The notes below the pieces were generated by a model. It was not told the DNA's origin and did not search any database. It worked only from the letters and a program-made list of their open reading frames with translations. This document shows, in pieces, positions 1 through 64,000 of a stretch of DNA of 64,000 nt. The first letter of the stretch is position 1. Every line of letters starts with the position of its first letter. The DNA comes from Paucidesulfovibrio gracilis DSM 16080 (GTDB lineage Bacteria > Desulfobacterota > Desulfovibrionia > Desulfovibrionales > Desulfovibrionaceae), in NCBI RefSeq assembly GCF_900167125.1, contig NZ_FUYC01000006.1, positions 1-64,000 of the forward strand, read 5' to 3'. The translations under genes and the position numbers were made by a program.

Positions 1-70
1 CTTTGGAAAGGGGGTCCAGGGGGAAGAACCTTTCTTCAGAAAGGTTTTCCCCCTGGTCGCCGAAGGCCAT
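1..70. repeat. Dispersed hairpin repeat element (partial)
   Basis: An inverted repeat pairs CCAGGGGGAA and ACCTTTCT with AGAAAGGT and TTCCCCCTGG, and is followed by CGCCGAAGGC. The same building blocks (GTCCAGGGGG, CCTTTCT/AGAAAGG, CCTGGCCGCCGGAGGC) make up the 233-bp tandem repeats at 13028-13725, so this is probably another member of one family. It could also terminate a gene upstream of the window. From 71 to 284 I see only a short GTCCC/GGGAC hairpin near 101-115 and the ribosome binding site of the next gene. Confidence 0.6.
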
Positions 71-284
71 AGGCAAAATTGTTCAAACATCTTTTCTGTG
101 GTCCCTGTCGGGGACCGTGGAAACCGGGAGCTTGATGCGCGGGGCGATTCAAGCTACATAGCTTCCTTTACGGACGGGTACGCGGGGTCTGGCGGTCTGA
201 GGGGAGTCGCTTTGGGCTGCATGGTTTTGCGTATCCGCTAGTGCGTAGTCTCTGACTGCGAATTGTATCTTTTCCGGGAGAAGT

Positions 285-1907
285 ATGACAACCGAATACG
301 GCAAAAACAAACCTTCGGGCCAGGACATCCGCAAAGAACGCTTTGACGAGCTGCTGGACTTGGACGCCCGAATCCTCAGACTGCTGGTGCAACGCAGCCG
401 TCTGCTCGGCAAGGAAGCCTCCTGGCGCAAGGCCAAGGGCAAGGCCCGCATTGACGCGGCTTTGGAAAAGGCTCTTTGGGCCGAGTGGGAGCAGGCCGGT
501 CGCCAGGGCGATCTTCCCCCCCGCCTGCTTCGCCAACTCTTCAATCATGTGAATTTGTTCGGCCAGGACGACGTCAAGGGACGCCGCCGTGCGGACGCCT
601 ATATGCTGGCTCCCCGGCGCGAGCCTGTGGACGTGAACATGGTCGCTCCCCGCTGCCTGCGGCGGACGCGGCTGTGGCTGACCCTGGCCGCGGCTACGGG
701 CAAGCCGCTCACCCTGTATCCCATTATTCTGAACGACCCCTTTATCGAATTGGTCAAGACCCTGAACCAGGCCGGTGGCAACGCCTCCTGGACCGGCGAT
801 GATCAGGCCGACGTGCAAAAGGGACCGGGGTTGGAGTTTGAGGGACGGCTGCTTTTCGCGGGCGACGATCCCTTGAATTTTTATCTGCTTCTGGGCCTGG
901 CTCTGGGCGAAGCAGGCCGCATGAAGTTTTCCGGCGGCCCGGGACTCAAGCTTCTGGATCTCTCCACGGTCAATGCCGTGTTACCTCGTCTTGGGGCGCG
1001 GCTGGTGCCGCTCAACCCGCATGGCGACGGTCTGCCCGCGCGCTTGGAGTGTGGCGGGGAAATGGCCGCGAAAATTCGTCTGCCGGAGTCGGCCTCGCCG
1101 GAGCTGGCCATAGGACTGGCTTTTGCGGGATGGACCTACGAGCGGGGGTTGGTGCTGGACGTCTCCCAATGTCCGGAGGCACTGCCCGGGTTGACCGAGG
1201 TCGTGGAGGTGCTCACGGACGCGGGACTGGATGCTGCGTTGGACGGTGACGTTTTCAGCGTGAAGCATGGAACGCCTGTGATCCCGGAACAACCGGATCT
1301 GCCGCCGGACGAGGTGCTTTCCGCCTACCTTCTCGCCCTGCCGCTGTTTGCGGACGGCAAGGTCTCCCTGGACCGTTTTCCTGCGCAGCACTCCGTGACT
1401 GAAACCGTAAACGCGCTGGCCCGGTATGGTGCGGATTTGCAGCATGAGGACGGCCGGCTTGTTTCTTCGGCGTTAAAGCTGCCGGACACGAATGTTGATC
1501 TGGGAGATAACTCCGGGCTTGTGCCGCTGGCCCTGGTTTTGGCGTTACGCTCCCGTAGGGAACTGTTCGTGCCGATTCGCAACGATGCGGACATGGATAC
1601 CGCGGTACAGTTCCTGAACCATCTCAACGCCAGTTATTCCATGCAGGAAGACGGGCTGCTCGTGGCTCCTTCGCAATTGCGTTGGGATGGCTCCTGGGCC
1701 AGTCCCTCACCGTATTTTTGTCTTGCCTCGGCATTGGTCTCGTTTCTGCGTCCGGGCATTGCCATTGAAAATCCCGGTATGCTCACCGCGCTTTGGCCGC
1801 AATTTTGGAACCTCTTCAATACTCTGCCCACGGGCCGCATGAAGCCCAAGGCACCGGAGCCTGAACATGACGCACCTAAGCGACGTAGAATCAAAATCGG
1901 CAAATGA
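285..1907 (+). CDS. Chorismate-mutase-like / degenerate EPSP-synthase-like protein
   Basis: A 540-residue protein starting at ATG 285 behind GGGAGAAGT. Residues about 12-80 resemble the helical N-terminus of chorismate mutase (LLDLDARILRLLVQRSRLL). The rest follows the 3-phosphoshikimate 1-carboxyvinyltransferase (AroA) fold by pattern, for example RTRLWLTLAAATGK and a late NPGMLTALWPQFW in the place of the usual terminal motif. The hallmark AroA motifs are not visible: there is no GDKS near the start of the domain, no GNAGT, and no clear Arg/Lys substrate set. It is therefore probably catalytically dead or has changed function. The C-terminus is basic (KRRRIKIGK). It overlaps the next gene by 41 nt, so the two are likely co-translated. 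It may be annotated as AroA in related genomes, but I would not assign that activity. Confidence 0.65.
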   Translation: MTTEYGKNKPSGQDIRKERFDELLDLDARILRLLVQRSRLLGKEASWRKAKGKARIDAALEKALWAEWEQAGRQGDLPPRLLRQLFNHVNLFGQDDVKGRRRADAYMLAPRREPVDVNMVAPRCLRRTRLWLTLAAATGKPLTLYPIILNDPFIELVKTLNQAGGNASWTGDDQADVQKGPGLEFEGRLLFAGDDPLNFYLLLGLALGEAGRMKFSGGPGLKLLDLSTVNAVLPRLGARLVPLNPHGDGLPARLECGGEMAAKIRLPESASPELAIGLAFAGWTYERGLVLDVSQCPEALPGLTEVVEVLTDAGLDAALDGDVFSVKHGTPVIPEQPDLPPDEVLSAYLLALPLFADGKVSLDRFPAQHSVTETVNALARYGADLQHEDGRLVSSALKLPDTNVDLGDNSGLVPLALVLALRSRRELFVPIRNDADMDTAVQFLNHLNASYSMQEDGLLVAPSQLRWDGSWASPSPYFCLASALVSFLRPGIAIENPGMLTALWPQFWNLFNTLPTGRMKPKAPEPEHDAPKRRRIKIGK

Positions 1908-2169
1908 TCGTATCGCGGAATTGCGGGTCGAACTGAAAGCCCTGGAAACGGAAAAGGCGCAGCGCGCCGCGGAAGAAGCCAAGTATCGCGCCAAGGAAGA
2001 TTCTGTGCAGCGGATATCCTTTGCCAAGGAAATCTTTGACCTGCACCAGGATCAATTGCGGCTGGAGGTGGAAGCGGAATTCGTACGCAAAAAGATCCGG
2101 CGGCTGGAACTTGGGTATGCCGAGGACGCTGTTCCCGAGACCGACACGCCGGACGGGTTTGTTTTTTAG
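1867..2169 (+). CDS. Small charged coiled-coil protein
   Basis: A 100-residue protein with no family that I recognise. ATG 1867 lies behind GGAG with about 7 nt spacing, inside the end of the preceding gene. Residues about 12-85 are rich in Glu, Lys, Arg, Ala and Leu with heptad character, which suggests one long coiled coil. The tail is acidic and ends in GFVF. There is no signal peptide, membrane segment or cysteine. The overlap upstream and the 15-nt gap downstream place it in an operon with the EPSPS-like protein, a methyltransferase and aconitase. It may act as a partner of one of these, but nothing in the sequence shows which. Confidence 0.7.
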   Translation: MTHLSDVESKSANDRIAELRVELKALETEKAQRAAEEAKYRAKEDSVQRISFAKEIFDLHQDQLRLEVEAEFVRKKIRRLELGYAEDAVPETDTPDGFVF

Positions 2170-2184
2170 GCCGGGCAGGCGATT

Positions 2185-3342
2185 GTGGATACGCCCCTTG
2201 AATGGATCAATGTCCGGGCTGTTCCCGATGCGGCGCCGGGTACACGCGTGGCGTTGTTTGGAGCCGGCAACGGCTCCAGGGAATTGTTGCGCCATTGGGC
2301 CGGAAAGGGCGGTTCTCCCGAGGTGGTGGCCGTGCTCGACAACAACCCCACCCTGCAAGGGCATAGGTTTCAGTCTCTGCCGATTATGGATCCCGCCCGC
2401 CTGCCGGAACTGGACGTTCAACTCGTGATTGTGACCACTGTTTCGGGCGCTGGTCCCGTTTCTGAGCAGCTTCAGACCATGGGGTTGCGCCAGGAGCGGG
2501 ATTTCGTCCTGGTGGGCCGCTATCCAACGGCTGGCTGCATTGCGAATTTGCGGAGCGTGGTACGACTGCTCGACCAATATGGGAAATGGCCCGAACAATC
2601 GTTTTTGCATGTGGGACCAGGGGGATTTTTCGGACTGGAATGCGCTCTTCTGGCTCTCTCCCCGGAAAATGCCGAGCTTCGGGGTGTGGCCGTGGACGCC
2701 TATGCGTTCGACATGCACTGGCCGGACGTCACGCTTCTTGAAGATCGGTATGCGCAGGTGCGGGATCTGCTGCCGGAATTGGCCCGGGAACTGCACGTTT
2801 CTCCGAAGGCGGCCCTTGAGCGTTGGGACGCGTTGTTCACGCGGCAGGCCGGGCGCCTGCTGCTGGAATCGAACCAGCTGAAGTTTGCGTTTCCCCATCG
2901 GTTTTCCTGCCTGCCCGAGCCGGATGGTTCGCAGGATGTGGTTTGCTCGTTTGCGGTGCTCGAGCATGTGCGCGCCCCGGAACGGGCCGTGGCGGAAACA
3001 CGGCGCATCCTCCGTCCTGGAGGCGTGGCCGTCATGCAAGTGACCACGCAGGACCACCGCTCTTTCGGTGTTGCCGGAGACCATACCCCCATCTCGTATC
3101 GGCGGCATTCCGAAGAAGAGTGGGAGACCATCACCGCGAACACGTTTTATCAAAACCGGCTGGCCCCGTTTCAATGGCGTGAATTGTTTGAGGCGCAGGG
3201 GTTCCGGATGCTGGAATACCGCGTCTTGAAGCAGTACGTTGCCCCGAAGCAGGAGTTGGATGAGCTGCATCCCGATTTTCGGGGCTGGTCCCGTGAGCAG
3301 CAACAGGAAATGGATTGCCTTATTGTGGCGGCCAGGGATTGA
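2185..3342 (+). CDS. SAM-dependent methyltransferase with N-terminal Rossmann-like domain
   Basis: A 385-residue protein from GTG 2185; the upstream Shine-Dalgarno is weak. The N-terminal 110 residues look like a nucleotide- or sugar-binding Rossmann domain (VALFGAGNGSRELL, then VVAVLDNNPTLQG), as seen in methyltransferases acting on glycans or nucleotide sugars. A methyltransferase-11 type domain follows. It has the late motif DVVCSFAVLEHVRAPE and LRPGGVAVMQV, but the usual glycine-rich SAM loop is only loosely kept (FLHVGPGGFFGLE). The substrate is unknown. It lies 15 nt after the coiled-coil gene and 36 nt before aconitase, so the genes are probably cotranscribed. Confidence 0.75.
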   Translation: MDTPLEWINVRAVPDAAPGTRVALFGAGNGSRELLRHWAGKGGSPEVVAVLDNNPTLQGHRFQSLPIMDPARLPELDVQLVIVTTVSGAGPVSEQLQTMGLRQERDFVLVGRYPTAGCIANLRSVVRLLDQYGKWPEQSFLHVGPGGFFGLECALLALSPENAELRGVAVDAYAFDMHWPDVTLLEDRYAQVRDLLPELARELHVSPKAALERWDALFTRQAGRLLLESNQLKFAFPHRFSCLPEPDGSQDVVCSFAVLEHVRAPERAVAETRRILRPGGVAVMQVTTQDHRSFGVAGDHTPISYRRHSEEEWETITANTFYQNRLAPFQWRELFEAQGFRMLEYRVLKQYVAPKQELDELHPDFRGWSREQQQEMDCLIVAARD

Positions 3343-3378
3343 GCCGCTGTAACCTGTCAGACTATTGCAAGGACTGTC

Positions 3379-5304
3379 ATGGGCGAGAACATCACCAGAA
3401 AAATCATCGGCGCGCACCGGCTTTCCGGGGAGATGACGCCGGGAAGCGAGATCGGGCTTCGCATTGATCAAACGCTGACCCAGGATGCCACCGGAACCAT
3501 GGCCTGCCTGCAATTCGAGGCCGTGGGCCTGGATCGGGTGCAGACCGAGCTTTCCGTCAGCTATGTGGACCACAACACGCTGCAAATGGGTTTTCGCAAC
3601 CCGGACGACCACCGCTATCTGCGGACCATGGCCGCGCGCTACGGCATTGTGTTTTCCCCGCCCGGCACCGGGATTTGCCACCAGCTGCACCTGGAGAATT
3701 TTGCCCGCCCCGGCAAGACCTTGATCGGATCGGATTCCCATACGCCCACGGCGGGCGGCGTGGGCAGTCTGGCCATGGGGGCTGGCGGGCTTTCCGTGGC
3801 GCTGGCCATGGCCGGAGAACCGTATACCATTTCCATGCCCAAGGTGGTGCGCGTGCAGCTCACCGGCCGTCTTTCGGGCTGGGCCGCGGGCAAGGACGTA
3901 ATCCTTGAACTTCTGCGTCGGCTCACGGTCAAGGGCGGCGTGGGCAAGGTTTTTGAGTTCGCCGGACCCGGCGTGGCCTCGCTCACCGTGCCTGAACGCG
4001 CCACCATCACCAACATGGGCGCGGAACTGGGAGCCACCACCTCCATCTTCCCCTCGGACGAGCGAACCCGCGAATTCTTCCGCATCATGGGCCGCGAGGA
4101 CGAATGGACGGAATTGGTGGCGGATGCGGACGCGGAATATGACGAGACCATTGAGATCAACCTTTCTGACCTGGAACCGTTGGTGGCGCAGCCCCACATG
4201 CCCGACAGGGTGGTACCCGTGCGCGAACTGGCCGGGCTGCCCGTGAGCCAGGTGGCCATCGGCTCCTGTACCAACTCGTCCTATGCGGACCTGAAGACCA
4301 CGGTCCAGGTGCTCCAGGGCCGACGTCTGCCGCCGGAAACCGATTTGCTGGTTTCCCCGGGGTCCAAGCAGGTGCTCAAGATGCTGGCCGCGGAAGGGCT
4401 GGTGGAACCGCTGCTGGACGCGGGGGCGCGGCTTTTGGAATGTTCCTGCGGACCCTGCATCGGCATGGGCGGCTCTCCGGTGAGCCAGGGCGTGAGCGTG
4501 CGCACCTTTAACCGCAACTTTGAGGGCCGGTCCGGCACCAAGGACGCCCAGGTCTATCTGGCCAGCCCCCAGACCGCCGTGAATCTGGCCCTGGCCGGAA
4601 AGTTCACGGACCCGGCCGAGTGGGGCGCGGCTCCCGAGCGGGTGGAATTGCCGCAAACCGCGCCCAGCATCCGGCATCTGTTCATTTTCCCGCCGGAGAA
4701 CGGTTCTGACGTGGAAATCCTGCGCGGACCGAACATCGTCCCCCTGGAAAAGTTCGATGCCCTGCCCGAGGTGATCGAGGCAGGCGTCAAGCTCAAGGTC
4801 GGCGACGACATCACCACGGACCACATCCTCCCGGCCGGAGCGCAGATCACGGCCCTGCGGTCCAATATCCCGGCCATCAGCCAGTACATCTTCAGCCGGG
4901 TGGATGAGCAGTTCGTTCCCCGCATCCTTGAGGCCGGAGGCGGCATAATCCTGGGCGGGGAGAACTACGGCCAGGGTTCCAGCCGCGAACATGCGGCCCT
5001 CGGTCCCCGTCATCTGGGCGTGCGCGCCGTGATCGTCAAATCCCTGGCCCGGATTCACCGCGCCAACCTCGTGAACTTCGGCATCCTGCCCTTGCTGCTG
5101 GTGCGGCCTGAGGATTACGACCGTCTGGAACAGGACAGCGAGTTGCGCATCCGAACCGCGGCGATTGCGCCCGGCGCAACGTTTGAGATCGAGGTTTCCG
5201 GCGCGGAAAGCGTGGACGTGACAAATGATTTGACGGAAAAGGAACTGAATATTATCAAGGCAGGCGGTCTTTTGAACTTTGTGCGCGAGGCCTCGCGCGC
5301 CTAG
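3379..5304 (+). CDS. acnA: Aconitate hydratase (short bacterial form)
   Basis: Aconitase interconverts citrate and isocitrate through cis-aconitate in the cytoplasm using a [4Fe-4S] cluster. The 641-residue length fits the short bacterial clade rather than the roughly 900-residue AcnA. The cluster ligands appear as Cys297 in IGSCTNSSY and Cys357/Cys360 in CSCGPCIGMGG. The swivel domain follows with DDITTDHILPAG and GGENYGQGSSREHAA, which holds the catalytic-serine region. ATG 3379 is preceded by AAGGA at good spacing. In sulfate reducers with an incomplete TCA cycle its usual role is glutamate synthesis via 2-oxoglutarate. Confidence 0.95.
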   Translation: MGENITRKIIGAHRLSGEMTPGSEIGLRIDQTLTQDATGTMACLQFEAVGLDRVQTELSVSYVDHNTLQMGFRNPDDHRYLRTMAARYGIVFSPPGTGICHQLHLENFARPGKTLIGSDSHTPTAGGVGSLAMGAGGLSVALAMAGEPYTISMPKVVRVQLTGRLSGWAAGKDVILELLRRLTVKGGVGKVFEFAGPGVASLTVPERATITNMGAELGATTSIFPSDERTREFFRIMGREDEWTELVADADAEYDETIEINLSDLEPLVAQPHMPDRVVPVRELAGLPVSQVAIGSCTNSSYADLKTTVQVLQGRRLPPETDLLVSPGSKQVLKMLAAEGLVEPLLDAGARLLECSCGPCIGMGGSPVSQGVSVRTFNRNFEGRSGTKDAQVYLASPQTAVNLALAGKFTDPAEWGAAPERVELPQTAPSIRHLFIFPPENGSDVEILRGPNIVPLEKFDALPEVIEAGVKLKVGDDITTDHILPAGAQITALRSNIPAISQYIFSRVDEQFVPRILEAGGGIILGGENYGQGSSREHAALGPRHLGVRAVIVKSLARIHRANLVNFGILPLLLVRPEDYDRLEQDSELRIRTAAIAPGATFEIEVSGAESVDVTNDLTEKELNIIKAGGLLNFVREASRA

Positions 5305-5343
5305 CTTTCCCAAGCTCAACCACAGGCATCAAGGACGCTTCCA

Positions 5344-7191
5344 ATGCTCGACAAAATGCGGGAAAACGCCCAAAGCTGGGGCATTAAGATACTCTTCGGC
5401 ATCATCATCCTTGCCTTTATCTTCGCCTTCGGCTCCCCTCAGGATTCCGGCGAAACCGTGGTGGCCTATGTGAACGGCGACCCCATCGGCGTGGACGATT
5501 TCCAGAAGAGTCTGCCGCGCACCGCGAACCAGAATCCGGACATCAAACGGTCCGTGCTGTTTCAAATGGTCAATGAACTGCTCTTCCAGCAGGTGGCCCG
5601 GGAAAACGGCATCACGGTTTCCGATGCGGAACTGGTCCGGCAGATCAACGCCAATCCCCAGTTTCAGACCAATGGCGCGTTCGACCTGGAACGCTATAAG
5701 ACCATCATGGGGGGACACCCCGAAGACTTTGAACACCGTCAGCGGCTGAACCTGCTCATGGGCAAGGTCAACCGGTTCGCCGCGTTGCCCGCCATGCCCA
5801 GCCAGGAACAGGTGCGCGGTCTGTTCCTCTGGCAGAACGAACAGGCCGTGGTGGAGTACGGCGCGGTCAACCCCCTGAATTTTCTGAATCAGGTCGAGGC
5901 GCACGCCGACGAAATCAAGGCATATTACGAAAAGAACCAGGCGGCCTTTACGCAGCCCGCCAAGGCCGACTTCCAATACGTGACCTTTACTCCGGCGGCT
6001 CTGGCCCCGAATCAGACCGTCACGGAAGAGGAAATCCAGACGTATTACGATGAAGTGGGGCAGACCTTGATCAGCGAAAAACGCTATCAGTTCCGCCACT
6101 TGCTTCTGCCCATGGGACCGCAGCCCACGCAGGAGGACTTCAACGCCCTCCAGAAAAAAATGGAAGGCATCCAAAAGCGTTTGGAGCAGGGCGACGCGTT
6201 TCAGGATCTGGCCAAGGAATTCGCGCTTGCCGAAGATCCCGCACCCGGCCAAGCCATCTGGATGAAGCCCGCAGAAATGCCGCAGCCCGTAGCCAACGCC
6301 CTGACCGGGTTGGAAAACGGCGAAGTGAGTCAGCCCTTGGTCACCAAGGCCGGACTTCAGCTTGTGCAGCTGGTGGACAAAGAATTGCCCCGCCCCCTGA
6401 CCCTGGAAGAGGCTCGTCCCATCATCCAAAAGCAGCTCGCCCAGGAAAAGGCCTCCAAGGTGCTTGGCGACAAGCTGGAGGAGACCATTTCCCAGATGAA
6501 TCAGGGCGTGGAACTGGACCAGATTGCGGAAAATCTCAACCTTTCCATTGGTGAATCCGGCCCTCTGACCCGCGAGGAACTGGTGGCGGAATTCGGACTC
6601 AGCGATGAAGCCGCGGACACCCTCGTGACCCTCATGGACGGCACCACCACCAAGACGCCGCTGCGCCTCGGCAACGGCGGATATCTGGTGGCCCGCAAGA
6701 CCGCGGAGCTGCCCGAGGTGGTCATGCCCATGGAACAGGTCAGTGAGCAGATTGCTGCGGACATCCGCCGTAAAAAGGCTGCGGAACTCGCCAAGGAAAA
6801 GGCCGAGGAAATTCTCGTGCAGGCCTCCAAGGGCCAGGAGCCGGACCTCGGGGTACTTTCCGTGTCCATGCATCGGAGTGAACCGTTCGTGCGCTCCGGT
6901 CAGCTTCAGGGCATTCAGGTGGATCCTGCGCTGACGAATGAGGCGTTTACAGTGCAGCCCGGAAACTGGTTGCCTTCCGTCTATACCTCGTCCGCGGGGT
7001 TCGTTGTGGCTCGTCTTGTGGAAAAGCTGCCTGCCTCTGAGGAGCTTTGGGAACAGCAGCGCGAAGGCTGGAAGGACGCGGCCCGTGAGATCTACCGGCG
7101 TGAAGTTTATCAGGCCATGGGCAATTCCCTGTTCGAACGGGCCAACAACCAAGGCGGCATCGAACTGATCCGTCCTGACCTGTTGAACTAA
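5344..7191 (+). CDS. PpiD/SurA-like periplasmic peptidyl-prolyl isomerase
   Basis: A 615-residue membrane-anchored foldase. Residues 13-30 form one N-terminal transmembrane helix (ILFGIIILAFIFAFG), followed by a SurA-type N-domain (VAYVNGDPIGVDDFQ). A parvulin-like domain spans about 247-347 (QFRHLLLPMG ... FQDLAKEFALAEDPAPG ... PLVTKAGLQLVQLVD), and a long helical C-terminal part follows. The layout is that of PpiD, a periplasmic chaperone for emerging outer-membrane proteins. The parvulin active site looks poorly conserved, so chaperone function may outweigh isomerase activity. The start is ATG 5344 with AAGGA upstream, 39 nt after aconitase. Confidence 0.88.
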   Translation: MLDKMRENAQSWGIKILFGIIILAFIFAFGSPQDSGETVVAYVNGDPIGVDDFQKSLPRTANQNPDIKRSVLFQMVNELLFQQVARENGITVSDAELVRQINANPQFQTNGAFDLERYKTIMGGHPEDFEHRQRLNLLMGKVNRFAALPAMPSQEQVRGLFLWQNEQAVVEYGAVNPLNFLNQVEAHADEIKAYYEKNQAAFTQPAKADFQYVTFTPAALAPNQTVTEEEIQTYYDEVGQTLISEKRYQFRHLLLPMGPQPTQEDFNALQKKMEGIQKRLEQGDAFQDLAKEFALAEDPAPGQAIWMKPAEMPQPVANALTGLENGEVSQPLVTKAGLQLVQLVDKELPRPLTLEEARPIIQKQLAQEKASKVLGDKLEETISQMNQGVELDQIAENLNLSIGESGPLTREELVAEFGLSDEAADTLVTLMDGTTTKTPLRLGNGGYLVARKTAELPEVVMPMEQVSEQIAADIRRKKAAELAKEKAEEILVQASKGQEPDLGVLSVSMHRSEPFVRSGQLQGIQVDPALTNEAFTVQPGNWLPSVYTSSAGFVVARLVEKLPASEELWEQQREGWKDAAREIYRREVYQAMGNSLFERANNQGGIELIRPDLLN

Positions 7192-7223
7192 ACGTCATCC
7201 AATCAGCAGAAAAAACAACAAGG

Positions 7224-7254
7224 GGAAGGGCCGCGGCTCTTCCTCTTTTTTTTT
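7224..7254 (+). terminator. Rho-independent terminator after the PpiD-like gene
   Basis: GGAAG pairs with CTTCC around a GC-rich core and is followed by CTC and nine T residues. It lies 33 nt after the stop codon at 7191. Confidence 0.85.
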
Positions 7255-7386
7255 GAGCATGGTTCAGGGGGGGCGCCACCAGGCAACGCGTGACCCGGGA
7301 ATGAACAATGGAGCGGCCAAGCTGTGACGTTCGGCTTTGACCATTGGCTTGTGCAACGTGAGGTCGCACCGCACCGGTTTGCCGCC

Positions 7387-7423
7387 AAAAAAAGCGCCCA
7401 TGACGCAAAATCATGGGCGCTTT
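7387..7423 (-). terminator. Terminator of the minus-strand PEP-CTERM gene
   Basis: A perfect 13-bp inverted repeat (AAAGCGCCCATGA / TCATGGGCGCTTT) with a 7-nt loop. Read on the minus strand it ends in a run of seven T, directly downstream of the gene ending at 7444. Confidence 0.88.
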
Positions 7424-7443
7424 GGTGTATATGTCCGGACGGA

Positions 7444-8124
7444 TCAGGAGCGCAGACGGCGATAGCCCAGCAGGCCGAACAGGCCGGTGCCGAACAGCCA
7501 GACCGCGCCGGGAATGGGGGTGGTCATGGTGGAGATGTTGTCCATGCCCACGAGGTCCGTGGAATTGACCCAGAAGGAGCCAACAAAGGACGTATCGGTT
7601 TCAAAGCCAAAGTAGATGGAATCACCGAGCGCCACGGATTCCGAAACCATGGAGCCGAGGTCCACGGTGTAGGTGCCGTTGGTCAGGCCAAGCGTCAGGG
7701 TGTAGCTCTCGCTGGAATCGAACCCCGTGAGGTAGAAGCCGACGGCCTTGTGTTCCCGGGCTGGGTCAAAGAAAATTTGGTAGCCACCAGGCCCGCCTGC
7801 GAGTTCATTCCAGTTGCTGTAGAAACGATCCCCGGTGGCCGCGAAGCCATTGACGTGCGCAGCCGTGCCGGTGTCAACATACCCAACGCCGACCATGTCG
7901 CCGACATTCAGGTCAAGCCAGGGCGATGCGCCGGCCGCGACCTGTCCGTGATCCACGTCAAAGGTCTCGGTCACGTTGTCGATATATTTGTTGAACAGGA
8001 ATTGTTCCAAGGCAGGCGCGTCCACGCTGCCGATCCCGTAGGATGCGGTCACGTTGGCGGCCATGGCCGGTCCGGCACCGACGATCATAACCAGAAAAAG
8101 AATAACGCCCCATATGTTTTTCAT
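7444..8124 (-). CDS. VPLPA/PEP-CTERM sorting-signal surface protein (paralogue 1)
   Basis: A 226-residue exported protein. I chose ATG 8124 (MKNIWGV) because GGGGGAAGAC precedes it; the frame stays open further upstream. Residues 1-22 are a signal peptide ending near AMA. A beta-rich body follows (GIGSVDAPALEQFLFN, then VTETFDVDHG). The C-terminus has PIPGAVWL, a hydrophobic helix and RRLRS, the layout of PEP-CTERM/VPLPA-CTERM tails that exosortase-family enzymes process. It is clearly paralogous to the protein at 22407-23111 (same GIGS-D-ALE, TETF and DNIST blocks). No exosortase gene is in the window. The function of the body is unknown. Confidence 0.85.
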   Translation of the reverse strand: MKNIWGVILFLVMIVGAGPAMAANVTASYGIGSVDAPALEQFLFNKYIDNVTETFDVDHGQVAAGASPWLDLNVGDMVGVGYVDTGTAAHVNGFAATGDRFYSNWNELAGGPGGYQIFFDPAREHKAVGFYLTGFDSSESYTLTLGLTNGTYTVDLGSMVSESVALGDSIYFGFETDTSFVGSFWVNSTDLVGMDNISTMTTPIPGAVWLFGTGLFGLLGYRRLRS

Positions 8125-8389
8125 GTCTTCCCCCTCTGTGCCTCTTGCCCTTGCTGTCACGGGGTGCGACAATGCACAGGCTTTTTTGACATGGTGACAC
8201 TATACGTCGCCGCGTGGGAGTGCTCAATAGCTCCCGGGCAATTTGGGGGGGAATCCCGGGAGTCGGGAACCTCTCTGGAGTACAGGGCTTTTTGTATGGC
8301 TTGAGCGCTTTTTTTCGGACGGGGTGTTTTTTTTTCGGCGTACCCCAAGGAATGCACGGCAAATGCCGTGGGCGAGGGGGAGGAATTGG
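8125..8389. other. Divergent intergenic region
   Basis: 265 bp between two divergently transcribed genes. It holds the ribosome binding sites of both, two T-rich runs (8307-8315 and 8326-8335) and a partial palindrome at 8230-8275. I see no convincing promoter pair, no Fur-like box like the one before the paralogue at 22407, and no RNA gene. Confidence 0.4.
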
Positions 8390-8695
8390 ATGAGTGGACC
8401 AAAGGCCTCATATCGGTTTTTCCGCAACACGGAGTGCAAATATTTTCCGTGTCACAAAACCAGTTTCCCGGAACGATTCAATTGCTTGTTCTGCTTCTGC
8501 CCCTTGTATTTTATGGATGACTGCGGGGGGCGGTTCACCCGTCTGGAAAGCGGACACAAGGACTGCTCGCATTGCATGCTGCCGCATACCCCGGAAGGGT
8601 ATGACTATGTGCTGAAAAAATTGCGGACCTGCTTTCAGCGTCCCTGCCGTCTGCGTTTTGACGATCAGGAGGAAACCGGCAAAAAGCAGGGCTGA
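8390..8695 (+). CDS. Cysteine-rich small-domain protein
   Basis: A 101-residue protein. ATG 8390 is chosen because a strong GAGGGGGAGG lies just before it; the open frame begins further upstream without a site. The sequence matches by pattern the cysteine-rich small-domain family (PF04071 as I recall it): YRFFRNTECKYFPCH, NCLFCFCPLYF, DCGG, then KDCSHCMLPH and a helix that holds another Cys. Nine or ten cysteines in CxxC-like pairs suggest a bound metal or Fe-S cluster. Its function is unknown; relatives are often found near cobalamin genes. It converges on, and overlaps by 31 nt, the methyltransferase gene on the other strand. Confidence 0.8.
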   Translation: MSGPKASYRFFRNTECKYFPCHKTSFPERFNCLFCFCPLYFMDDCGGRFTRLESGHKDCSHCMLPHTPEGYDYVLKKLRTCFQRPCRLRFDDQEETGKKQG

Positions 8696-9480
8696 TTCCG
8701 GTTTTCTCCGGACTTTTCCAAAATGGTCACGTCCTGATAGTGGCCGGATCGGATACCGCGCCAGCTTCCCCGACGCACATCCGCCAGGCGCAAGCCTGCA
8801 TGCCGCACCACATGGTGCACGAACGAAATATCGTAGCCGATCGCCTCTTCGGGGTCTTGCCTGTTTTGCAGTCGGCAGGGACCAACCCCATGCCGCAGAT
8901 AGACGCCCACACTGGTTTCCCGATCAAGCCGGCGGGATTCGTCGTCGATGAGAAACCACGTGACATAGGCTCTGCCGCAATGGTCCAGCACCCGGGCGAT
9001 TTGCTTCATATAGGCGATCATGTCCTCGGGCAGCATGTGGGTGAACACGGAGTTGAGCAAGACCAGATCGGCAGACCGGTCCTCGCAGGGAAAAACAAAG
9101 TCCCGGGCTGGTATGGACCCGGCCGGATTGTAGAGGGCGTTGTTCACGTGGACGGTTTGGAAGAGAAAATTGGGAAAGGCAGGGGTCAGGTTTTGTCGGC
9201 ACCAATCCACGCCAAAGGGGTAGACATCGAATCCGAAATAGCGTGCATGGGGACTGAGGTACCCCGTGAGGGGAACCGCGGCCCGACCAGCGCCGCAGCC
9301 CACGTCCAAAATGCGCTCGCTGGGCAATAATCCGCACCAGTCAACAAGGCGGTGCAACAGATTGCGGCCGATACGAACAAAATCCCCGCCGCCGAATTGG
9401 ATCGCAAGTTCCTGTGGCGGAATCAGGCCCAGGGAAACAGCGTCCAACGAACGTTCAAGATGTTCCTGCATGGCGATCAT
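8665..9480 (-). CDS. Class I SAM-dependent methyltransferase
   Basis: A 271-residue cytoplasmic protein when begun at ATG 9480, which has CGGAGAAGCT in front; a longer frame reaches TTG 9534 without a ribosome binding site. SAM-binding motif I is clear (ILDVGCGAGRAAVPL), followed by YFGFDVYPFGVDWCRQN, the motif IV region DLVLLNSVFTHMLPED and a helix-strand ending AYVTWFLIDDE. This is a type-11/25 methyltransferase; the substrate cannot be read from the sequence. It is followed by the convergent Cys-rich gene and preceded by a PilZ gene on the same strand with a 64-nt gap. Confidence 0.85.
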   Translation of the reverse strand: MIAMQEHLERSLDAVSLGLIPPQELAIQFGGGDFVRIGRNLLHRLVDWCGLLPSERILDVGCGAGRAAVPLTGYLSPHARYFGFDVYPFGVDWCRQNLTPAFPNFLFQTVHVNNALYNPAGSIPARDFVFPCEDRSADLVLLNSVFTHMLPEDMIAYMKQIARVLDHCGRAYVTWFLIDDESRRLDRETSVGVYLRHGVGPCRLQNRQDPEEAIGYDISFVHHVVRHAGLRLADVRRGSWRGIRSGHYQDVTILEKSGENRNQPCFLPVSS

Positions 9481-9544
9481 AGCTTCTCCGGCAAAAAAAT
9501 CCTTTGCCGGAGGAAAAGCAAAAGCCATGCCCAACGAATCCGGG

Positions 9545-9922
9545 TCAGCCTGGAATCGTTTCGCTGTTTAAAAATACTTCCAGATAATAGTCCAGCTTGG
9601 ATTCCAGGGGTTCGTCAAATTCAATGCCCACCTGAACGGAACCCTGATCAGTCCGCACCCAGATGACCCGCCCCGTCAAATCGTCCATGGGGCATGTTGC
9701 GCCGGTTCCGCCGGCCATGATGCGTACGGGCATGTCTTCACGAAATGCCTCAGCGGTTCGCGGATCCTTGCTGTTGATCCGCATGCCGCCACCGGAAATA
9801 TCCTCCACGGCAAAATCATGCGGTCCGGTTCGTAAAGCCAGTTCACAAACAGCGCCCCGTCGGCATTCATACCGGACGTGCATTCGACGTTCCTCAAAAC
9901 GTCGGGTTGCTTCCTGGGTCAT
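9545..9922 (-). CDS. PilZ domain protein (c-di-GMP effector)
   Basis: A 125-residue protein made almost entirely of one PilZ domain. Residues 8-24 carry the switch arginines (RRFEERRMHVRYECRR), and the core motif VEDISGGGMRI matches the D/NxSxxG signature needed to bind cyclic di-GMP. ATG 9922 follows GGAGGGAAACC. As a stand-alone PilZ protein it probably relays c-di-GMP to motility or envelope machinery. The window also holds a GGDEF cyclase at 47091-48362 and flagellar genes, but the specific target is not shown by context. Confidence 0.88.
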   Translation of the reverse strand: MTQEATRRFEERRMHVRYECRRGAVCELALRTGPHDFAVEDISGGGMRINSKDPRTAEAFREDMPVRIMAGGTGATCPMDDLTGRVIWVRTDQGSVQVGIEFDEPLESKLDYYLEVFLNSETIPG

Positions 9923-10087
9923 GGTTTCCCTCCTGTGTGCAAGCGGCGGAAGCCTTTTCCGGCATCATCCATTCCAAAAACGAAGAAACGATCCGGAAAT
10001 GGCTCCCCGTCCGGCCGGGTTGACGGCCTGCGGCGCCGTAGGGCGCACCACGCACTGACGCTCGGTCCATTGCTCTTGTCTCCGTTG

Positions 10088-10161
10088 CCCGGACCCCGCG
10101 TCATTGCGGTCCGGGACTCCATACGAAATCGGTCCGGCATGCCCCGTTTCCCATGCCGGAC
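10088..10161 (-). terminator. Tandem hairpins after the AMMECR1 gene
   Basis: Two neighbouring inverted repeats lie in the 252-bp gap between two minus-strand genes: GTCCGGCATG / CATGCCGGAC at 10132-10161, and CCCGGACC with GGTCCGGG near 10088-10115. Only a weak T run follows on the minus strand, so they may be an intrinsic terminator or a processing hairpin. Nothing else is visible from 9923 to 10087. Confidence 0.5.
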
Positions 10162-10174
10162 TGGATGCGAATCA

Positions 10175-10729
10175 TTAAAAGATTTCTGCTTCGAACCAAT
10201 ACAGGTTGGTTCCCGCCTTGTTCCAGCTGTTTTCCGCAAGGCCAGCCTTGACGCAAACCTGGCGGAGGAACTGCTCCCGGTTCCAGCCCCATTCCACAGG
10301 CACCTGCGGCAAAAGCAAGCCGGAGTGCGGTCCGCGCTGCACGATCAAACCATGTCGGCCCACAACGATTTCATTCACGTCCCGGCAAGGTTCAATGGGG
10401 CTGAGCACGGAAATTTCCCATTCCAGCTCGTCAAATTCTTCCGGCTTCAGCGGGGGAAAGCGGGGATCGGAAAACGCGGCGGCACCGGCCATTTCCCACA
10501 CAGAACGCCAGACTTCACCGGATCCCTGCACATTGCCGATACAGCCGCGCAGTTGGCCGTTTTTGGTCAGCGTGACGAAGACGCCGAAGGATTCGCGCAG
10601 TTTTGCCGTGGGCGGTTCGGGAGGTTCCATCTCCTGGCCGGTAAGCTGGGACGAGATGCCTTGCTTCACCAGATCCCGAAGGTAGGCTTTTTCTTCATCG
10701 GAAATTAAAAAAACGAATTGATGCGCCAC
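10175..10729 (-). CDS. AMMECR1 domain protein (AmmeMemoRadiSam system protein A type)
   Basis: A 184-residue protein. The frame extends to TTG 10750, but GTG 10729 has AAGGAG seven bases upstream, so I take MAHQFVFL as the N-terminus. The AMMECR1 signature LRGCIGNVQG is present, with TAKLRESFGVFVTL before it and FSDPRFPPLKPEEFDELEWEIS after it. In many bacteria this domain accompanies a Memo-like dioxygenase and a radical SAM protein; neither is seen here. The conserved Cys in RGCIG suggests redox or radical chemistry, but the activity is not established. It follows the UMF1 transporter gene by 18 nt on the minus strand. Confidence 0.85.
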   Translation of the reverse strand: MAHQFVFLISDEEKAYLRDLVKQGISSQLTGQEMEPPEPPTAKLRESFGVFVTLTKNGQLRGCIGNVQGSGEVWRSVWEMAGAAAFSDPRFPPLKPEEFDELEWEISVLSPIEPCRDVNEIVVGRHGLIVQRGPHSGLLLPQVPVEWGWNREQFLRQVCVKAGLAENSWNKAGTNLYWFEAEIF

Positions 10730-10746
10730 GTTATTGCTCCTTTCAT

Positions 10747-12006
10747 TCAACCTTGGGAGCGCATTTGGTCGGCGCGGGGAACCCCGAGCATGACCAGCGC
10801 CCCAAGGACGTACATCATGATTACCGTACTCATACCCATGCGCTGGCTTCCGGCCAACAGGGTGATCCAGCCCACAAGCAGCGGACCGGCAAAGGATGTG
10901 AGCTTGCCCGACAAGGCGAACAAACCGAACATCTGGGCACGAAGCTCTTCCGGGGCCACGCGGGCCAGCCAGGATCGGCTGGATGCCTGTACCGGGCCTA
11001 CAAAGATACCAAGCAACAAACCGAAAATCCAGAAGAGCGCCTGGGACCGGGTCACCAGAATGACCAGCCCCGGGACGATCAATCCCACCAGGGAAAGCAA
11101 AATTGTTGCCCGCGCTCCCACTCGGTCGTCCAGCCAGGCAAAGACCACGGCTCCCAGGCCCGCAGTGATGTTCAGGCCGATGCCGAAATAGATTACTTCC
11201 TGGGTGCTGAGTCCGAATGTTCCCGCAGCATAGATCCCACCGAATGCGAACATGGTGGTGAGACCGTCGTTATACAACATGCGCGCCACAAGGAAGCGGA
11301 CGATGTGTTTATGGGCACGGACGTTACGCAGGGATGCGCGGAATTGGGCAAATCCCGAGGCCATGCAGGACGTGAACGGTCGTCCGGAACCCGCGGTGTC
11401 CGGCGTCCAGAGAAACAAGGGGAGCGCAAAGACCAGATACCAGAGTGCGGAAAAAGGACCGATACTGCGGATGTGCTCGGCTCCGGTACGGGGCAGGGCA
11501 ACCCAGGCCGGCTCCTGAATGAATCCGAACAAGGCCAGCAGCAGGCAGGTCAGCCCACCGACATAGCCCAACCCCCAGCCCCAGCCGGACCAACGGCCCA
11601 TGCGTTGCGGCGAAACCAGGTCCGGCAGCATGGCATTGTAAAATATCATGGCAGCTTCCGCTCCGATGGTTCCGAGACAGACCAGTACCAGAGCGAACCA
11701 GACGCAATCCGGGGAAGGCCGGACAAACCAAAGGAGAGCCGTAGCCGAAACGCAAAGCAACGTGAATGCGGCCACCCAGGGTTTACGGCGGCCATGCTGG
11801 TCGGCCACGGGGCCAAGCAACGGACCGCCCAGCCCCACAGTCAAACCGGCAATGCCGAGCATGTTTCCCCAAAGCGCTGTGCCGGTTTCAGGATTCGCGG
11901 CAACAGCCCCCGCAAAGTACGCGGCAAACACAAAGGTCTGAATCGGAGTGAAAAATCCGTTGTTGGCCCAGTCGTACAAGGCCCAAGACCATAGTTCGCG
12001 CCGCAC
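10747..12006 (-). CDS. UMF1/Atg22-type MFS transporter
   Basis: A 419-residue inner-membrane transporter with about 12 hydrophobic segments. The N-terminus LWSWALYDWANNGFFTPIQTF is the signature of the UMF1 family (bacterial relatives of yeast Atg22, an amino-acid effluxer of the vacuole). The MFS loop appears as GPVADQHGRRKPWV. GTG 12006 follows GGAGGTTGC. The substrate is unknown; amino-acid efflux is an analogy only. It is the first gene of a probable two-gene operon with the AMMECR1 protein. A GTAAC/GTTAC inverted repeat lies about 150 bp upstream. Confidence 0.85.
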   Translation of the reverse strand: MRRELWSWALYDWANNGFFTPIQTFVFAAYFAGAVAANPETGTALWGNMLGIAGLTVGLGGPLLGPVADQHGRRKPWVAAFTLLCVSATALLWFVRPSPDCVWFALVLVCLGTIGAEAAMIFYNAMLPDLVSPQRMGRWSGWGWGLGYVGGLTCLLLALFGFIQEPAWVALPRTGAEHIRSIGPFSALWYLVFALPLFLWTPDTAGSGRPFTSCMASGFAQFRASLRNVRAHKHIVRFLVARMLYNDGLTTMFAFGGIYAAGTFGLSTQEVIYFGIGLNITAGLGAVVFAWLDDRVGARATILLSLVGLIVPGLVILVTRSQALFWIFGLLLGIFVGPVQASSRSWLARVAPEELRAQMFGLFALSGKLTSFAGPLLVGWITLLAGSQRMGMSTVIMMYVLGALVMLGVPRADQMRSQG

Positions 12007-12158
12007 GCAACCTCCAGGAAAAAATACGTTCTCCCGCGTGGGTAGCGTAATTCGACACCAACGGCAATGCCCCTTGCCCCTTGCGCCGTGCCGGGAATAC
12101 CGTGGAAATACGCGGTTGGTGCGGGTTCAGGGAAAGGACGGTAAAACGGCATGGAATA

Positions 12159-12179
12159 GTAACATATTGATATAGTTAC
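12159..12179. promoter_or_regulatory. AT-rich inverted repeat, possible operator
   Basis: GTAACATAT and ATATAGTTAC form a near-perfect inverted repeat in an AT-rich patch of an otherwise GC-rich 308-bp gap upstream of the UMF1 gene. It could be a regulator site or part of a promoter. The rest of 12007-12314 holds an A7/T7 palindrome near 12250-12267 and no gene. Confidence 0.35.
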
Positions 12180-12314
12180 ATATATTAAAAAAGTGCCATG
12201 GGAACTTGGGCATGCCTAACGGGGACAGAGCAAAATGGAAGCTCCCTCAAAAAAATGAATTTTTTTGCGAAACAAGCAAGATTTTTCCAGGGCGGCAACC
12301 CGTAAAGGCCCGGA

Positions 12315-12950
12315 TCAGACCAATTGGCCTCGGACCAGAGAAAACGCAATGCCCCACATCACAATGCAGACCATGCCGTCAAGGACACGCCAGGAGATGG
12401 GGCGGCGAAACAAGGGCGCAAGCTTGGCTCCTCCAGCGCTTAAGAGGCAAAACCACACCGCGGAAGCACTGATGGCTCCAATACCGAATGCCCAGCGTGC
12501 TTGTCCTTCGAACGTGCCACTCAGGGAACCGATCAGAACGACTGTGTCGAGCCAGGCCTGGGGATTGAGCAGGGTCACCACCGTGGTGATCAGCAATGCG
12601 CGGCGCAGACTCAGCCCCTGTTGGCGGTCCGCGTGGAGCGACCCGCCGCGGAGGGCGGAACGAAAGGAACCCAACCCATACCAGAAGACAAAGGCAGCTC
12701 CGGCCCATGTGGCCACGGAGGCGGCCACCGGATAGGAAGAAACCAGGCCGCCGGCCCCGCCCACACCAAGGCCGATCAGCAGCACATCAAACACAAAGCA
12801 CAGAGCGGCCACGGAATAATGGTGCTCGCGGCGAACCGCCTGGCCCAGCAAGAACGCGTTCTGCGCGCCGATGGCCACGATCAGCCCGAGGCACATGCCA
12901 AATCCCTGAATCCAGGCACCCCACTGTGCCGATGTCATCAATTCCATCAT
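12315..12950 (-). CDS. argO: LysE/ArgO family amino-acid exporter
   Basis: A 211-residue membrane protein with six predicted hydrophobic segments. The start IQGFGMCLGLIVAIGAQNAFLL and the central TTVVTLLNPQAWLDTVV are the two conserved blocks of LysE/ArgO exporters, which expel arginine or lysine across the inner membrane. ATG 12950 follows AAAGGAAACG. A LysR regulator of the ArgP type is divergently encoded at 13831, the usual pairing for argO/argP. The normally short shared promoter is here stretched to 880 bp by three repeat units. Confidence 0.88.
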   Translation of the reverse strand: MMELMTSAQWGAWIQGFGMCLGLIVAIGAQNAFLLGQAVRREHHYSVAALCFVFDVLLIGLGVGGAGGLVSSYPVAASVATWAGAAFVFWYGLGSFRSALRGGSLHADRQQGLSLRRALLITTVVTLLNPQAWLDTVVLIGSLSGTFEGQARWAFGIGAISASAVWFCLLSAGGAKLAPLFRRPISWRVLDGMVCIVMWGIAFSLVRGQLV

Positions 12951-13027
12951 ATAACGTTTCCTTTGATTATCACGTATTCCGCCGGAAGCATGCCCTGCGA
13001 ACTCATCCCGATGACCACTCTTTCATG

Positions 13028-13260
13028 CGGAGGCAAAGAGTTTACTGCTCTTTGCGAGGGGCAACCCTTTCTTGCAGAAAGGTCTTTCCCCTCGCGCTCC
13101 CCTTCCCAAAGACCGTTCATTACTCGCGGCTTGCGCCGCTCGGATTCTCCGCCAGGATTTACCGGGATTGGTTGAGCGGAGCAGTCCGTCCAACCCCTCC
13201 CAGCCGCGCCGGGCGCGGTCGGTAAATGGGAGTCCAGGGGGCCACGGGCCTCCTGGCCGC
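13028..13260. repeat. Hairpin-rich direct repeat, unit 1
   Basis: First of three near-identical units placed head to tail (233 bp). Each contains GCAAAGAG/CTCTTTGC, then GAGGGG plus CCTTTCT pairing with AGAAAGG plus CCCCTC, and near its end CCAGG/CCTGG flanking GGCC/GGCC. Long open frames across the units on both strands are by-products of GC-rich repeats, not genes. Confidence 0.9.
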
Positions 13261-13492
13261 CGGAGGCAAAGAGTTTACTGCTCTTTGCGAGGGGCAACCC
13301 TTTCTTGCAGAAAGGTCTTTCCCCTCGCGCCCCCCTTCCCAAAGACCGTTCATTACTCGCGGCTTGCGCCGCTCGGATTTTGCGCCAGGATTGCCGGGAT
13401 TGGTTGAACGGAGCAGTCCGTCCAACCCCTCCCGGCCGCGCCGGGCGCGGTCGGTAAATGGGAGTCCAGGGGGCCGCGGGCCTCCTGGACGC
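13261..13492. repeat. Hairpin-rich direct repeat, unit 2
   Basis: Second unit (232 bp), starting exactly 233 bp after the first. It differs from unit 1 at only a handful of positions by eye, such as CGCGCC for CGCGCT and TTGCGCC for TCTCCGCC in the middle. Confidence 0.9.
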
Positions 13493-13725
13493 CGGAGGCA
13501 AAGAGTTGACTGCTTTTTGCGAGGGACAACCCTTTCTTGCAGAAAGGTCTTTCCCCTCGCGCTCCCCTTCCCAAAGACCGTTCATTACTCGCGGCTTGCG
13601 CCGCTCGGATTTTCCGCCAGGATTTACCGGGATTGGTTGAGCGGAACAGTCCGTCCAACCCCTCCCGGCCGCGCCGGGCGCGGGCGGTAAATGGGAGTCC
13701 AGGGGGCCACGGGCCTCCTGGCCGC
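13493..13725. repeat. Hairpin-rich direct repeat, unit 3
   Basis: Third unit (233 bp), followed by a residual CGGAGGCATGCC that repeats the first bases of a unit. The flank before unit 1 also has a CATGCGGAGGC junction. The array ends about 100 bp before argP. Confidence 0.9.
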
Positions 13726-13780
13726 CGGAGGCATGCCTTTCAATCCATGGATTAGAGAGCAATACGACCTGTTCGTGGAA

Positions 13781-13812
13781 AAGTAAAATTACTTCTTTTC
13801 AGACTCTATAAT
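13781..13812 (+). promoter_or_regulatory. argP promoter region with palindrome
   Basis: A perfect -10 hexamer TATAAT lies at 13807-13812, 18 bp before the argP start codon, which implies a very short leader. A perfect AAGTAA-AA-TTACTT inverted repeat at 13781-13794 falls where the -35 box should be, so it may be an operator. No good -35 box is seen. Confidence 0.5.
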
Positions 13813-13830
13813 TTTTACTAATACTCCACC

Positions 13831-14733
13831 ATGTTTGACTACAAATTAGTGGAAGCGCTGGCGCGGGTGTTGTCCGAGGGCGGGTTTGAGCGTGCGGCGC
13901 GGGCGCTGCATGTGACACAGTCGGCTGTTTCGCAACGGGTGCGCCTGCTGGAAGAGCGCATGGGCTGTCCGCTCTTGGTGCGCGGTACGCCACTGCGTCC
14001 CACGGAAACGGGTCAGGCGGTCTTGCGTCATTTTCGTCAGGTGCGTTTGCTGGAGGCGGATTTTGCGCGGTCCATGGAAGAGCGCGAGGTGGAATTTCAG
14101 TCCTTGCCGTTGGCTGTGAACGCGGACAGTTTGGATATTTGGCTTTTGGATGCGCTCGGGCCGTTGGTCCGGGAGCGTCGTATTCTCTTGGACTTGGTGA
14201 TGGACGACCAGGAGCGGACGCATGAGCTGCTGGTGCAGGGCGAGGTAGCGGGCTGCTTATCCACGCGCACCCAGCCATTGCGTGGGACGCGATGTCGGCG
14301 TTTGGGCGTGATGCCGTATGTGTGCTGCGCGTCGCCGGAATTTGTGGAGGAGTGGTTTCCATCGGGCGGGCCGGACCGTGCATCTGCGAGGCGGGCGCCG
14401 GCCGTGCTTTTCAACCGCAAGGACGAACTGCACGATGCATTTTTAAGTGGCCGGACGGGCTGGACGCGATCCGAGTTGCCGTCGTACCCGAGGCATTACC
14501 TACCGTCTTCCATCAAGTTTGTGGACGCAGTGCGCCTGGGAATGGCCTATGGCATGATTCCGGCTCCGCAGGCCGCGCCGTATCTGGCGACAGGGGAGCT
14601 GGTGGATGTATCGTTCGGGCAGTCCCTGGCAGTGGAGATGTTTTGGCATCAGTGGGACTTGGAGAGCGGTTTGATGGATGCGGTGCGCAAGGCGTTGCAG
14701 CGGGCGGCGCTCCAGGTGCTGGTGGAAGGGTAG
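13831..14733 (+). CDS. argP: LysR-family regulator, ArgP type
   Basis: A 300-residue DNA-binding regulator. The N-terminal winged helix-turn-helix is plain (FERAARALHVTQSAVSQRVRLLEERMGCPLLVR), then a PBP-type effector domain. Key features fit ArgP (IciA), which senses arginine/lysine and drives argO: LPLAVNADSLDIWLL after the linker, and VDAVRLGMAYGMIP near the end. The divergent argO neighbour supports the call. The ATG at 13831 has only a weak ribosome binding site. An alternative is a general LysR regulator with a different amino acid as effector. Confidence 0.85.
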   Translation: MFDYKLVEALARVLSEGGFERAARALHVTQSAVSQRVRLLEERMGCPLLVRGTPLRPTETGQAVLRHFRQVRLLEADFARSMEEREVEFQSLPLAVNADSLDIWLLDALGPLVRERRILLDLVMDDQERTHELLVQGEVAGCLSTRTQPLRGTRCRRLGVMPYVCCASPEFVEEWFPSGGPDRASARRAPAVLFNRKDELHDAFLSGRTGWTRSELPSYPRHYLPSSIKFVDAVRLGMAYGMIPAPQAAPYLATGELVDVSFGQSLAVEMFWHQWDLESGLMDAVRKALQRAALQVLVEG

Positions 14734-14950
14734 GGCAACATTACTGTACCAGGGGAAAGGACATGCGCTTGGAGCTGTGCTACGAATCCGTGGGGAGTCG
14801 CGGTGCTGCGTGTCTGCAGTTTTTGGGTGGCCGCGGCCTGTTTTTCTGGGTGAAATTCCGTTGAACAGTGCTGAAAAACAGGGGAATCCCCCATTGTCAG
14901 AAACGTTCGGCGTGGTATGCCTCCAGGGAACAATCGCCGTGGAGGTCGCC

Positions 14951-15142
14951 ATGTGCAAGCTGATCCCATACTGCCCGTTTTACAAAGCCTATGCGAATGT
15001 AGAAGATCCGTTTGTTCAGGACGTTTTGGCCCGGTATTGCCATGCGGAGGGCGAGGGCTGCGCGCAACGTGAGGCCCAGGAAATGTACGGCACGTTTTTG
15101 GGCGTGAATCTGTGTCCCGGCGGTGAGGTCATCACGGGTTGA
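14951..15142 (+). CDS. Small cysteine-containing hypothetical protein
   Basis: A 63-residue protein starting at ATG 14951 behind GGAGGTCGCC, a strong site that decides the start within a longer open frame. Cysteines occur at the N-terminus (MCKLIPYCPFYKAY), in the middle (YCHAEGEGCAQR) and near the C-terminus (NLCPGG), a spacing that could hold a small metal cluster. I recognise no family. The end overlaps by 11 nt the convergent RDD gene. From 14734 to 14950 I see no gene. Confidence 0.6.
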   Translation: MCKLIPYCPFYKAYANVEDPFVQDVLARYCHAEGEGCAQREAQEMYGTFLGVNLCPGGEVITG

Positions 15143-15926
15143 CGGATCCTCTGCCCACGCGCTCCCCTTCCTGACGCCGCACCACAAGGCATCCGGCCAT
15201 CATGTCATGCAGTCCCTGACGCCGTTTGGTGAAGAGAATCATCAAAAATCCCAGAAAGAAAAAGGCTGATGAAATGGTTTTGGCGAAGTAGCGCACTGTG
15301 GTGCGCAGCAGCCCGGCCCGTTTCCCTTCAAAGTCCACCACCTTGATGCCAAGCATGATTTTGCCGGGCGTGGCCTGGAGTCGCGAGCTTTCCATTCCCA
15401 CATAATAAACACAGGTCAGGGGCAGCGGCAGCACGTTGGCGAAGAACACATTGAAGTCGGGATCGTCGAAGAGGCCAGGCGCGAGCAGCGCAGCCAGAAA
15501 GGTGAGAAAAAAGATGGCGGCCCCAATGAGCACGAAATCCACGATAAAAGCGCCCAGCCGTTGGGCCGGGGAGGCATAGCCCGCCGGAGGAATCCATTCG
15601 CCCTTTCCAGAGGAGAGCGGGGAGCTTTTTTGCGGTTGGTTTCGGCGTTGCGCAAAGCGGGGGCGTTTGTCAGGTTGGGTGGCGTCGGAATCGTGCCGAG
15701 GTTCCGCCTCCGGCGGATCGAACCGAAAGCCACCGATATTCGGCGGGACATCTCCAGGCGCTTGCGAGGGGTGTTCTTGAGCGCCCGTCTTGCGGTCGGG
15801 AGCTGGCTGCTTTTCTCGGCGCGGCATGTCCGGGGGGGCGGTTTTGGGCCTGTTCAAGGAAGCGCCGCACTGAAGGCAATAGGTGGCCTGTTCCGGCATT
15901 TCCGCTCGACACTTGGGACAAATCAT
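15132..15926 (-). CDS. Zinc-ribbon RDD-family membrane protein
   Basis: A 264-residue protein from ATG 15926, chosen for GAGGTG just upstream; the frame runs on further without a site. The N-terminus is a zinc ribbon (MICPKCRAEMPEQATYCLQCG). A Pro- and charge-rich linker of about 95 residues follows, then an RDD domain: YASPAQRLGAFIVDFVLIGA with the RDD pattern spread over the first helix, TPGKIMLGIKVVD, and RRQGLHDMMAGCLVV at the end. RDD proteins are small inner-membrane proteins, some linked to ion transport; the role here is unknown. Confidence 0.85.
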   Translation of the reverse strand: MICPKCRAEMPEQATYCLQCGASLNRPKTAPPDMPRREKQPAPDRKTGAQEHPSQAPGDVPPNIGGFRFDPPEAEPRHDSDATQPDKRPRFAQRRNQPQKSSPLSSGKGEWIPPAGYASPAQRLGAFIVDFVLIGAAIFFLTFLAALLAPGLFDDPDFNVFFANVLPLPLTCVYYVGMESSRLQATPGKIMLGIKVVDFEGKRAGLLRTTVRYFAKTISSAFFFLGFLMILFTKRRQGLHDMMAGCLVVRRQEGERVGRGSVNP

Positions 15927-16061
15927 GCTCACACCTCGATGCGCTGGGCCGAATGGGAGAACTTGGACCCGTGATACTTGAAGGAACGCACATGCTAGTC
16001 TGATGCATGAAAAAAGTCTATAGCATACGAACGATTGACTGCAATGGAAAAGGAAAATCCA

Positions 16062-17318
16062 ATGCCTGCTCCTGTTTGGATTCTGCATATCGATATGGAC
16101 GCGTTCTATGCCTCCGTGGAGCAGATGGACCAACCCGAGCTGCGGGGACGGCCCGTTGCCGTGGGGGGCATTGGCGGCCGGGGGGTGATCTCGGCGGCGT
16201 CGTATGAAATTCGTAAGTATGGAGTGCGTTCGGCCATGCCCGGGACCACGGCACGGCGGCTGTGTCCACAGGGGGTGTTTCTGCCGGTGCGCATGGAGCG
16301 GTACAAGGAAGTTTCGCGCCAAGTCATGCACGCGTTGGAGGAATTTTCTCCCCTGGTGGAACAGGCCAGCGTGGACGAAGCGTACATGGACGCCACCGGA
16401 CTGGAGCGGCTTTTCGGACCGATTCCGGAGTTGTGCGAGACCATCCGCGCCCGGGTGCGCAAGGCCACCGGAGGGCTGACCTGTTCGGTGGGAGCGGCGC
16501 CGGTGCGGTTTTTGGCTAAAATCGCTTCGGACCAGAACAAGCCGGACGGAGTGTTTCTTATTTACCCCGAGGACGTGGATTCGTTTTTAAAGACCCTGCC
16601 CGTGGGCAAGATTCCCGGGGTGGGCAAGCGCGGGCGGGAAATCTTGCAGGAACTGGGCGTGCGCTACGCCGGGCAGATTCCGAATCGTCCTCGCGCGTTT
16701 TGGGAACAGCGGTTCGGCAAATGGGGCGGGGAGCTGTATGACCGGTGCCGGGGCATGGGATCCACGGAGGTGGTCCCGTATGCCGCGCCCAAGTCGTGCA
16801 GCGCGGAAAATACGTTTGAGCGCGATACCCTGGAGACCGCGACATTGCGGCGTTGGCTGCTGGCCCAGAGCGATCGCGTGGCATCGGACCTGCGGCGGCA
16901 CGGCGTACGGGGCCGGACCGTGACCCTGAAAGCCAAGTTCGCGGACTTTCGGCAGGTCACGCGCAGCCGCAGCCTGGATCATCGCACGAGTGAAACCGAC
17001 ACGATTTATGGAACCGCCTTGGAATTGCTGGAGGAACTTTGTCCCAAAACACCCTTGCGGCTGATTGGCGTGGGCGTATCCAATTTTAGCCCCCGGTCCC
17101 GTCAGCTTTCCTTGCTGGAGCCGGAGGAAACAAGCCGTCCGGATCCGAAGAAGCAACACCTGGAGCAGACCGTGGACGCCATTCGTCGGCGGTTTGGTCC
17201 TGGAGCGGTTCGGCGGGCCGCGCTGCTGGAAAAACCATCGGACAAGTCGGAGCCTTCAAAGCATGGGGACGGGCAATCCTCAGGCGGCAACGGCCGGGAC
17301 GGATCGTCCGGGCATTGA
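16062..17318 (+). CDS. dinB: DNA polymerase IV (Y family)
   Basis: A 418-residue translesion polymerase. I start at ATG 16062 because AAGGA lies upstream; ATG 16044 and TTG 16035 lack a site. Catalytic acidic residues appear in ILHIDMDAFYASVEQ and in the QASVDEAYMDATG motif. The thumb helix-hairpin-helix is GKIPGVGKRGREIL, and the little finger ends near LRLIGVGVSNFS. A disordered Ser/Gly/Lys-rich tail follows. A beta-clamp motif resembling QLSLLE occurs near residue 348. Its role is error-prone bypass of damaged bases. No LexA box is obvious upstream. Confidence 0.95.
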   Translation: MPAPVWILHIDMDAFYASVEQMDQPELRGRPVAVGGIGGRGVISAASYEIRKYGVRSAMPGTTARRLCPQGVFLPVRMERYKEVSRQVMHALEEFSPLVEQASVDEAYMDATGLERLFGPIPELCETIRARVRKATGGLTCSVGAAPVRFLAKIASDQNKPDGVFLIYPEDVDSFLKTLPVGKIPGVGKRGREILQELGVRYAGQIPNRPRAFWEQRFGKWGGELYDRCRGMGSTEVVPYAAPKSCSAENTFERDTLETATLRRWLLAQSDRVASDLRRHGVRGRTVTLKAKFADFRQVTRSRSLDHRTSETDTIYGTALELLEELCPKTPLRLIGVGVSNFSPRSRQLSLLEPEETSRPDPKKQHLEQTVDAIRRRFGPGAVRRAALLEKPSDKSEPSKHGDGQSSGGNGRDGSSGH

Positions 17319-17443
17319 CGTTGCAGCGTGTTGGGGCGGGTTGTCTCCTTGCCAAAGCCCCTTGGTCCCGCTTAGAAAGAGGAATGGTGCAGCGCCCGTT
17401 TTCCTGTGGGCGCGTGTTATGAATCATCGGTTTGGAGGATGGT

Positions 17444-17617
17444 ATGGTTCTTTCCGAAAACGAAGCCAAGTTCAAGTTTTGTCCCCTGCTCAAGACCACG
17501 GAAGATAAAATGAAATTTTGTCAGGGATCCATGTGCATGATGTGGCGCCGGCACGACAAAGACAAGGACAAGGGCTGGTGCGGCCTGGCCGGAAAGCCCC
17601 TGAACGCGGCGGGCTGA
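17444..17617 (+). CDS. Small Cys-rich hypothetical protein
   Basis: A 57-residue protein. ATG 17444 has GGAGG five bases upstream. It contains CPLL, then CQGSMCMMWRR and WCGLAGKP, that is four cysteines in a Cx(n)CxxxxC...C pattern with charged residues between. This suggests a small metal- or Fe-S-binding fold. I cannot name a family. It stands 11 nt before fliJ, so it may be cotranscribed with the flagellar genes; whether it belongs to that system is open. The gap 17319-17443 holds a GC-rich hairpin (CGCCC/GGGCG near 17390-17413). Confidence 0.65.
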   Translation: MVLSENEAKFKFCPLLKTTEDKMKFCQGSMCMMWRRHDKDKDKGWCGLAGKPLNAAG

Positions 17618-17627
17618 GCAGCGTCGT

Positions 17628-18068
17628 ATGGCCAAGCCGTTCCATTTTCCCCTCCAAAAGGTATTGGATTACCGCGAACAATTGGAGGATCGCGCACGCC
17701 TGGCCCTGGCCAAGGCCCATAAGGCGCATGAACAACAGCGCGGCGTGGTGGAGGATCTGAAGGAGCGCCTCACGCGGCACCAGCGCCGGGGAGCCGGGCA
17801 GGACGCGGACGCCAATGACATCTGGCTTTGGCAGCAATACAAGCAGGCGTTGGAGCAGGATTTGTCTTCGGCCCAGGGGCGGCTTTCCAAACTGGCCCTC
17901 AACTTGCAAAAATGTCGGCGTGAAGCCGTGCAAGCGTCAAAAGACCGAAAACTCCTGGACAAACTCAAACAACAACAGGCAGCCAGACACCGCGATGAAG
18001 AACAACGCAAAGAGGAAAAGGAAAACGATGAAATGGCAGCGCTTCGTTTCCGGCATAAAGATTTCTAG
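17628..18068 (+). CDS. fliJ: Flagellar export protein FliJ
   Basis: A 146-residue, almost wholly helical protein. It has FliJ features: the N-terminus FHFPLQKVLDYREQLEDRARLALAKAH, then heptad-rich coiled coil through residue about 130, with a Lys/Glu-rich tail. FliJ lies in the flagellar type III export gate, where it couples the FliI ATPase to FlhA and escorts chaperones. The gene overlaps the next one by 41 nt. Neighbouring fliI and fliH are not in the window, so the cluster is fragmentary. The call rests on pattern and context. Confidence 0.82.
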   Translation: MAKPFHFPLQKVLDYREQLEDRARLALAKAHKAHEQQRGVVEDLKERLTRHQRRGAGQDADANDIWLWQQYKQALEQDLSSAQGRLSKLALNLQKCRREAVQASKDRKLLDKLKQQQAARHRDEEQRKEEKENDEMAALRFRHKDF

Positions 18069-18690
18069 AGTCCTCAAAACCTTGGCGGTATTGGCCCTGT
18101 TCAAGCTCGTGCTCCTGGGCGTGCTCTGTCTGGACGGGCCGGATCCGGTCCCCTCGGCCGTGTCCACCGCCGCAGCGCCGCAATCCGAGGCTGCTCCGTC
18201 CGGGCCAAGTCTCGCCACCCAAGCCGTGAGCGCCGTGTCCCCGACGCAGGCCATGGCCCAGGAGGACGCGCCGGACGCGGCCACCGAGCAGGCTCCGCCC
18301 GAAGGCATGGACCCGGCGGACTGGGCCGTGCTCAAGCGCCGGGAAGAAGAATTGGCCGCCAAAGAACGCACCCTGCGGGAGCTGGAATCCAGCGTCCAGG
18401 CGGAAGTGGAAAAGCTGGAAGGTCTCAAAAGCCAGCTGGAAGCCTTGCTCAAAGACGTGAAAAACGTGGAAGACGAGCGGCTCCAGAAGCTCATCAAGGC
18501 CTATGCCAACATGAAGGCCAAACAGGCCGCGGCCGTGCTCGAAACCATGGATCAGGCTCTGGCTGTCAAGATTCTGGCGGGATTGCAGGGGCGGCAGGCC
18601 GGTGAAGTTCTCAGCTTCATTGAAACGCGCAAGGCCGCCGAACTTTCCGAGGCGCTCACCAATCTGCGCGTACCGTTTGAGCAGCCCTGA
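18028..18690 (+). CDS. MotE-like flagellar coiled-coil protein (MgtE N-domain like)
   Basis: A 220-residue protein. ATG 18028 is chosen for AAGGAAAACG upstream. It has an N-terminal transmembrane helix (TLAVLALFKLVLLGVLCL) and an Ala/Pro/Ser-rich periplasmic linker. A long coiled coil (residues about 100-150) leads to a C-terminal domain with AYANMKAKQAAAVLETMDQ and VKILAGLQGRQAGEVLSFIE, the MgtE_N/MotE pattern. MotE-like proteins assist the stator or export apparatus. It follows fliJ with an overlap, and its stop codon overlaps the truA start. Confidence 0.8.
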   Translation: MKWQRFVSGIKISRVLKTLAVLALFKLVLLGVLCLDGPDPVPSAVSTAAAPQSEAAPSGPSLATQAVSAVSPTQAMAQEDAPDAATEQAPPEGMDPADWAVLKRREEELAAKERTLRELESSVQAEVEKLEGLKSQLEALLKDVKNVEDERLQKLIKAYANMKAKQAAAVLETMDQALAVKILAGLQGRQAGEVLSFIETRKAAELSEALTNLRVPFEQP

Positions 18691-19508
18691 TGTGCCGGAT
18701 TTGCCTGACCCTGGCCTATGACGGAACCGATTATGCCGGTTGGCAGGTGCAGCCCGGACAACGCACGGTGCAGGGGGTGCTGGAACGCGCCCTCCGGCCG
18801 TTGATCGGAGTGGGCGAGGATGTCCGCGTCCACGCCTCGGGCCGGACGGACAGCGGGGTGCATGCCCTGGGTCAGGTGGCGCATGTGGACGTGCCGACCT
18901 CGCGCCGCGATCTCCCCTGGCAAAAAGCCCTGAACGCCACGCTCCCTCCGGACGTGCGCGTGGTGGCGGCCCGCGAGGTTCCCGCAACGTTTCATGCCCG
19001 GTTTTCCGCCATTTCCAAAACCTATGCCTATACCCTTTGGCTGGACCCGGACTATGTGCTGCCCCAGCGCCGCCGCCATGTCTGGCATTGCGGTCCCCTG
19101 GACCTGAATGCTCTGGACCGGGCCGCGGCATTTCTGCTGGGGGAGCAGGACTTTGCGGCCTTTCGCAACACCGGCACGGAAACCAGGTCCACGGTTCGCA
19201 CCATGCACCGTGTATGGCGCTCATCGGGCGTGCATCCCGCGGAATGCGTGCTGCGTTTTCAGGCATCCGGCTTCCTCAAGCAGATGGTCCGCAACCTCAC
19301 GGGCTGCCTTGTGGCCGTGGGCCGGGGTAAAGCCGAACCGGAAAACGTCCGATCCTACCTGAAGGAAGGGGACAGGAGCGCCGCGCCTGCCACGGCTCCG
19401 GCACAGGGGCTTTGTCTGGAGCGGGTGGAGTATCCGGATGTCCCGTTCCCGGATGGTAATGGTGACGAGCATCAAATGGGATCCAGCCGCGCCCCTGCCC
19501 GGGGCTGA
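18690..19508 (+). CDS. truA: tRNA pseudouridine(38-40) synthase TruA
   Basis: A 272-residue enzyme that isomerises uridines 38-40 in the anticodon stem-loop of tRNA. The catalytic Asp sits in HASGRTDSGVHALGQ, preceded by LAYDGTDYAGWQVQPGQRTVQG. Later motifs are FAAFRNTGTE and FLKQMVRNLTGCLV. The family core ends near residue 250; the last 20 residues (GDEHQMGSSRAPARG) are a variable tail that overlaps the start of the FliD-like gene in another frame. The start ATG overlaps the upstream stop (TGATG). The placement between flagellar genes is an operon accident or reflects co-regulation. Confidence 0.95.
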   Translation: MCRICLTLAYDGTDYAGWQVQPGQRTVQGVLERALRPLIGVGEDVRVHASGRTDSGVHALGQVAHVDVPTSRRDLPWQKALNATLPPDVRVVAAREVPATFHARFSAISKTYAYTLWLDPDYVLPQRRRHVWHCGPLDLNALDRAAAFLLGEQDFAAFRNTGTETRSTVRTMHRVWRSSGVHPAECVLRFQASGFLKQMVRNLTGCLVAVGRGKAEPENVRSYLKEGDRSAAPATAPAQGLCLERVEYPDVPFPDGNGDEHQMGSSRAPARG

Positions 19509-21366
19509 ACCGCAACGCACCACGCTTCGACCGGATCGTGGTCCTTCGGTCACGTCCGAGGTCTCCCAACGGTATTCCCAATCCCGCAATGAATTGACGC
19601 TCCGCAGAGAAGCGCCGGCCCTGGCGCAATCCCTGGAGGAGCGCATCCAGCGTCTGGCCCGCGCCGTGGAACACTTTGCCTGGCCGGAGAATTTTCCGGA
19701 TCAAACCAGCGACCCTGCCAAGGCGCGAACCGTGCAAAACGGCATGGGCGCTCCATTGGTCTCGGCTTGGTTGCCCGACCGGGCCGCGCCCTATGACCGC
19801 TATTTTTCCAAAGGGTTTGACTGGCAGGCCAATGCCGCCGACACCTTGGGACTGGATCCCGGGGAGTATTCCTTTACCCTGGAGCATCAGGACGAGACCA
19901 GTGAATTGACCGTAACCCTGGACGCGGACATGACCATGCCCGATCTGCTGGACGCGGTGGCCCTGGCCGTGAACAACGACGACCGGAATGTGCAGGCCCG
20001 GCAGGTCAGCCAAACCAGTCCGGGATTGCACGCCCCCGGTCAGGTGGCCACGGGCCGGTCCCTGGCCGTTTCCGTGAACCCGGCCTACGGCGCGGAACTT
20101 CCCGTGCTGCGGGATACGTCCGGGCATTTGCTGGCCGCGCTGGATCTGCGGGAAAATCCGCGCATTCCGTCAGGCAACGCCCCCCCGGTCCCGGCGCGGT
20201 ATTCATTGCAATCCCTGTCGCGCTACAGCCCTACGGCGTTTCAATCCACGGCCGTGGATCCGGGCGCGGCGCCGCCGTTGGAACCAGGCACCCACGCCTT
20301 TGCCTACACGCACGGCAGCGAGTCCGGCACCTTTTCCATGGATGTGCAGGCGGACGACACCTGGGAGGACGTGCTTCAACGGTTTGCGCGTACGGCCAAT
20401 GCCTCGCAGAGCGGATTTATCGCGGCAACCGTGGAACGGGAACGGGTCTCCTCGGCCATGCCCGAAGGCGAGTGGGGCGATTTGCGCGGTTCCGGGCTGG
20501 CTCTGGAGATGGTGGCCACCGCGCCCAAACTCGGCCAGCGGCTGCAAATTGCAGGAGATGAGGACGCGGAAGACGATTCCGGTCAGGCCGCTGCCACGTT
20601 TTTGGATATCCTTGGGCTGAACGCCTCGGCCCGTCCCGGCACGGACGCCCGGCTCGCCGTGGACGGGCGGGAACGCGAACGCGCGCCCGGCGTGTTTGCC
20701 CTGGACCAGGGCCGTGTGCGCCTGGAAGAGACCGGATCCGTGGGCAGCGGGGAACTGCATGTGCAGGAAGCCTATGCGTCTATGGTGGAGCAGCTGCAGG
20801 ACGTGACGCTTGCCTATAACGATTTGCGGGAATTTTTGTTGCGGGATGCCGAGCTGTTCCAACCCGGACTGGCCGCGACCTGGCGGGCGCCGCTTCAGGC
20901 CTTGGATAACAGCGCGCAGGCAATGAACCTGAACGGCACGGCCACGCCGCAACCGGATGTGAGCGGTTCAACGTCCGGATTGGAGCGGCTCGGTCTGCGG
21001 GAGTTCGGCACGGATAAGTTGCTCTGGTTTGATCATGACGCCTTTTTTACGGGCCTGGGATCCGATCCCAAGCAGGTACGGAGCCTGCTGTTGGATGCGG
21101 GGCAGGGGCTGCTTCCGGCCTGGGCCGACCTTGCCGCACGGACCGATCCCCGGTCTGCGTTGGCAGACCACGCCGAATCCCGCCCTGGTGCGGCATGGAC
21201 CGTTACGGAACAATCCGGTTTGCCGGATCCTTTTCAGCCGGACCTCACCCCCCGTACCGAGGTGCAGTTGGAGCAACAGAGCACCCTGGTAAACCTCCTC
21301 GACGACATGGGGTCCGATCCGTTTGACCTGCCTTCCGGGAGAAAGATTGTTGACCGCTCGGGGTGA
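19438..21366 (+). CDS. FliD-like flagellar cap family protein
   Basis: A 642-residue secreted-type protein without a classical signal peptide. The start at ATG 19438 has GGAG seven bases upstream and overlaps truA by 71 nt. The C-terminal third carries FliD_C-like features: VQEAYASMVEQLQDVTLAYNDLREFL, then LERLGLREFGTDKLLWFDHDAFF with LGSDPKQVRSLLLDAG. A VDG-type segment (ARLAVDGRERERAPG) also occurs, as in FliD. The N-terminal 300 residues are diverged and carry two similar beta segments (PGEYSFTLEHQDETSELTV and PGTHAFAYTHGSESGTFSM). I infer a filament cap or hook-associated protein, but not necessarily the only FliD of this organism. Confidence 0.65.
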   Translation: MSRSRMVMVTSIKWDPAAPLPGAEPQRTTLRPDRGPSVTSEVSQRYSQSRNELTLRREAPALAQSLEERIQRLARAVEHFAWPENFPDQTSDPAKARTVQNGMGAPLVSAWLPDRAAPYDRYFSKGFDWQANAADTLGLDPGEYSFTLEHQDETSELTVTLDADMTMPDLLDAVALAVNNDDRNVQARQVSQTSPGLHAPGQVATGRSLAVSVNPAYGAELPVLRDTSGHLLAALDLRENPRIPSGNAPPVPARYSLQSLSRYSPTAFQSTAVDPGAAPPLEPGTHAFAYTHGSESGTFSMDVQADDTWEDVLQRFARTANASQSGFIAATVERERVSSAMPEGEWGDLRGSGLALEMVATAPKLGQRLQIAGDEDAEDDSGQAAATFLDILGLNASARPGTDARLAVDGRERERAPGVFALDQGRVRLEETGSVGSGELHVQEAYASMVEQLQDVTLAYNDLREFLLRDAELFQPGLAATWRAPLQALDNSAQAMNLNGTATPQPDVSGSTSGLERLGLREFGTDKLLWFDHDAFFTGLGSDPKQVRSLLLDAGQGLLPAWADLAARTDPRSALADHAESRPGAAWTVTEQSGLPDPFQPDLTPRTEVQLEQQSTLVNLLDDMGSDPFDLPSGRKIVDRSG

Positions 21367-21447
21367 ACACTGTTTCGTTGCTGGTGGATCAACGATGATC
21401 AATGGTGACCTTTTTTTGTGCACCACGAAATTTTGTACGGGAATATG

Positions 21448-21453
21448 TATAAT
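21448..21453 (+). promoter_or_regulatory. -10 hexamer of the RRM gene promoter
   Basis: A perfect TATAAT in TATGTATAAT lies in the 221-bp gap after the FliD-like gene; no good -35 box is found at the usual distance. It implies a leader of about 130 nt before the RNA-binding gene at 21588, which would suit post-transcriptional or cold control. The rest of 21367-21587 shows nothing else. Confidence 0.45.
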
Positions 21454-21587
21454 CCGCTTGCCCGCATGATGCGATTGCGCTATTGCCGAAAGCAGGAGTG
21501 TTGACTTGTGTACGGGTGGCGTTTGGCAATGCAAAAGTGTCTCCCGGAAACAAGCGTTGTGTCCCATCTTTGTTTCAGGAGGCGATG

Positions 21588-21860
21588 ATGAAGTCCATCT
21601 ACGTGGGGAACATTCCGTTCCGAGCCACGGAGGACGAGGTGCGCGAGATGTTCGATCCGTTCGGCGACGTGCACGAGGTCAAATTTGTTATGGATCGCGA
21701 AACCGGCCGCTTCCGCGGATTTGGATTCGTGCGCATGGATGACGCCGCAGCCTTGGAGGCTATCGAAGCCCTGGACGGCAAACAATTGGGCGGAAGAGCC
21801 CTGCGCATCAACGAGGCACGGGAGCGTTCCCCCAGACCGCAACGCCAGCAAAGCTATTAA
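21588..21860 (+). CDS. RNA-recognition-motif (RRM) protein
   Basis: A 90-residue single-domain RNA-binding protein. Two adjacent ATGs follow AGGAGG; the second (21588) has the better spacing. RNP2 is SIYVGNIPF and RNP1 is RGFGFVRM, each with the aromatic residues that stack on RNA bases. A short basic tail (SPRPQRQQSY) follows. Such short bacterial RRM proteins resemble cyanobacterial Rbp proteins, several of them cold-induced. The gene is monocistronic: its own -10 box lies upstream and a terminator follows. Confidence 0.92.
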   Translation: MKSIYVGNIPFRATEDEVREMFDPFGDVHEVKFVMDRETGRFRGFGFVRMDDAAALEAIEALDGKQLGGRALRINEARERSPRPQRQQSY

Positions 21861-21890
21861 CGCTTTTGAGTTGCAGTACACCCGTCAACA

Positions 21891-21922
21891 GCCCCCGCCT
21901 CGTCACGGGGGCTTGCTTTTTT
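21891..21922 (+). terminator. Terminator of the RRM gene
   Basis: GCCCCCG pairs with CGGGGGC over an 8-nt loop, followed by TTGCTTTTTT. Confidence 0.88.
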
Positions 21923-22265
21923 CCTCCGCATACCGTTTGTCCCCCCCCAGCACTCGTGATGATCAATTGTGGCCATCGATGCTGGTGACCTTACCAGCGT
22001 GGCCGCCGCGGGCGAACCTCTGGCGGCAAGCGCGGTCCCATCGTCCACAGGCATAGGGCAAGTCAGCCTGTTTCCGTTGATCCTGGCCTTGCGGCCACAA
22101 CCAGAGGCGTGACGTGCGGACAGGAAGCCGTAAACATTTTTCAATGGAAGCGAATTTTGCTTGTTTGAAAAAAGCTTGAATATGAGGAATGTTAAAAACA
22201 AACTAATACTTTTGTCGTAGATAAATTCATCCCTTTGACCGATTTTCATCCCTAAAGAATCTTCC
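21923..22265. other. Gene-free region before the second PEP-CTERM gene
   Basis: The first 200 bp are GC-rich and have an open frame on the minus strand with no ribosome binding site or recognisable product. From about 22130 the base composition shifts to markedly AT-rich. No RNA gene, transposase or riboswitch could be recognised. Confidence 0.4.
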
Positions 22266-22290
22266 TATATTGTCGATAATGATTATCATC
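22266..22290 (+). promoter_or_regulatory. Fur-like box overlapping a promoter
   Basis: GATAATGATTATC at 22275-22287 is a perfect 6-1-6 inverted repeat, and the overlapping ATGATTATCAT is a second 5-1-5 repeat. This overlapping layout is the hallmark of Fur-family boxes. A -10-like TATATT precedes it at 22266-22271, so bound repressor would cover the transcription start. It lies 117 bp before the ATG of the PEP-CTERM gene. Confidence 0.65.
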
Positions 22291-22406
22291 AGGGTAGAGG
22301 TTTGCGACATCAATGGGATAGCAACCTGCTCTGACAGGAACATTCCAAAATGATAACATACCTTTTCAGTATGAAATCGTCTTTGGGGCAATACAAGGAG
22401 GCGGCC

Positions 22407-23111
22407 ATGACCAACACTGGAACCACCATCTATCGCGGCTTGGGTGTCTTGGTGCTGGCGGCGCTTCTGCTCGCGATCATGGGAACCGGGGCAAGGGGCG
22501 CAATCATCACGCCGCAGTGGGGCATTGGCTCGACTGACGGCGCAGCTCTGGAAACCGCGTTCTTCAGCGGGTACACCGATGTGACCACGGAAACCTTTGC
22601 CGGGTTCACAGCCAACACGCAGGGTCCGCTGACCCTCACCGTGGGCGCACTCACCGGCGGCGGCTATATCGGGGACGACACCACGGCCCAGTCCGGGACC
22701 GGCGAGTACTCCGTGGGTTCGGACGTGAACTACTGGAGCAACGGCACCCCCGGGCAGACCGGCAACAAGAACGGCTACACCCTCAGCTTTGCGGACCCGG
22801 TCACAGCGTTTGGGTTCTACGCCCTGGACTTCCACGATGTGGGCGGCGAGGTGGAGCTGACTTTCAGCACCCTTGGCGGGGACACGACCCTGAATCTGTA
22901 TGACCTGGTGGGTGAACAGTCCAACGGAAGCTTGATCTACTTCGCGTTTTCCAGCAGCGATCCCATCAGTTCCGTTGGCTTTGCCCGGGCCGGAGGCGAT
23001 GGCTACGCCATCGACAACATCAGCACGGCAACGCCCATTCCCGGGGCTGTGTGGCTGCTGGGCGGCGGCCTGGTGGGACTGCTCGGACTGCGTCGACGCG
23101 GCGTGGTGTAA
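22407..23111 (+). CDS. VPLPA/PEP-CTERM sorting-signal surface protein (paralogue 2)
   Basis: A 234-residue exported protein; ATG 22407 follows AAGGAGGCGGCC. A signal peptide (residues about 10-31, ending near GARG) precedes a beta-rich body with GIGSTDGAALETAFFSGYTD and TTETFAGF. The C-terminus PIPGAVWL, hydrophobic helix and RRRGVV is the PEP-CTERM/VPLPA-CTERM tail cut by an exosortase-type enzyme. Its body aligns by eye with paralogue 1 (7444-8124) from the first GIGS block to the DNIST block before the tail. A Fur-like box upstream suggests iron control. The function of the body is unknown. Confidence 0.85.
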   Translation: MTNTGTTIYRGLGVLVLAALLLAIMGTGARGAIITPQWGIGSTDGAALETAFFSGYTDVTTETFAGFTANTQGPLTLTVGALTGGGYIGDDTTAQSGTGEYSVGSDVNYWSNGTPGQTGNKNGYTLSFADPVTAFGFYALDFHDVGGEVELTFSTLGGDTTLNLYDLVGEQSNGSLIYFAFSSSDPISSVGFARAGGDGYAIDNISTATPIPGAVWLLGGGLVGLLGLRRRGVV

Positions 23112-23195
23112 AGAGGCTCTGTGTTGATGCTGACGGCGGTCATCGGGAAGTCAACACGTTATATCCCCCAGGGCCGTGGAAAAACGGCAACAACG

Positions 23196-23225
23196 GCGGC
23201 GTTCCAATGCGGAGCGCCGCTTTTG
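23196..23225 (+). terminator. Terminator of PEP-CTERM paralogue 2
   Basis: A 10-bp stem (GCGGCGTTCC with GGAGCGCCGC) and a 5-nt loop are followed by TTTT. It lies between convergent genes. Confidence 0.82.
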
Positions 23226-23261
23226 CGTTGGGTATACGAGGGGAGCGGGCGGTCGGGTTGA

Positions 23262-23657
23262 TCAGGACGGCAGAAACTGGACCCAGAGCTTGCGCGTCCT
23301 TGGTCCGTCAAATTCGCAAAAGAATACTTTCTGCCAGGTGCCGAGCTGGATTTCCCCGTTGTTCACGATGAGCAGTTGGTCCGGGCCGAAGGTGCTGGCC
23401 TTGATGTGCGCGTCGGAGTTGCCTTCGGCGTGGCGATAATCCCCGCTACGGGGCACCAGCCGCCGAAGATTCACTACAATATCGCGCACCACGTCCGGGT
23501 CCGCGCCTTCGTTGATGGTCACGGCGCCGGTGGTGTGGGGGCAGTGCACCAGCAGCGCCCCGTTTCGCCAGCCTTGTTCACGCACGAGCCGTTGCAGCTC
23601 GCCGCTCACGGGGAGGAGTTCCTCACGTTCCCGGGTCGTAATTTGCAGTGTTTCCAT
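23262..23657 (-). CDS. YjbQ/UPF0047 family protein
   Basis: A 131-residue protein from ATG 23657 with AAGGAGCCGG upstream. The family signature is present: VHCPHTTGAVTINEGADPDV near residue 50, with HIKASTFGPDQLLIVNNGEIQLGTWQ near the end. The conserved His and Glu residues lie in a cupin-like core. Some members have weak thiamine-phosphate synthase activity, so the true role is unsettled. Its start lies 35 nt inside the end of the cobM gene, making it the last gene of the minus-strand cobalamin operon. Confidence 0.88.
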   Translation of the reverse strand: METLQITTREREELLPVSGELQRLVREQGWRNGALLVHCPHTTGAVTINEGADPDVVRDIVVNLRRLVPRSGDYRHAEGNSDAHIKASTFGPDQLLIVNNGEIQLGTWQKVFFCEFDGPRTRKLWVQFLPS

Positions 23658-24465
23658 TCCGGCTCCTTGGTGTTTGGTGGCGTGAAGAGGCACAATCGCC
23701 GGAGGCGCAGGAGGCCTTGCGATACATGTGGCTGAATCCCGCGTCATAGAGTTTGGAGCGGGCGGTTTCCGCGTTTTCACCAGGCAGGATCAGAAAGACG
23801 GTCTGGCGGTCGAATCCATTCTCCCGGGCCGTGGCCGCCAATTGGTCCAGGCGGCAGCGCAGGGATTTTTCTCCGGGCCAGCCCACGCGGTGGCTCATGG
23901 CGCAGGGTGTGGATGGATCCAGGCCGCCCTGCAGCAGCTCTGCCTGCAATCCTTCGGGATCCCCGGCGGAAAGGTATACGGCCATGGCCGCGTGGTGGGC
24001 CGCCAGCAAGGGAAGTTGTTCCGCATCCGGCACCGGTGTGCGCCCGGCCCGGCGTGTGATGATCAAAGTCTGGGTCTGTTCCGGCACGGTAAAGGAATTG
24101 CCCATGACAGCGGCTGCGGCAAAAGCAGCGGTCACTCCGGGAACCACTTCGTACGCGATGCCGTCGCGGTCCAGCAGTTCCATTTGTTCCCGCGTGGCTC
24201 CATACAGGGAAGGATCCCCCGTGTGCAGGCGAACGGCCAGTCCGCCACGGGAAACGCATTGGTAGAGCAGGTCATGGGTGGAACCCAGATCCAGGGCCGA
24301 GGAGTCCACGACACGGGCATCGGGTCTTGCCTGCTCGACCAGGGATCGCGGCACCAGGGAACCGGCGTAGAGCACCAGATCGGCCCGGCGGATCAAGTCG
24401 CGGCCTTTTACGGTAATCAGATCCGGATCTCCGGGTCCGGCTCCCACGAAATACACTTTGTTCAT
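23623..24465 (-). CDS. cobM: Cobalt-precorrin-4 / precorrin-4 C11-methyltransferase
   Basis: A 280-residue SAM-dependent tetrapyrrole methylase. The N-terminus VYFVGAGPGDPDLITVKG is the first conserved block, then LVLYAGSLVP, LHTGDPSLYGATREQ and EVVPGVTAAFAAAAVMG. The family core ends near residue 250. The last 30 residues are a Cys/Ser/Asn-rich tail (ASCASGDCASSRHQ) that overlaps the YjbQ gene. It methylates C11 of the corrin ring. CbiF is the equivalent name in the anaerobic pathway that cbiD and cbiET here point to. It sits 48 nt after cbiET. Confidence 0.92.
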   Translation of the reverse strand: MNKVYFVGAGPGDPDLITVKGRDLIRRADLVLYAGSLVPRSLVEQARPDARVVDSSALDLGSTHDLLYQCVSRGGLAVRLHTGDPSLYGATREQMELLDRDGIAYEVVPGVTAAFAAAAVMGNSFTVPEQTQTLIITRRAGRTPVPDAEQLPLLAAHHAAMAVYLSAGDPEGLQAELLQGGLDPSTPCAMSHRVGWPGEKSLRCRLDQLAATARENGFDRQTVFLILPGENAETARSKLYDAGFSHMYRKASCASGDCASSRHQTPRSRNGNTANYDPGT

Positions 24466-24513
24466 GGCATGGCTCTCAAGGGTTGCGGATAATCAAGGGA
24501 CATCATTTCCGGC

Positions 24514-25791
24514 TCAGGCCTTGTCCGCCCAGAGGATGAACACGGGGTTTTGCGCCTTGAAGCGCAGATCCCCGGCCAGTGGGTCGGCGGTGGAGGCCTG
24601 AAGTTGGGTGATGCCGTAGGGCCAGGCTTTGCGTTCCAAAAAATGTTTGGCCCGCAGCAGAGATTCCAGCAGGATGCAGTGGATAACCATGCGTCCATGT
24701 GGCTTGAGGCGGGCGCAGACAGCGTCGAGCAGGGATTCGCCATCCCCGGAGGCAGGGCCAAGCCCTCCGCCGAGAAACACGCGGTCCGGATCGGGCAGGG
24801 AATCAAGGCAGGCCGGGGCCGAGCCTCGGACCACTTCCACGGGCCAGGCACCGAATCGGCGGATGTTTTCCCGAATCATGCCGACCCGTCGCCGGTTGCG
24901 TTCCACGGCGAAAATCTGCCCGTTGCGCGCCAGGTGGCAGGCTTCGATAGCCACGGATCCGCATCCCGCGCCCAAATCCCAGACCGTGTGCTCCGGTGCC
25001 ACGCCGAGCAGCCCTAGCCCGGCGCAACGCACGGCCTGTTTGGTGATCAGGCTGTTTTCATGCATGTAAAGAGAATCGGATGCCCCCAGGCGCAATTTCA
25101 GTTCCGGGGGATGGTCCCGTTGCAACAGCACGAGGTTCAGGGAGGAAAATTCCTCGTCCCAGGCCTGCTCCGGGGAAAAGGTGCGAACGCGCTCCTGGGG
25201 GGTGTTCAGGTCTTCCAGCACGGTCATGGTGTAGCCGTCGGCCCCCCGCCGGAGCAGGGCTTCGGCCACGGAAGCGGGACCGTGCGCATGGTCCGTGAAT
25301 ACGGCCACGTACCGGGCGCGGCACAGGGCCGAATACAGCGGCGACACGTCCTCCCTGCCGTGCAGGGACACGGTTTCGATTTCGTTGCATGGCAGATGCA
25401 GGCGGGACGCGGCCAATTGTACCGTGGTCACGTTGGGGTGCAGGCAAACGCGTTGCGGACCAAAGTGGTCCACCAGCAGGCGGCCGAATCCGAAAAACAT
25501 GGGATCGCCGTCCGCGAGCACGGCCACGCGCTTGTGCGCGGCCCGTTCGATGCGCCGCAGCACGTCGCTTAGGGGAGCGGTGATCGGGATTTGCTTTTCC
25601 GGTTGGATCGGCCGTTCCGGGGTGGAAGCAAGAGCGCAGGCCGCGAGCAGGCGTTTTCCGCCCACCAGCACCTGGGCTTGTGCCAGGATGTTCCACTCGC
25701 GTTCCCCCAATTCCAGGGAACCCACGTGCATTCCGATGACGTGTATTTTGTTAGGCCGCAACATAAGAGGCTTGTAGCGCGAACGTGTCAT
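24514..25791 (-). CDS. cobL: Precorrin-6Y C5,15-methyltransferase / decarboxylase (CbiE-CbiT fusion)
   Basis: A 425-residue bifunctional enzyme. The N-terminal half is the CbiE-type methylase (KIHVIGMHVGSLELG, VLVGGKRLLAACA, VAVLADGDPMFFGFGRLL, LHPNVTTVQLAASRL). The C-terminal half is the CbiT-type Rossmann methyltransferase/decarboxylase (VWDLGAGCGSVAIEACHLAR, then RVFLGGGLGPASGDGESLL). Together they methylate C5 and C15 and remove the C12 acetate. Neither ATG 25791 nor ATG 25764 has a good ribosome binding site, so the start is uncertain by 27 nt. It lies between cbiD and cobM. Confidence 0.92.
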   Translation of the reverse strand: MTRSRYKPLMLRPNKIHVIGMHVGSLELGEREWNILAQAQVLVGGKRLLAACALASTPERPIQPEKQIPITAPLSDVLRRIERAAHKRVAVLADGDPMFFGFGRLLVDHFGPQRVCLHPNVTTVQLAASRLHLPCNEIETVSLHGREDVSPLYSALCRARYVAVFTDHAHGPASVAEALLRRGADGYTMTVLEDLNTPQERVRTFSPEQAWDEEFSSLNLVLLQRDHPPELKLRLGASDSLYMHENSLITKQAVRCAGLGLLGVAPEHTVWDLGAGCGSVAIEACHLARNGQIFAVERNRRRVGMIRENIRRFGAWPVEVVRGSAPACLDSLPDPDRVFLGGGLGPASGDGESLLDAVCARLKPHGRMVIHCILLESLLRAKHFLERKAWPYGITQLQASTADPLAGDLRFKAQNPVFILWADKA

Positions 25792-25817
25792 GGTGGGAAG
25801 GGGTAGGGGAGACTTTT

Positions 25818-26939
25818 TCAGTCACCTGCGGGTTGGAGTTGAAAATCAGGCCGGAGCAGTCTGCTGCCGTCGAAATCAAAGACCGCGTACCCGACCCGAA
25901 CGCCCGGAGCAAAGGATGCAGCGTGGCGGATGGCCCGGGCGGCCAGATCGTGGAGAAGCCGGTTCAGGGTCTGTGCGTTGGTCCGGGTTTGGAGCAGGCC
26001 CAGCACCTGCCGGGCAGTGTTGGCCTCGGCGCACTGGCGCACCAGGTCGTGCGGAGCGCCCGCCTGCCCGCACCAATGGGCCAGGGCGGAAAAGTCGATG
26101 TCCGCGCCGTGGGCGTGGGTGTTTTCAAAACCCTGGGCTTGTTTGACGAGCTTGCCAAAGAACAGCGACCAGTGAACGCGGGTCAATCCTTGTTCTTCGG
26201 CCGCACGCATGGCGTGAGCGAAAAAGTCTGCGGCCTGGATCATGCACCGTGCGGGCAGGTCGGGAAAGCACTCTGCGTAAAGGCGTTCGCTTTTGCGCCC
26301 GGTGGTGAAGACCACCCTGTCGCCGCCTTGCGCCGCCACAACGCGCAGCGCCTGGGTGACGGATGCGGCCCAGGCCGCATGGCTGAAGGGCCGGACAATG
26401 CCGTGGGTTCCCAGGATGGAGATGCCGTCCACAATGCCCAGGCGCGGATTCATGGTTTTGCGGGCCAGTTCGCGGCCTTGCGGCACTTCGATGCAGACTC
26501 GGGCCGTGCCGGACTGTCCGTGTACCGCTTCCCGCACCGCTGCACGAATCTGCCGTTGCGGACCGGGGTTGATGGCCGGTTCCCCCACATCCACGGCCAG
26601 GCCGGGCAGGGTTACCCGCCCCACACCCATGCCCCCCGCAAGGTCCACGTGCAGCGGGCCTGAACCGGGCTGCCAGGAAACCAGCGCATGGATTTCCGCG
26701 CCATGGGTCACGTCCGGGTCGTCGCCCGCATCCTTGCGCACCACGGCGCGGGCCGAGCTGTTTTCGATCCCGCAACGTTCCACGGCAATGCGCAGGCGTT
26801 TGGTCGGTTCCTCGCGGTCCGCAGGAAGCGGCACCTCCACATGATTCGGGGCATGCCCGTGCAGGAGCAGCAACAATGCGGCCTTGGCCGCGGCAGCAGC
26901 CGCGGTTCCCGTGGTGAACCCCTGACGTAGTTCGCTCAT
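25818..26939 (-). CDS. cbiD: Cobalt-precorrin-5B C1-methyltransferase CbiD
   Basis: A 373-residue protein with the CbiD N-terminus LRQGFTTGTAAAAAAKAA and the later GMGVGRVTLPGL plus ISILGTHGIVRPFSHAAW blocks. CbiD methylates C1 of the contracted ring in the anaerobic (cobalt-early) pathway. This places the organism in that branch, as expected for a sulfate reducer. It overlaps the preceding NAD-dependent epimerase-like gene by 4 nt. Confidence 0.93.
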   Translation of the reverse strand: MSELRQGFTTGTAAAAAAKAALLLLLHGHAPNHVEVPLPADREEPTKRLRIAVERCGIENSSARAVVRKDAGDDPDVTHGAEIHALVSWQPGSGPLHVDLAGGMGVGRVTLPGLAVDVGEPAINPGPQRQIRAAVREAVHGQSGTARVCIEVPQGRELARKTMNPRLGIVDGISILGTHGIVRPFSHAAWAASVTQALRVVAAQGGDRVVFTTGRKSERLYAECFPDLPARCMIQAADFFAHAMRAAEEQGLTRVHWSLFFGKLVKQAQGFENTHAHGADIDFSALAHWCGQAGAPHDLVRQCAEANTARQVLGLLQTRTNAQTLNRLLHDLAARAIRHAASFAPGVRVGYAVFDFDGSRLLRPDFQLQPAGD

Positions 26940-28447
26940 GCGGAGTCGCGCAGGGGGTCCGGGCCGGACAGCACTGGCACGTCGGCGGCCAGGGCCATGT
27001 TGCGGAGCATGTTTTTAAAGATCAGGGCGTGGAAGGGATACATGGCCCACCAATAGGCCTGGCCAGCCAAGCCGCGGGGCAGAAACCGCGCGCGCATTTC
27101 CAGATCCGTGACGGCCTGATCCCCGTTTCCGCGGGGTATGGGGCGCAGCTGAATGTCCAGAAGCGCCTCCCCGGGCAGTTTCATCTCCGCCAAAAGCAGC
27201 AGCCGCTCCGGGGCATGCACCTGAAGCACCCGCCAGAAATCCAATGCGTCGCCGGGCCGGATTTTCACGGGGTGCCGCCGTCCGCGCCGCAATCCCGGGC
27301 CGCCGATGAGTTTGTCCGCAAAGCCGCGCAAGGCCCAGAGGCGGTTGCCGAAATACCAGCCGTTTTCCCCGCCCAGCCGGGCCACCACAGGCCAGACCTG
27401 TTCCGGGGAACCGTCCAGGCGCACGGTGTAGTTGGAGGAAAGCACGGTTCCGCCGGCGAACTCTGCGTCATGGCACGCGGTCCATTCCGGGGCGCAGGCC
27501 TCGCCCGCGTCGTGGCAGCAGGTTTCCACCGCGTGCATGGCCACCTTGTTCAGTGCGCTGCGCAAGGCCTGCCGACAGGTGGTCCGGGCCATGGGTACGA
27601 GTTGTAAAATCCGTTCATCCTTGCAGATCACTTCGTTGCGCAGTCCTTCGATGAGTGGGCGGACCAAGGCTCGCGGCACCGGGGTCACGAGATTGACCCA
27701 ATGGGTGGAGAGCCGGGGCGTAAGCACGGGAACCGGGAGAATGATCCGGCGGCGCAGGCCCGCTTCTTCGGCATAGATATGAAACAGCTCCCGATAGGTG
27801 AGCTGGTCCGGTCCACCAATGTCCAGGGTCAGGCCTGCGGTTTCGGGTTGGTCCAGGCAGCCTTCCAGGTAGCCGAGCACATCGGATATGGCGATGGGCT
27901 GACAGGGCGTGTCCACCCAGCGGGGCGTGATCATGATGGGCAGGCGATCCACCAGGTAGCGGATGATTTCAAAGGAAATGCTCCCCGATCCCAGGATCAC
28001 GGCGGCGCGCAGGCAGGTGGTCTGCGGAGCGCCGCTTTGCAGGATGCGGCCCACCTCGGCCCGGGAGCGCAGGTGGTGGCTCAGGTCCGGGGAATCGTCC
28101 CCCAGCCCGCCGAGGTAGATGATGCGCGGCACGTCCGCGTCCGTGGCCGCGGCAAGAAAGTTGTTGGCCGCGGCCCGGTCCCGTTCCGCAAAGTCCCCTC
28201 CGGCGGAGGACATGGAATGGATCAGGTAATAGGCAGCGTCACAGCCTTGCAGGGCCGCATCCAGGGATTCGGGATCAAACACGTCGGCCCGTACCGGAAC
28301 GCAACGTTCGTGCGAACTCCAGGATCGGGCGTACAGCTTGTCCAGGGAGCGGGCCGCAGCCCGTACCGTATGGCCGCTTTCCAGCAGCCGGGGAACCAGC
28401 CGTCCACCCACGTAGCCTGTGGCGCCAGTAACGAGAACCGTGGCCAT
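26936..28447 (-). CDS. NAD(P)-binding epimerase-like protein with DUF2867 domain
   Basis: A 503-residue protein starting at ATG 28447 behind CCAAGGAGGCGGC. The N-terminal domain is an atypical SDR (VLVTGATGYVGGRLVPRLLESG, then YYLIHSMSS and IIYLGGLGDD), related to NmrA/complex-I-assembly types. The C-terminal 180 residues match the DUF2867 pattern (WYFGNRLWALRGFADKLIGGPG, DALDFWRVLQV). The active-site YxxxK is not evident, so it may only bind a nucleotide. It is the first gene of the minus-strand run into cbiD. A link to cobalamin synthesis is not known to me and may be only positional. Confidence 0.82.
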   Translation of the reverse strand: MATVLVTGATGYVGGRLVPRLLESGHTVRAAARSLDKLYARSWSSHERCVPVRADVFDPESLDAALQGCDAAYYLIHSMSSAGGDFAERDRAAANNFLAAATDADVPRIIYLGGLGDDSPDLSHHLRSRAEVGRILQSGAPQTTCLRAAVILGSGSISFEIIRYLVDRLPIMITPRWVDTPCQPIAISDVLGYLEGCLDQPETAGLTLDIGGPDQLTYRELFHIYAEEAGLRRRIILPVPVLTPRLSTHWVNLVTPVPRALVRPLIEGLRNEVICKDERILQLVPMARTTCRQALRSALNKVAMHAVETCCHDAGEACAPEWTACHDAEFAGGTVLSSNYTVRLDGSPEQVWPVVARLGGENGWYFGNRLWALRGFADKLIGGPGLRRGRRHPVKIRPGDALDFWRVLQVHAPERLLLLAEMKLPGEALLDIQLRPIPRGNGDQAVTDLEMRARFLPRGLAGQAYWWAMYPFHALIFKNMLRNMALAADVPVLSGPDPLRDSA

Positions 28448-28502
28448 GCCGCCTCCTTGGGTTGCGGTTGGGCGCGGGCCGTTTTCGGGACGTTATTCGT
28501 CC

Positions 28503-29516
28503 TTATTCGTCTTTGAGGGCGCGTCCCATGAGTCGGGTCACGGCCTCGCGCGGTTCCGCATCCTCATAAAGAATGCGGTGGACCTGTTCGGTGATGGGCA
28601 GTTCCACGCCCAGTTTTTGCGACAGTGCGTACAGGGATTTGGCGGTCTTCACGCCTTCGGCAACGGCCTTCATCTCCCCGATGATATCGTCCAGCTTGCG
28701 GCCCTGGCCCAGCTTAAGCCCCACCTGCCGGTTGCGGGAAAGGTCGCCCGTGCAGGTCAGCACCAGGTCGCCCATGCCGGAAAGCCCCATGAAGGTACGC
28801 TCTTGCGCGCCCATGGCCTCGCCCAGGCGGCTCATTTCCGCCAGCCCCCGGGTGATCAGCGCGGCGCGGGCGTCATGGCCGAATCCCAGCCCGTCGGACA
28901 TGCCCGCGGCCAGGGCGATGACGTTTTTCACGGCTCCGCCCAATTCCACACCCCGGTAATCCGGCGTGGAGTAGACGCGGAAAAAGGGCGTGGAAAACAG
29001 CTCGCGCAGTTGCCGGGCCAGGTCCATGTCCGCGCAGCCCAGGGCCACGGACGTGGGCATATCCCGGCTGACCTCGGCCGCAAAGGAGGGACCGGAAAGG
29101 GAGGCGTAGCGGGGGGCTTTGTCCTCCAGGCTTTCGGCCACCACTTGGGACATGGGCGCCAGGGAGTCCAGTTCAATGCCCTTGCTGGCGCAGACCATGA
29201 CCGGCCGTTTCGGGAAAAGATCGCGGAAATTTTCCAGGGTGGGGCGGATGAATTGGCTGGGAACCACCAGCAGATAGGCGTCCGCACCTTCCAGGGCCGT
29301 GGCCGGGTCGCTTTCAATGCCGAGCCGGTCCGAGAGCGGGATATCCGGCAGGAACACGTCGTTGACGCGCTGGTCGCGCATGCGGTCGGCCAGGTCGGGT
29401 TCGCGGACCCAAAGCGTTGTGGGCACGTTGTTGCGGGCGAGCATATCGGCCAGGGTGGTGCCCCAGGCTCCTGCGCCCAGGACGCTGACACGTTGCGAGG
29501 ATTGTTGCTTGTTCAT
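28503..29516 (-). CDS. gpsA: NAD(P)H-dependent glycerol-3-phosphate dehydrogenase
   Basis: A 337-residue enzyme reducing dihydroxyacetone phosphate to sn-glycerol 3-phosphate for phospholipid synthesis. The Rossmann loop is VSVLGAGAWGTTLADML. Catalytic and binding blocks follow: GPSFAAEVSRDMPT, GGAVKNVIALAAGMSDGLGFG (with the catalytic Lys) and FMGLSGMGDLVLTCTGDLSRNR. The start is ATG 29516; a much longer open frame upstream is an artefact. It is transcribed divergently from the siroheme-decarboxylase-type gene; the 120-bp space between includes an imperfect CCCGG/CCGGG repeat. Confidence 0.95.
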   Translation of the reverse strand: MNKQQSSQRVSVLGAGAWGTTLADMLARNNVPTTLWVREPDLADRMRDQRVNDVFLPDIPLSDRLGIESDPATALEGADAYLLVVPSQFIRPTLENFRDLFPKRPVMVCASKGIELDSLAPMSQVVAESLEDKAPRYASLSGPSFAAEVSRDMPTSVALGCADMDLARQLRELFSTPFFRVYSTPDYRGVELGGAVKNVIALAAGMSDGLGFGHDARAALITRGLAEMSRLGEAMGAQERTFMGLSGMGDLVLTCTGDLSRNRQVGLKLGQGRKLDDIIGEMKAVAEGVKTAKSLYALSQKLGVELPITEQVHRILYEDAEPREAVTRLMGRALKDE

Positions 29517-29636
29517 CCCGGGATGATACCCGGGCGCGGCATGGCGCGCAAGGGCTTGGCCCTGTTTTGGTCTCGCGGGGCGGGATTTCGCTGTTGCAGG
29601 GGAGGAGTTCGGTTGCATCGCGGACGGCAAGCAGGT

Positions 29637-30149
29637 ATGGACACCTGCATGTCCAAACCGCAGTTTACCGAAACCGAACAACGGATTCTGGCCCTGGCCG
29701 GCGATGACCTTGATCGCGGCCCCGCTCCCTTCCGGGCTATTGCCGAGGCCGTCGGCGTGGACGAGGAAGAGGTGCTCGAGCTTGTCCGGCGGCTCAAGGA
29801 TCAGGGCATTTTGCGTCGCTTCGGGGCCACGCTCCGGCACCAGAAGGCGGGCTACGGCCACAACGCCATGGTGGCCTGGATCGCCGGGGACCGCGATCCC
29901 GACGAATTGGGGCGGCTCTTCGCCTCCCGGCCCGAGATCAGCCATGTGTACCGCCGCCGCACCTATCCGGAATGGCCCTACGATTTTTACACCATGATGC
30001 ATGGTGAACATCCCGGAGACTGCGCGAAACTGGCCGAGGAGCTGTCCCGCATCACGGGCATCACCGAATACACCATGGTCAACAGCATCAAGGAACTGAA
30101 GAAAAGTTCCATGCGCTATTTCAAATGGGAGAGACAGAGCAATGCCTGA
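29637..30149 (+). CDS. ahbB: Siroheme decarboxylase subunit / Lrp-AsnC-type protein
   Basis: A 170-residue protein with an Lrp/AsnC-like fold: a helix-turn-helix ([35 protein letters not shown]), then an alpha/beta domain with [39 protein letters not shown] and [21 protein letters not shown]. This is the pattern of AhbA/AhbB (NirDLGH-like) proteins, which decarboxylate siroheme in the alternative heme pathway of sulfate reducers. Its end overlaps hemL by 8 nt, which supports a heme role. Whether it is the A or B subunit is a guess. The partner and AhbC/AhbD are outside the window. Both candidate starts (29637 and 29649) have weak sites. Confidence 0.8.
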
Positions 30150-31410
30150 TTCCAAAAATTTATTTGAACGCGCCTGCCGTGTATTGCCCGGCGGCGTGAA
30201 CAGCCCGGTGCGCGCCTGCCGCAGCGTGGGATGCGACCCCCTGTTCGTGACCAAGACCGCCGGATCCAAGATGTGGACCGCGGATGGCCAGGAACTGGTG
30301 GACTACATCATGAGCTGGGGACCGATGTTGCTGGGCCACGCCCATCCCGCCGTGGAAGAGGCCGCTGTGCGCGCTGTGCGGGCCGGTGCCAGCTTCGGTA
30401 CGCCCTGCGAGGATGAAGTGCTGCTCGCCGAGCTGCTCTGCGAAATTCTGCCGTCCGTGGACATGGTGCGCATGGTCAACTCCGGCACCGAGGCCACCAT
30501 GAGCGCCCTGCGTCTGGCCCGGGCCTACACGGGACGTGACAAGGTCATCAAATTCCACGGCGGCTACCATGGCCACAGCGACTGCTTCCTGGCCTCGGCC
30601 GGTTCGGGCATGGCCACCCTGTCCATCCCCGGCACCCCGGGCGTTCCCGAAACCTTTGTGGCCGGAACCCTGCTGGCTCATTATAATGATCTGGCCGGTG
30701 TGCGGCAGCTTTTTGAGGAAAACCCCGAGGAAGTGGCCGCGGTATTTGTGGAGCCGGTGGCGGGGAACATGGGCTGCGTGCTCCCGGGCGAAGGCTGGCT
30801 TTCGGGCCTGCGCGCCCTGTGCGACGAGTTCGGCGCGTTGCTGGTGTTTGACGAAGTCATCACCGGTTTCCGCGTGGATTTGGGCGGTGCGCAAAAACGG
30901 TTCGGCATCGACCCGGACCTGACCTGCCTGGGCAAGATCATCGGCGGGGGCTTCCCCGTGGGGTGCTACGGCGGCAAGCGGAAATTTATGGAACGCATCG
31001 CCCCGTGCGGCGATGTGTACCAGGCCGGAACCCTGTCCGGTAACCCCGTGGCCATGGCCGCGGGACTGGCCACCCTGCGCGAATTGCAGAAGCAGGATTA
31101 CGCGGCCCTGGAAAAACGCACCCTGGAGCTGGCCACGGAATTGAAGTCCATTCTGGAATCCAAGGGATTGCCCGTGACCCTCAACCACGTGGCTTCCATC
31201 TTTACGCTGTTCCTCACCGAGGGACCGGTCACGGACTTCCCCAGCGCCTCCACAGCGGACGGTGAAACCTTCGCCAAATACTACGCCCAGATGCGCGCTG
31301 CCGGAGTGAACGTGGCTCCCAGCGGATTTGAGTGCAGTTTCACGTCCTTTGCCCACACGGACGAGGACTTTGAAAAAACGTTGGAAGCGGCCCGCGCGGT
31401 CAGCTTGTAA
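30142..31410 (+). CDS. hemL: Glutamate-1-semialdehyde 2,1-aminomutase
   Basis: A 422-residue PLP enzyme converting glutamate-1-semialdehyde to 5-aminolevulinate, the entry of the C5 tetrapyrrole pathway. It begins [19 protein letters not shown], has [24 protein letters not shown], and the PLP-lysine block [19 protein letters not shown], followed by [19 protein letters not shown]. The precursor feeds siroheme, heme and cobalamin, all represented in this window. Confidence 0.97.
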
Positions 31411-31428
31411 CCATTCAGTAAGGGAGTG

Positions 31429-31475
31429 CCTTTGCGGGCCGGTGCCGAACGGCGTTTTCCCCCGGCCCGCAAAGG
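31429..31475 (+). terminator. Perfect GC-rich hairpin between hemL and ribE
   Basis: CCTTTGCGGGCCGG pairs perfectly with CCGGCCCGCAAAGG, followed by ATTTTCCCC and the ribE start region only 22 nt further. It may be the hemL terminator or an attenuator of ribE. I do not see the FMN riboswitch consensus. Confidence 0.75.
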
Positions 31476-31496
31476 ATTTTCCCCAAAGGGGCGGCA

Positions 31497-32165
31497 ATGT
31501 TCACAGGATTGGTACAGGGCATGGGCAGTGTGGAAGCCGTGGACCCGCGTGGCGGGGAAACCCGGCTGCGCATCCGTGCGCTTTATGATCTGCGGGATAT
31601 CGTCAAGGGCGAATCCATTGCTGTGAACGGTGCCTGTCTGACCGTTGAGACTTTCGGCGACCGCTGGTTCACGGCCTACGCCAGCCGCGAGACCATGGAC
31701 CGGACCAACCTCGGCAAGCAGCGCGTGGGATCCCAGGTGAACCTGGAACGCGCCCTGGCCCTGGGCGACCGTTTGGGCGGTCACCTCGTGAGCGGGCATG
31801 TGGACTGCCTCGCGGAAGTGCAGAGCGTGAACCCGGTCGGCCAGTCCCGGCAATATCGACTGGGGTTTGCGCCGGACCTGGGTCCGCTCGTGGTGGCCAA
31901 AGGGTCCGTGGCCCTGGACGGCATCAGCCTGACCGTGAACGAATGCGGACCGGACTGGCTGACCGTGAACATCATCCCCGCCACCCAGCAGGAAACCACC
32001 ATTGCCTCCTGGACCCCGGGCCGCCGGGTGAATATGGAAGTGGACATTCTGGGCCGCTACGTTCAGCGTATGCTTGGCGCCTATGTCGGCGGGGCTGGCG
32101 ACTCCGACCGCAACACATCCGAAGGCAAGCTCACGGAATCGTTTCTTCGCGAACACGGTTTTTGA
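31497..32165 (+). CDS. ribE: Riboflavin synthase alpha chain
   Basis: A 222-residue trimeric enzyme that dismutates two 6,7-dimethyl-8-ribityllumazines into riboflavin. The duplicated lumazine-binding barrels begin MFTGLVQGMGSVEAV and (second repeat) HLVSGHVDCLAEVQSV. VNGACLTVETF and LDGISLTVNECG give the two conserved substrate-binding blocks. The ribosome binding site is AAAGGGGCGG. Unlike many relatives, ribD is not directly upstream, and the next rib gene follows only after an antisense chemoreceptor gene. Confidence 0.95.
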   Translation: MFTGLVQGMGSVEAVDPRGGETRLRIRALYDLRDIVKGESIAVNGACLTVETFGDRWFTAYASRETMDRTNLGKQRVGSQVNLERALALGDRLGGHLVSGHVDCLAEVQSVNPVGQSRQYRLGFAPDLGPLVVAKGSVALDGISLTVNECGPDWLTVNIIPATQQETTIASWTPGRRVNMEVDILGRYVQRMLGAYVGGAGDSDRNTSEGKLTESFLREHGF

Positions 32166-32198
32166 TCCCTGCCGGCGCAGTGCGCCAGCGCGTTGATC

Positions 32199-33950
32199 TC
32201 AGCTTGCCGTGGTACCGCGGCCCTTGTCTCCTCCCACACGAATATCAGCCGCCACCACGCCCACCACGCCGCCCTCGCGGTCGCGCATGGGAATGGAAAC
32301 CGTGATGCACGGCGCTCCCGATGTCTCGGAGGTATAAATATCCGACAGCGAGAGCGTGCCGCTTTGCATGGCCTCGGTATACCAGGGCCGGGCCGACCAA
32401 TCCCTTCCAAAGGCTTTGGCGTCTTCGGGCGTGGCGCTGTCGGGTTGGGCGATGTTGCTGACGGTCTGCCTTCCCCGGGCGTCCGTGACGTACAACAGTT
32501 CCAGGGAGCCGTTTGAACGGACAGCCCGGCGCAGCGCGGCTTCCTGCCGCTCCCGTTGCAGAGAGAGAATGCCCGGATCCTGTGCAAGTCCCTGGACCAC
32601 TTTTCTGGGACCGCCGCCGCCCACCATGTCAAATACGCTGTTGACCAGCCCCAGTTCCCGCACCTGTTCGGCCAGAGCCGATACCGCGTTGTCTGATCGC
32701 TGCATGACCTCGGTGGTATGGTCTGCAATGCGGCTCACCTCGCCGATGGTCCGGTTGATCTCTTCGCTGGTCTTGGCCTGCTGCTCCGCGGCCACGGCAA
32801 TGGAGCGCACCTGTCGGGAACTGGCCCGGGACAACTCCACGATGCGGTCCAGGGTGGTTCGGGATTGACGCGCCTGCTCCACGGCGTCGGTCACCTGTTC
32901 GGTGGCCTGGCCCATTTCTCCGCTGGCCTGGGTTACGCCTTCCTGAATGGCCCGCACCGTATCGTGAACCTCACTGGTGGCGTCCATGGTTTTTTCGGCC
33001 AATTTGCGCACCTCATCCGCGACTACGGCGAATCCCCGACCGGATTCGCCTGCACGCGCCGCTTCAATGGCGGCATTGAGAGCCAGCAGGTTGGTCTGGT
33101 CCGCGATGTCGGAAATCAGGCTCATGACCCTGCGGATGGCATCGGCATGATCCCCCAGCGCGGCAATGTGTGTGGAAAGCTGCCGGGTATGGTCGGCCAC
33201 GGATTCAATGTCCTGTTCGGTTCTATGCATTTCCCGGGCGCCGTCGTCGGCGCAGCTGCGGGTGTCTGCTGCGGCCTGGGACGCTTCCTCGGCGTTGCGG
33301 GCCACTTCGATCACGGTGCAGTTCATCTCTTCCATGGCCGAGGCCGTGGACGTAAGGCTGGAACGCTGGGATTCCGCGCCTTGGGAGGCCTGGGAAGAGG
33401 CATCCCGCACCTGTTCGGCCGCCTTTTGGATGTCGGTGAGGGCGCGCTCCAGGGCGTGGGCGCTGGAGCGCAGACCGGCTTCGCGTTGCAGGGTGGCTCT
33501 GTGCCGTTCGTCGTGGGTATCCTTGCGGGCCTGGGCCGTGGATCGCCGCTCGCTGTCCAGTTCCTGCTGCAGGGTCTGACGCTCCTGGATCAGCGTTTGG
33601 AGTTCCTGTTCCAGGTCACAAATTTGTGGAATCCGTTGTTCAAGGATGCCAAATTCGGGACTCCATACTGCGGGAGTTGCGTTTTCCTGGACGGAACGCA
33701 GGGCTTCATTCGCTGCTTTAGTCCATGAATCCAGCTCGTTGAGAAAGCGTGCCTCCCGGCCTGATTCGCGAATCGCCAGACCGGCCCCTGCCAGGCCAAG
33801 GGTCAGACACACCCCGCCGGACAGGAATATTGTCCAAGGGGGGATTGACAAAAATGTGGAGCCTATTCCGGGGATGAGAAGCGATATCCCGGCCAAAAGG
33901 AGCGGAAAGGCGGTTAGGAATGCGGCAAATGTGGATCTGCGAAATTTCAA
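32199..33950 (-). CDS. Methyl-accepting chemotaxis protein with C-terminal sensor domain
   Basis: A 583-residue chemoreceptor from TTG 33950, decided by GGAGG five bases upstream. Two hydrophobic segments occur at about 8-30 and 39-60, with almost no periplasmic domain between them. The signalling hairpin tip is [20 protein letters not shown] (residues 284-303), within long coiled coils. Then, unusually, a sensor-like domain lies after the signalling region at about 455-572: [56 protein letters not shown]. This resembles a Cache/PDC fold, normally at the N-terminus and outside the cell. It lies antisense between ribE and ribBA. Confidence 0.9.
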
Positions 33951-34173
33951 CGTGGACCTCCAGGCGTTATTGAACCCAGCGAAAGAAGCAAAATCCGGAC
34001 CGAATGTGACCAGTAATATCCTTTTTCCTATTGAATACGAGTTGTTACGGCTGTTCCAGGAGACTGAAAATCCCCCCTTAACTTCGTGGGGGCTTTAGGG
34101 TATGCATGGGGGTTCCCGGCTGTCGGCGCATTTTGGGCGCTGATGCCGGGCAAATCGTTTGCGAGGAAACACA

Positions 34174-35394
<1,221 letters not shown>

Positions 35395-35560
35395 TGGGGC
35401 GTTAAAAAAAATACCAGACGGACGGTTGAACAATGGCGGGAAGCCGGATACCGAAATGAGCCGGACCACAGCGCGGACGCGACGCGCAGGCCGGTACGTT
35501 GCGGAAGTGTTGCCCGGATCGCTGTTTTTGAACCGTTTGTGAAACATTTCGGAGGATTCC

Positions 35561-36031
35561 ATGCCGCATATTCAAACCATCGAAGGACGCCTGGAAGCCA
35601 AGGGCGTGAAAGTGGCCCTGGTGGCCGCCCGCTTTAATGACTTCATCGTGGACCGTCTCGTTTCCGGGGCCGTGGACTACCTGACCCGCCACGGCATGGA
35701 CCGCGAGGACATGACCCTGGTGCGCCTGCCCGGTGCCTTTGAAATGCCCGTGGTGGTGCGCAAGCTGGCCCAGAGCGGCAAGTACGACGGCATCATCTGC
35801 CTCGGTGCCGTGATCCGCGGTTCCACTCCCCATTTTGATTTCGTGGCCAATGAATGCGCCAAGGGACTGGCCCAGGTGAGCCTGGAGACCAATTTGCCCG
35901 TGGGCTTCGGCGTGCTCACCTGCGACACCCTGGAGCAGGCCATCGAGCGTGCCGGTTCCAAGGCTGGCAACAAGGGCGTGGAAGCGGCTTCGGCCGTGCT
36001 TGAAACCATTCGCGTGATGGAGCAGTTGTAA
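35561..36031 (+). CDS. ribH: 6,7-dimethyl-8-ribityllumazine synthase
   Basis: A 156-residue subunit of the lumazine synthase capsid, condensing DHBP with the pyrimidine made by ribBA and ribD. The motifs [52 protein letters not shown] and [20 protein letters not shown] are all in place. A strong GGAGG precedes ATG 35561. It is followed by nusB after 4 nt. The 166-nt gap from ribBA contains no gene. Confidence 0.96.
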
Positions 36032-36035
36032 ACGA

Positions 36036-36530
36036 ATGATGGACGACTTCAAGGCTCCGCGCAAAGGCGCGGGGAACAGACGCAAGAGCAACCGCCGCAC
36101 CGGGCGGATGCTTGCGTTCCAGGTGCTCTTTGCCCAGAGTTTTACCGCATCCGAGGATGTTTCCGCCCTGGAACGGGACTTTGCCGAGAATCCGGCGGTC
36201 CTGGCCGTGGAAAATGAAAGCGTGAGCGAGTTCGCCCACGACCTGGTCCTGGGCGTGTATTGCCGGGCCAGGCAGTTGGACGAGATCGTGAACCGCTACT
36301 CCAAGCATTGGAAGCTGGAACGCATCGCCAAGGTGGAATTGACCATTCTGCGGTTGGCACTGTTTGAGATGCTGTTTACCGAACTGCCGTTGAAGGTGGC
36401 CATCAACGAGGCCATTGAGCTTTCCAAGGAGTTCGGGGACGGTAATTCCCGTAATTTCATCAATGGAATCCTGGACGCCGCGGCCCGCGCCGTGGAAAGC
36501 GGCGACCTGGGTCAGCACAAGACATTCTAG
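36036..36530 (+). CDS. nusB: Transcription antitermination factor NusB
   Basis: A 164-residue helical protein that with NusE (S10) binds boxA of rRNA operons. Recognisable features: an N-terminal Arg-rich stretch leading to RTGRMLAFQVLFAQSF; WKLERIAKVELTILRLALFEML; and INEAIELSKEFGDGNSRNFINGILDA. The Arg-rich 18-residue N-terminal extension is somewhat longer than in E. coli. ribH-nusB is a widespread operon pair; here leuS is attached after 12 nt. Confidence 0.95.
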   Translation: MMDDFKAPRKGAGNRRKSNRRTGRMLAFQVLFAQSFTASEDVSALERDFAENPAVLAVENESVSEFAHDLVLGVYCRARQLDEIVNRYSKHWKLERIAKVELTILRLALFEMLFTELPLKVAINEAIELSKEFGDGNSRNFINGILDAAARAVESGDLGQHKTF

Positions 36531-36542
36531 AAGGAAACGCGC

Positions 36543-39038
36543 ATGCCCCTGGGAAAATACGAACCGGAAGCCGTGGAAAAGAAATGGCAGAAGACCTGGA
36601 GCGAAAACGGCTGCTTCGAAGTGCGGACCGAGCCTGACCGGGAAAAGTATTATGTCCTAGAAATGTTCCCCTACCCTTCGGGGAAGATTCACATGGGCCA
36701 TGTGCGCAACTATTCCATCGGCGACGTGGTGGCCCGCTACAAGCGGATGCAGGGCTGCAACGTGCTGCATCCCATGGGCTGGGACGCCTTTGGCATGCCC
36801 GCGGAAAACGCGGCCATCAAGCACAACACCCACCCCGCCAAGTGGACCTATTCCAACATCGACGAGATGCGCGAGCAGCTCAAGCGGCTCGGATATTCCT
36901 ATGATTGGAAGCGCGAGCTGGCCACCTGTCGTCCTGAATACTACCGCTGGGAACAGCTCTTTTTCCTCAAGTTCATGGAAAAAGGACTGCTCTACCGCAA
37001 GAACGCCATGCAGAACTGGTGCGACACCTGTCAGACCGTACTGGCCAACGAGCAGGTGGAGGACGGCAAATGCTGGCGTTGCGACAGCCCCGTAATCCAG
37101 AAAGAGCTGGAACAATGGTTCCTGCGCATCACGGACTACGCGGATGAGCTGCTGGAATGGTTGGACAAGATGAAGGAAAAGTGGCCCGATTCGGTCCTGA
37201 CCATGCAGTCCAACTGGATCGGCAAGAGCTACGGCGCGGAACTGACCTTTGGCATCAAGGGCAGCGATGAGACCGTGGACGTGTTCACCACCCGGCCCGA
37301 CACCCTGTTCGGCGCCACCTTCATGAGCCTGGCCGCCGAACATCCCCTGGTGGAAAAGCTCATCAGCGGCACGGATCGGGCCGACGAAGTGCGCGCCTTT
37401 GTGGAAAAATGCGTGAACATGGACAAGTTCCACCGCGCGGCTGACGATACGGAAAAAGAGGGCGTGTTCACGGGTGCCTACTGCATCAACCCGGTCACCG
37501 GCCAGGAAATGCCCATCTACGTGGCCAACTTCGTGCTCATGGGCTACGGCACCGGCGCGGTCATGGCTGTACCCGCTCACGACCAGCGCGACTTTGACTT
37601 TGCCCGCAAGTATGACCTGCCCATGCAGGTGGTCATCCGGCCCGAGGAGAGCGAACTGGAGCCGGAAACCATGACCGAGGCCTACACCGAACCGGGCGTG
37701 CTGGTGAACTCCGCGCCCTTTGACGGCCTGCCCAATGAGGAAGCCAAAAAGCGCATCGTGGAGCACCTGGACGAAAAAGGTCTGGGCCGCATGACCGTGA
37801 ACTTCCGCCTGCGCGACTGGAACATTTCCCGACAGCGGTATTGGGGCGCGCCCATCCCTGTGATCCACTGCCCCGAGTGCGGCATGGTGCCCGTACCCGA
37901 GGACCAGCTCCCCGTGACGCTGCCCGAGGACGCGGCCCTGCGCGAGGACGGCAAGTCCCCGCTGCCCTTCCTGGAGGACTGGGTCAACGTACCCTGCCCC
38001 ACGTGCGGCAAACCGGCCCGGCGCGAGACCGACACCCTGGACACCTTTGTGGAGTCCTCCTGGTACTTCCTGCGCTACACGGATGCGCGCATCGACACCG
38101 CTCCCTTCGATCCCGAAGCCGTGGACTATTGGATGCCCGTGGACCAATATATCGGCGGCATTGAGCACGCCATTTTGCACCTGCTCTACGCCCGCTTCTT
38201 CACCAAGGTGCTGCGGGACGAAGAGTTGATCACTGCCGACGAACCGTTCGAGCATCTGCTCACCCAGGGCATGGTGGTGCTGGACGGGGCCAAGATGTCC
38301 AAGTCCAAGGGCAATGTGGTGGACCCCGGTGCCATGATCGCCAAGTACGGCGCCGACGCCACCCGGCTCTTCATTCTTTTTGCGGCCCCGCCGGAAAAGG
38401 AACTGGAGTGGTCCGACCGTGGCATCGACGGTTCGTTCCGTTTCATCGGCCGCCTCTGGCGGCTGGCCGAGGAATTGGAAGGCGGCCTGATCTGCGTGCG
38501 GCCCTGCCACCCTGCGGAGGGTGACCTGTCCGAGGCGGTCAAGCGCATGCGCCGCAAGGAGCACGACACCGTGCGCCGCGTGACCCGAAGCATTGAAAAC
38601 AGCTTCCAGTTCAATACCGCCATTGCCGCCATCATGGAGTTGGTCAACGAAATGTACCAGCTCAAGGATACGCTCAAAGCCGACGAACAGGGCCGTTGCT
38701 ATCTCTCTTCCGCCCTGGCCACGGCCGTGACCCTGCTTTCGCCCATGGCTCCGCACGTGTGTGAGGAGATCTGGGAGGCCATCGGTCATCAGGGTGTGGT
38801 TTCCGAGCAGCCCTGGCCCGAGTATGACGAAGCCGCCCTGGTCACCGAGGAGGTCACGGTGGTGGCCCAGGTGAACGGCAAGGTGCGCGGCAAAATCACC
38901 GTTGCCCGGGATGCGGACGAAGAATCCGTCAAGGCCGCGTGCATGGCCGTGGAAAACGTGGCCCGGTATCTGGAAGACAAGACCGTGGTCAAGGTCGTGG
39001 TCGTGCCTGGCAAGCTCGTGAACATCGTGGTCCGATAG
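36543..39038 (+). CDS. leuS: Leucyl-tRNA synthetase
   Basis: An 831-residue class I aminoacyl-tRNA synthetase. HIGH-type signature: [20 protein letters not shown]; the KMSKS loop is [15 protein letters not shown]. Between them lies the editing (CP1) domain ([20 protein letters not shown], and [19 protein letters not shown]), and zinc-like CxxC pairs (CDTC, CWRC and CPEC) are present. The C-terminal anticodon-binding domain ends in [11 protein letters not shown]. The start is ATG 36543, 12 nt after nusB. Gene density and common strand suggest an operon with nusB. Confidence 0.97.
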
Positions 39039-39060
39039 CCGCTCGGCAGCGGGGATTTTT
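39039..39060 (+). terminator. Weak terminator after leuS
   Basis: CCGCT/AGCGG hairpin just past the stop, followed by GGATTTTT. Short stem, so partial read-through into lptE is possible. From 39061 to 39261 no gene is visible. Confidence 0.5.
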
Positions 39061-39261
39061 CCCGGCCGCAGCGCATCCCGCCGCAAACCGCGCCTTGCCT
39101 GCCGAATAGCGCGGAAGGCTCGCCAAAGGACGATCTTGGCGGGCCGTGGCGGGAAGGCCTTGCCTGGAATCGATGGGAATGCGATATGCAGCGCAGCCTC
39201 TGGGCGGTGTGCCGCTTGGGGGTTCGAAGGGTTCTGCGGCCCGCCAACGTCTGGAGGTGGC

Positions 39262-39765
39262 ATGTTTCGCAAGCAGTGGACGGCCCTGGTGCCGACGATC
39301 CTTCTTTTCGTATCCCTGGCGGGATGCGGCTACCATCTGGCTGCCAACGGTCCGGTCGCCCTGGACCAGGACCAGCGTTCCCTGTTCATGGAACGCGTGG
39401 ATAACCCTACGTTGCAAACCTGGCTCGGTCCGCGTCTGCGCTCCGTGTTGCGCGACGAGCTGACGCGCCGGGGCTGGACCCGCTGGACCTCCCGCGCCCA
39501 GGCGGATCTGCTGGTGCGCGTGGTCATTGACCGCTATTCCCGCTCCTCCAAGGTGCGGGATGCGGATGACGACACCCTGCGCTATTCCGCCAGCATCACC
39601 ATGCGTGTGGACATGGTCTCCCGGGCCACGGACACGGTGGTCTGGAGTTCGGGAACCATTGCCGAGAGCGAGAGTTATTTCGGCAATTCCACCACCGCGG
39701 CGGACATGGAGGTCACGGAGTTGGCCGTGCGCCGGGCCGTGGACCGACTCACCCAGGGGTATTGA
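39262..39765 (+). CDS. lptE: LPS-assembly lipoprotein LptE
   Basis: A 167-residue outer-membrane lipoprotein. ATG 39262 follows GGAGGTGGC. The lipobox is LAGCGYHLA: signal peptidase II would leave an acylated Cys at about residue 23. After it come GYHLAANGPVALDQDQRSLFMERV and SVLRDELTRRGW, matching the LptE/RlpB pattern (YHL, then repeated short strands). LptE plugs and folds LptD to insert lipopolysaccharide. holA lies 3 nt behind, the usual leuS-lptE-holA order. Confidence 0.92.
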   Translation: MFRKQWTALVPTILLFVSLAGCGYHLAANGPVALDQDQRSLFMERVDNPTLQTWLGPRLRSVLRDELTRRGWTRWTSRAQADLLVRVVIDRYSRSSKVRDADDDTLRYSASITMRVDMVSRATDTVVWSSGTIAESESYFGNSTTAADMEVTELAVRRAVDRLTQGY

Positions 39766-39768
39766 GCC

Positions 39769-40737
39769 GTGGCCGGGCCGGACGTTCTTTTCCTGGTCTG
39801 CCCCGACGGTCAGCTCATGGCCCGTCGGATCGAGCAGCAGCTACAACAGACCCCGGACCATGAACGCAAGGTCTATTGGGGGGACGATGATCCGCCCCTG
39901 CCGGAATCCTTTTGGCAGGATCTGACCATCCAAAATTTATTTGCCACGCCCAAGGTCGTGGTGTTGCGACGCGCCCATTTGCTCAAGGCCGCGGATTGGG
40001 ATCGCCTGGCCGATGCCCTGGCCGCCAAACCGTCCAGCGTGCTGCCGGTGTTTTGCCTGGAAGGGGAGTGGAAGAAAAAAGCGCCCGTGCCTGCGGCCCT
40101 GGCCCGCCGTCCACTCTGGAAGGCCGCTTCCAAGCGTGGCTGGGTGTGGGAGCAACCCGGGTTGAATCCTCGGACATTGGGTGATTTTGTGGGGCAATGG
40201 GCCGAAGAGCGGGGTCTCAAACTGGCGCGGGGCGCGCAACAGACGCTGGCCCAGGCCTTGCCGTGCGATGCGCGCGCGGCCACATTGGAGCTGGAGAAGA
40301 TTGAACTGGCCGTGGGTGACGATACGATCGTCAAGCCGGAATTGGCCGCGCTCATCGCCACGGACCGGGAGATGGATTTTTTCGCCTTTACTGACGCCCT
40401 GAGTCAGGGGGGCGACCCCGTGGCCGTGTGGGAGCGGGTGTTGCGGGATCAGCGCAAGCAATCCAAGGAACAGATGCTTTTTCCTTTGCTCGGCTCTCTG
40501 GCGCGCGAGGCGCGTATCCTTGGCTTGATCCTGGCCGGGGAAGAACAGCGGGCCAAGGTCCATCCCTTTGTTGTCAAGAAAAAGACGCCCCTGGCGCAAC
40601 GGCTCGGACCCCGTGGCGTGGCCGTGTTGTTCGACCTGTGCATGGCCGCGGAACAGGGCGTCAAGTCCGGGGAACGCCGTCCGGATCAGGCGCTGGAAAA
40701 GCTGGTGGCCGACCTGACCCGGCTCTATGGGCATTGA
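39769..40737 (+). CDS. holA: DNA polymerase III subunit delta
   Basis: A 322-residue clamp-loader subunit. It starts at GTG 39769 three bases after lptE. The N-terminal part is diverged (AGPDVLFLVCPDGQLMARRIEQQL). Later features match delta: FWQDLTIQNLFATPKVVVLRRA and LPCDARAATLELEKIELAVG, and the C-terminal helical collar (MLFPLLGSLAREARILGLILAGEEQ). HolA is sequence-poor, so leuS-lptE-holA synteny carries weight. Confidence 0.88.
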   Translation: MAGPDVLFLVCPDGQLMARRIEQQLQQTPDHERKVYWGDDDPPLPESFWQDLTIQNLFATPKVVVLRRAHLLKAADWDRLADALAAKPSSVLPVFCLEGEWKKKAPVPAALARRPLWKAASKRGWVWEQPGLNPRTLGDFVGQWAEERGLKLARGAQQTLAQALPCDARAATLELEKIELAVGDDTIVKPELAALIATDREMDFFAFTDALSQGGDPVAVWERVLRDQRKQSKEQMLFPLLGSLAREARILGLILAGEEQRAKVHPFVVKKKTPLAQRLGPRGVAVLFDLCMAAEQGVKSGERRPDQALEKLVADLTRLYGH

Positions 40738-40839
40738 TCCTCTTCTGTTTCTCCCCCCTCGCATACCGTTGACCCGCCCCTCGGGTCTGGGGCAAGATGG
40801 CCGACGCTGAAAATAGTTGCCCCGCGGAAAAGGAATCAC

Positions 40840-41514
40840 ATGGAAAAACCCCATTATCATGGACATCGCCGTCGGCTGCGGGAGCGGTTGGCCCGTGAAC
40901 CGCGCTCCCTGGCGGATTACGAGGTCTTGGAATTGCTGTTGGCGCGCACCTTGCCCCGGCAGGACACCAAACCGCTGGCCAAGGAATTGTTGGCCCGCTT
41001 CGGCACCCTGCGCGGCGTGCTCTATGCCCCGGACGCCCAACTCGCTGAGATCAAGGGATTTGGAGACGCGCTGCTCTCCTCCTGGGCCTTGTACCGGGAG
41101 GTTTGGGCGCGCATGAACGAGCCGAGCGCCTCGCGTCGGGAGGTGCTTGACGATCCGGATCGGGTGGCTGAGGGAGCCAAGGCCCGTTTCGGCACCAAGG
41201 GCGTGGAGGAATTCTGGGTGGCTCTGGTGGATAACCGCAATCGGGTGCGGGCCTGGGAATGCGTGAGCAAGGGTACCGTGGACCAGACCCAGGTCTACCC
41301 GCGGGAAGTGCTGGCCCTGGCGTTGCGGCACGAGGCCTCGGGTATGATTCTCGTGCATAACCATCCGGGCGGGGATCCTTCACCTTCGGACGAGGACATT
41401 CGCATGACCATGCGGATCAAGAGGGTGGCCCAGGAAATGGGTGTGCGCCTGTTGGACCATCTTGTGGTGGCCGAAGAGCGGCATTTCAGCTTTCAGGCGC
41501 AAGGGTTGCTCTAA
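40840..41514 (+). CDS. radC: RadC/JAB1-like MPN domain protein
   Basis: A 224-residue protein with a helix-hairpin-helix region (FGTLRGVLYAPDAQLAEIKGFGDALLSS) and a JAB1/MPN metalloprotease-like core: ILVHNHPGGDPSPSDED supplies the HxH...D zinc site, followed by VAQEMGVRLLDHLVVAEERHFSF. RadC was once tied to DNA repair but this has been withdrawn; its substrate is unknown. Many copies reside in integrated elements, but here the flanks are housekeeping genes. Confidence 0.93.
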   Translation: MEKPHYHGHRRRLRERLAREPRSLADYEVLELLLARTLPRQDTKPLAKELLARFGTLRGVLYAPDAQLAEIKGFGDALLSSWALYREVWARMNEPSASRREVLDDPDRVAEGAKARFGTKGVEEFWVALVDNRNRVRAWECVSKGTVDQTQVYPREVLALALRHEASGMILVHNHPGGDPSPSDEDIRMTMRIKRVAQEMGVRLLDHLVVAEERHFSFQAQGLL

Positions 41515-41551
41515 GCGGAACCCCAGGGCGGGAAACGAGGGAGGAAGCCGA

Positions 41552-41824
41552 ATGCGAACGTATCAGGCGGATGTTGACGGGCGTGTGCAGGGGGTATGCT
41601 TTCGGGCTTGGACCCGGGAGGTGGCGCGGATGCTGGGTGTGCGGGGGTATGTTCGCAACCGTGCCGACGGCCGTGTGCGCGTGGTGGCCCAGGGTGACGA
41701 GCAGGCGCTGGAACGTCTGGCCCGGGAGTTGCGCCGCGGCGCTCCCCTGGCCCGCGTGAGCGAGGTGCGCGAGGAGTACATCGAATCCGAAGAAGTTTTT
41801 AAAAATTTTGAAGTGCGTTATTAA
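41552..41824 (+). CDS. acyP: Acylphosphatase
   Basis: A 90-residue ferredoxin-like enzyme that hydrolyses acyl phosphates. ATG 41552 follows GAGGGAGGAAGCC. The conserved catalytic Arg and Asn occur as GRVQGVCFRAWTREVA and GYVRNRADGRVRVVAQG. Cys in VCFR replaces the usual Gly or Phe; the Arg and Asn are intact. It is 37 nt after radC. Confidence 0.93.
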   Translation: MRTYQADVDGRVQGVCFRAWTREVARMLGVRGYVRNRADGRVRVVAQGDEQALERLARELRRGAPLARVSEVREEYIESEEVFKNFEVRY

Positions 41825-41946
41825 ATCACCCCCTTGTCATTGAGCCAGGACGTCTTATCAGGGATAATACTGGAAATACATTCCCGCATAGGAAACACTC
41901 TCCCTGTTCCGTGCCGAACATACGACTGAGAATCAAAGGACGACCC

Positions 41947-44439
41947 TTGAGCAAGAAGAAAAAAACACCCATCAAGCCCAAACGCCTGCGCCGGGTCAAA
42001 AGCGGGAGCCGTCCCGCGCCCGTAGACGCCCGGGAAGAGGCGGAGCGCCTGTTCAGCGGGGGCGAAGACCAGGGCGGCATTCCGGTGCAGGATATCACCG
42101 GGGGGCTTACCGAGCAGGATGAACGGGACATACCCGAAGTTCTGCCCGTGCTTGCCGTGCGAGATATCGTGGTTTTCAACTACATGATCCTTCCGCTGTA
42201 CGTGGGCCGGGAAAAATCCGTCAAGGCCGTGGACGCGGCGCTTTCCGGCAAGCGGCATATCCTTATCCTCACCCAGCGCGACGAGTCCGTGGAAGACCCC
42301 GAAACCGAGGAATTGTATGAAGTGGGCACTGTGGCCACGGTCATGCGCATGCTCAAAATGCCGGACGGCCGGCTGAAGATCCTGGTGCAGGGGCTGGCTC
42401 GCGCCGAGGTGCGACGCTTCACGGGCAATGAGGAATACCACGAGGCGGAGATTCGGATCCTGCGCGAACAGGAGACCGAAAACAACGCGGAAACCGAAGC
42501 GCTGATGCGGTCCTCCCGCGAACAGAGCGAGCGCATTTTGACCCTGCGCGGCATCACGCCCCAGGACATCATGGCCGTGCTGAACAACGTGCATGAGCCG
42601 GGCCGCCTGGCCGACCTCATCGCCTCGAACCTGCGCATTACCGTGCCTGAGGCCCAGGACATCCTGGAGTGCCGCGAGCCTGTGGAACGCCTGCGCATGG
42701 CCGCCACGCAGCTGAGCAAAGAAGTGGAAGTGGCGCAAATGCAGAATAAGATCCAGAACATGGCCAAAGAGGGCATGGACCGGGCGCAGCGCGACTTTTA
42801 TCTTCGGGAACAGCTTAAGGCCATCAAGCGGGAGCTGGGCGACAGCGATTCCGAAGGCGAGGAAATGGAGCAGCTGGCCCGGGCCATTGAGCGGGCGGGC
42901 ATGCCCAAAGACGTGCGCAAGGAAGTCTACAAGCAGCTCAAGCGGCTGGAAGGCATGCACGCGGAATCCTCGGAAGCCACGGTCATCCGGACCTATTTGG
43001 ATTGGATGATCGAATTGCCGTGGAAAAAGATTTCCCGCGATCGGCTGGACATCAAGGAGGCTGCGCGCATCCTGGACGAGGATCACTACGACCTGACCAA
43101 GGTCAAGGACCGCATCCTTGAATATCTTTCCGTGCGCAAGCTCAATCCCAAAATGAAGGGACCGATTCTTTGTTTCGTGGGACCGCCGGGCGTGGGCAAA
43201 ACCTCGCTGGGCCGTTCCATTGCCCGCTCCCTGGGGCGTAAATTCCATCGCATGTCCCTGGGCGGCATGCGGGACGAAGCCGAGATCCGTGGCCACCGCC
43301 GGACCTACATCGGATCCATGCCGGGCCGCATTGTCCAGGCGCTGAAGCTCTGCGGCAAGCGCAACCCCGTGATCATGCTCGATGAAATCGACAAGCTCGG
43401 CTCGGATTTTCGGGGTGACCCGTCCTCGGCATTGCTAGAGGTGCTGGACCCGGAACAGAACAACAGCTTTACGGACCATTATCTGAATGTGCCGTTCGAT
43501 CTGTCCAAGGTGATGTTCATCTGCACGGCCAACGTGCTGGACACCATCCCCCAGCCGTTGCTGGACCGCATGGAAGTGATCCGCATCCCCGGGTATACCG
43601 AGCAGGAAAAGGTTACCATTGCGGAGCGGTACATCGTTCCCCGCCAGGCCAAGGACAACGGTCTGAAAGAAGGGGAGCTGGAACTCGGCGAGGGCGTGCT
43701 CTCCCGCATCATCCGCGAATACACCAGCGAGGCCGGGCTACGGAACCTGGAACGCGAGGTGGGATCCGTGTGTCGCAAGATGGCCCGCAAAAAGGCCGAG
43801 GACGAGGCCGGACCCTATGTCGTGAGCACGGAGAATCTGCACACCATCCTCGGGGTGCCGCGGTTCCTTGAGGATGAAACCGAGCCGGATCTGCCTCCGG
43901 GCGTGGCCCTTGGATTGGCCTGGACCCCGGTGGGCGGCGAAACCCTGCATGTGGAAGTGACCACCATGCCCGGCAAGGGCAAGCTGCTGCTCACGGGCAA
44001 GCTGGGCGACGTCATGAAGGAATCGGCCCAGGCCGCGCTTTCCTTTGCCCGCGCCCATGCCGGGGAGTACGGCATTGATCCGTCGTTTACCGAAAATCGG
44101 GACATCCACGTACACGTGCCTGCCGGCGCCACGCCCAAGGACGGACCGTCCGCCGGCGTGACCCTGGTGACGGCGCTCATTTCCGCGCTCACAGAAACCC
44201 CGGTGCGGCCCGATCTGGTCATGACCGGCGAGATTTCGTTGCGCGGCCGGGTGCTGCCCGTGGGCGGCATCAAGGAAAAGATCCTCGCGGCCGTGGCCAA
44301 GGGCATGAAGCACGCCCTGATTCCGGCCCAGAACAATAAAGACTTGCAGGATATTCCTGAGGAACTGCGCAAGCGCATCCAGATTGAACTGGTGGAACGC
44401 GTGGAGGAAATCTGGCCCAAGGCCAAATCCGTATCCTGA
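41947..44439 (+). CDS. lon: ATP-dependent protease Lon
   Basis: An 830-residue AAA+ serine protease. I start at TTG 41947 because AAAGGA lies just upstream; the frame reaches GTG 41911 without a site. The N-terminal substrate domain ([23 protein letters not shown]) follows a basic 50-residue leader ([17 protein letters not shown]). Walker [14 protein letters not shown] and Walker [12 protein letters not shown] precede the Ser-Lys dyad: [15 protein letters not shown] and [11 protein letters not shown]. It degrades misfolded and regulatory proteins. No CIRCE element is seen upstream. Confidence 0.96.
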
Positions 44440-44463
44440 TACTGCTGTTACTGCGGACCATTC

Positions 44464-44505
44464 ACAGCCCCTGCACGGAGTTACTCGTGCGGGGGCTGTT
44501 TTTTT
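44464..44505 (+). terminator. Terminator of lon
   Basis: ACAGCCCCTGCACG pairs with CGTGCGGGGGCTGT around an 8-nt loop and runs into seven T residues. Confidence 0.92.
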
Positions 44506-44618
44506 ATTGCAATCGTCGCGTAATCGTCACGCGATCGTAACAGGCAAAAGTGCAGGGTACGTACCATCCCGTCGATCCGGGGGGATGTGCGTCAATACAG
44601 TTGTTAAAGAGGGTCCCG

Positions 44619-47015
44619 ATGTCCTTAAAGAAAAAAATGATGATTTTGTGCATGGCCGCCGGGCTGCTTCCCTTGCTGCTCATGGGTACCTACAGCGTGA
44701 ACACGGCGGCCGGAAGCCTGCGAATACAGGCCATGGACCAATTGCGATCCGTGCGGGACGGCAAGCGCATTGCAATGGAAACCCTGGTGGATAAGTGGAC
44801 CGCCGAGGTCGGCATCTATGCCGAGGTCAAGGAGGTCTACAACGCCCTGGGCATGCTGCGCATGTATGACGACTACGAAGACCCGGAATTTCTCGAAGAC
44901 CACGCCTATGTCAGCCCCAGCTTTGCCCCGTTCGTGGAAACGCTCGGCTTTGAGGATGCCTTGCTGGCGGAGGATTACGGAAGCGTCTTATTTTCCTATA
45001 ATCAATCTCCGCTGCGGGGCGTGGATCTGAAGGGCGAATCCTTTCGGGGAACCAATCTCGGGCGTGCGTTTGCCCGGGCATTGCAGGGGGAAATCGCCTT
45101 TGCGGACGTGGAACCGCTGGCCGTGTTGGACCATCGGCCCGTGGCGTTTGTGGCCGCGCCCGTGCATAGCCACACCGGAGACGTGCAGGGCGTGGCGCTG
45201 CTGCAACTCCCCTTGCGTGAGCTGGGACGGGCCATGCGCACCAGAACGGGCATGGGGGAGACCGGGGAAACCTATCTTGTGGGTACGGATCGGCTGATGC
45301 GTTCGGACACGCGCAATGATCCGGCCGGGCATAGTGTGCAGCAGTCCTTTGCGGACCCGGAAAACGGGCGGGTGGAAACCGAACCTGTGCGTGCCGCGTT
45401 GGAAGGGGACTCCTGGGCCGGGGTGACGGAAAATTATGCTGGGGATTCCGTGATCGCGGCCTCTGCCCCGGTATCCTTTGGCGCGGAAACCTGGGTGCTG
45501 GTGGCGGAGATTCAGACCGCCGAGGCCTTTGCTCCGGTGCGAAATCTTCGGCTTGCCGCCTTTATTCTGGGCGTGGTCACGGTGGTGCTGCTTGCTATGC
45601 TGACCTGGCGCATCCTGCGGCGGCAATTGATCCATCCTATGAGCGTTATCGACGAATTTTTGTCCCGGGTGGCTTCGGGGGACTACTCGGCCCGGCTGGA
45701 GGGAAATTTCAGCGGAGAAATGAAGGACTTGTCCGGGCATATTCTGGCCATGTTCAAAGAGTTGAAAAAGCGACTCGGTTTCAGCGAAGGGATTTTGCGG
45801 GCCGTTACCGTGCCTTGTCTGGTGGTGGATGAGCACATGCAGGTTTCCTATGTGAATGATGCCTACCTCGACCTGGTGAACTATCGTGAGGAACGCAGGG
45901 ACGTGGTGGGCAAGCCTGTGGAGCAGCTCTTGCTCACCCGGGACAAGAGCAAAAGCATGCTGCATCGCTGCGTGGAGGAAGGCCGCGCCATACTTGGCGT
46001 GGAGCGGCGCTGGTCCGACATGGACGGGGACGAATTGCGGGTGCGCCTGGACGTGGCCCCGCTGTATGATCTGGATGGACGAAATATCGGGGCCGTGGCC
46101 CTGGCTTCGGACCTCACGGACATTCGGGCCAAGGAAGAGCGCATTGAGGCGCAAAACAGGGCGCTCATGGAAATGACGCACAAGGCGGGCGAGGCCTCGC
46201 GCATCGTGTCCGATGGTTCGGAACGGCTGCTGGAACGCGTGTCCAGCGTGAGCCAGGGGGCAGCCTCCCAGTTCGAGCGTGTGGCACGGGCTTCCTCGGC
46301 CATGGAGCGGCTGCATTCCGGGTTGGTCTCGTCGGCGTCCATGGCAGAGGAGGCGGAGCGCCGTACCCAGGATTCCGTGCGTCACTCCCGGGAGGGCATG
46401 GCCGTCATGCAGGATTCAGCACAGGCCATCGAACAGGTACGGGAGCTGTCCAACCTGCTCAGCAGCGACATGTCCCGTCTGGGTGATCGGGTGGAAGGGG
46501 TAACCGAGATTTTGGAAGTCATCAACGACGTTGCCGACCAGACCAACCTGCTGGCTCTGAATGCGGCTATCGAGGCGGCCCGGGCGGGCGAGGCCGGGCG
46601 CGGATTCGCGGTGGTGGCCGACGAGGTGCGTAAACTTGCGGAAAAAACCATGCAGGCCACCGGTCGCGTTGAACAGGATATTGCCGCTATCCAGCAGGAA
46701 TCGCGCCGCAATGTGGAACGGACAAAAGAGGCGGATATGGCCGTGGACAAGGCCGAAGCCCTGGTCAAGCGCACCTGGGAGGCGCTGGAAACCATAGCCG
46801 GGCTGTCCGAGGAAACAGCCAGACGCATTGCCGGCATTGCCGAAGCCACGCGGGAACAGACCGAGGAACATGGCGATGTGAACAAAAGCATTGCCGAACT
46901 CACGGACATTGCCGAGCGCATTGCCGGGGAAATGGATGATTCCTCCCGCGCCGTGAATGAATTGGCCGAGGCCGCACGCGGTCTGGGCGACCTCATTGCT
47001 TCGGTGCGCCGCTGA
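44619..47015 (+). CDS. Methyl-accepting chemotaxis protein with PAS domain
   Basis: A 798-residue chemoreceptor. ATG 44619 has GAGGG upstream. Order: TM1 ([17 protein letters not shown]), a periplasmic sensor of about 270 residues (Cache-like, with [16 protein letters not shown] and [14 protein letters not shown]), TM2 ([16 protein letters not shown]), HAMP, a PAS domain ([22 protein letters not shown]) and a methylated coiled coil with the tip [20 protein letters not shown]. The extra PAS between HAMP and the signalling domain may sense redox or small ligands. It resembles DcrA-type Desulfovibrio receptors in layout, but I do not see a c-type heme motif CxxCH. Confidence 0.93.
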
Positions 47016-47026
47016 ACGGTTCAGGT

Positions 47027-47063
47027 ATTCGGCCGGGGAGGGGTTCTCCCCGGAGGGCCGAAT
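47027..47063. terminator. Bidirectional hairpin between convergent genes
   Basis: ATTCGGCC/GGCCGAAT enclosing GGGGAG/CTCCCC lies between the chemoreceptor and the GGDEF gene. No U tract follows on either side, so termination is inferred only from the position. Confidence 0.5.
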
Positions 47064-47090
47064 CGCTGAAAAGTGGAACGAATTCAGGCG

Positions 47091-48362
47091 TTATTCCGGG
47101 GTCGGACACACGGAGCAGGCCAACTGATTACGGCCGGACTGCTTGGCTTGGTAGAGCATGGTATCCGCGTCCTTGAGCATGTCTTCCAGGCTTTCCCCCG
47201 GGGTGTCCGCAAGTCCGGCACTGGCAGTGTAGGCTACCTCTCCTTTTTCCGTGGGGACGGATGCCCCGGCAACCTCCTGCAGAAAGGCTTCCAGCCCGGG
47301 ACGAACCTGCGCCGTGCTCACGCCAGGGAGCAGCAGGGCAAACTCTTCTCCACCATACCGGCAAACCAGCCCGTTGCGGCCGAACCGGTCCGAGAGCCGT
47401 AAGGCGAAATTCTTCAGCACCTGATCTCCCACGTTGTGGCCGTACTGGTCGTTGATGCGTTTAAAATGGTCCAGGTCGAGGATCACGGCCTGGAGCGGAT
47501 AGCCGCGCTTCACGGCTTCGGCATGGGTGGTTCGGGCGCGGCGGATGAAATGGTAGCGGTTGGGCAGCCCGGTGAGGTAGTCGTTTTCCGCCATGCGTTT
47601 GATGGTATCCAGGTATTCCAAAATTTCCATGTTTTGCCGGATGCGGCAGTGGAATTCCTCCACCAGAAAGGGCTTGCGCAAAAAGTCGTTGGCCCCGGAT
47701 TTGATGAAGCGGGCGGAGATGAGCGGGCTGTTCTCTGCGGAAAGGCCCACGATGGCCAGCCGCTGGCGGGGGCGGAAGGAACGCACCTCGCGTACCAGTT
47801 CCACGCCGCTCAGTCCCGGCATGCTGAAATCCGTGACCATCAAGCGGATGTCCGCGTGTTGCCGCAGCATGGTCAACGCCTGTTCCCCGTCCTCGGCCTC
47901 CAGAACCTGGTAAAGGTGGGTGCGCAGAAGATCCGAAACCAGTGTGCGCGCCGAAGCCGAGTCGTCCACCACGAGGATCTTTACCTCGCGGTTGCGGCGC
48001 AGCCGTTCCAGGGCCGCCAAAATTTCGTTCAGGCTGTCCGGTCCCTCCTTGAGCACGTAGTCCACCACGTTTTTGGACATAACCACATCGCGCACGCCTT
48101 CACTGAATTCCCCCGTGAACACGATGGACGGGATGCCCTGGCGCACGAAATAGTCCACCACCTCGCCCCTGGGCGAATCCGGCAGGTGCAGATCCAGCAG
48201 CGCCGCAAACAGTCCTTTTCCCTGGGCGTCGAGGAACGCTTTGGCTTCCTTATAGGACGTCACGCAATCCACACGGAATCCGCCTTCCTCCTCGAGCTTG
48301 CGGCGTACCACCGAGGCGAAGAACGGACTGTCTTCCACCATAAGAATATGTTTATCCGGCAT
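47091..48362 (-). CDS. Dual-receiver diguanylate cyclase
   Basis: A 423-residue soluble protein with two receiver domains and a GGDEF domain. Receiver 1 (residues 5-120) has LMVEDSPFF, phospho-Asp in LLDLHLPD, VFTGE and VLKEG; receiver 2 (about 128-245) has ILVVDDSASART, TDFSMPG and KPF. Both look phosphorylatable. The GGDEF domain has LTGLPNRYHFI, LDLDHFKRIND and the active site CRYGGEEFALLLPG, so it should make cyclic di-GMP. The allosteric RxxD site before GGEEF is replaced by GRNG, hence no classical product inhibition. The layout is like PleD. Start ATG 48362 follows a G-rich site. Confidence 0.93.
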   Translation of the reverse strand: MPDKHILMVEDSPFFASVVRRKLEEEGGFRVDCVTSYKEAKAFLDAQGKGLFAALLDLHLPDSPRGEVVDYFVRQGIPSIVFTGEFSEGVRDVVMSKNVVDYVLKEGPDSLNEILAALERLRRNREVKILVVDDSASARTLVSDLLRTHLYQVLEAEDGEQALTMLRQHADIRLMVTDFSMPGLSGVELVREVRSFRPRQRLAIVGLSAENSPLISARFIKSGANDFLRKPFLVEEFHCRIRQNMEILEYLDTIKRMAENDYLTGLPNRYHFIRRARTTHAEAVKRGYPLQAVILDLDHFKRINDQYGHNVGDQVLKNFALRLSDRFGRNGLVCRYGGEEFALLLPGVSTAQVRPGLEAFLQEVAGASVPTEKGEVAYTASAGLADTPGESLEDMLKDADTMLYQAKQSGRNQLACSVCPTPE

Positions 48363-48476
48363 GAGTTCCCCCCGTGATCAAATCGTTGAATGCTCAGTAT
48401 ACACAGGTTCGCGGAAAAAGGTCCATGCCAAAGAATCATGGCGTGAATCTTGGTGTTTCGCGGGGCGGACCGGTCG

Positions 48477-48518
48477 CTCCGGTTGACAAATCCACGGATT
48501 CAGTGGACACAACCGGAG
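48477..48518. promoter_or_regulatory. Long inverted repeat upstream of the zinc-ribbon gene
   Basis: CTCCGGTTG pairs with CAACCGGAG, and within it TCCAC pairs with GTGGA, leaving a 7-nt loop. It is 22 nt before the start of the next gene, in the divergent space 48363-48540. A TTGACA lies inside it, so it may overlap a promoter. It could be an operator or a leader hairpin. Confidence 0.45.
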
Positions 48519-48540
48519 TCAATTTGCATCGGAGGTTCTT

Positions 48541-48804
48541 ATGCCCATATATGAGTTTCAATGCCGGGATTGCGGCAAAGAGTTTGAGGAAATCGTGCTC
48601 GGCGCGGACGAGACCGTAACCTGCCCGGAATGCGGGTCCACGGCCACACAGCAACTTATTTCCCGCTGCGGGTTCAAGACCGGCGGGGGAGCGCCCGCCT
48701 CTGACGGTGGCGAGGCCGCCGAATCCAAGCCCCAGTATCGCGGTATCGGCTCCAGTGCCGGTTGCGCCGGATGCAGCGGCGGCAACTGTTCCTCCTGCGG
48801 CTGA
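48541..48804 (+). CDS. FmdB-type zinc-ribbon protein
   Basis: An 87-residue protein beginning MPIYEFQCRDCGKEFEEIV, with CPECGSTATQQLISRCGF; this is the CxxC...CxxC zinc ribbon of the FmdB (putative regulatory) family. The tail is Gly/Ser/Cys-rich (GCAGCSGGNCSSCG), giving further metal-binding cysteines. GGAGG precedes ATG 48541. The role is unknown; a metal- or RNA-linked function is often assumed. It is followed by hemC after 44 nt. Confidence 0.88.
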   Translation: MPIYEFQCRDCGKEFEEIVLGADETVTCPECGSTATQQLISRCGFKTGGGAPASDGGEAAESKPQYRGIGSSAGCAGCSGGNCSSCG

Positions 48805-48848
48805 TCCGGGCCGTTTCGAACTCACCAAACCCGTAAGGATTTTGTTTC

Positions 48849-49778
48849 ATGCAGAGCATTGTCATCGCCACCAGGGGCAGCAAACTCGCCCTGTGGCAGG
48901 CGGAGCACGTCAGCAGTCTCCTGCGTCAGCGTCATGCCGGGCTGGAGGTCCAGCTCCTCAAGATCAAGACCAAAGGCGATAAGATTCTGGACGTTCCACT
49001 GGCCAAGGTGGGCGGCAAAGGATTGTTCGTCAAGGAGATTGAGGAAGCCCTTCTGGACGGCCGGGCCGACATCGCCGTGCATTCCATGAAGGATGTACCC
49101 ACGCAACTGCCCGAGGGTTTGGTGGTGGACGTTATTCCCGAGCGGGAAGCCTTCACGGATACGTTGTGTTCCGTGCGCTACGACGGGCTGGACGAACTGC
49201 CTGAGGGCGCTGTGGTGGGAACCAGCAGCCTGCGCCGCCAATCCCAGATTCTGGCGATGCGCCCGGACCTGAAGGTGGAAACCCTGCGCGGCAATCTGGA
49301 AACCCGCATGGGCAAGCTCCTGGACGGTCAGTACGACGCCATTATTCTGGCCACGGCCGGTCTGGTGCGTTTGGAAGTGAGTGCGCCCAAGATGCAGGAG
49401 CTGGGACCGCCCCACTTCCTGCCCGCCGTGGCCCAAGGCGCTCTGGGCATTGAGTACCGCCGCGAGGATGCCGAGGTGCGCGAGGCTATCGCCTTCATGC
49501 ACCACAAGGAGTCTTCCATCCATGTTTGGGCGGAGCGGGGATTTCTCACCGGCTTGGACGGCGGTTGCCAGGTTCCCATTGCGGCCTGGTCCGAACGGCT
49601 GGGCCAGGGCCGGGTGCGGCTCACTGGATTTGTGGCCGACGTGGACGGCACCAACCCCATCCGCATGGTGGAGGAGGGCGACGAGTCCGAAGCCTGGGAC
49701 ATCGGCACCCGTTTGGCGGATCGCGTTCTGGACGCGGGCGGCAAGGAGATTCTGGACCGCGTCTACGGACGGGACTGA
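48849..49778 (+). CDS. hemC: Porphobilinogen deaminase
   Basis: A 309-residue enzyme assembling hydroxymethylbilane from four porphobilinogens. It begins [18 protein letters not shown] and has [43 protein letters not shown] and [13 protein letters not shown]. The dipyrromethane cofactor Cys is in [12 protein letters not shown]. It is needed for heme, siroheme and cobalamin. It stands apart from the hemL group 18 kb away. Confidence 0.97.
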
Positions 49779-50311
49779 TCCGGCGCGTCGGGATCGTTTG
49801 CTCCGGCAAAGAAGGCACATGCAGCAATCCCGTGCAGAGCGATTCCCGGACCGGAACGCGGTGCGCGACCTGTAGCGCCCCCGGGGTAGGTCCGCATCGG
49901 CTCGGGAGCACTTGGCCGGGAGTATATGGCCGGGAGTATATGGCCTGAACTTTCGGAGCGTGGATGCCCTGCGTGGCCAGGTTTCGGAAGCTCGGTACGC
50001 CCCGGCCTATGGATCCGGAAAGCGGCCATGCGGATTGCTGCGTGCTTTCTGTCTCCCGCTGCGCGGTAGGTTTGGCTCTGCTCCGGTGTTCTGACTGTTT
50101 TTCCAGATTCTTTTTCCTTTCCACTGTTTTCCGGCCCTTCCAGCGGCAGATGCTTGCCTTGGGGGGCCGACTGTTGTGGTGCGCCGTTTGCTCGGGACAT
50201 TGCCGCTTCTGCCTTGCCGGGCCGGGGTACGGGCGTCTGTCAAAAAATTTTTATACAAATTTTTCAGGCGAGATCAGCGGGTTGGGTAGGGTAAAATATC
50301 GTGTTGGCGAA
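49779..50311. other. Long intergenic region without a gene
   Basis: About 530 bp. It includes a 14-bp tandem duplication, GGCCGGGAGTATAT twice at 49914-49941, and an A/T palindrome (AAAAATTT...AAATTTTT) near 50240-50265. Open frames on the minus strand overlap hemC or lack a ribosome binding site and look spurious. I see no tRNA or known RNA. Confidence 0.45.
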
Positions 50312-50317
50312 TATGCC

Positions 50318-50344
50318 TAAAGAAATCTGCGGCTCATCCGATAC
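50318..50344 (+). promoter_or_regulatory. Sigma-28 (FliA) type promoter
   Basis: TAAA at 50318-50321, 15 nt spacer, then TCCGATAC at 50337-50344. The FliA consensus is TAAA, N15, GCCGATAA, so the spacing is exact and six of eight -10 bases match. It lies 59 bp before a small ORF with its own GGAGG and a downstream terminator. Confidence 0.7.
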
Positions 50345-50403
50345 AGCATGCAGAGGTCGGCGGGGGAACCAAGGCCGGCCAAGGAGAACAAGGAGGTATC
50401 TTC

Positions 50404-50628
50404 ATGGAACTGAACAGCGTATCCACCCCGGTACCCCAGACTCCGACGAACAGTGATCGGAGCGGGCAAGCCGACATGATGAAGGACATTCGCAAGGCCA
50501 GGTTGCAGCGTCAGGTCATGGCGGACCCGTCCCTCGCGTCCAAGCTGGTGTCTGTGGAGGCCACGGCCACGTATAATGCCAGCGGAAATCTGGTGCAGGC
50601 CGTGGGAGGGAACCTTGGTGATGTCTGA
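50404..50628 (+). CDS. Small putative motility-associated protein
   Basis: A 74-residue protein with no recognised domain: a polar N-terminus (LNSVSTPVPQTPTNSD), a basic helix (MMKDIRKARLQRQVMAD), then AKLVSVEATATYNASGNLVQAVG-like text near the end. GGAGG stands 7 bases before ATG 50404. Its promoter is of the sigma-28 type and a terminator follows, so it is a monocistronic late flagellar-class gene by inference. It recalls short YjfB-type putative motility proteins but is not clearly one of them. Confidence 0.65.
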   Translation: MELNSVSTPVPQTPTNSDRSGQADMMKDIRKARLQRQVMADPSLASKLVSVEATATYNASGNLVQAVGGNLGDV

Positions 50629-50650
50629 ATCAAAGGTTCCTGGGACATGA

Positions 50651-50690
50651 ACCGCCCGGTCGAGCGTTCGGCCGGGCGGTTTGCATTTTG
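50651..50690 (+). terminator. Terminator of the small motility-class gene
   Basis: ACCGCCCGG pairs with CCGGGCGGT, followed by TTGCATTTTG. Confidence 0.85.
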
Positions 50691-50695
50691 CGGGG

Positions 50696-51763
50696 CTAGT
50701 CGCCTTCAGCGACGCCGGCCTCGTCGAACGTGGCCATGGTATTGAAGATGTCCGCTGCCGAGCGCAGCAGGAAGAGCGCCACGGCCGCACCAGTCCCCTC
50801 GCCGAGCCGGAAGCCAAGATCCAGCAGGGGATCCCCGCCGAGTCCGCGTACGGCCGCAGCATACCCTGGCTCCGCTGAACTATGGCTGAGTACGGCGTAA
50901 TCCGCCACATGCGGACAAAATTTCCAGGCCGAAACATAGGCCGCCGTGGAGATGAACCCGTCTACAAGAATCATCTGTCGATTGGCTGCACCGCCCAGAA
51001 TCAGCCCGGCCAGCACCGCCAGCTCGAATCCACCCAATGCCGCGAGCACGCGCAAGGGGTCACGGCTGGACACGGCGTCGGTATTGACGGCCAGGGCGCG
51101 CTGGATAGCGTCGATCTTTCGGGCCACGCCCTCGCTGCCCAGGCCGGTTCCCGGACCGGTGATGTCCTGCGGTTTAAGGCCGAGATGGGCGCAATACAGG
51201 GCCGTGGACGGGGTGGTGTTGGCAATGCCCATGTCCCCGGTGAGCAGGGTACGGATGCCGTCGGCCCTGGCCTGGTCCGCGAGTTGCGCGCCGAATAGCA
51301 GGGCGCGTTCGCAGGTGGTCTCGTCCATGGCCGGACCCTGCGTAAAATTATTCGTGCCGTCCCCAAGTTTGTACTGGATCAGGTCCGGATGCTGGTCAAA
51401 GAGCGGGCCGGCCACGCCCGCGTTGACCACGTACAGCTCCGCGCCCACGGTGCGGGCCAGCACGTTGATGCCTGCGCCTCCGTTCAGAAAATTGAGCACC
51501 ATCTGCCGGGTCACTTCCTGAGGAAAGGCGCTGACTCCTTCCCGGGCCACGCCGTGGTCGCCCGCCACGGTGAAGATGCGGGCCGGATCAGCGGCCGGGG
51601 CTTCGCCCCCACGGGCCATGTACATCTTGAGAGCCAATTCCTCGAGGCGGCCGAGGCTGCCCTTGGGCTTGGTGAGGTTGTCGAGCCGGGCCTGACCTGG
51701 TTCGCGCAGGGCCGGGTCAGCCGGGGAAATGGAGTGCAAGAGTTGGCGCAAGGAATCCGTCAT
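50696..51763 (-). CDS. cobT: Nicotinate-nucleotide-dimethylbenzimidazole phosphoribosyltransferase
   Basis: A 355-residue enzyme that activates the lower ligand base of cobalamin. The pattern is plain: ARLDNLTKPKGSLGRLEELA; FTVAGDHGVAREGVSAFPQEVT; FLNGGAGINVLARTVGAELYVVNAGV; LTGDMGIANTTPSTAL; and LDLGFRLGEGTGAAVAL near the end. ATG 51763 follows CAGGAGAACACG. It lies 22 kb from cbiD/cobL/cobM, transcribed alone. Confidence 0.95.
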   Translation of the reverse strand: MTDSLRQLLHSISPADPALREPGQARLDNLTKPKGSLGRLEELALKMYMARGGEAPAADPARIFTVAGDHGVAREGVSAFPQEVTRQMVLNFLNGGAGINVLARTVGAELYVVNAGVAGPLFDQHPDLIQYKLGDGTNNFTQGPAMDETTCERALLFGAQLADQARADGIRTLLTGDMGIANTTPSTALYCAHLGLKPQDITGPGTGLGSEGVARKIDAIQRALAVNTDAVSSRDPLRVLAALGGFELAVLAGLILGGAANRQMILVDGFISTAAYVSAWKFCPHVADYAVLSHSSAEPGYAAAVRGLGGDPLLDLGFRLGEGTGAAVALFLLRSAADIFNTMATFDEAGVAEGD

Positions 51764-51973
51764 AACGTGTTCTCCTGATGTGTTGAATGGCCGAGGATGT
51801 ACACCGGTGCGATACGGCTTGGCAATCCGGGAGACCGGATGTCGTGTCGGCGGGTGCGGGCTTGTCAGACCGTGGAAAACATGCAATTCGCTGGTGTGGC
51901 GTGTCCTGGATGGCGGAAGCCTGGAAGATGGTACTGGATTCGCCGGATTCAGAGCCGAATCGGAAAAAACGTA

Positions 51974-52834
51974 ATGCAACAACCCATGACCGACAAACCG
52001 CTTTGCCTCATCCATGCCAATTGCCAGGGCGAACCACTGGCCGAATGCTTGCGCCGCGTACCCGGATTCGGCGATCTGTTTGAGGTGCGTCTGTATACCA
52101 ACTATATTCGCGAACCAGTGCCGGAAGCGGACCTTTCGCGGTGCGCCGTGTTTTTGTATCAGCCCTTGCGGGATGAGGCGATCTGGGGAGAGCTGACCTC
52201 GGCCCGGTTGCTGGAACGCCTGCCGGCAGGTGCCGGGAGCGTGGCGATCCCAAGCATGTTTTTTCGGTTGTACTGGCCGTTTTGGCGGGGCGGCGGGGCG
52301 TTTGAATCCTCCCATGTCGTCCTGGACAGATTGCTGCGGGAAGGATTGCCAAAAACGGACTTGCTGCGCGTCTTTCTGCGGGGCCGTGTGCTGCCCGGCG
52401 CGGAAATCGAGCGGGTCACGAATCAGTCCCTGGCCCGGGAACGAGCCAAGGAACAGCTCACGCCCATCAAGTACGTGGACTGGGTCTGCGATCATTTTCG
52501 GGAGCGTCTGCTCCTGAACCAAGTCAACCATCCGGGGCATGAGCTGCTCTGCCATGTGGCCCGGGAGGTTTTGCGGCTGTTGGACGTGGCCGAACCGGAC
52601 GGCGGTGTGGAACCGCTGGTGCCGGAGCTGCATCCGGAATTCCGCATGCCCGTGCATCCCGTGGTGGCCGCCCATTGGGGACTGGCCTTTGCGGATGAGA
52701 GCACGCGTTATCCCGTGTACGGTCGGAAGCTGACCTTTGCGGAGTATGCGGAGGAATACGTCAATGCCCGGCTGCTGGGTATTGACGACTTCATTACCTA
52801 CCTGCGGGCCCGTGCAACGACGGCGGACCACTGA
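51974..52834 (+). CDS. WcbI-like polysaccharide-associated protein
   Basis: A 286-residue protein whose start LCLIHANCQGEPLAECLRRVPGF matches the WcbI pattern (putative acetyltransferase involved in capsule or other surface polysaccharides). The middle contains YTNYIREPVPEADLSRCAVFLYQPL and IPSMFFRLYWPFWR. The ribosome binding site is weak for both ATG 51974 and ATG 51989, so the first 15 nt are uncertain. It is bounded by cobT (divergent) and the YkgJ-type gene (convergent, 41 nt overlap). The true substrate is not established. Confidence 0.72.
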   Translation: MQQPMTDKPLCLIHANCQGEPLAECLRRVPGFGDLFEVRLYTNYIREPVPEADLSRCAVFLYQPLRDEAIWGELTSARLLERLPAGAGSVAIPSMFFRLYWPFWRGGGAFESSHVVLDRLLREGLPKTDLLRVFLRGRVLPGAEIERVTNQSLARERAKEQLTPIKYVDWVCDHFRERLLLNQVNHPGHELLCHVAREVLRLLDVAEPDGGVEPLVPELHPEFRMPVHPVVAAHWGLAFADESTRYPVYGRKLTFAEYAEEYVNARLLGIDDFITYLRARATTADH

Positions 52835-53402
52835 CCAGCATTTCCGCCAGGGTCAGGTCCACCCGCGGCAGTTGCCGGATCTTGTTGCCCAAAAAGCCCA
52901 TCTCCAATTGCGCCAGGTCGCGGTACAGCGGGGTGCGGTCCAGCACAAAAACATCCTCGCGGTCTTTGGTCAGTTCCTGGGTGCGGTAGCAGCCCGCAAA
53001 TTGTATGCACGCCCCATTGGGTTTGACCAGCTTGTTGGGGACGCCGTGCATGCGGCAGATCATGAGCCGGTGGCGGTACATGCCGCAAAGTCCGTCGTCA
53101 TTGAGCGGACACATGATTCTGGGGCGGTTCCCAGCGGCCAGGTCGTTGCGGGCGCGGGCCACGTATTCTTCGGCCCGTTGCAGATAGGTATCCTTGCGCT
53201 CCTGGGGCAGTTGGTTCATGCCCTGCCAGAGGTAGGCCCATTCGATGTAGGTATGATGTTGAAAGTAGCTGGTACAGCAGTTGTTTTCACAGTTTTCACA
53301 GCTTAGCCCCACGTGTTGGGCCGCTTCGTCATAGGCGCTGACCATGCGGTCGTAGAGAGCGGCGAGCTTGCGAAAGGCTGCCTTGGGAGTCAATTTGTTC
53401 AT
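52794..53402 (-). CDS. YkgJ-type Fe/Zn-chelating Cys-cluster protein
   Basis: A 202-residue protein with a YkgJ/UPF0153-like cysteine cluster: LSCENCENNCCTSYFQHHTYIEW, CPLNDDGLCGMYRHRLMICRMHG and, near the end, ACIQFAGCYRTQEL. The eight to nine cysteines probably hold a metal centre. The function is unknown. Its ATG at 53402 overlaps the stop of the kinase gene (53399) by four bases, so the two are coupled. Confidence 0.82.
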   Translation of the reverse strand: MNKLTPKAAFRKLAALYDRMVSAYDEAAQHVGLSCENCENNCCTSYFQHHTYIEWAYLWQGMNQLPQERKDTYLQRAEEYVARARNDLAAGNRPRIMCPLNDDGLCGMYRHRLMICRMHGVPNKLVKPNGACIQFAGCYRTQELTKDREDVFVLDRTPLYRDLAQLEMGFLGNKIRQLPRVDLTLAEMLVSGPPSLHGPAGR

Positions 53403-53938
53403 CGTGATGGCCTGATTTGGTGTTCGGCGTCCAGCCAGTGCAGGATCTGGCGCACGGTTTCTTCGGGCGCGGGGGTGTCTGTGGCGAATTCCACGTCCGA
53501 GGCGTGGCGATAGAGGGGCAGGCGTTCGGCGTGCAGCTCGGCCTTGGTTTTGCCGCCAATGGCCAGTCCCCGGTTGGGGGCCGCGTCCACGCGTGCGGCA
53601 AAGGTTTCCGGTTCCACGTGCAGATGGACCACCGGACCCAGGGAGCGGATGCGTTCCACGGCGCGGGAGCCGTAGACCACACTGCCTCCGGTGGAGACGA
53701 TACAGCGCTGTATGCCCAGGTTGGCGACTTGATGTTCTTCCAATTCAAGAAATTTTTCCAGGCCCACGCTGTCCAGCAGATCCTGCAAGGGCATGGCGTA
53801 ATACGCCTCCAGAAGCTGGTCCGTGTCCACATGTGCCCAGTTCAGTTCGTTGGCCAGCAGGCGTCCCACCGTGGACTTACCGGCTCCGGCAATGCCCACG
53901 AGGGTCACGCAGCGGGTTTCGATGTCGGTTTCAGGCAC
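53399..53938 (-). CDS. Shikimate-kinase-family protein, possible homoserine kinase
   Basis: A 179-residue P-loop kinase of the shikimate kinase fold. Walker A is GIAGAGKSTVGRLLA and the Asp pair is HVDTDQLLE. The shikimate-binding Arg in the usual FRxxE is replaced: the segment reads GLEKFLELEEHQV, and the glycine triplet appears as STGGSVVYG. The C-terminal ERLPLYRHAS keeps the R-x-PLY pattern. GTG 53938 has GGAG upstream. In Desulfovibrio a shikimate-kinase-like homoserine kinase has been proposed; from recall, this gene fits that description better than AroK. Confidence 0.75.
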   Translation of the reverse strand: MPETDIETRCVTLVGIAGAGKSTVGRLLANELNWAHVDTDQLLEAYYAMPLQDLLDSVGLEKFLELEEHQVANLGIQRCIVSTGGSVVYGSRAVERIRSLGPVVHLHVEPETFAARVDAAPNRGLAIGGKTKAELHAERLPLYRHASDVEFATDTPAPEETVRQILHWLDAEHQIRPSR

Positions 53939-54143
53939 GTTGTCATACTCCGGGGCGCGGGATTCGGCCCGGCAAGGGGCGCGGTCCCGTGCGGACTTGG
54001 CAGGCCGTGGAGCGGGATGCCGGATGGATCATAAGGAATCGGGCCGCCTGCGCAGCATTGCGCCCGCTTCGGTCCCGGATTCCTTTTTCCCGCATCGCGC
54101 GTAATCGGAAACGGCCTGCGTAAAAGGATTGTTCAACACCCGG

Positions 54144-54686
54144 TTATTTTGGGGTCACCAGGCAGACCTTGTCTTCGCTGTCCCGTTCGGCAACGCGCAC
54201 ATCCACATGCTCGTCGCCGTGGGTGACCACATGTTTGCCCACATAATCTGCCTGGATGGGCAGCTCGCGCAGCCCGGCGCGGTCGATGAGCACCAGCAGT
54301 TCCACCCGCCGCGGGCGACCATAGTCCAGCACGGCCTCCAGGGCGGCACGGATGGTGCGGCCGGAGTAGAGCACGTCGTCCACGAGCAGTATGCTGGTGT
54401 TTTCGATGTCGAACGGGATCTCCGTGCGGTTGATGCTGGGCTGGATGTTCAGGGTGGTCCAGTCGTCACGGTAGAGGTTGATGTCCAGCTTGCCCAGGGG
54501 AATGTCGCGGCCCAGGGAGCGGTCCAGGCGTGCCTTGAGCCGCAGAGCCAGGTCCGCGCCGCGCCGCTGGATGCCCAGGAGTACCAGGCGTTCATCGTCG
54601 CCCCGTCGCTCGGAAACTTCGGAAGCCAGGCGTTCCAGGGTGCGTTCCATGTCCCTGGACGAGAGGATGGTGCCGCATTCTTCCAT
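54144..54686 (-). CDS. pyrR: PyrR-type uracil phosphoribosyltransferase / pyrimidine regulator
   Basis: A 180-residue phosphoribosyltransferase. ATG 54686 (MEECGTILSS) follows AAGGGGAAG. PRPP-binding loop: ILLVDDVLYSGRTIRAALEA. Other PyrR marks: LVLLGIQRRGADLALRLKARL and ELPIQADYVGKHVVT. PyrR binds pyr mRNA in Gram-positives; in Deltaproteobacteria its regulatory role is not shown, so uracil salvage is the safe reading. It is followed by a 205-bp gap that holds an inverted repeat (GGAATC/GATTCC near 54037-54085) and no gene. Confidence 0.9.
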   Translation of the reverse strand: MEECGTILSSRDMERTLERLASEVSERRGDDERLVLLGIQRRGADLALRLKARLDRSLGRDIPLGKLDINLYRDDWTTLNIQPSINRTEIPFDIENTSILLVDDVLYSGRTIRAALEAVLDYGRPRRVELLVLIDRAGLRELPIQADYVGKHVVTHGDEHVDVRVAERDSEDKVCLVTPK

Positions 54687-54782
54687 GATCACTTCCCCTT
54701 TTGCAGATGGAAAAAGGTTGTTTTGCGGTGCGGGAAGCAAAATGTCAAATCCGGGCCGCAGGGGGAGCCGGAATGCCGGACA

Positions 54783-55346
54783 TCAGAGATTCGGAACCAG
54801 GCTCCGGCGCACGAATTGGACGGCCTCGGGGTCGAAGTCGCTGTCCATGTCCGGCCAGTAGACCTTGAGCTGCATCACGCCCAGCAGCAGCGCCACCAGG
54901 GTTTTTGCCGTGGGGTCCACGTCCACCTCGCGGATCACGCCCATGTTCATGGAGCGGGTCATGCATTCGGTGAAGAATTCGTGCATGCGTTCGATGACCG
55001 AGGTCATGGATTGCTTGGACGGGGAGAGCAGGGCGTAGGAACTGAGCACGATCTTGAGGTCGGCCAGGTTGTCCGAGGCAAAGCGGACATGGCCGTGCAG
55101 GATGCGCTCAATGGTGCCGTGGTCCCCGTCGCGGGCGGAGCGCAGGGTTTGCAGGAACTCGGAATATTTATCGTCCAGCTCCTGCAGGATTTGCAGGAGA
55201 ATGGCTTCTTTATTTTCAAAGTGCCGGTAGATGGTGCCTTCGGAAATGCCGGCGCGTTTGGCCAGGGCCGCCGTGGTGGTGCCGTGATATCCGATTTCGG
55301 AGATCATGCTCCGGGCGATGTCCAGGATTCTGTCTTTGGTTTTCAT
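54783..55346 (-). CDS. TetR-family transcriptional regulator
   Basis: A 187-residue repressor-type regulator. The N-terminal helix-turn-helix is standard: ILDIARSMISEIGYHGTTTAALAKRAGISEGTIYRHFENKEAILL. The C-terminal ligand domain (YALLSPSKQSMTSVIERM) gives no clue to the effector. ATG 55346 follows GAGGACG. It is divergent from the selenoprotein gene; the interval holds ACCG/CGGT and GTCAA/TTGAC repeats beside a promoter, which may be its operator. Confidence 0.9.
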   Translation of the reverse strand: MKTKDRILDIARSMISEIGYHGTTTAALAKRAGISEGTIYRHFENKEAILLQILQELDDKYSEFLQTLRSARDGDHGTIERILHGHVRFASDNLADLKIVLSSYALLSPSKQSMTSVIERMHEFFTECMTRSMNMGVIREVDVDPTAKTLVALLLGVMQLKVYWPDMDSDFDPEAVQFVRRSLVPNL

Positions 55347-55479
55347 TGCCGTTCGTCCTCGTTGTGAAGCGGGGTGAGTAAGCCCCCGCCGTGGTCGAGG
55401 CAAGGAGTAGCGCACAAGGCATGGCCGGTCAATATCCAGAGGGCGCGGTTTCGCGGCGAACGCTGTTCCGTTGAAGTCA

Positions 55480-55524
55480 ACCGTTTCGGTCGTCATTGAC
55501 AAAGCTGATACGAGTTCTTATTTT
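55480..55524 (+). promoter_or_regulatory. Promoter of the selenoprotein gene with possible TetR operator
   Basis: TTGACA at 55496-55501, a 17-nt spacer, and TATTTT at 55519-55524 form a good sigma-70 promoter. Just upstream, ACCG-TTT-CGGT at 55480-55490 is an inverted repeat, also flanked by GTCAA and TTGAC. The divergent TetR gene makes it a plausible operator. Confidence 0.6.
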
Positions 55525-55555
55525 CCACTCTCAACAGCTATAAGGAGGATCACGA

Positions 55556-55873
55556 ATGATCGAGATTACCGCGGCTGCGAGTCAGCAGCTCGACAACTAT
55601 TTTGAAGGCAAGGATAAGCAACCCATCCGGGTGTACCTTGCCTCCGGCGGTTGAGCTGGTCCAAAGCTCTCATTGGCTCTGGATGAGCCAAACGACAACG
55701 ACGAGAAGTTCGAATCCCAAGGGTATGACGTGCTCATTGAAAAAGAGCTGTTCACCCAGACCGGGGATGTTCGCATCGACATGACCTATTACGGATTCAC
55801 CGTGGATTCCCAGCATCCTGTGGGCGGCGGTGGCTGCTCCGGCGGCTCCTGCTCCACGGGTGGGTGCGGCTGA
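55556..55873 (+). CDS. HesB/IscA-like selenoprotein (in-frame TGA read as selenocysteine)
   Basis: A 105-residue protein from ATG 55556, strongly supported by TAAGGAGGATCACG. Codon 33 (55652-55654) is TGA in VYLASGG-U-AGPKLSLALDE, the site that is Cys in ordinary HesB/IscA-type proteins (SGGCxGP). The same frame continues cleanly through LIEKELFTQTGDVRIDMTYYG to a Gly/Cys-rich tail (CSGGSCSTGGCG) and stops at 55871. A 7-bp hairpin (TTGGCTC/GAGCCAA) begins 18 nt after the TGA, at a position suited to a bacterial SECIS. HesB-like selenoproteins are known from Desulfovibrio and Geobacter. A gene caller that treats TGA as stop splits this gene. Its job is probably in Fe-S or redox metabolism. Confidence 0.85.
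55652..55691 (+). promoter_or_regulatory. TGA (Sec) codon with bacterial SECIS-like hairpin
   Basis: TGA 55652-55654 is followed, 18 nt later, by TTGGCTC, a five-base loop TGGAT, and GAGCCAA. Both arms are perfectly complementary. The loop lies 26 nt past the TGA, within the range used by bacterial SECIS elements, and carries adjacent G residues. Confidence 0.7.
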
Positions 55874-55943
55874 TTCCGACGCGGTCCCTGCACCGAAACG
55901 GTTCGGCAGCAGAAGGTCGCGAATGTATCATAGCCTGAGAAAA

Positions 55944-55979
55944 GGGCGGTCTCCACAAGGAGTGCCGCCCCTTTTTTTG
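55944..55979 (+). terminator. Terminator of the selenoprotein gene
   Basis: GGGCGG with CCGCCC, and CTCC with GGAG inside, a 4-nt loop, then CTTTTTTTG. It ends a monocistronic unit starting at the promoter near 55500. Confidence 0.9.
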
Positions 55980-55992
55980 TTCGCGGCTTCGG

Positions 55993-57270
55993 TCAGGAAT
56001 CGAATTGCCGTTGATCCACAAGTCGGGGACTTTTTTTGTCCAGTCCGCCCGATTCCTGAGTAGCATCCTTTGCCGGGACCGTGATGATCTCCACGGCGGG
56101 CCGCAGTTTGCAGCACTCCTGAAAAGCCTGGGCAAATTTGCCCCGGTCCAGTTCCTCGGCATCGGGCCGTAGTTGGAGGCGGCAGGTCAGGGTGTCGCGC
56201 CCATCCGGATTGGCCACAACAAGTTGCCAGCAGTCGATTTCCTCGAATTGTTCCATGACGGTGGAGGCTTGGTCCGGGTAGAGAAACTGGCCTTTGACCT
56301 TGGCTGTGTCGTCCACGCGGCCCAGCCAGCCTTCCAGACGAAAGCTCGTGCGGCCGCAGGCGCAAGGCTCTTCCATCACGCGGGACAGATCGCCCGTGGC
56401 CAAGCGGATCAGGGGATATTCCCCGGTAAAGGGTGTGACCACCACTTCGCCCATTTCTCCAGGAGGCAGGGGCTGCCCCGTACCTGGATCGCAGATTTCC
56501 ACCAGGGCGCGGGACGAGAGGTGCATGCCTTCGGCCTGATCGCACTCATAGGCGATGCAGCCCACGTCCGCCGTACCATACCCCTGCCGGACCGTAACGC
56601 CGAATGTTTCCTCCACCTCGGTGCGCAAGGAGCGGGTGAGTTTTTCCGCAGCCACGAACGCGGTCCGCAGGGAAAAGTCCCGCCGGGGATCCAGCCCCCG
56701 GGCCACGGCCTTGCGTCCAATGGTGCGCAAAAAGCTGGCCATGCCCACAAACCCGGTCACGGGCAGCCGGGTCATTATGTCGATTTGTGTCCGGGTCTGG
56801 CCCGGGCCTGCCGGGATCACAGCGCAGCCGATGTCCCGTAGCGGCTCCTCCAGCATCAGCCCTGCCGGGGTGAGATGGTAGGAAAAGGTCATCTGCACCA
56901 CGTCCCGGGGCCGGAAGCCCGCGGCATAAAAGGCCTCAGCCCATCCCCAATAGTCTGAATCCGCTCCTTCCGGGTCAAGGATGGGACCAGGGGATTGGTA
57001 GATATGCCGCAGTTCGCCCAGTTCACGGGTGAGCATCCAATCCAGCCCGTGTTCGGCCTGGAGCCGGATGATATCTTTTTTCCGCAGGGGCGGTATGGCC
57101 GCAAACCCTTCCGGGGTGCGGACATCCTTTTCCGACAGACCGGCGTCGTTCATGCGGGTTTTGAATTCGTTGGAAAACAGCCAGGCCTTTTCCAGCAGGG
57201 TATGCAGGGCGCGCCATTTGCGCTTGCGTCGCCGTTCCGGTGATTCGGTTTCCAGGTCGTGGTAGTACAT
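55993..57270 (-). CDS. Phenylacetate-CoA ligase-like AMP-binding protein
   Basis: A 425-residue adenylate-forming enzyme of the PaaK type. ATG 57270 follows CGAGGGAGGACC. Features: LLEKAWLFSNEFKTRM and IPPLRKKDIIRLQ at the start, TFSYHLTPAG, VRQGYGTADVGCIAYEC (adenylate-binding block), IRLATGDLSRVMEEPCACGRTSF and GRVDDTAKVKGQFLYPDQ. It should activate an aromatic or similar acid as acyl-AMP and then acyl-CoA. The typical N-terminal P-loop SSGTTG is not visible, so activity may differ. No partner oxidoreductase (Ior-type) is adjacent. Confidence 0.8.
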   Translation of the reverse strand: MYYHDLETESPERRRKRKWRALHTLLEKAWLFSNEFKTRMNDAGLSEKDVRTPEGFAAIPPLRKKDIIRLQAEHGLDWMLTRELGELRHIYQSPGPILDPEGADSDYWGWAEAFYAAGFRPRDVVQMTFSYHLTPAGLMLEEPLRDIGCAVIPAGPGQTRTQIDIMTRLPVTGFVGMASFLRTIGRKAVARGLDPRRDFSLRTAFVAAEKLTRSLRTEVEETFGVTVRQGYGTADVGCIAYECDQAEGMHLSSRALVEICDPGTGQPLPPGEMGEVVVTPFTGEYPLIRLATGDLSRVMEEPCACGRTSFRLEGWLGRVDDTAKVKGQFLYPDQASTVMEQFEEIDCWQLVVANPDGRDTLTCRLQLRPDAEELDRGKFAQAFQECCKLRPAVEIITVPAKDATQESGGLDKKSPRLVDQRQFDS

Positions 57271-57392
57271 GGTCCTCCCTCGACGCGGCCGCCCGTGCGG
57301 CCGGGTGCGGATGTTTATTCCACAATACCCCAGGAACCGATCGAGAACAATCGGGAATCAATACATGGTGGGCGTTTTGCCCGGTGTTTTGG

Positions 57393-59105
57393 TCAAATCA
57401 GGAAGGATATGAACGAATAGCCGGATATATCCAGCTGTTTCACTTCCTTGGCGAATTTGGAAAAGATGAGCATGCCCAGCTGCTGCATTTCCTCGGGCCG
57501 GGCGCTGAAAAAGTGTTCCGGCACGGCGAAGTTGTTCACATCGTCAATGGCGTGGCCGCACACGGCTTCGGTAAAGATGCCCTGTTCGGTCTTGCTGACC
57601 CGGAAGGTCAGGGAGCGCTGTTTGTCGCCGTTGCCGCTGCTGATCATGTGGCAAAACACTTCCTCGCAACACAGGATCAGCGTATTCAGCTTTTGGGAGT
57701 CGAGATCCAGCTTGCGCTGGTTTTCAGTGAGGATTTTATGGAGCTTGGGCAATTCCGCAAGCTCGGCCTTGAGTGTACCCTGCACGGATTTTTTGGGCAT
57801 GAAGTAGGCCAGGGCGCTGAGCAGGAACGCGGTGAATCCGCCCACGGCCACGCTGTTTTGCAGGAGCGGGGCCAGGGCTTCGGGGACGGCGTTGCCAAAG
57901 TAGGTTCCGCTTTCCGCCACCAGGCCCATGGTCAGGGAAAGGCCCAGGATGATGCCGTGCTGGTTGCTGAGTTTATTCACGCGGACCAGGCCGAATCCGG
58001 CATGAAAGAGCAGGGACGCGATGACGATGAGAAAGCCGCCCAGCACCGGGCCGGGCATGTCCAGAATGAATCCGCCCGCCTTGGGCAGAAAAGCCAGCAC
58101 AAACAGAATGGCCGCGCCGAAAACGCCGATGCGCCGGGAGGCCACGCCCGTTATTTCGATCAAGGGCAGGTTGTCGCAGTAGATGGACGGCACGGGCGCA
58201 CCGAGCAGACCACAGGCCACCTTGCTGAGACCGTCGCAATACAGCCCGCCCTGGATCACGTCGTAGGATACGCGGCGGAAATTGCGCTGGGAGATTTGTT
58301 GCACAAGCATGATGTTGCCCGTGCTTTCGATCATGCTGGCGAGCATGGCCATGCCAAAGGCCAGGATCAGCGGAACGTGCAGGCCCGAGATGTTGGTTTC
58401 GATGCCGGGCCAGACCATGGGCGGCAGGCCGAACCAGGGCGCGGCCATGGTGTGGGTGAAGTGCAGTTGCCCGAAGAGTGCGGATGTGATGTATCCGCCG
58501 GCCAGGGCGATGACCGGACTCCAGAGCTTGAAGGTCACGTTGCCGAAGAGCATGAACACGGTGAGCAGCAGCGCGGTCACGCCGCCGATGCCGAGTTTGA
58601 CCAGGGTCAGATCCGGGGTTGTTTTGCCGGTTCCGGCCCAGATTTCCAGGCCAATGGGTACCAGGGAAACTGCGATGAGCAGGATGACCACGCCCCCGAT
58701 GGCCGGGGTGATGATGTGGCGAAAAAACCGGATGAAAAACGTATACAGAAAAATGATGGGTACCGTGAGCAGGGTCATGGTGGCCACCAGTTCCACGCCG
58801 CCCATCTTGACCGCGTCCAGGGTGCAGATCAAAAAGGCGCTGTAGGAACCGGTGAACAGGATGAAGCCCGTGCCGATGCCGAATGGACGTCGGCTCTGGA
58901 GAAACGTGAAGATGGAGGCCGTGATCAGCGTGCCGAAGGTGATGAAGCGCAGCGTGTCCCCGGCAATGAGCTGTGATTTGCCCAATACGTTGGGAATGAA
59001 GAGAATGCCGTCAAAGATGATCAGAACATGGATCAGGGCCAGGGCCAAGCAAAGCGGAAGCGGCGGCGATTCAGCGGCCTCGTAGCGCAATTGGTCGTTG
59101 GACAT
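57393..59105 (-). CDS. NCS2/xanthine-uracil-type permease with C-terminal cytoplasmic domain
   Basis: A 570-residue membrane protein. ATG 59105 (MSNDQLRYE) is chosen; a longer frame begins at TTG. About 12-14 hydrophobic segments follow (FGTLITASIFTFLQ, ITPAIGGVVILLIAVSLVPIG), with the nucleobase-transporter core (LAFGMAMLASMIESTGNIMLVQQ). Purine or pyrimidine uptake is likely. After the last membrane helix a 110-residue cytoplasmic tail (LNTLILCCEEVFCHMISSGNG ... LGMLIFSKFAKEVKQLDISG) resembles the HATPase fold of RsbW-type anti-sigma factors. This fusion is uncommon. Confidence 0.78.
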   Translation of the reverse strand: MSNDQLRYEAAESPPLPLCLALALIHVLIIFDGILFIPNVLGKSQLIAGDTLRFITFGTLITASIFTFLQSRRPFGIGTGFILFTGSYSAFLICTLDAVKMGGVELVATMTLLTVPIIFLYTFFIRFFRHIITPAIGGVVILLIAVSLVPIGLEIWAGTGKTTPDLTLVKLGIGGVTALLLTVFMLFGNVTFKLWSPVIALAGGYITSALFGQLHFTHTMAAPWFGLPPMVWPGIETNISGLHVPLILAFGMAMLASMIESTGNIMLVQQISQRNFRRVSYDVIQGGLYCDGLSKVACGLLGAPVPSIYCDNLPLIEITGVASRRIGVFGAAILFVLAFLPKAGGFILDMPGPVLGGFLIVIASLLFHAGFGLVRVNKLSNQHGIILGLSLTMGLVAESGTYFGNAVPEALAPLLQNSVAVGGFTAFLLSALAYFMPKKSVQGTLKAELAELPKLHKILTENQRKLDLDSQKLNTLILCCEEVFCHMISSGNGDKQRSLTFRVSKTEQGIFTEAVCGHAIDDVNNFAVPEHFFSARPEEMQQLGMLIFSKFAKEVKQLDISGYSFISFLI

Positions 59106-59387
59106 GGTGGCGACATTCCCCAGGGTTGCATGTGGAGGAAACAATCTCTTGTAGGGGAATGTGTGGATTTGCGCAAACTGTTTGGTGGAACACGGACCCT
59201 AGTACGGATCATGGCGGACTGTTGCGCTGGGGGATGCTACTGCTGCACTGGTTGCCGTGCCGTACGGCATTTCGTCTGTGTTTCGTGCTCTTGCGACGGC
59301 GCTGCAATCGCATAAAATGCGGTATTGTTATCTTTTGTAACGCATTGGAGTGCGTTTCCCGTTGCGGCGTGGTGTGGGATGGATGTG

Positions 59388-59420
59388 AAAATGCATTGGG
59401 GAGCCGGCAACAGGCTCCCC
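59388..59420 (-). terminator. Terminator of the CBS-ACT gene
   Basis: GGGGAGCC/GGCTCCCC with a 7-nt loop, followed on the minus strand by AATGCATTTT. The rest of 59106-59466 shows no other gene. Confidence 0.75.
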
Positions 59421-59466
59421 GCATCGTATACCAGGGAAAAAATCGGGATTGGAGACAAGAAGCGCT

Positions 59467-60120
59467 TCAGCGCCATTCTTGTTCAAAATCCTGCGGGCCG
59501 ACAATGCGATAGCCCTTGGCCGCGAGCGCCTCGGCCACGGGTGCCGGGTCCGTCGAATCCACGCGCACCACGATCACGCGTTTGTTGTCGTGGTAGAACG
59601 TGGCCGTGGAAATGATGCTCATGCCCAGTTCCTTGATGACCCCGGAAATTTCGTGCAGCACGCCGGAGCGGTCCTCCACCTCAAGGGTGATGCGCGAGCC
59701 GCCCTGTTGCATGCCCATTTCTTCCACGAATACGTCCAGCATGACATTGCGGTTGATGTAGCCCAATAGTTCGTCATCCTCGCTTACCACGGCCAGGCCG
59801 GCCAGGTCTTCGTCGGACATGCGCTTGGCGGCCAGTTCGATTTCCACGTCCGGAGTGATGACCTCGATGTTGGTGCGCATGATTTTGTCGATGGTCAGCT
59901 TGGCCAGAAGATAGTTCAGCTCGTGGCGGTCCAGGGAGGTGACCAGGCTGGGCAGGGCGCGGGCAATATCGCTTTTGCGCACGTACCCCACCAGCTTGCC
60001 CTGGTCCATGACCAGCAGCTTCCAGAGGCGGTTCTCCTCCAGCAGGCGTTCTGCGTCCTTGACCAGGGTTTGGGGGGTGACCGTGACGAAGTTTTTGAGC
60101 ATCTTGAGTCCGACGTACAT
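59467..60120 (-). CDS. CBS-pair and ACT domain protein
   Basis: A 217-residue protein from ATG 60120 (MYVGLKMLKNFVTVTP) with GGAG upstream. Two CBS motifs (residues about 5-60 and 80-140: WKLLVMDQGKLVGYVRKSDIARALP and AVVSEDDELLGYINR) suggest adenosine-nucleotide sensing. The C-terminal ACT domain (ITLEVEDRSGVLHEISGVIKELGMSIISTATF) suggests amino-acid binding. It is probably a metabolic sensor; the target is unknown. The gap to hypA (60121-60390) shows no gene. Confidence 0.9.
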   Translation of the reverse strand: MYVGLKMLKNFVTVTPQTLVKDAERLLEENRLWKLLVMDQGKLVGYVRKSDIARALPSLVTSLDRHELNYLLAKLTIDKIMRTNIEVITPDVEIELAAKRMSDEDLAGLAVVSEDDELLGYINRNVMLDVFVEEMGMQQGGSRITLEVEDRSGVLHEISGVIKELGMSIISTATFYHDNKRVIVVRVDSTDPAPVAEALAAKGYRIVGPQDFEQEWR

Positions 60121-60390
60121 GACGTTTTCTCCTTGCGGGGTGACGGTGTTGCCGGGCAACGGGGTCCGTCCGAGCGACTGGCGGCCGGGCGAAGTCGTCG
60201 CGGGTATCTTCCATGACTCTATTTTTCATACAAACCCGGATTTGTGTCACTCGTCAAGAGCGCAGCACCCGGAACATTCTTTCCTGGATCGTGCGGTCCG
60301 GGGTTCTTTTTGGTTCGGCGTTCCAAAATATGGACCGGGGCGTTGTACATGCCTTGCGGCACTGTTGTTTTTGAGGTAAGCCCGTGTGCT

Positions 60391-60780
60391 ATGCATGAAA
60401 TGTCGCTTATTGATAGCATATTGAACATACTGGCTGACGAGCGGTCCAAGCAGAACCTGGGGAAGATCACCAAGGTGACGCTGCAAAACGGCAAGCTCGC
60501 CGGAGTGGTTACCGAGGCGTTGCTGTTCGCCTGGGAAGCGCTCACCCCCGGAACGCAATTCGAGGGGTGCGAAATCGAGGTGCGGGAAACACCGCTGATA
60601 TTGCGCTGCTTTTCGTGCAAAAAAGAGTTCGAGGCCGAGAGCGCCATGCTTGCGGAATGCCCGGAATGCGGTCAGGAGATCGGGCATGAAGTGGTCTCGG
60701 GTCGGGAATTTTTGATTGAAAACGTGGAGGTCGAGGATTCGGAGGGGGAGGCCGGGGGCGACACAGCCCCGACGTCCTGA
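60391..60780 (+). CDS. hypA: Hydrogenase nickel chaperone HypA
   Basis: A 129-residue nickel metallochaperone. The nickel ligand is His2 in MHEMSLIDSILNIL, and the zinc site is CFSCKKEFE ... CPECGQEI. It supplies Ni to [NiFe]-hydrogenase through HypB. ATG 60391 is chosen because the true HypA N-terminus (MHE) fits; GAGGT lies a little far. An Asp/Glu-rich tail extends beyond the usual end. hypB is 69 nt downstream. Confidence 0.95.
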   Translation: MHEMSLIDSILNILADERSKQNLGKITKVTLQNGKLAGVVTEALLFAWEALTPGTQFEGCEIEVRETPLILRCFSCKKEFEAESAMLAECPECGQEIGHEVVSGREFLIENVEVEDSEGEAGGDTAPTS

Positions 60781-60849
60781 TTCGGCCGGACGCGTTTTCC
60801 TTTCCTGTGGCGGGATTTCAAGCGGGCGGCAAGCCCGAGGAGGATAATC

Positions 60850-61506
60850 ATGGAGATACCTGTCGTACGCAATGTGCTGGAAGCCAACGACCGCGTTGCC
60901 GATGAGCTGAAGGCTCTGTTCGCCGAGAAGAACATTCTCGTGCTCAACCTCATGAGTTCCCCGGGAGCCGGAAAAACGTCTCTATTGGAACGTACGCTCA
61001 CGGACCTCAAGGACGAGTTCAAAATGGCCGTTGTTGAGGGGGATTTGCAGACCGTGAACGATGCGCAGCGTGTGGCCGCAACCGGCGCCCAGGCCGTGCA
61101 GATCAACACCGAGGGCGGATGCCATCTGGATTCCTCCCAGGTGCGCGAGTCGCTCAAATCCCTGGATCTTGAGGGGCTGGACATCCTGTTTGTGGAAAAC
61201 GTGGGCAACCTGGTCTGCCCGGCCGAGTTCGAAGTGGGCGAGGATCACAAGATCACCCTGCTTTCCGTGACCGAGGGGGACGATAAGCCCGAAAAATACC
61301 CCCTGATGTTCCACATCTCCAGCGTCATGCTGCTCAACAAGGTGGATTTGCTGCCGTATGTCGATTTCAACGTGGACAGCGCCAGACGCCATGCCGCCAA
61401 GTTGAACAAAGACCTGCTCATGCTGAACGTGTCCTGCCGTACCGGCGAGGGACTGGAGCCGTGGTATGACTGGTTGCGTGAGGCGCGTGAAGCCAAGAAG
61501 AAATAA
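60850..61506 (+). CDS. hypB: Hydrogenase nickel incorporation GTPase HypB
   Basis: A 218-residue SIMIBI-class GTPase for nickel insertion. GTP-binding loop: LMSSPGAGKTSLLER; then VVEGDLQTVNDAQRV, INTEGGCHLDSSQV, ENVGNLVCPAEFEVGEDHKI and LNKVDLLPYV (NKxD). The cluster Cys-His in the GGCHLD segment and the NLVCPAEF Cys fit the metal site. The His-rich N-terminal nickel-storage tail found in some HypB is absent. CGAGGAGG precedes ATG 60850. Confidence 0.96.
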   Translation: MEIPVVRNVLEANDRVADELKALFAEKNILVLNLMSSPGAGKTSLLERTLTDLKDEFKMAVVEGDLQTVNDAQRVAATGAQAVQINTEGGCHLDSSQVRESLKSLDLEGLDILFVENVGNLVCPAEFEVGEDHKITLLSVTEGDDKPEKYPLMFHISSVMLLNKVDLLPYVDFNVDSARRHAAKLNKDLLMLNVSCRTGEGLEPWYDWLREAREAKKK

Positions 61507-61530
61507 AGCGCTCCACAGGGAGTACACAGT

Positions 61531-61563
61531 AAGCCGATCCGGGATTCCGGGTCGGCTTTTTTT
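61531..61563 (+). terminator. Terminator of hypAB
   Basis: AGCCGA/TCGGCT stem with CCGG extension and seven T. The 240 bp beyond it to 61805 hold a possible leader for the next gene, with no other ORF. Confidence 0.9.
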
Positions 61564-61805
61564 GTGGACAGGTGGTTGGAACGGCGGAATGCGGATGTTC
61601 ACGGCCCGGACCTGTCAAATTCTGGCGGCCCGGATTTCCAGTGGAACTGACGGTGGTTTTCCCGTGTAGGCCACTTCTTGGGTCATGGCCGGGAAATGGC
61701 AGGGCGTGTTTTGAGCCTTGACTTCCCGTGGACAGCAAGGGACACTGGGCGAGTTGTGCGTCCATGTCATGGGCGGAGATTTTTTTAGCTTATGGAGTGC
61801 GATAC

Positions 61806-63140
61806 ATGCCTTTTCCTCAAAACCTCCCCTGCGAAGCCGTGCTTGATTCCCTGGCGGACGGCGTATTCACGGTGGATCGGGACTGGAATATCACCTACTT
61901 CAACAGCGCGGCCGCGCGCATCACAGGTACGGACCAGGAGGACGCCTTGGGCGCCAAATGCTGGGAGGTGCTCCGCAGCGGCCTGTGCGACGGGAATTGC
62001 GCCTTGGGCGAATGCCTGGAAAGCGGTGGACAGGTGGTCAACAAGTCCAAGTTCATCCTGCGGTCCGACGGTGAAAAAGTGCCTGTGTCCATCTCTGCCT
62101 CGGCCCTGCGCAATGCCGACGGGGAGTTGATCGGCGGGGTCGAAACCTTTCGCGATCTCACCGAGATTCATCTCATGCGGCAAAAGGTTTCGGAATCTTA
62201 TACGTTTGAGGATATCGTGGGCAAAAGCCAGGGGCTGACCAAAATTTTTCAAATCATGCCCCAGATTTCCAAAAGTGAAGCCACGGTCCTCTTGCTGGGG
62301 GAGTCCGGAACGGGCAAGGAATTGTTCGCCCGCGCCATTCACAACCTCAGCGCCAGGCGGGACGGACCGTTCGTGGCCGTGAACTGCGGCGCACTTCCCG
62401 ATAATTTATTGGAAAGCGAACTGTTCGGGTACAAGGCCGGCGCCTTTACCGACGCCAAAAAAGACAAGCCCGGCCGGTTTGAGTTGGCGGCCGGTGGGAC
62501 CATTTTTCTCGATGAAATCGGGGATTTGCCGGGAAATTTACAGGTCAAGCTGCTACGCGTGTTGCAGGAGCGCACCTATGAGCCGCTGGGCGGGGTAAAG
62601 CCGGTCAAAACCGACGTACGCATCGTGGCCGCCACCAACCGGAACCTGGAAGAACGCGTGGCCACCGGGGAATTCCGCCAGGATTTGTTCTACCGGCTGA
62701 ACGTGGTCACGTTGCGCCTGCCTCCCATGCGGGAGCGGCGTGAGGATCTTCCCCTGCTCATCGACCATTTTATTCAGCGCCACAATGCCCTGCTGGGCCG
62801 TCAGGTGGAAGGCGTCAGCGAGGACGTGCTCTCCATCTTCCTGCGGCACGACTTTCCGGGCAATGTGCGCGAGTTGGAAAATATTTTGGAATACGCCTTT
62901 ATTCTCTGCCAGGAGGGGTTCATCCAGGTGGAACATCTCCCTGAAAACCTGCAACCGAACCGGCCCTCCGAGGAAGACATCTTCGAACCGGGCGGCACCC
63001 TGGAGGAAATCAAGTGCCGGGCCGTGCTGCGGGCGCTCAAGCGCAACCAGGGCAAGAAAATGGCCACCTGCCGGGAGCTTGGCATTTCCAAGGATACGCT
63101 GCGCCGTATGTTGGGGCGTTGCAAGAATGTGGGCGTATAA
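61806..63140 (+). CDS. Sigma-54-dependent activator with PAS domain (ORP-type)
   Basis: A 444-residue enhancer-binding protein. ATG 61806 has GGAG nine bases upstream. Order: PAS domain (about 10-125) with four cysteines (C52, C61, C65, C70: CWEVLRSGL, CDGNC, GEC), AAA+ domain (Walker A GESGTGKELFARAI at 165-178; Walker B GTIFLDEIGDLP), and a Fis-type helix-turn-helix (KMATCRELGISKDTLRRMLG). The sigma-54 contact loop reads GAFTDA (212-217), not GAFTGA. It is followed by NifX-like genes behind a sigma-54 promoter, as for the ORP regulator of Desulfovibrio vulgaris (recall). Confidence 0.92.
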   Translation: MPFPQNLPCEAVLDSLADGVFTVDRDWNITYFNSAAARITGTDQEDALGAKCWEVLRSGLCDGNCALGECLESGGQVVNKSKFILRSDGEKVPVSISASALRNADGELIGGVETFRDLTEIHLMRQKVSESYTFEDIVGKSQGLTKIFQIMPQISKSEATVLLLGESGTGKELFARAIHNLSARRDGPFVAVNCGALPDNLLESELFGYKAGAFTDAKKDKPGRFELAAGGTIFLDEIGDLPGNLQVKLLRVLQERTYEPLGGVKPVKTDVRIVAATNRNLEERVATGEFRQDLFYRLNVVTLRLPPMRERREDLPLLIDHFIQRHNALLGRQVEGVSEDVLSIFLRHDFPGNVRELENILEYAFILCQEGFIQVEHLPENLQPNRPSEEDIFEPGGTLEEIKCRAVLRALKRNQGKKMATCRELGISKDTLRRMLGRCKNVGV

Positions 63141-63245
63141 TTCGCCTTGGCGAGTTTTGCGCGGGCGCATTCTCTGTCTTGCTTCTGGCTCGCGCGATGG
63201 CCTGATTCTGTTTAGTCGTTTGAAATACATTGATTTTGTTTGCTT

Positions 63246-63261
63246 CGGCACAGCCGGTGCT
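63246..63261 (+). promoter_or_regulatory. Sigma-54 promoter of the NifX-like gene
   Basis: CGGCACAGCCGGTGCT carries GG at 63247-63248 and GC at 63259-63260 with the required 10-nt spacing, and it closely matches the consensus TGGCAC...TTGCT. The expected start is near 63272, leaving about 40 nt to the ATG at 63313. The activator gene lies directly upstream. Confidence 0.75.
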
Positions 63262-63312
63262 TAAGCGAAACCAAACTCTGGAGCAACACGTCCAGCCGGA
63301 TGAGTCGGAAGT

Positions 63313-64000
63313 ATGATTATCTGTTTAGCATGTTACCAGGACCGGTTAGCCTCGGTCTTTGAAAACGCCAGTGAGTTCCGGCTGTATCGCCTGGACGACG
63401 AGAACAATATTACCCCCGCAGGCCATGTATCCCTTCCCTCAAAGGACCCAACGGACAGGACATCCGCCATATTGGCCTGCGGGGTTCATCTCGTCATCTG
63501 CGGCGGGGTGTGCGGCGGTGTTCGCCACTCCCTGGAGGCGGCAGGGCTGGAACTGCGGCCCTGGCTGCGTGGCCGGGTGGACGAAGTGCTCGCCGCTGTG
63601 CGGCAGAACACGCTTGAACAATTGACCATGCCCGGTTGCCGTTGTCGTCGCAACGGTGCGGGCCAGGACTGCGGACCCGGACGAGGAAACGGACCGGGGC
63701 GCGGATATGGGCGTGGGCATGGCTTGGGGCATGGTCCCCAGGGACCGGGAGCTGGTCGCCGGTCGCGAAGTGCGGTCATCCCCACAATGGGAACCGCAGG
63801 TACGTGCTGCGGCCAAATGCCCGCTCCCATGCCCGAACAACAGACGTTCAACCAAGGAGAAACCATGAAGATAGCCATCAGCTGCGAAGGCCCGGGCCTG
63901 GAAAGCAAACTGGACCCCCGCTTTGGGCGCGCTGCCGGATTTTTGATTTATGATCTGGAAACCGGTGCGGATGAATACGTGAACAACGAGCAGAATTTGA
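63313..64000 (+). CDS. Tandem NifX-domain (ORP-like) protein, in-frame fusion, truncated by window end
   Basis: The frame from ATG 63313 is open to the end of the window (229 codons so far). Domain 1 (residues 1-100) has LACYQDRLASVFENASEF, HLVICGGVCGGVRHSLEAAG and REAVRQ-type helices, a dinitrogenase-cofactor (NifX/NifB-C, MTH1175-like) fold. A Gly/Arg/His-rich linker with paired cysteines (about 110-165) follows. Domain 2 starts at Met185 (MKIAISCEGPGLESKLDPRFGRAAG) with the classic DxRFGRA block and its own Shine-Dalgarno, AAGGAGAAACC, so an internal start is likely. In D. vulgaris I recall separate genes (DVU2107, DVU2108) here. The fusion, or lost stop codon, is odd. Confidence 0.82.
   Translation, partial: MIICLACYQDRLASVFENASEFRLYRLDDENNITPAGHVSLPSKDPTDRTSAILACGVHLVICGGVCGGVRHSLEAAGLELRPWLRGRVDEVLAAVRQNTLEQLTMPGCRCRRNGAGQDCGPGRGNGPGRGYGRGHGLGHGPQGPGAGRRSRSAVIPTMGTAGTCCGQMPAPMPEQQTFNQGETMKIAISCEGPGLESKLDPRFGRAAGFLIYDLETGADEYVNNEQNL

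Follow-up and report, generated by a model that had tools for sequence, protein, structure and literature searches.

The 64,000-nucleotide stretch of Paucidesulfovibrio gracilis DNA analyzed here (the window) contains a genuine gene at 55556–55873. We assign its product with high confidence, from sequence comparison, to the IscA/HesB (A-type) family as a selenoprotein in which the UGA at codon 33 would be decoded as selenocysteine (Sec). The family has already been described and has its own NCBIfam model, so that the gene itself is a sound but ordinary addition; the less expected part is the evolutionary side, in which Sec and Cys copies are neighbors and the Sec copies are spread over more than one clade.

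An open reading frame interrupted by an in-frame TGA

All features of the gene lie on the + strand. The frame at 55556–55873 holds one internal TGA, at 55652–55654, which is very probably read as selenocysteine. Translation with TGA as Sec (U) yields a single protein of 105 residues ending at the TGA stop at 55871–55873, as had been proposed in an earlier reading made from the letters of the DNA (the sequence-only reading). U33 is found within SGGUAGP, at the site where IscA/HesB proteins have their first conserved Cys. The standard code gives what that reading had expected of a standard annotation: in the mechanical ORF list, this frame has a sole ORF past the TGA, of 66 amino acids, which starts from the TTG at 55673.

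The Shine–Dalgarno sequence AAGGAGG (55542–55548), read directly from the sequence 7 nt 5' of the ATG, agrees with the strong ribosome binding site that had been claimed. A predicted sigma-70-like promoter, TTGACA-17-TATTTT, is located at 55496–55524; it had been called perfect, but it matches the consensus at 10 of 12 positions. Downstream of the gene, a hairpin followed by a T run is predicted at 55937–55978. While the computed fold of 55936–55982 (−24.1 kcal/mol) is in keeping with the proposed terminator, a consensus scan for terminators reported 0 terminator-like sites, including none at 55937–55978.

The read-through protein is related to IscA and HesB

The read-through protein scored 119.3 bits against NF038090 (IscA_HesB_Se, NCBIfam; cut-off 85), with the match covering model positions 1–101 of 101, which bears out the suggested relation to HesB-like selenoproteins. 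It also exceeded the cut-off of PF01521 (36.4 versus 26.3 bits), whereas the sister model TIGR01911 (HesB_rel_seleno), to which it is accordingly not assigned, gave 37 bits, under its cut-off of 66.35, and the scores fell below the cut-offs of all the IscA, SufA, and ErpA models of NCBIfam. The UxGP motif is present as U33-A-G-P. A profile of 30 rows retrieved IscA-type structures, and its alignments to PDB 1nwb and 2apn placed Sec33 on the Cys of GGCSG, the first Fe–S-binding Cys to which SGG-U-AGP had been assigned in the sequence-only reading.

The predicted structure is an IscA fold, with a mean pLDDT of 84.6 and values under 50 for residues 92–103. Among the chains ranked highest by Foldseek, the best PDB matches were IscA 1s98 (Z 11.7, rmsd 2.8, 90 aligned), IscA 1x0g (Z 11.6), and SufA 2d2a (Z 10.5); they share 17–25% identity with the protein, and the fold extends over residues 1–93 at most.

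The A-type carriers IscA, SufA, and ErpA have two C-terminal cysteines arranged as C-x-C. The read-through protein has the A-type fold, as predicted, and a PF01521 score above the cut-off, but its Gly/Cys-rich tail, GGGGCSGGSCSTGGCG (residues 90–105, 55823–55870), shows C-x4-C spacing. The tail contains C94, C99, and C104, and the claimed CxxxxC pairs are thus present as C94-x4-C99-x4-C104. Because C-x-C is absent, and the NCBIfam cut-offs for IscA, SufA, and ErpA are also missed, the protein is filed from its sequence as IscA/HesB-like and not as IscA, SufA, or ErpA. Among relatives, the tail is long and variable, without a fixed C-x-C. In several relatives the C terminus is CSC or CGC, and C99 and C104 are invariant across the 30 aligned rows.

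With regard to function, we lean toward a protein that binds iron or an Fe–S cluster and hands it on, with a selenolate replacing a thiolate. Sec33 would correspond to the first conserved Cys of IscA-type proteins, and cysteines in the flexible tail, rich in Gly and Cys, would most likely supply the further ligands; together they would bind iron or the cluster and then pass it onward. It is possible, though we are inclined to doubt it, that the IscA-fold selenoprotein performs work other than Fe–S transfer, such as a selenol redox or metal-binding role with the Cys-rich tail as a partner. The long, variable tail with no fixed C-x-C would suit such a role, and according to the accessible part of a review, many prokaryotic selenoproteins are thiol-oxidoreductase-like or have redox-like motifs (PMC13188914). 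Likewise, the accessible text of PMC11097638 describes the Methanococcus maripaludis HesB-like selenoprotein as one whose role is unclear. However, the profile and the fold match A-type carriers, among them the IscA with a bound [2Fe-2S] cluster, and the invariance of C99 and C104 also argues for the carrier function that we favor.

The genome encodes the selenocysteine machinery, and relatives retain the TGA

The sequence-only reading had pointed to selABCD, and all four genes were found in the genome: selA (C3:136566–137924, 583.9 bits), selB (C3:139566–141452, 367.5 bits), the tRNA-Sec gene selC (C3:235830–235919, 81.9 bits), and selD (C17, 328.7 bits). The tRNA-Sec cut-off of 47 bits was passed at three places (81.9, 48.7, and 47.1 bits). 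ARAGORN, applied to the best-scoring place, returned the anticodon tca, and the two narrow matches are probably ordinary tRNAs. The selD gene (L030, G000:C17:44973–45899) has an in-frame TGA of its own at codon 15, which makes it a candidate for the second selenoprotein of this genome.

One protein search provided 17 named loci, 13 of which are titled Desulfovibrio, Pseudodesulfovibrio, or Desulfovibrionaceae. The TGA is present at the aligned codon, with the frame open on both sides, in 17/17. Across the order, NF038090 matched in 284 of 297 genomes (262 over the cut-off) and selA in 249 (246 over the cut-off). The matches listed set a minimum for the TGA copies of each genome. Among them, at least 102 genomes have a copy with a single TGA, and 99 of those 102 have a selA match; the three that lack one (G222, G266, and G287) have completeness values of 93, 86, and 81%, respectively. 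Conversely, eight genomes among the matches listed have a stop-free copy and no selA, and seven of these eight show no TGA copy.

A SECIS-like hairpin is conserved after the TGA

A perfect 7-bp hairpin, TTGGCTC-TGGAT-GAGCCAA (55673–55691), starts 18 nt past the TGA, as the sequence-only reading had stated, although only the inner five of its seven pairs are conserved. This 5-bp core (55675–55679 with 55685–55689) starts 20 nt past the TGA and encloses the loop TGGAT, with G at loop position 2. Among TGA triplets in any frame, a perfect 7-bp hairpin (loop 3–8) that starts 12–25 nt downstream follows 7 of 832 on the window's + strand and 6 of 771 on its − strand, and the 7-bp hairpin alone is therefore weak evidence.

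We compared Sec and Cys copies in 70 distinct rows (45 Sec and 25 Cys) kept from 71 found with a motif that misses the genome's own Cys copy (L063), the C-C-G-P Cys copies, and the Cys copy of L050. The hairpin code GCTCTGGAYGAG is present in 45/45 Sec copies versus 1/25 Cys copies, and the five inner pairs can likewise form in 45/45 and 1/25, respectively. The residues A-L-D-E are found in 22 of the 25 Cys copies, which makes the peptide that follows the site almost identical to that of the Sec copies, and the Cys copies thus serve as a control for protein constraint. That GCTCTGGAYGAG is fixed in Sec copies and rare in Cys copies is as would be expected of a SECIS element under selection. 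Bacterial SECIS elements are described in PMC1088965, in its accessible part, as a stem-loop 3' of the UGA whose small apical loop contains a G; the core loop is UGGAY in 45/45 Sec copies.

The conservation in orthologues on which the sequence-only reading had staked its hairpin was therefore found for the core. The core is nearly invariant, and covariation is accordingly slight: both-side changes occur in 3/45 sequences, all at a single pair (GC:42, AU:2, UA:1). Among 500 shuffles, none reached the observed count of both-side-change cells, and 64 reached the count of one such pair. RNAalifold applied to the Sec copies selects exactly the 5-bp core, while the outer two pairs of the 7-bp stem hold in 20/45 and 32/45 of them. 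Folding of the stretch after the TGA, the check suggested earlier, gave a divided answer, because the hairpin is present but the minimum-energy fold of the 45 nt in the window is a different, longer structure (−17.6 kcal/mol, z −3.3). A longer SECIS based on this 45-nt fold, in which the UGA region pairs with the 3' arm, was considered and dropped for the 5-bp core, as the 45 Sec copies showed no both-side changes in it and no excess over shuffles. An Rfam search of the window at gathering scores gave no match.

Hairpin-directed decoding of the UGA by SelB is strongly supported by these comparisons of sequence. SelB carrying Sec-tRNA-Sec would decode the UGA at codon 33 as selenocysteine, directed by the hairpin inside the coding sequence, and read-through would depend on selB and on the codon choice in GCTCTGGATGAG. 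Were the TGA a true stop, in a decayed Cys gene or through a sequencing error, only the 66-residue piece from the TTG at 55673, or nothing, would be made; the standard code does yield that ORF, and a stop-free Cys paralogue in the same genome (G000:C14:3917–4207) could render the TGA copy dispensable. We consider this very improbable, given the TGA and the open frame on either side of it in 17/17 named relatives, the hairpin code in 45/45 Sec copies, and the presence of the sel genes. The origin of the TGA as a frameshift or pseudogene of a Cys version, which the sequence-only reading had named as evidence against itself, does not fit either, because the Cys versions are separate, intact copies and 24/25 of them lack the hairpin code. 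A reading of the TGA as Cys or Trp through a suppressor or a changed code, to which the Cys at this site in paralogues might point, can be set aside almost entirely in view of selA, selB, selD, and a tRNA-Sec with anticodon tca in the genome and a hairpin code invariant among TGA copies and seldom seen in Cys copies.

Sec and Cys copies are frequently adjacent

At least 31 of the 54 distinct loci compared (L010–L026, L032–L061, and L064–L070) have a Sec and a Cys copy next to each other on one strand, in either order. Of these loci, L032–L061 are the best-scoring NF038090 matches and not a random sample, and flanks are short. The count derives from 32 fetched loci with a pair, L071 being a repeat of L032, and an extra pair in L050 was missed by the twin-count motif. 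Sec/Cys twins are located in L013, L016, L018, L019, L021, L024, L032–L039, L042–L046, L048–L053, L055–L060, and L070. A limited literature search, in sources accessible in part, returned no description of Sec/Cys HesB twins lying next to each other, and we do not claim that they are absent from print.

In a tree of 83 copies (44 Sec and 39 Cys), the Sec/Cys label changes at least 14 times, with five changes forced by well-supported branches. A reduced tree of 78 copies, from which four long-branch rows, L063, and the repeat locus L071 were removed, has 10 label changes, five of them forced. A single clade of Sec copies was rejected on the 78 copies (log-likelihood 159 lower, p-AU 2e-46); this p value presumes a group named beforehand, and the label is the codon itself, but the test followed sight of the first tree. 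The label changes may reflect Cys twins that arose anew repeatedly or neighbors that exchange sequence by gene conversion, either of which could give the same pattern. The rows are short (89 columns) and many forks are open, and 89 columns are too few to tell these two apart. In several pairs, the top-scoring Sec relative of the Cys copy is in another genome and is not its neighbor, so that not every pair is young.

The genome of the window has a Cys copy on another contig (G000:C14:3917–4207, 88.8 bits against NF038090, no stop), in which QSCSGAS replaces GGUAGP (L063:1501–1836) and which is unlinked to the Sec copy. PF01521 has a single match in the genome, but the notion that the selenoprotein is its only A-type protein was rejected because NF038090 detects this second copy.

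Of 297 genomes searched for the pattern of Cys plus hairpin code, 8 gave a total of eight places. Five of these eight Cys copies (L065, L066, L067, L068, and L071) retain the ability to form the five inner pairs, and three of the five genomes concerned (G158, G204, and G292) have no selA match. Judging by their sequences, the hairpin-forming Cys copies look as if they had once been selenoproteins. Vestiges of SECIS-like structures had been noted in Cys homologues in 2006 (PMC1794560, accessible part), where a figure legend gives a HesB-like example. We suggest, tentatively, that in this order the Sec form repeatedly generates, or trades sequence with, an adjacent Cys twin, and that cells employ either the selenium or the sulfur version of the carrier according to selenium or redox conditions. 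Most Cys twins lack the SECIS code, and on this view the pairs would constitute a natural series of SECIS decay.

Genomic neighborhood

In the window, genes for a phosphoribosyltransferase and an AMP-binding ligase flank the selenoprotein gene (54144–57270). Relatives of the phosphoribosyltransferase (PF00156) were found within the fetched stretch in at least 16/17 named loci and relatives of the ligase (PF00501) in at least 11/17; these counts, and the one that follows, are lower bounds, as some loci end early. A TetR relative was found in at least 3/17 (L010, L016, and L022), adjoining the selenoprotein gene in each. The divergent TetR gene had been put forward as a possible regulator, but a general role of this kind is unsupported, with a TetR relative found beside the selenoprotein gene in 3/17 named loci, and TetR is a local neighbor that is not widely conserved. 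Further downstream, 57393–59144 encodes a xanthine/uracil-type permease with PF00860 over residues 34–409 of 583; its C-terminal residues beyond 409 matched no Pfam model at E 0.001.

Discussion

Read-through corrects a gene that the standard code would otherwise cut to 66 residues. In addition, the Sec and Cys copies offer a control for SECIS function that is both natural and clean, because almost one and the same peptide is encoded by frozen codons where the site is TGA and by freer ones where it is Cys. If the Sec and Cys forms work differently, the paired genes would allow a test, in one cell, of what selenium contributes to an Fe–S carrier.

Comparing the protein with IscA and SufA (1s98, 1x0g, and 2d2a), the same fold is found (Z 10.5 to 11.7) at 17–25% identity, and the first Cys has the same position when the profile is aligned to 1nwb and 2apn. 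However, these proteins have Cys where the window protein would have Sec, and IscA has a C-terminal C-x-C, whereas the window protein has a longer Gly/Cys-rich tail instead.

The HesB-like selenoprotein of M. maripaludis is likewise an IscA-related selenoprotein. As stated in the accessible text of PMC11097638, it was identified earlier by mutagenesis and 75Se labeling, and nitrogen fixation persisted in a disruption mutant. This protein is archaeal, and archaeal SECIS elements are mostly in the 3' untranslated region (PMC9312934, accessible part), whereas the SECIS-like hairpin described here is inside the coding sequence.

HesB-like selenoproteins of bacteria were listed in 2006, with entries for D. 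vulgaris and D. desulfuricans (PMC1794560), and Desulfovibrio vulgaris DVU_1382 was listed as 'HesB family, TGA' in 2007 (PMC1914089). A review lists the UxGP motif for them (PMC13188914), and TIGR01911 is the model given in two reviews; all these sources were accessible in part. Although the cut-off of this sister model is missed, we found no feature that would place the window protein outside the bacterial HesB-like selenoproteins (NF038090). It shares with them the predicted Sec at the first conserved Cys within UxGP (here UAGP), the same small IscA fold, and a SECIS-like hairpin after the UGA.
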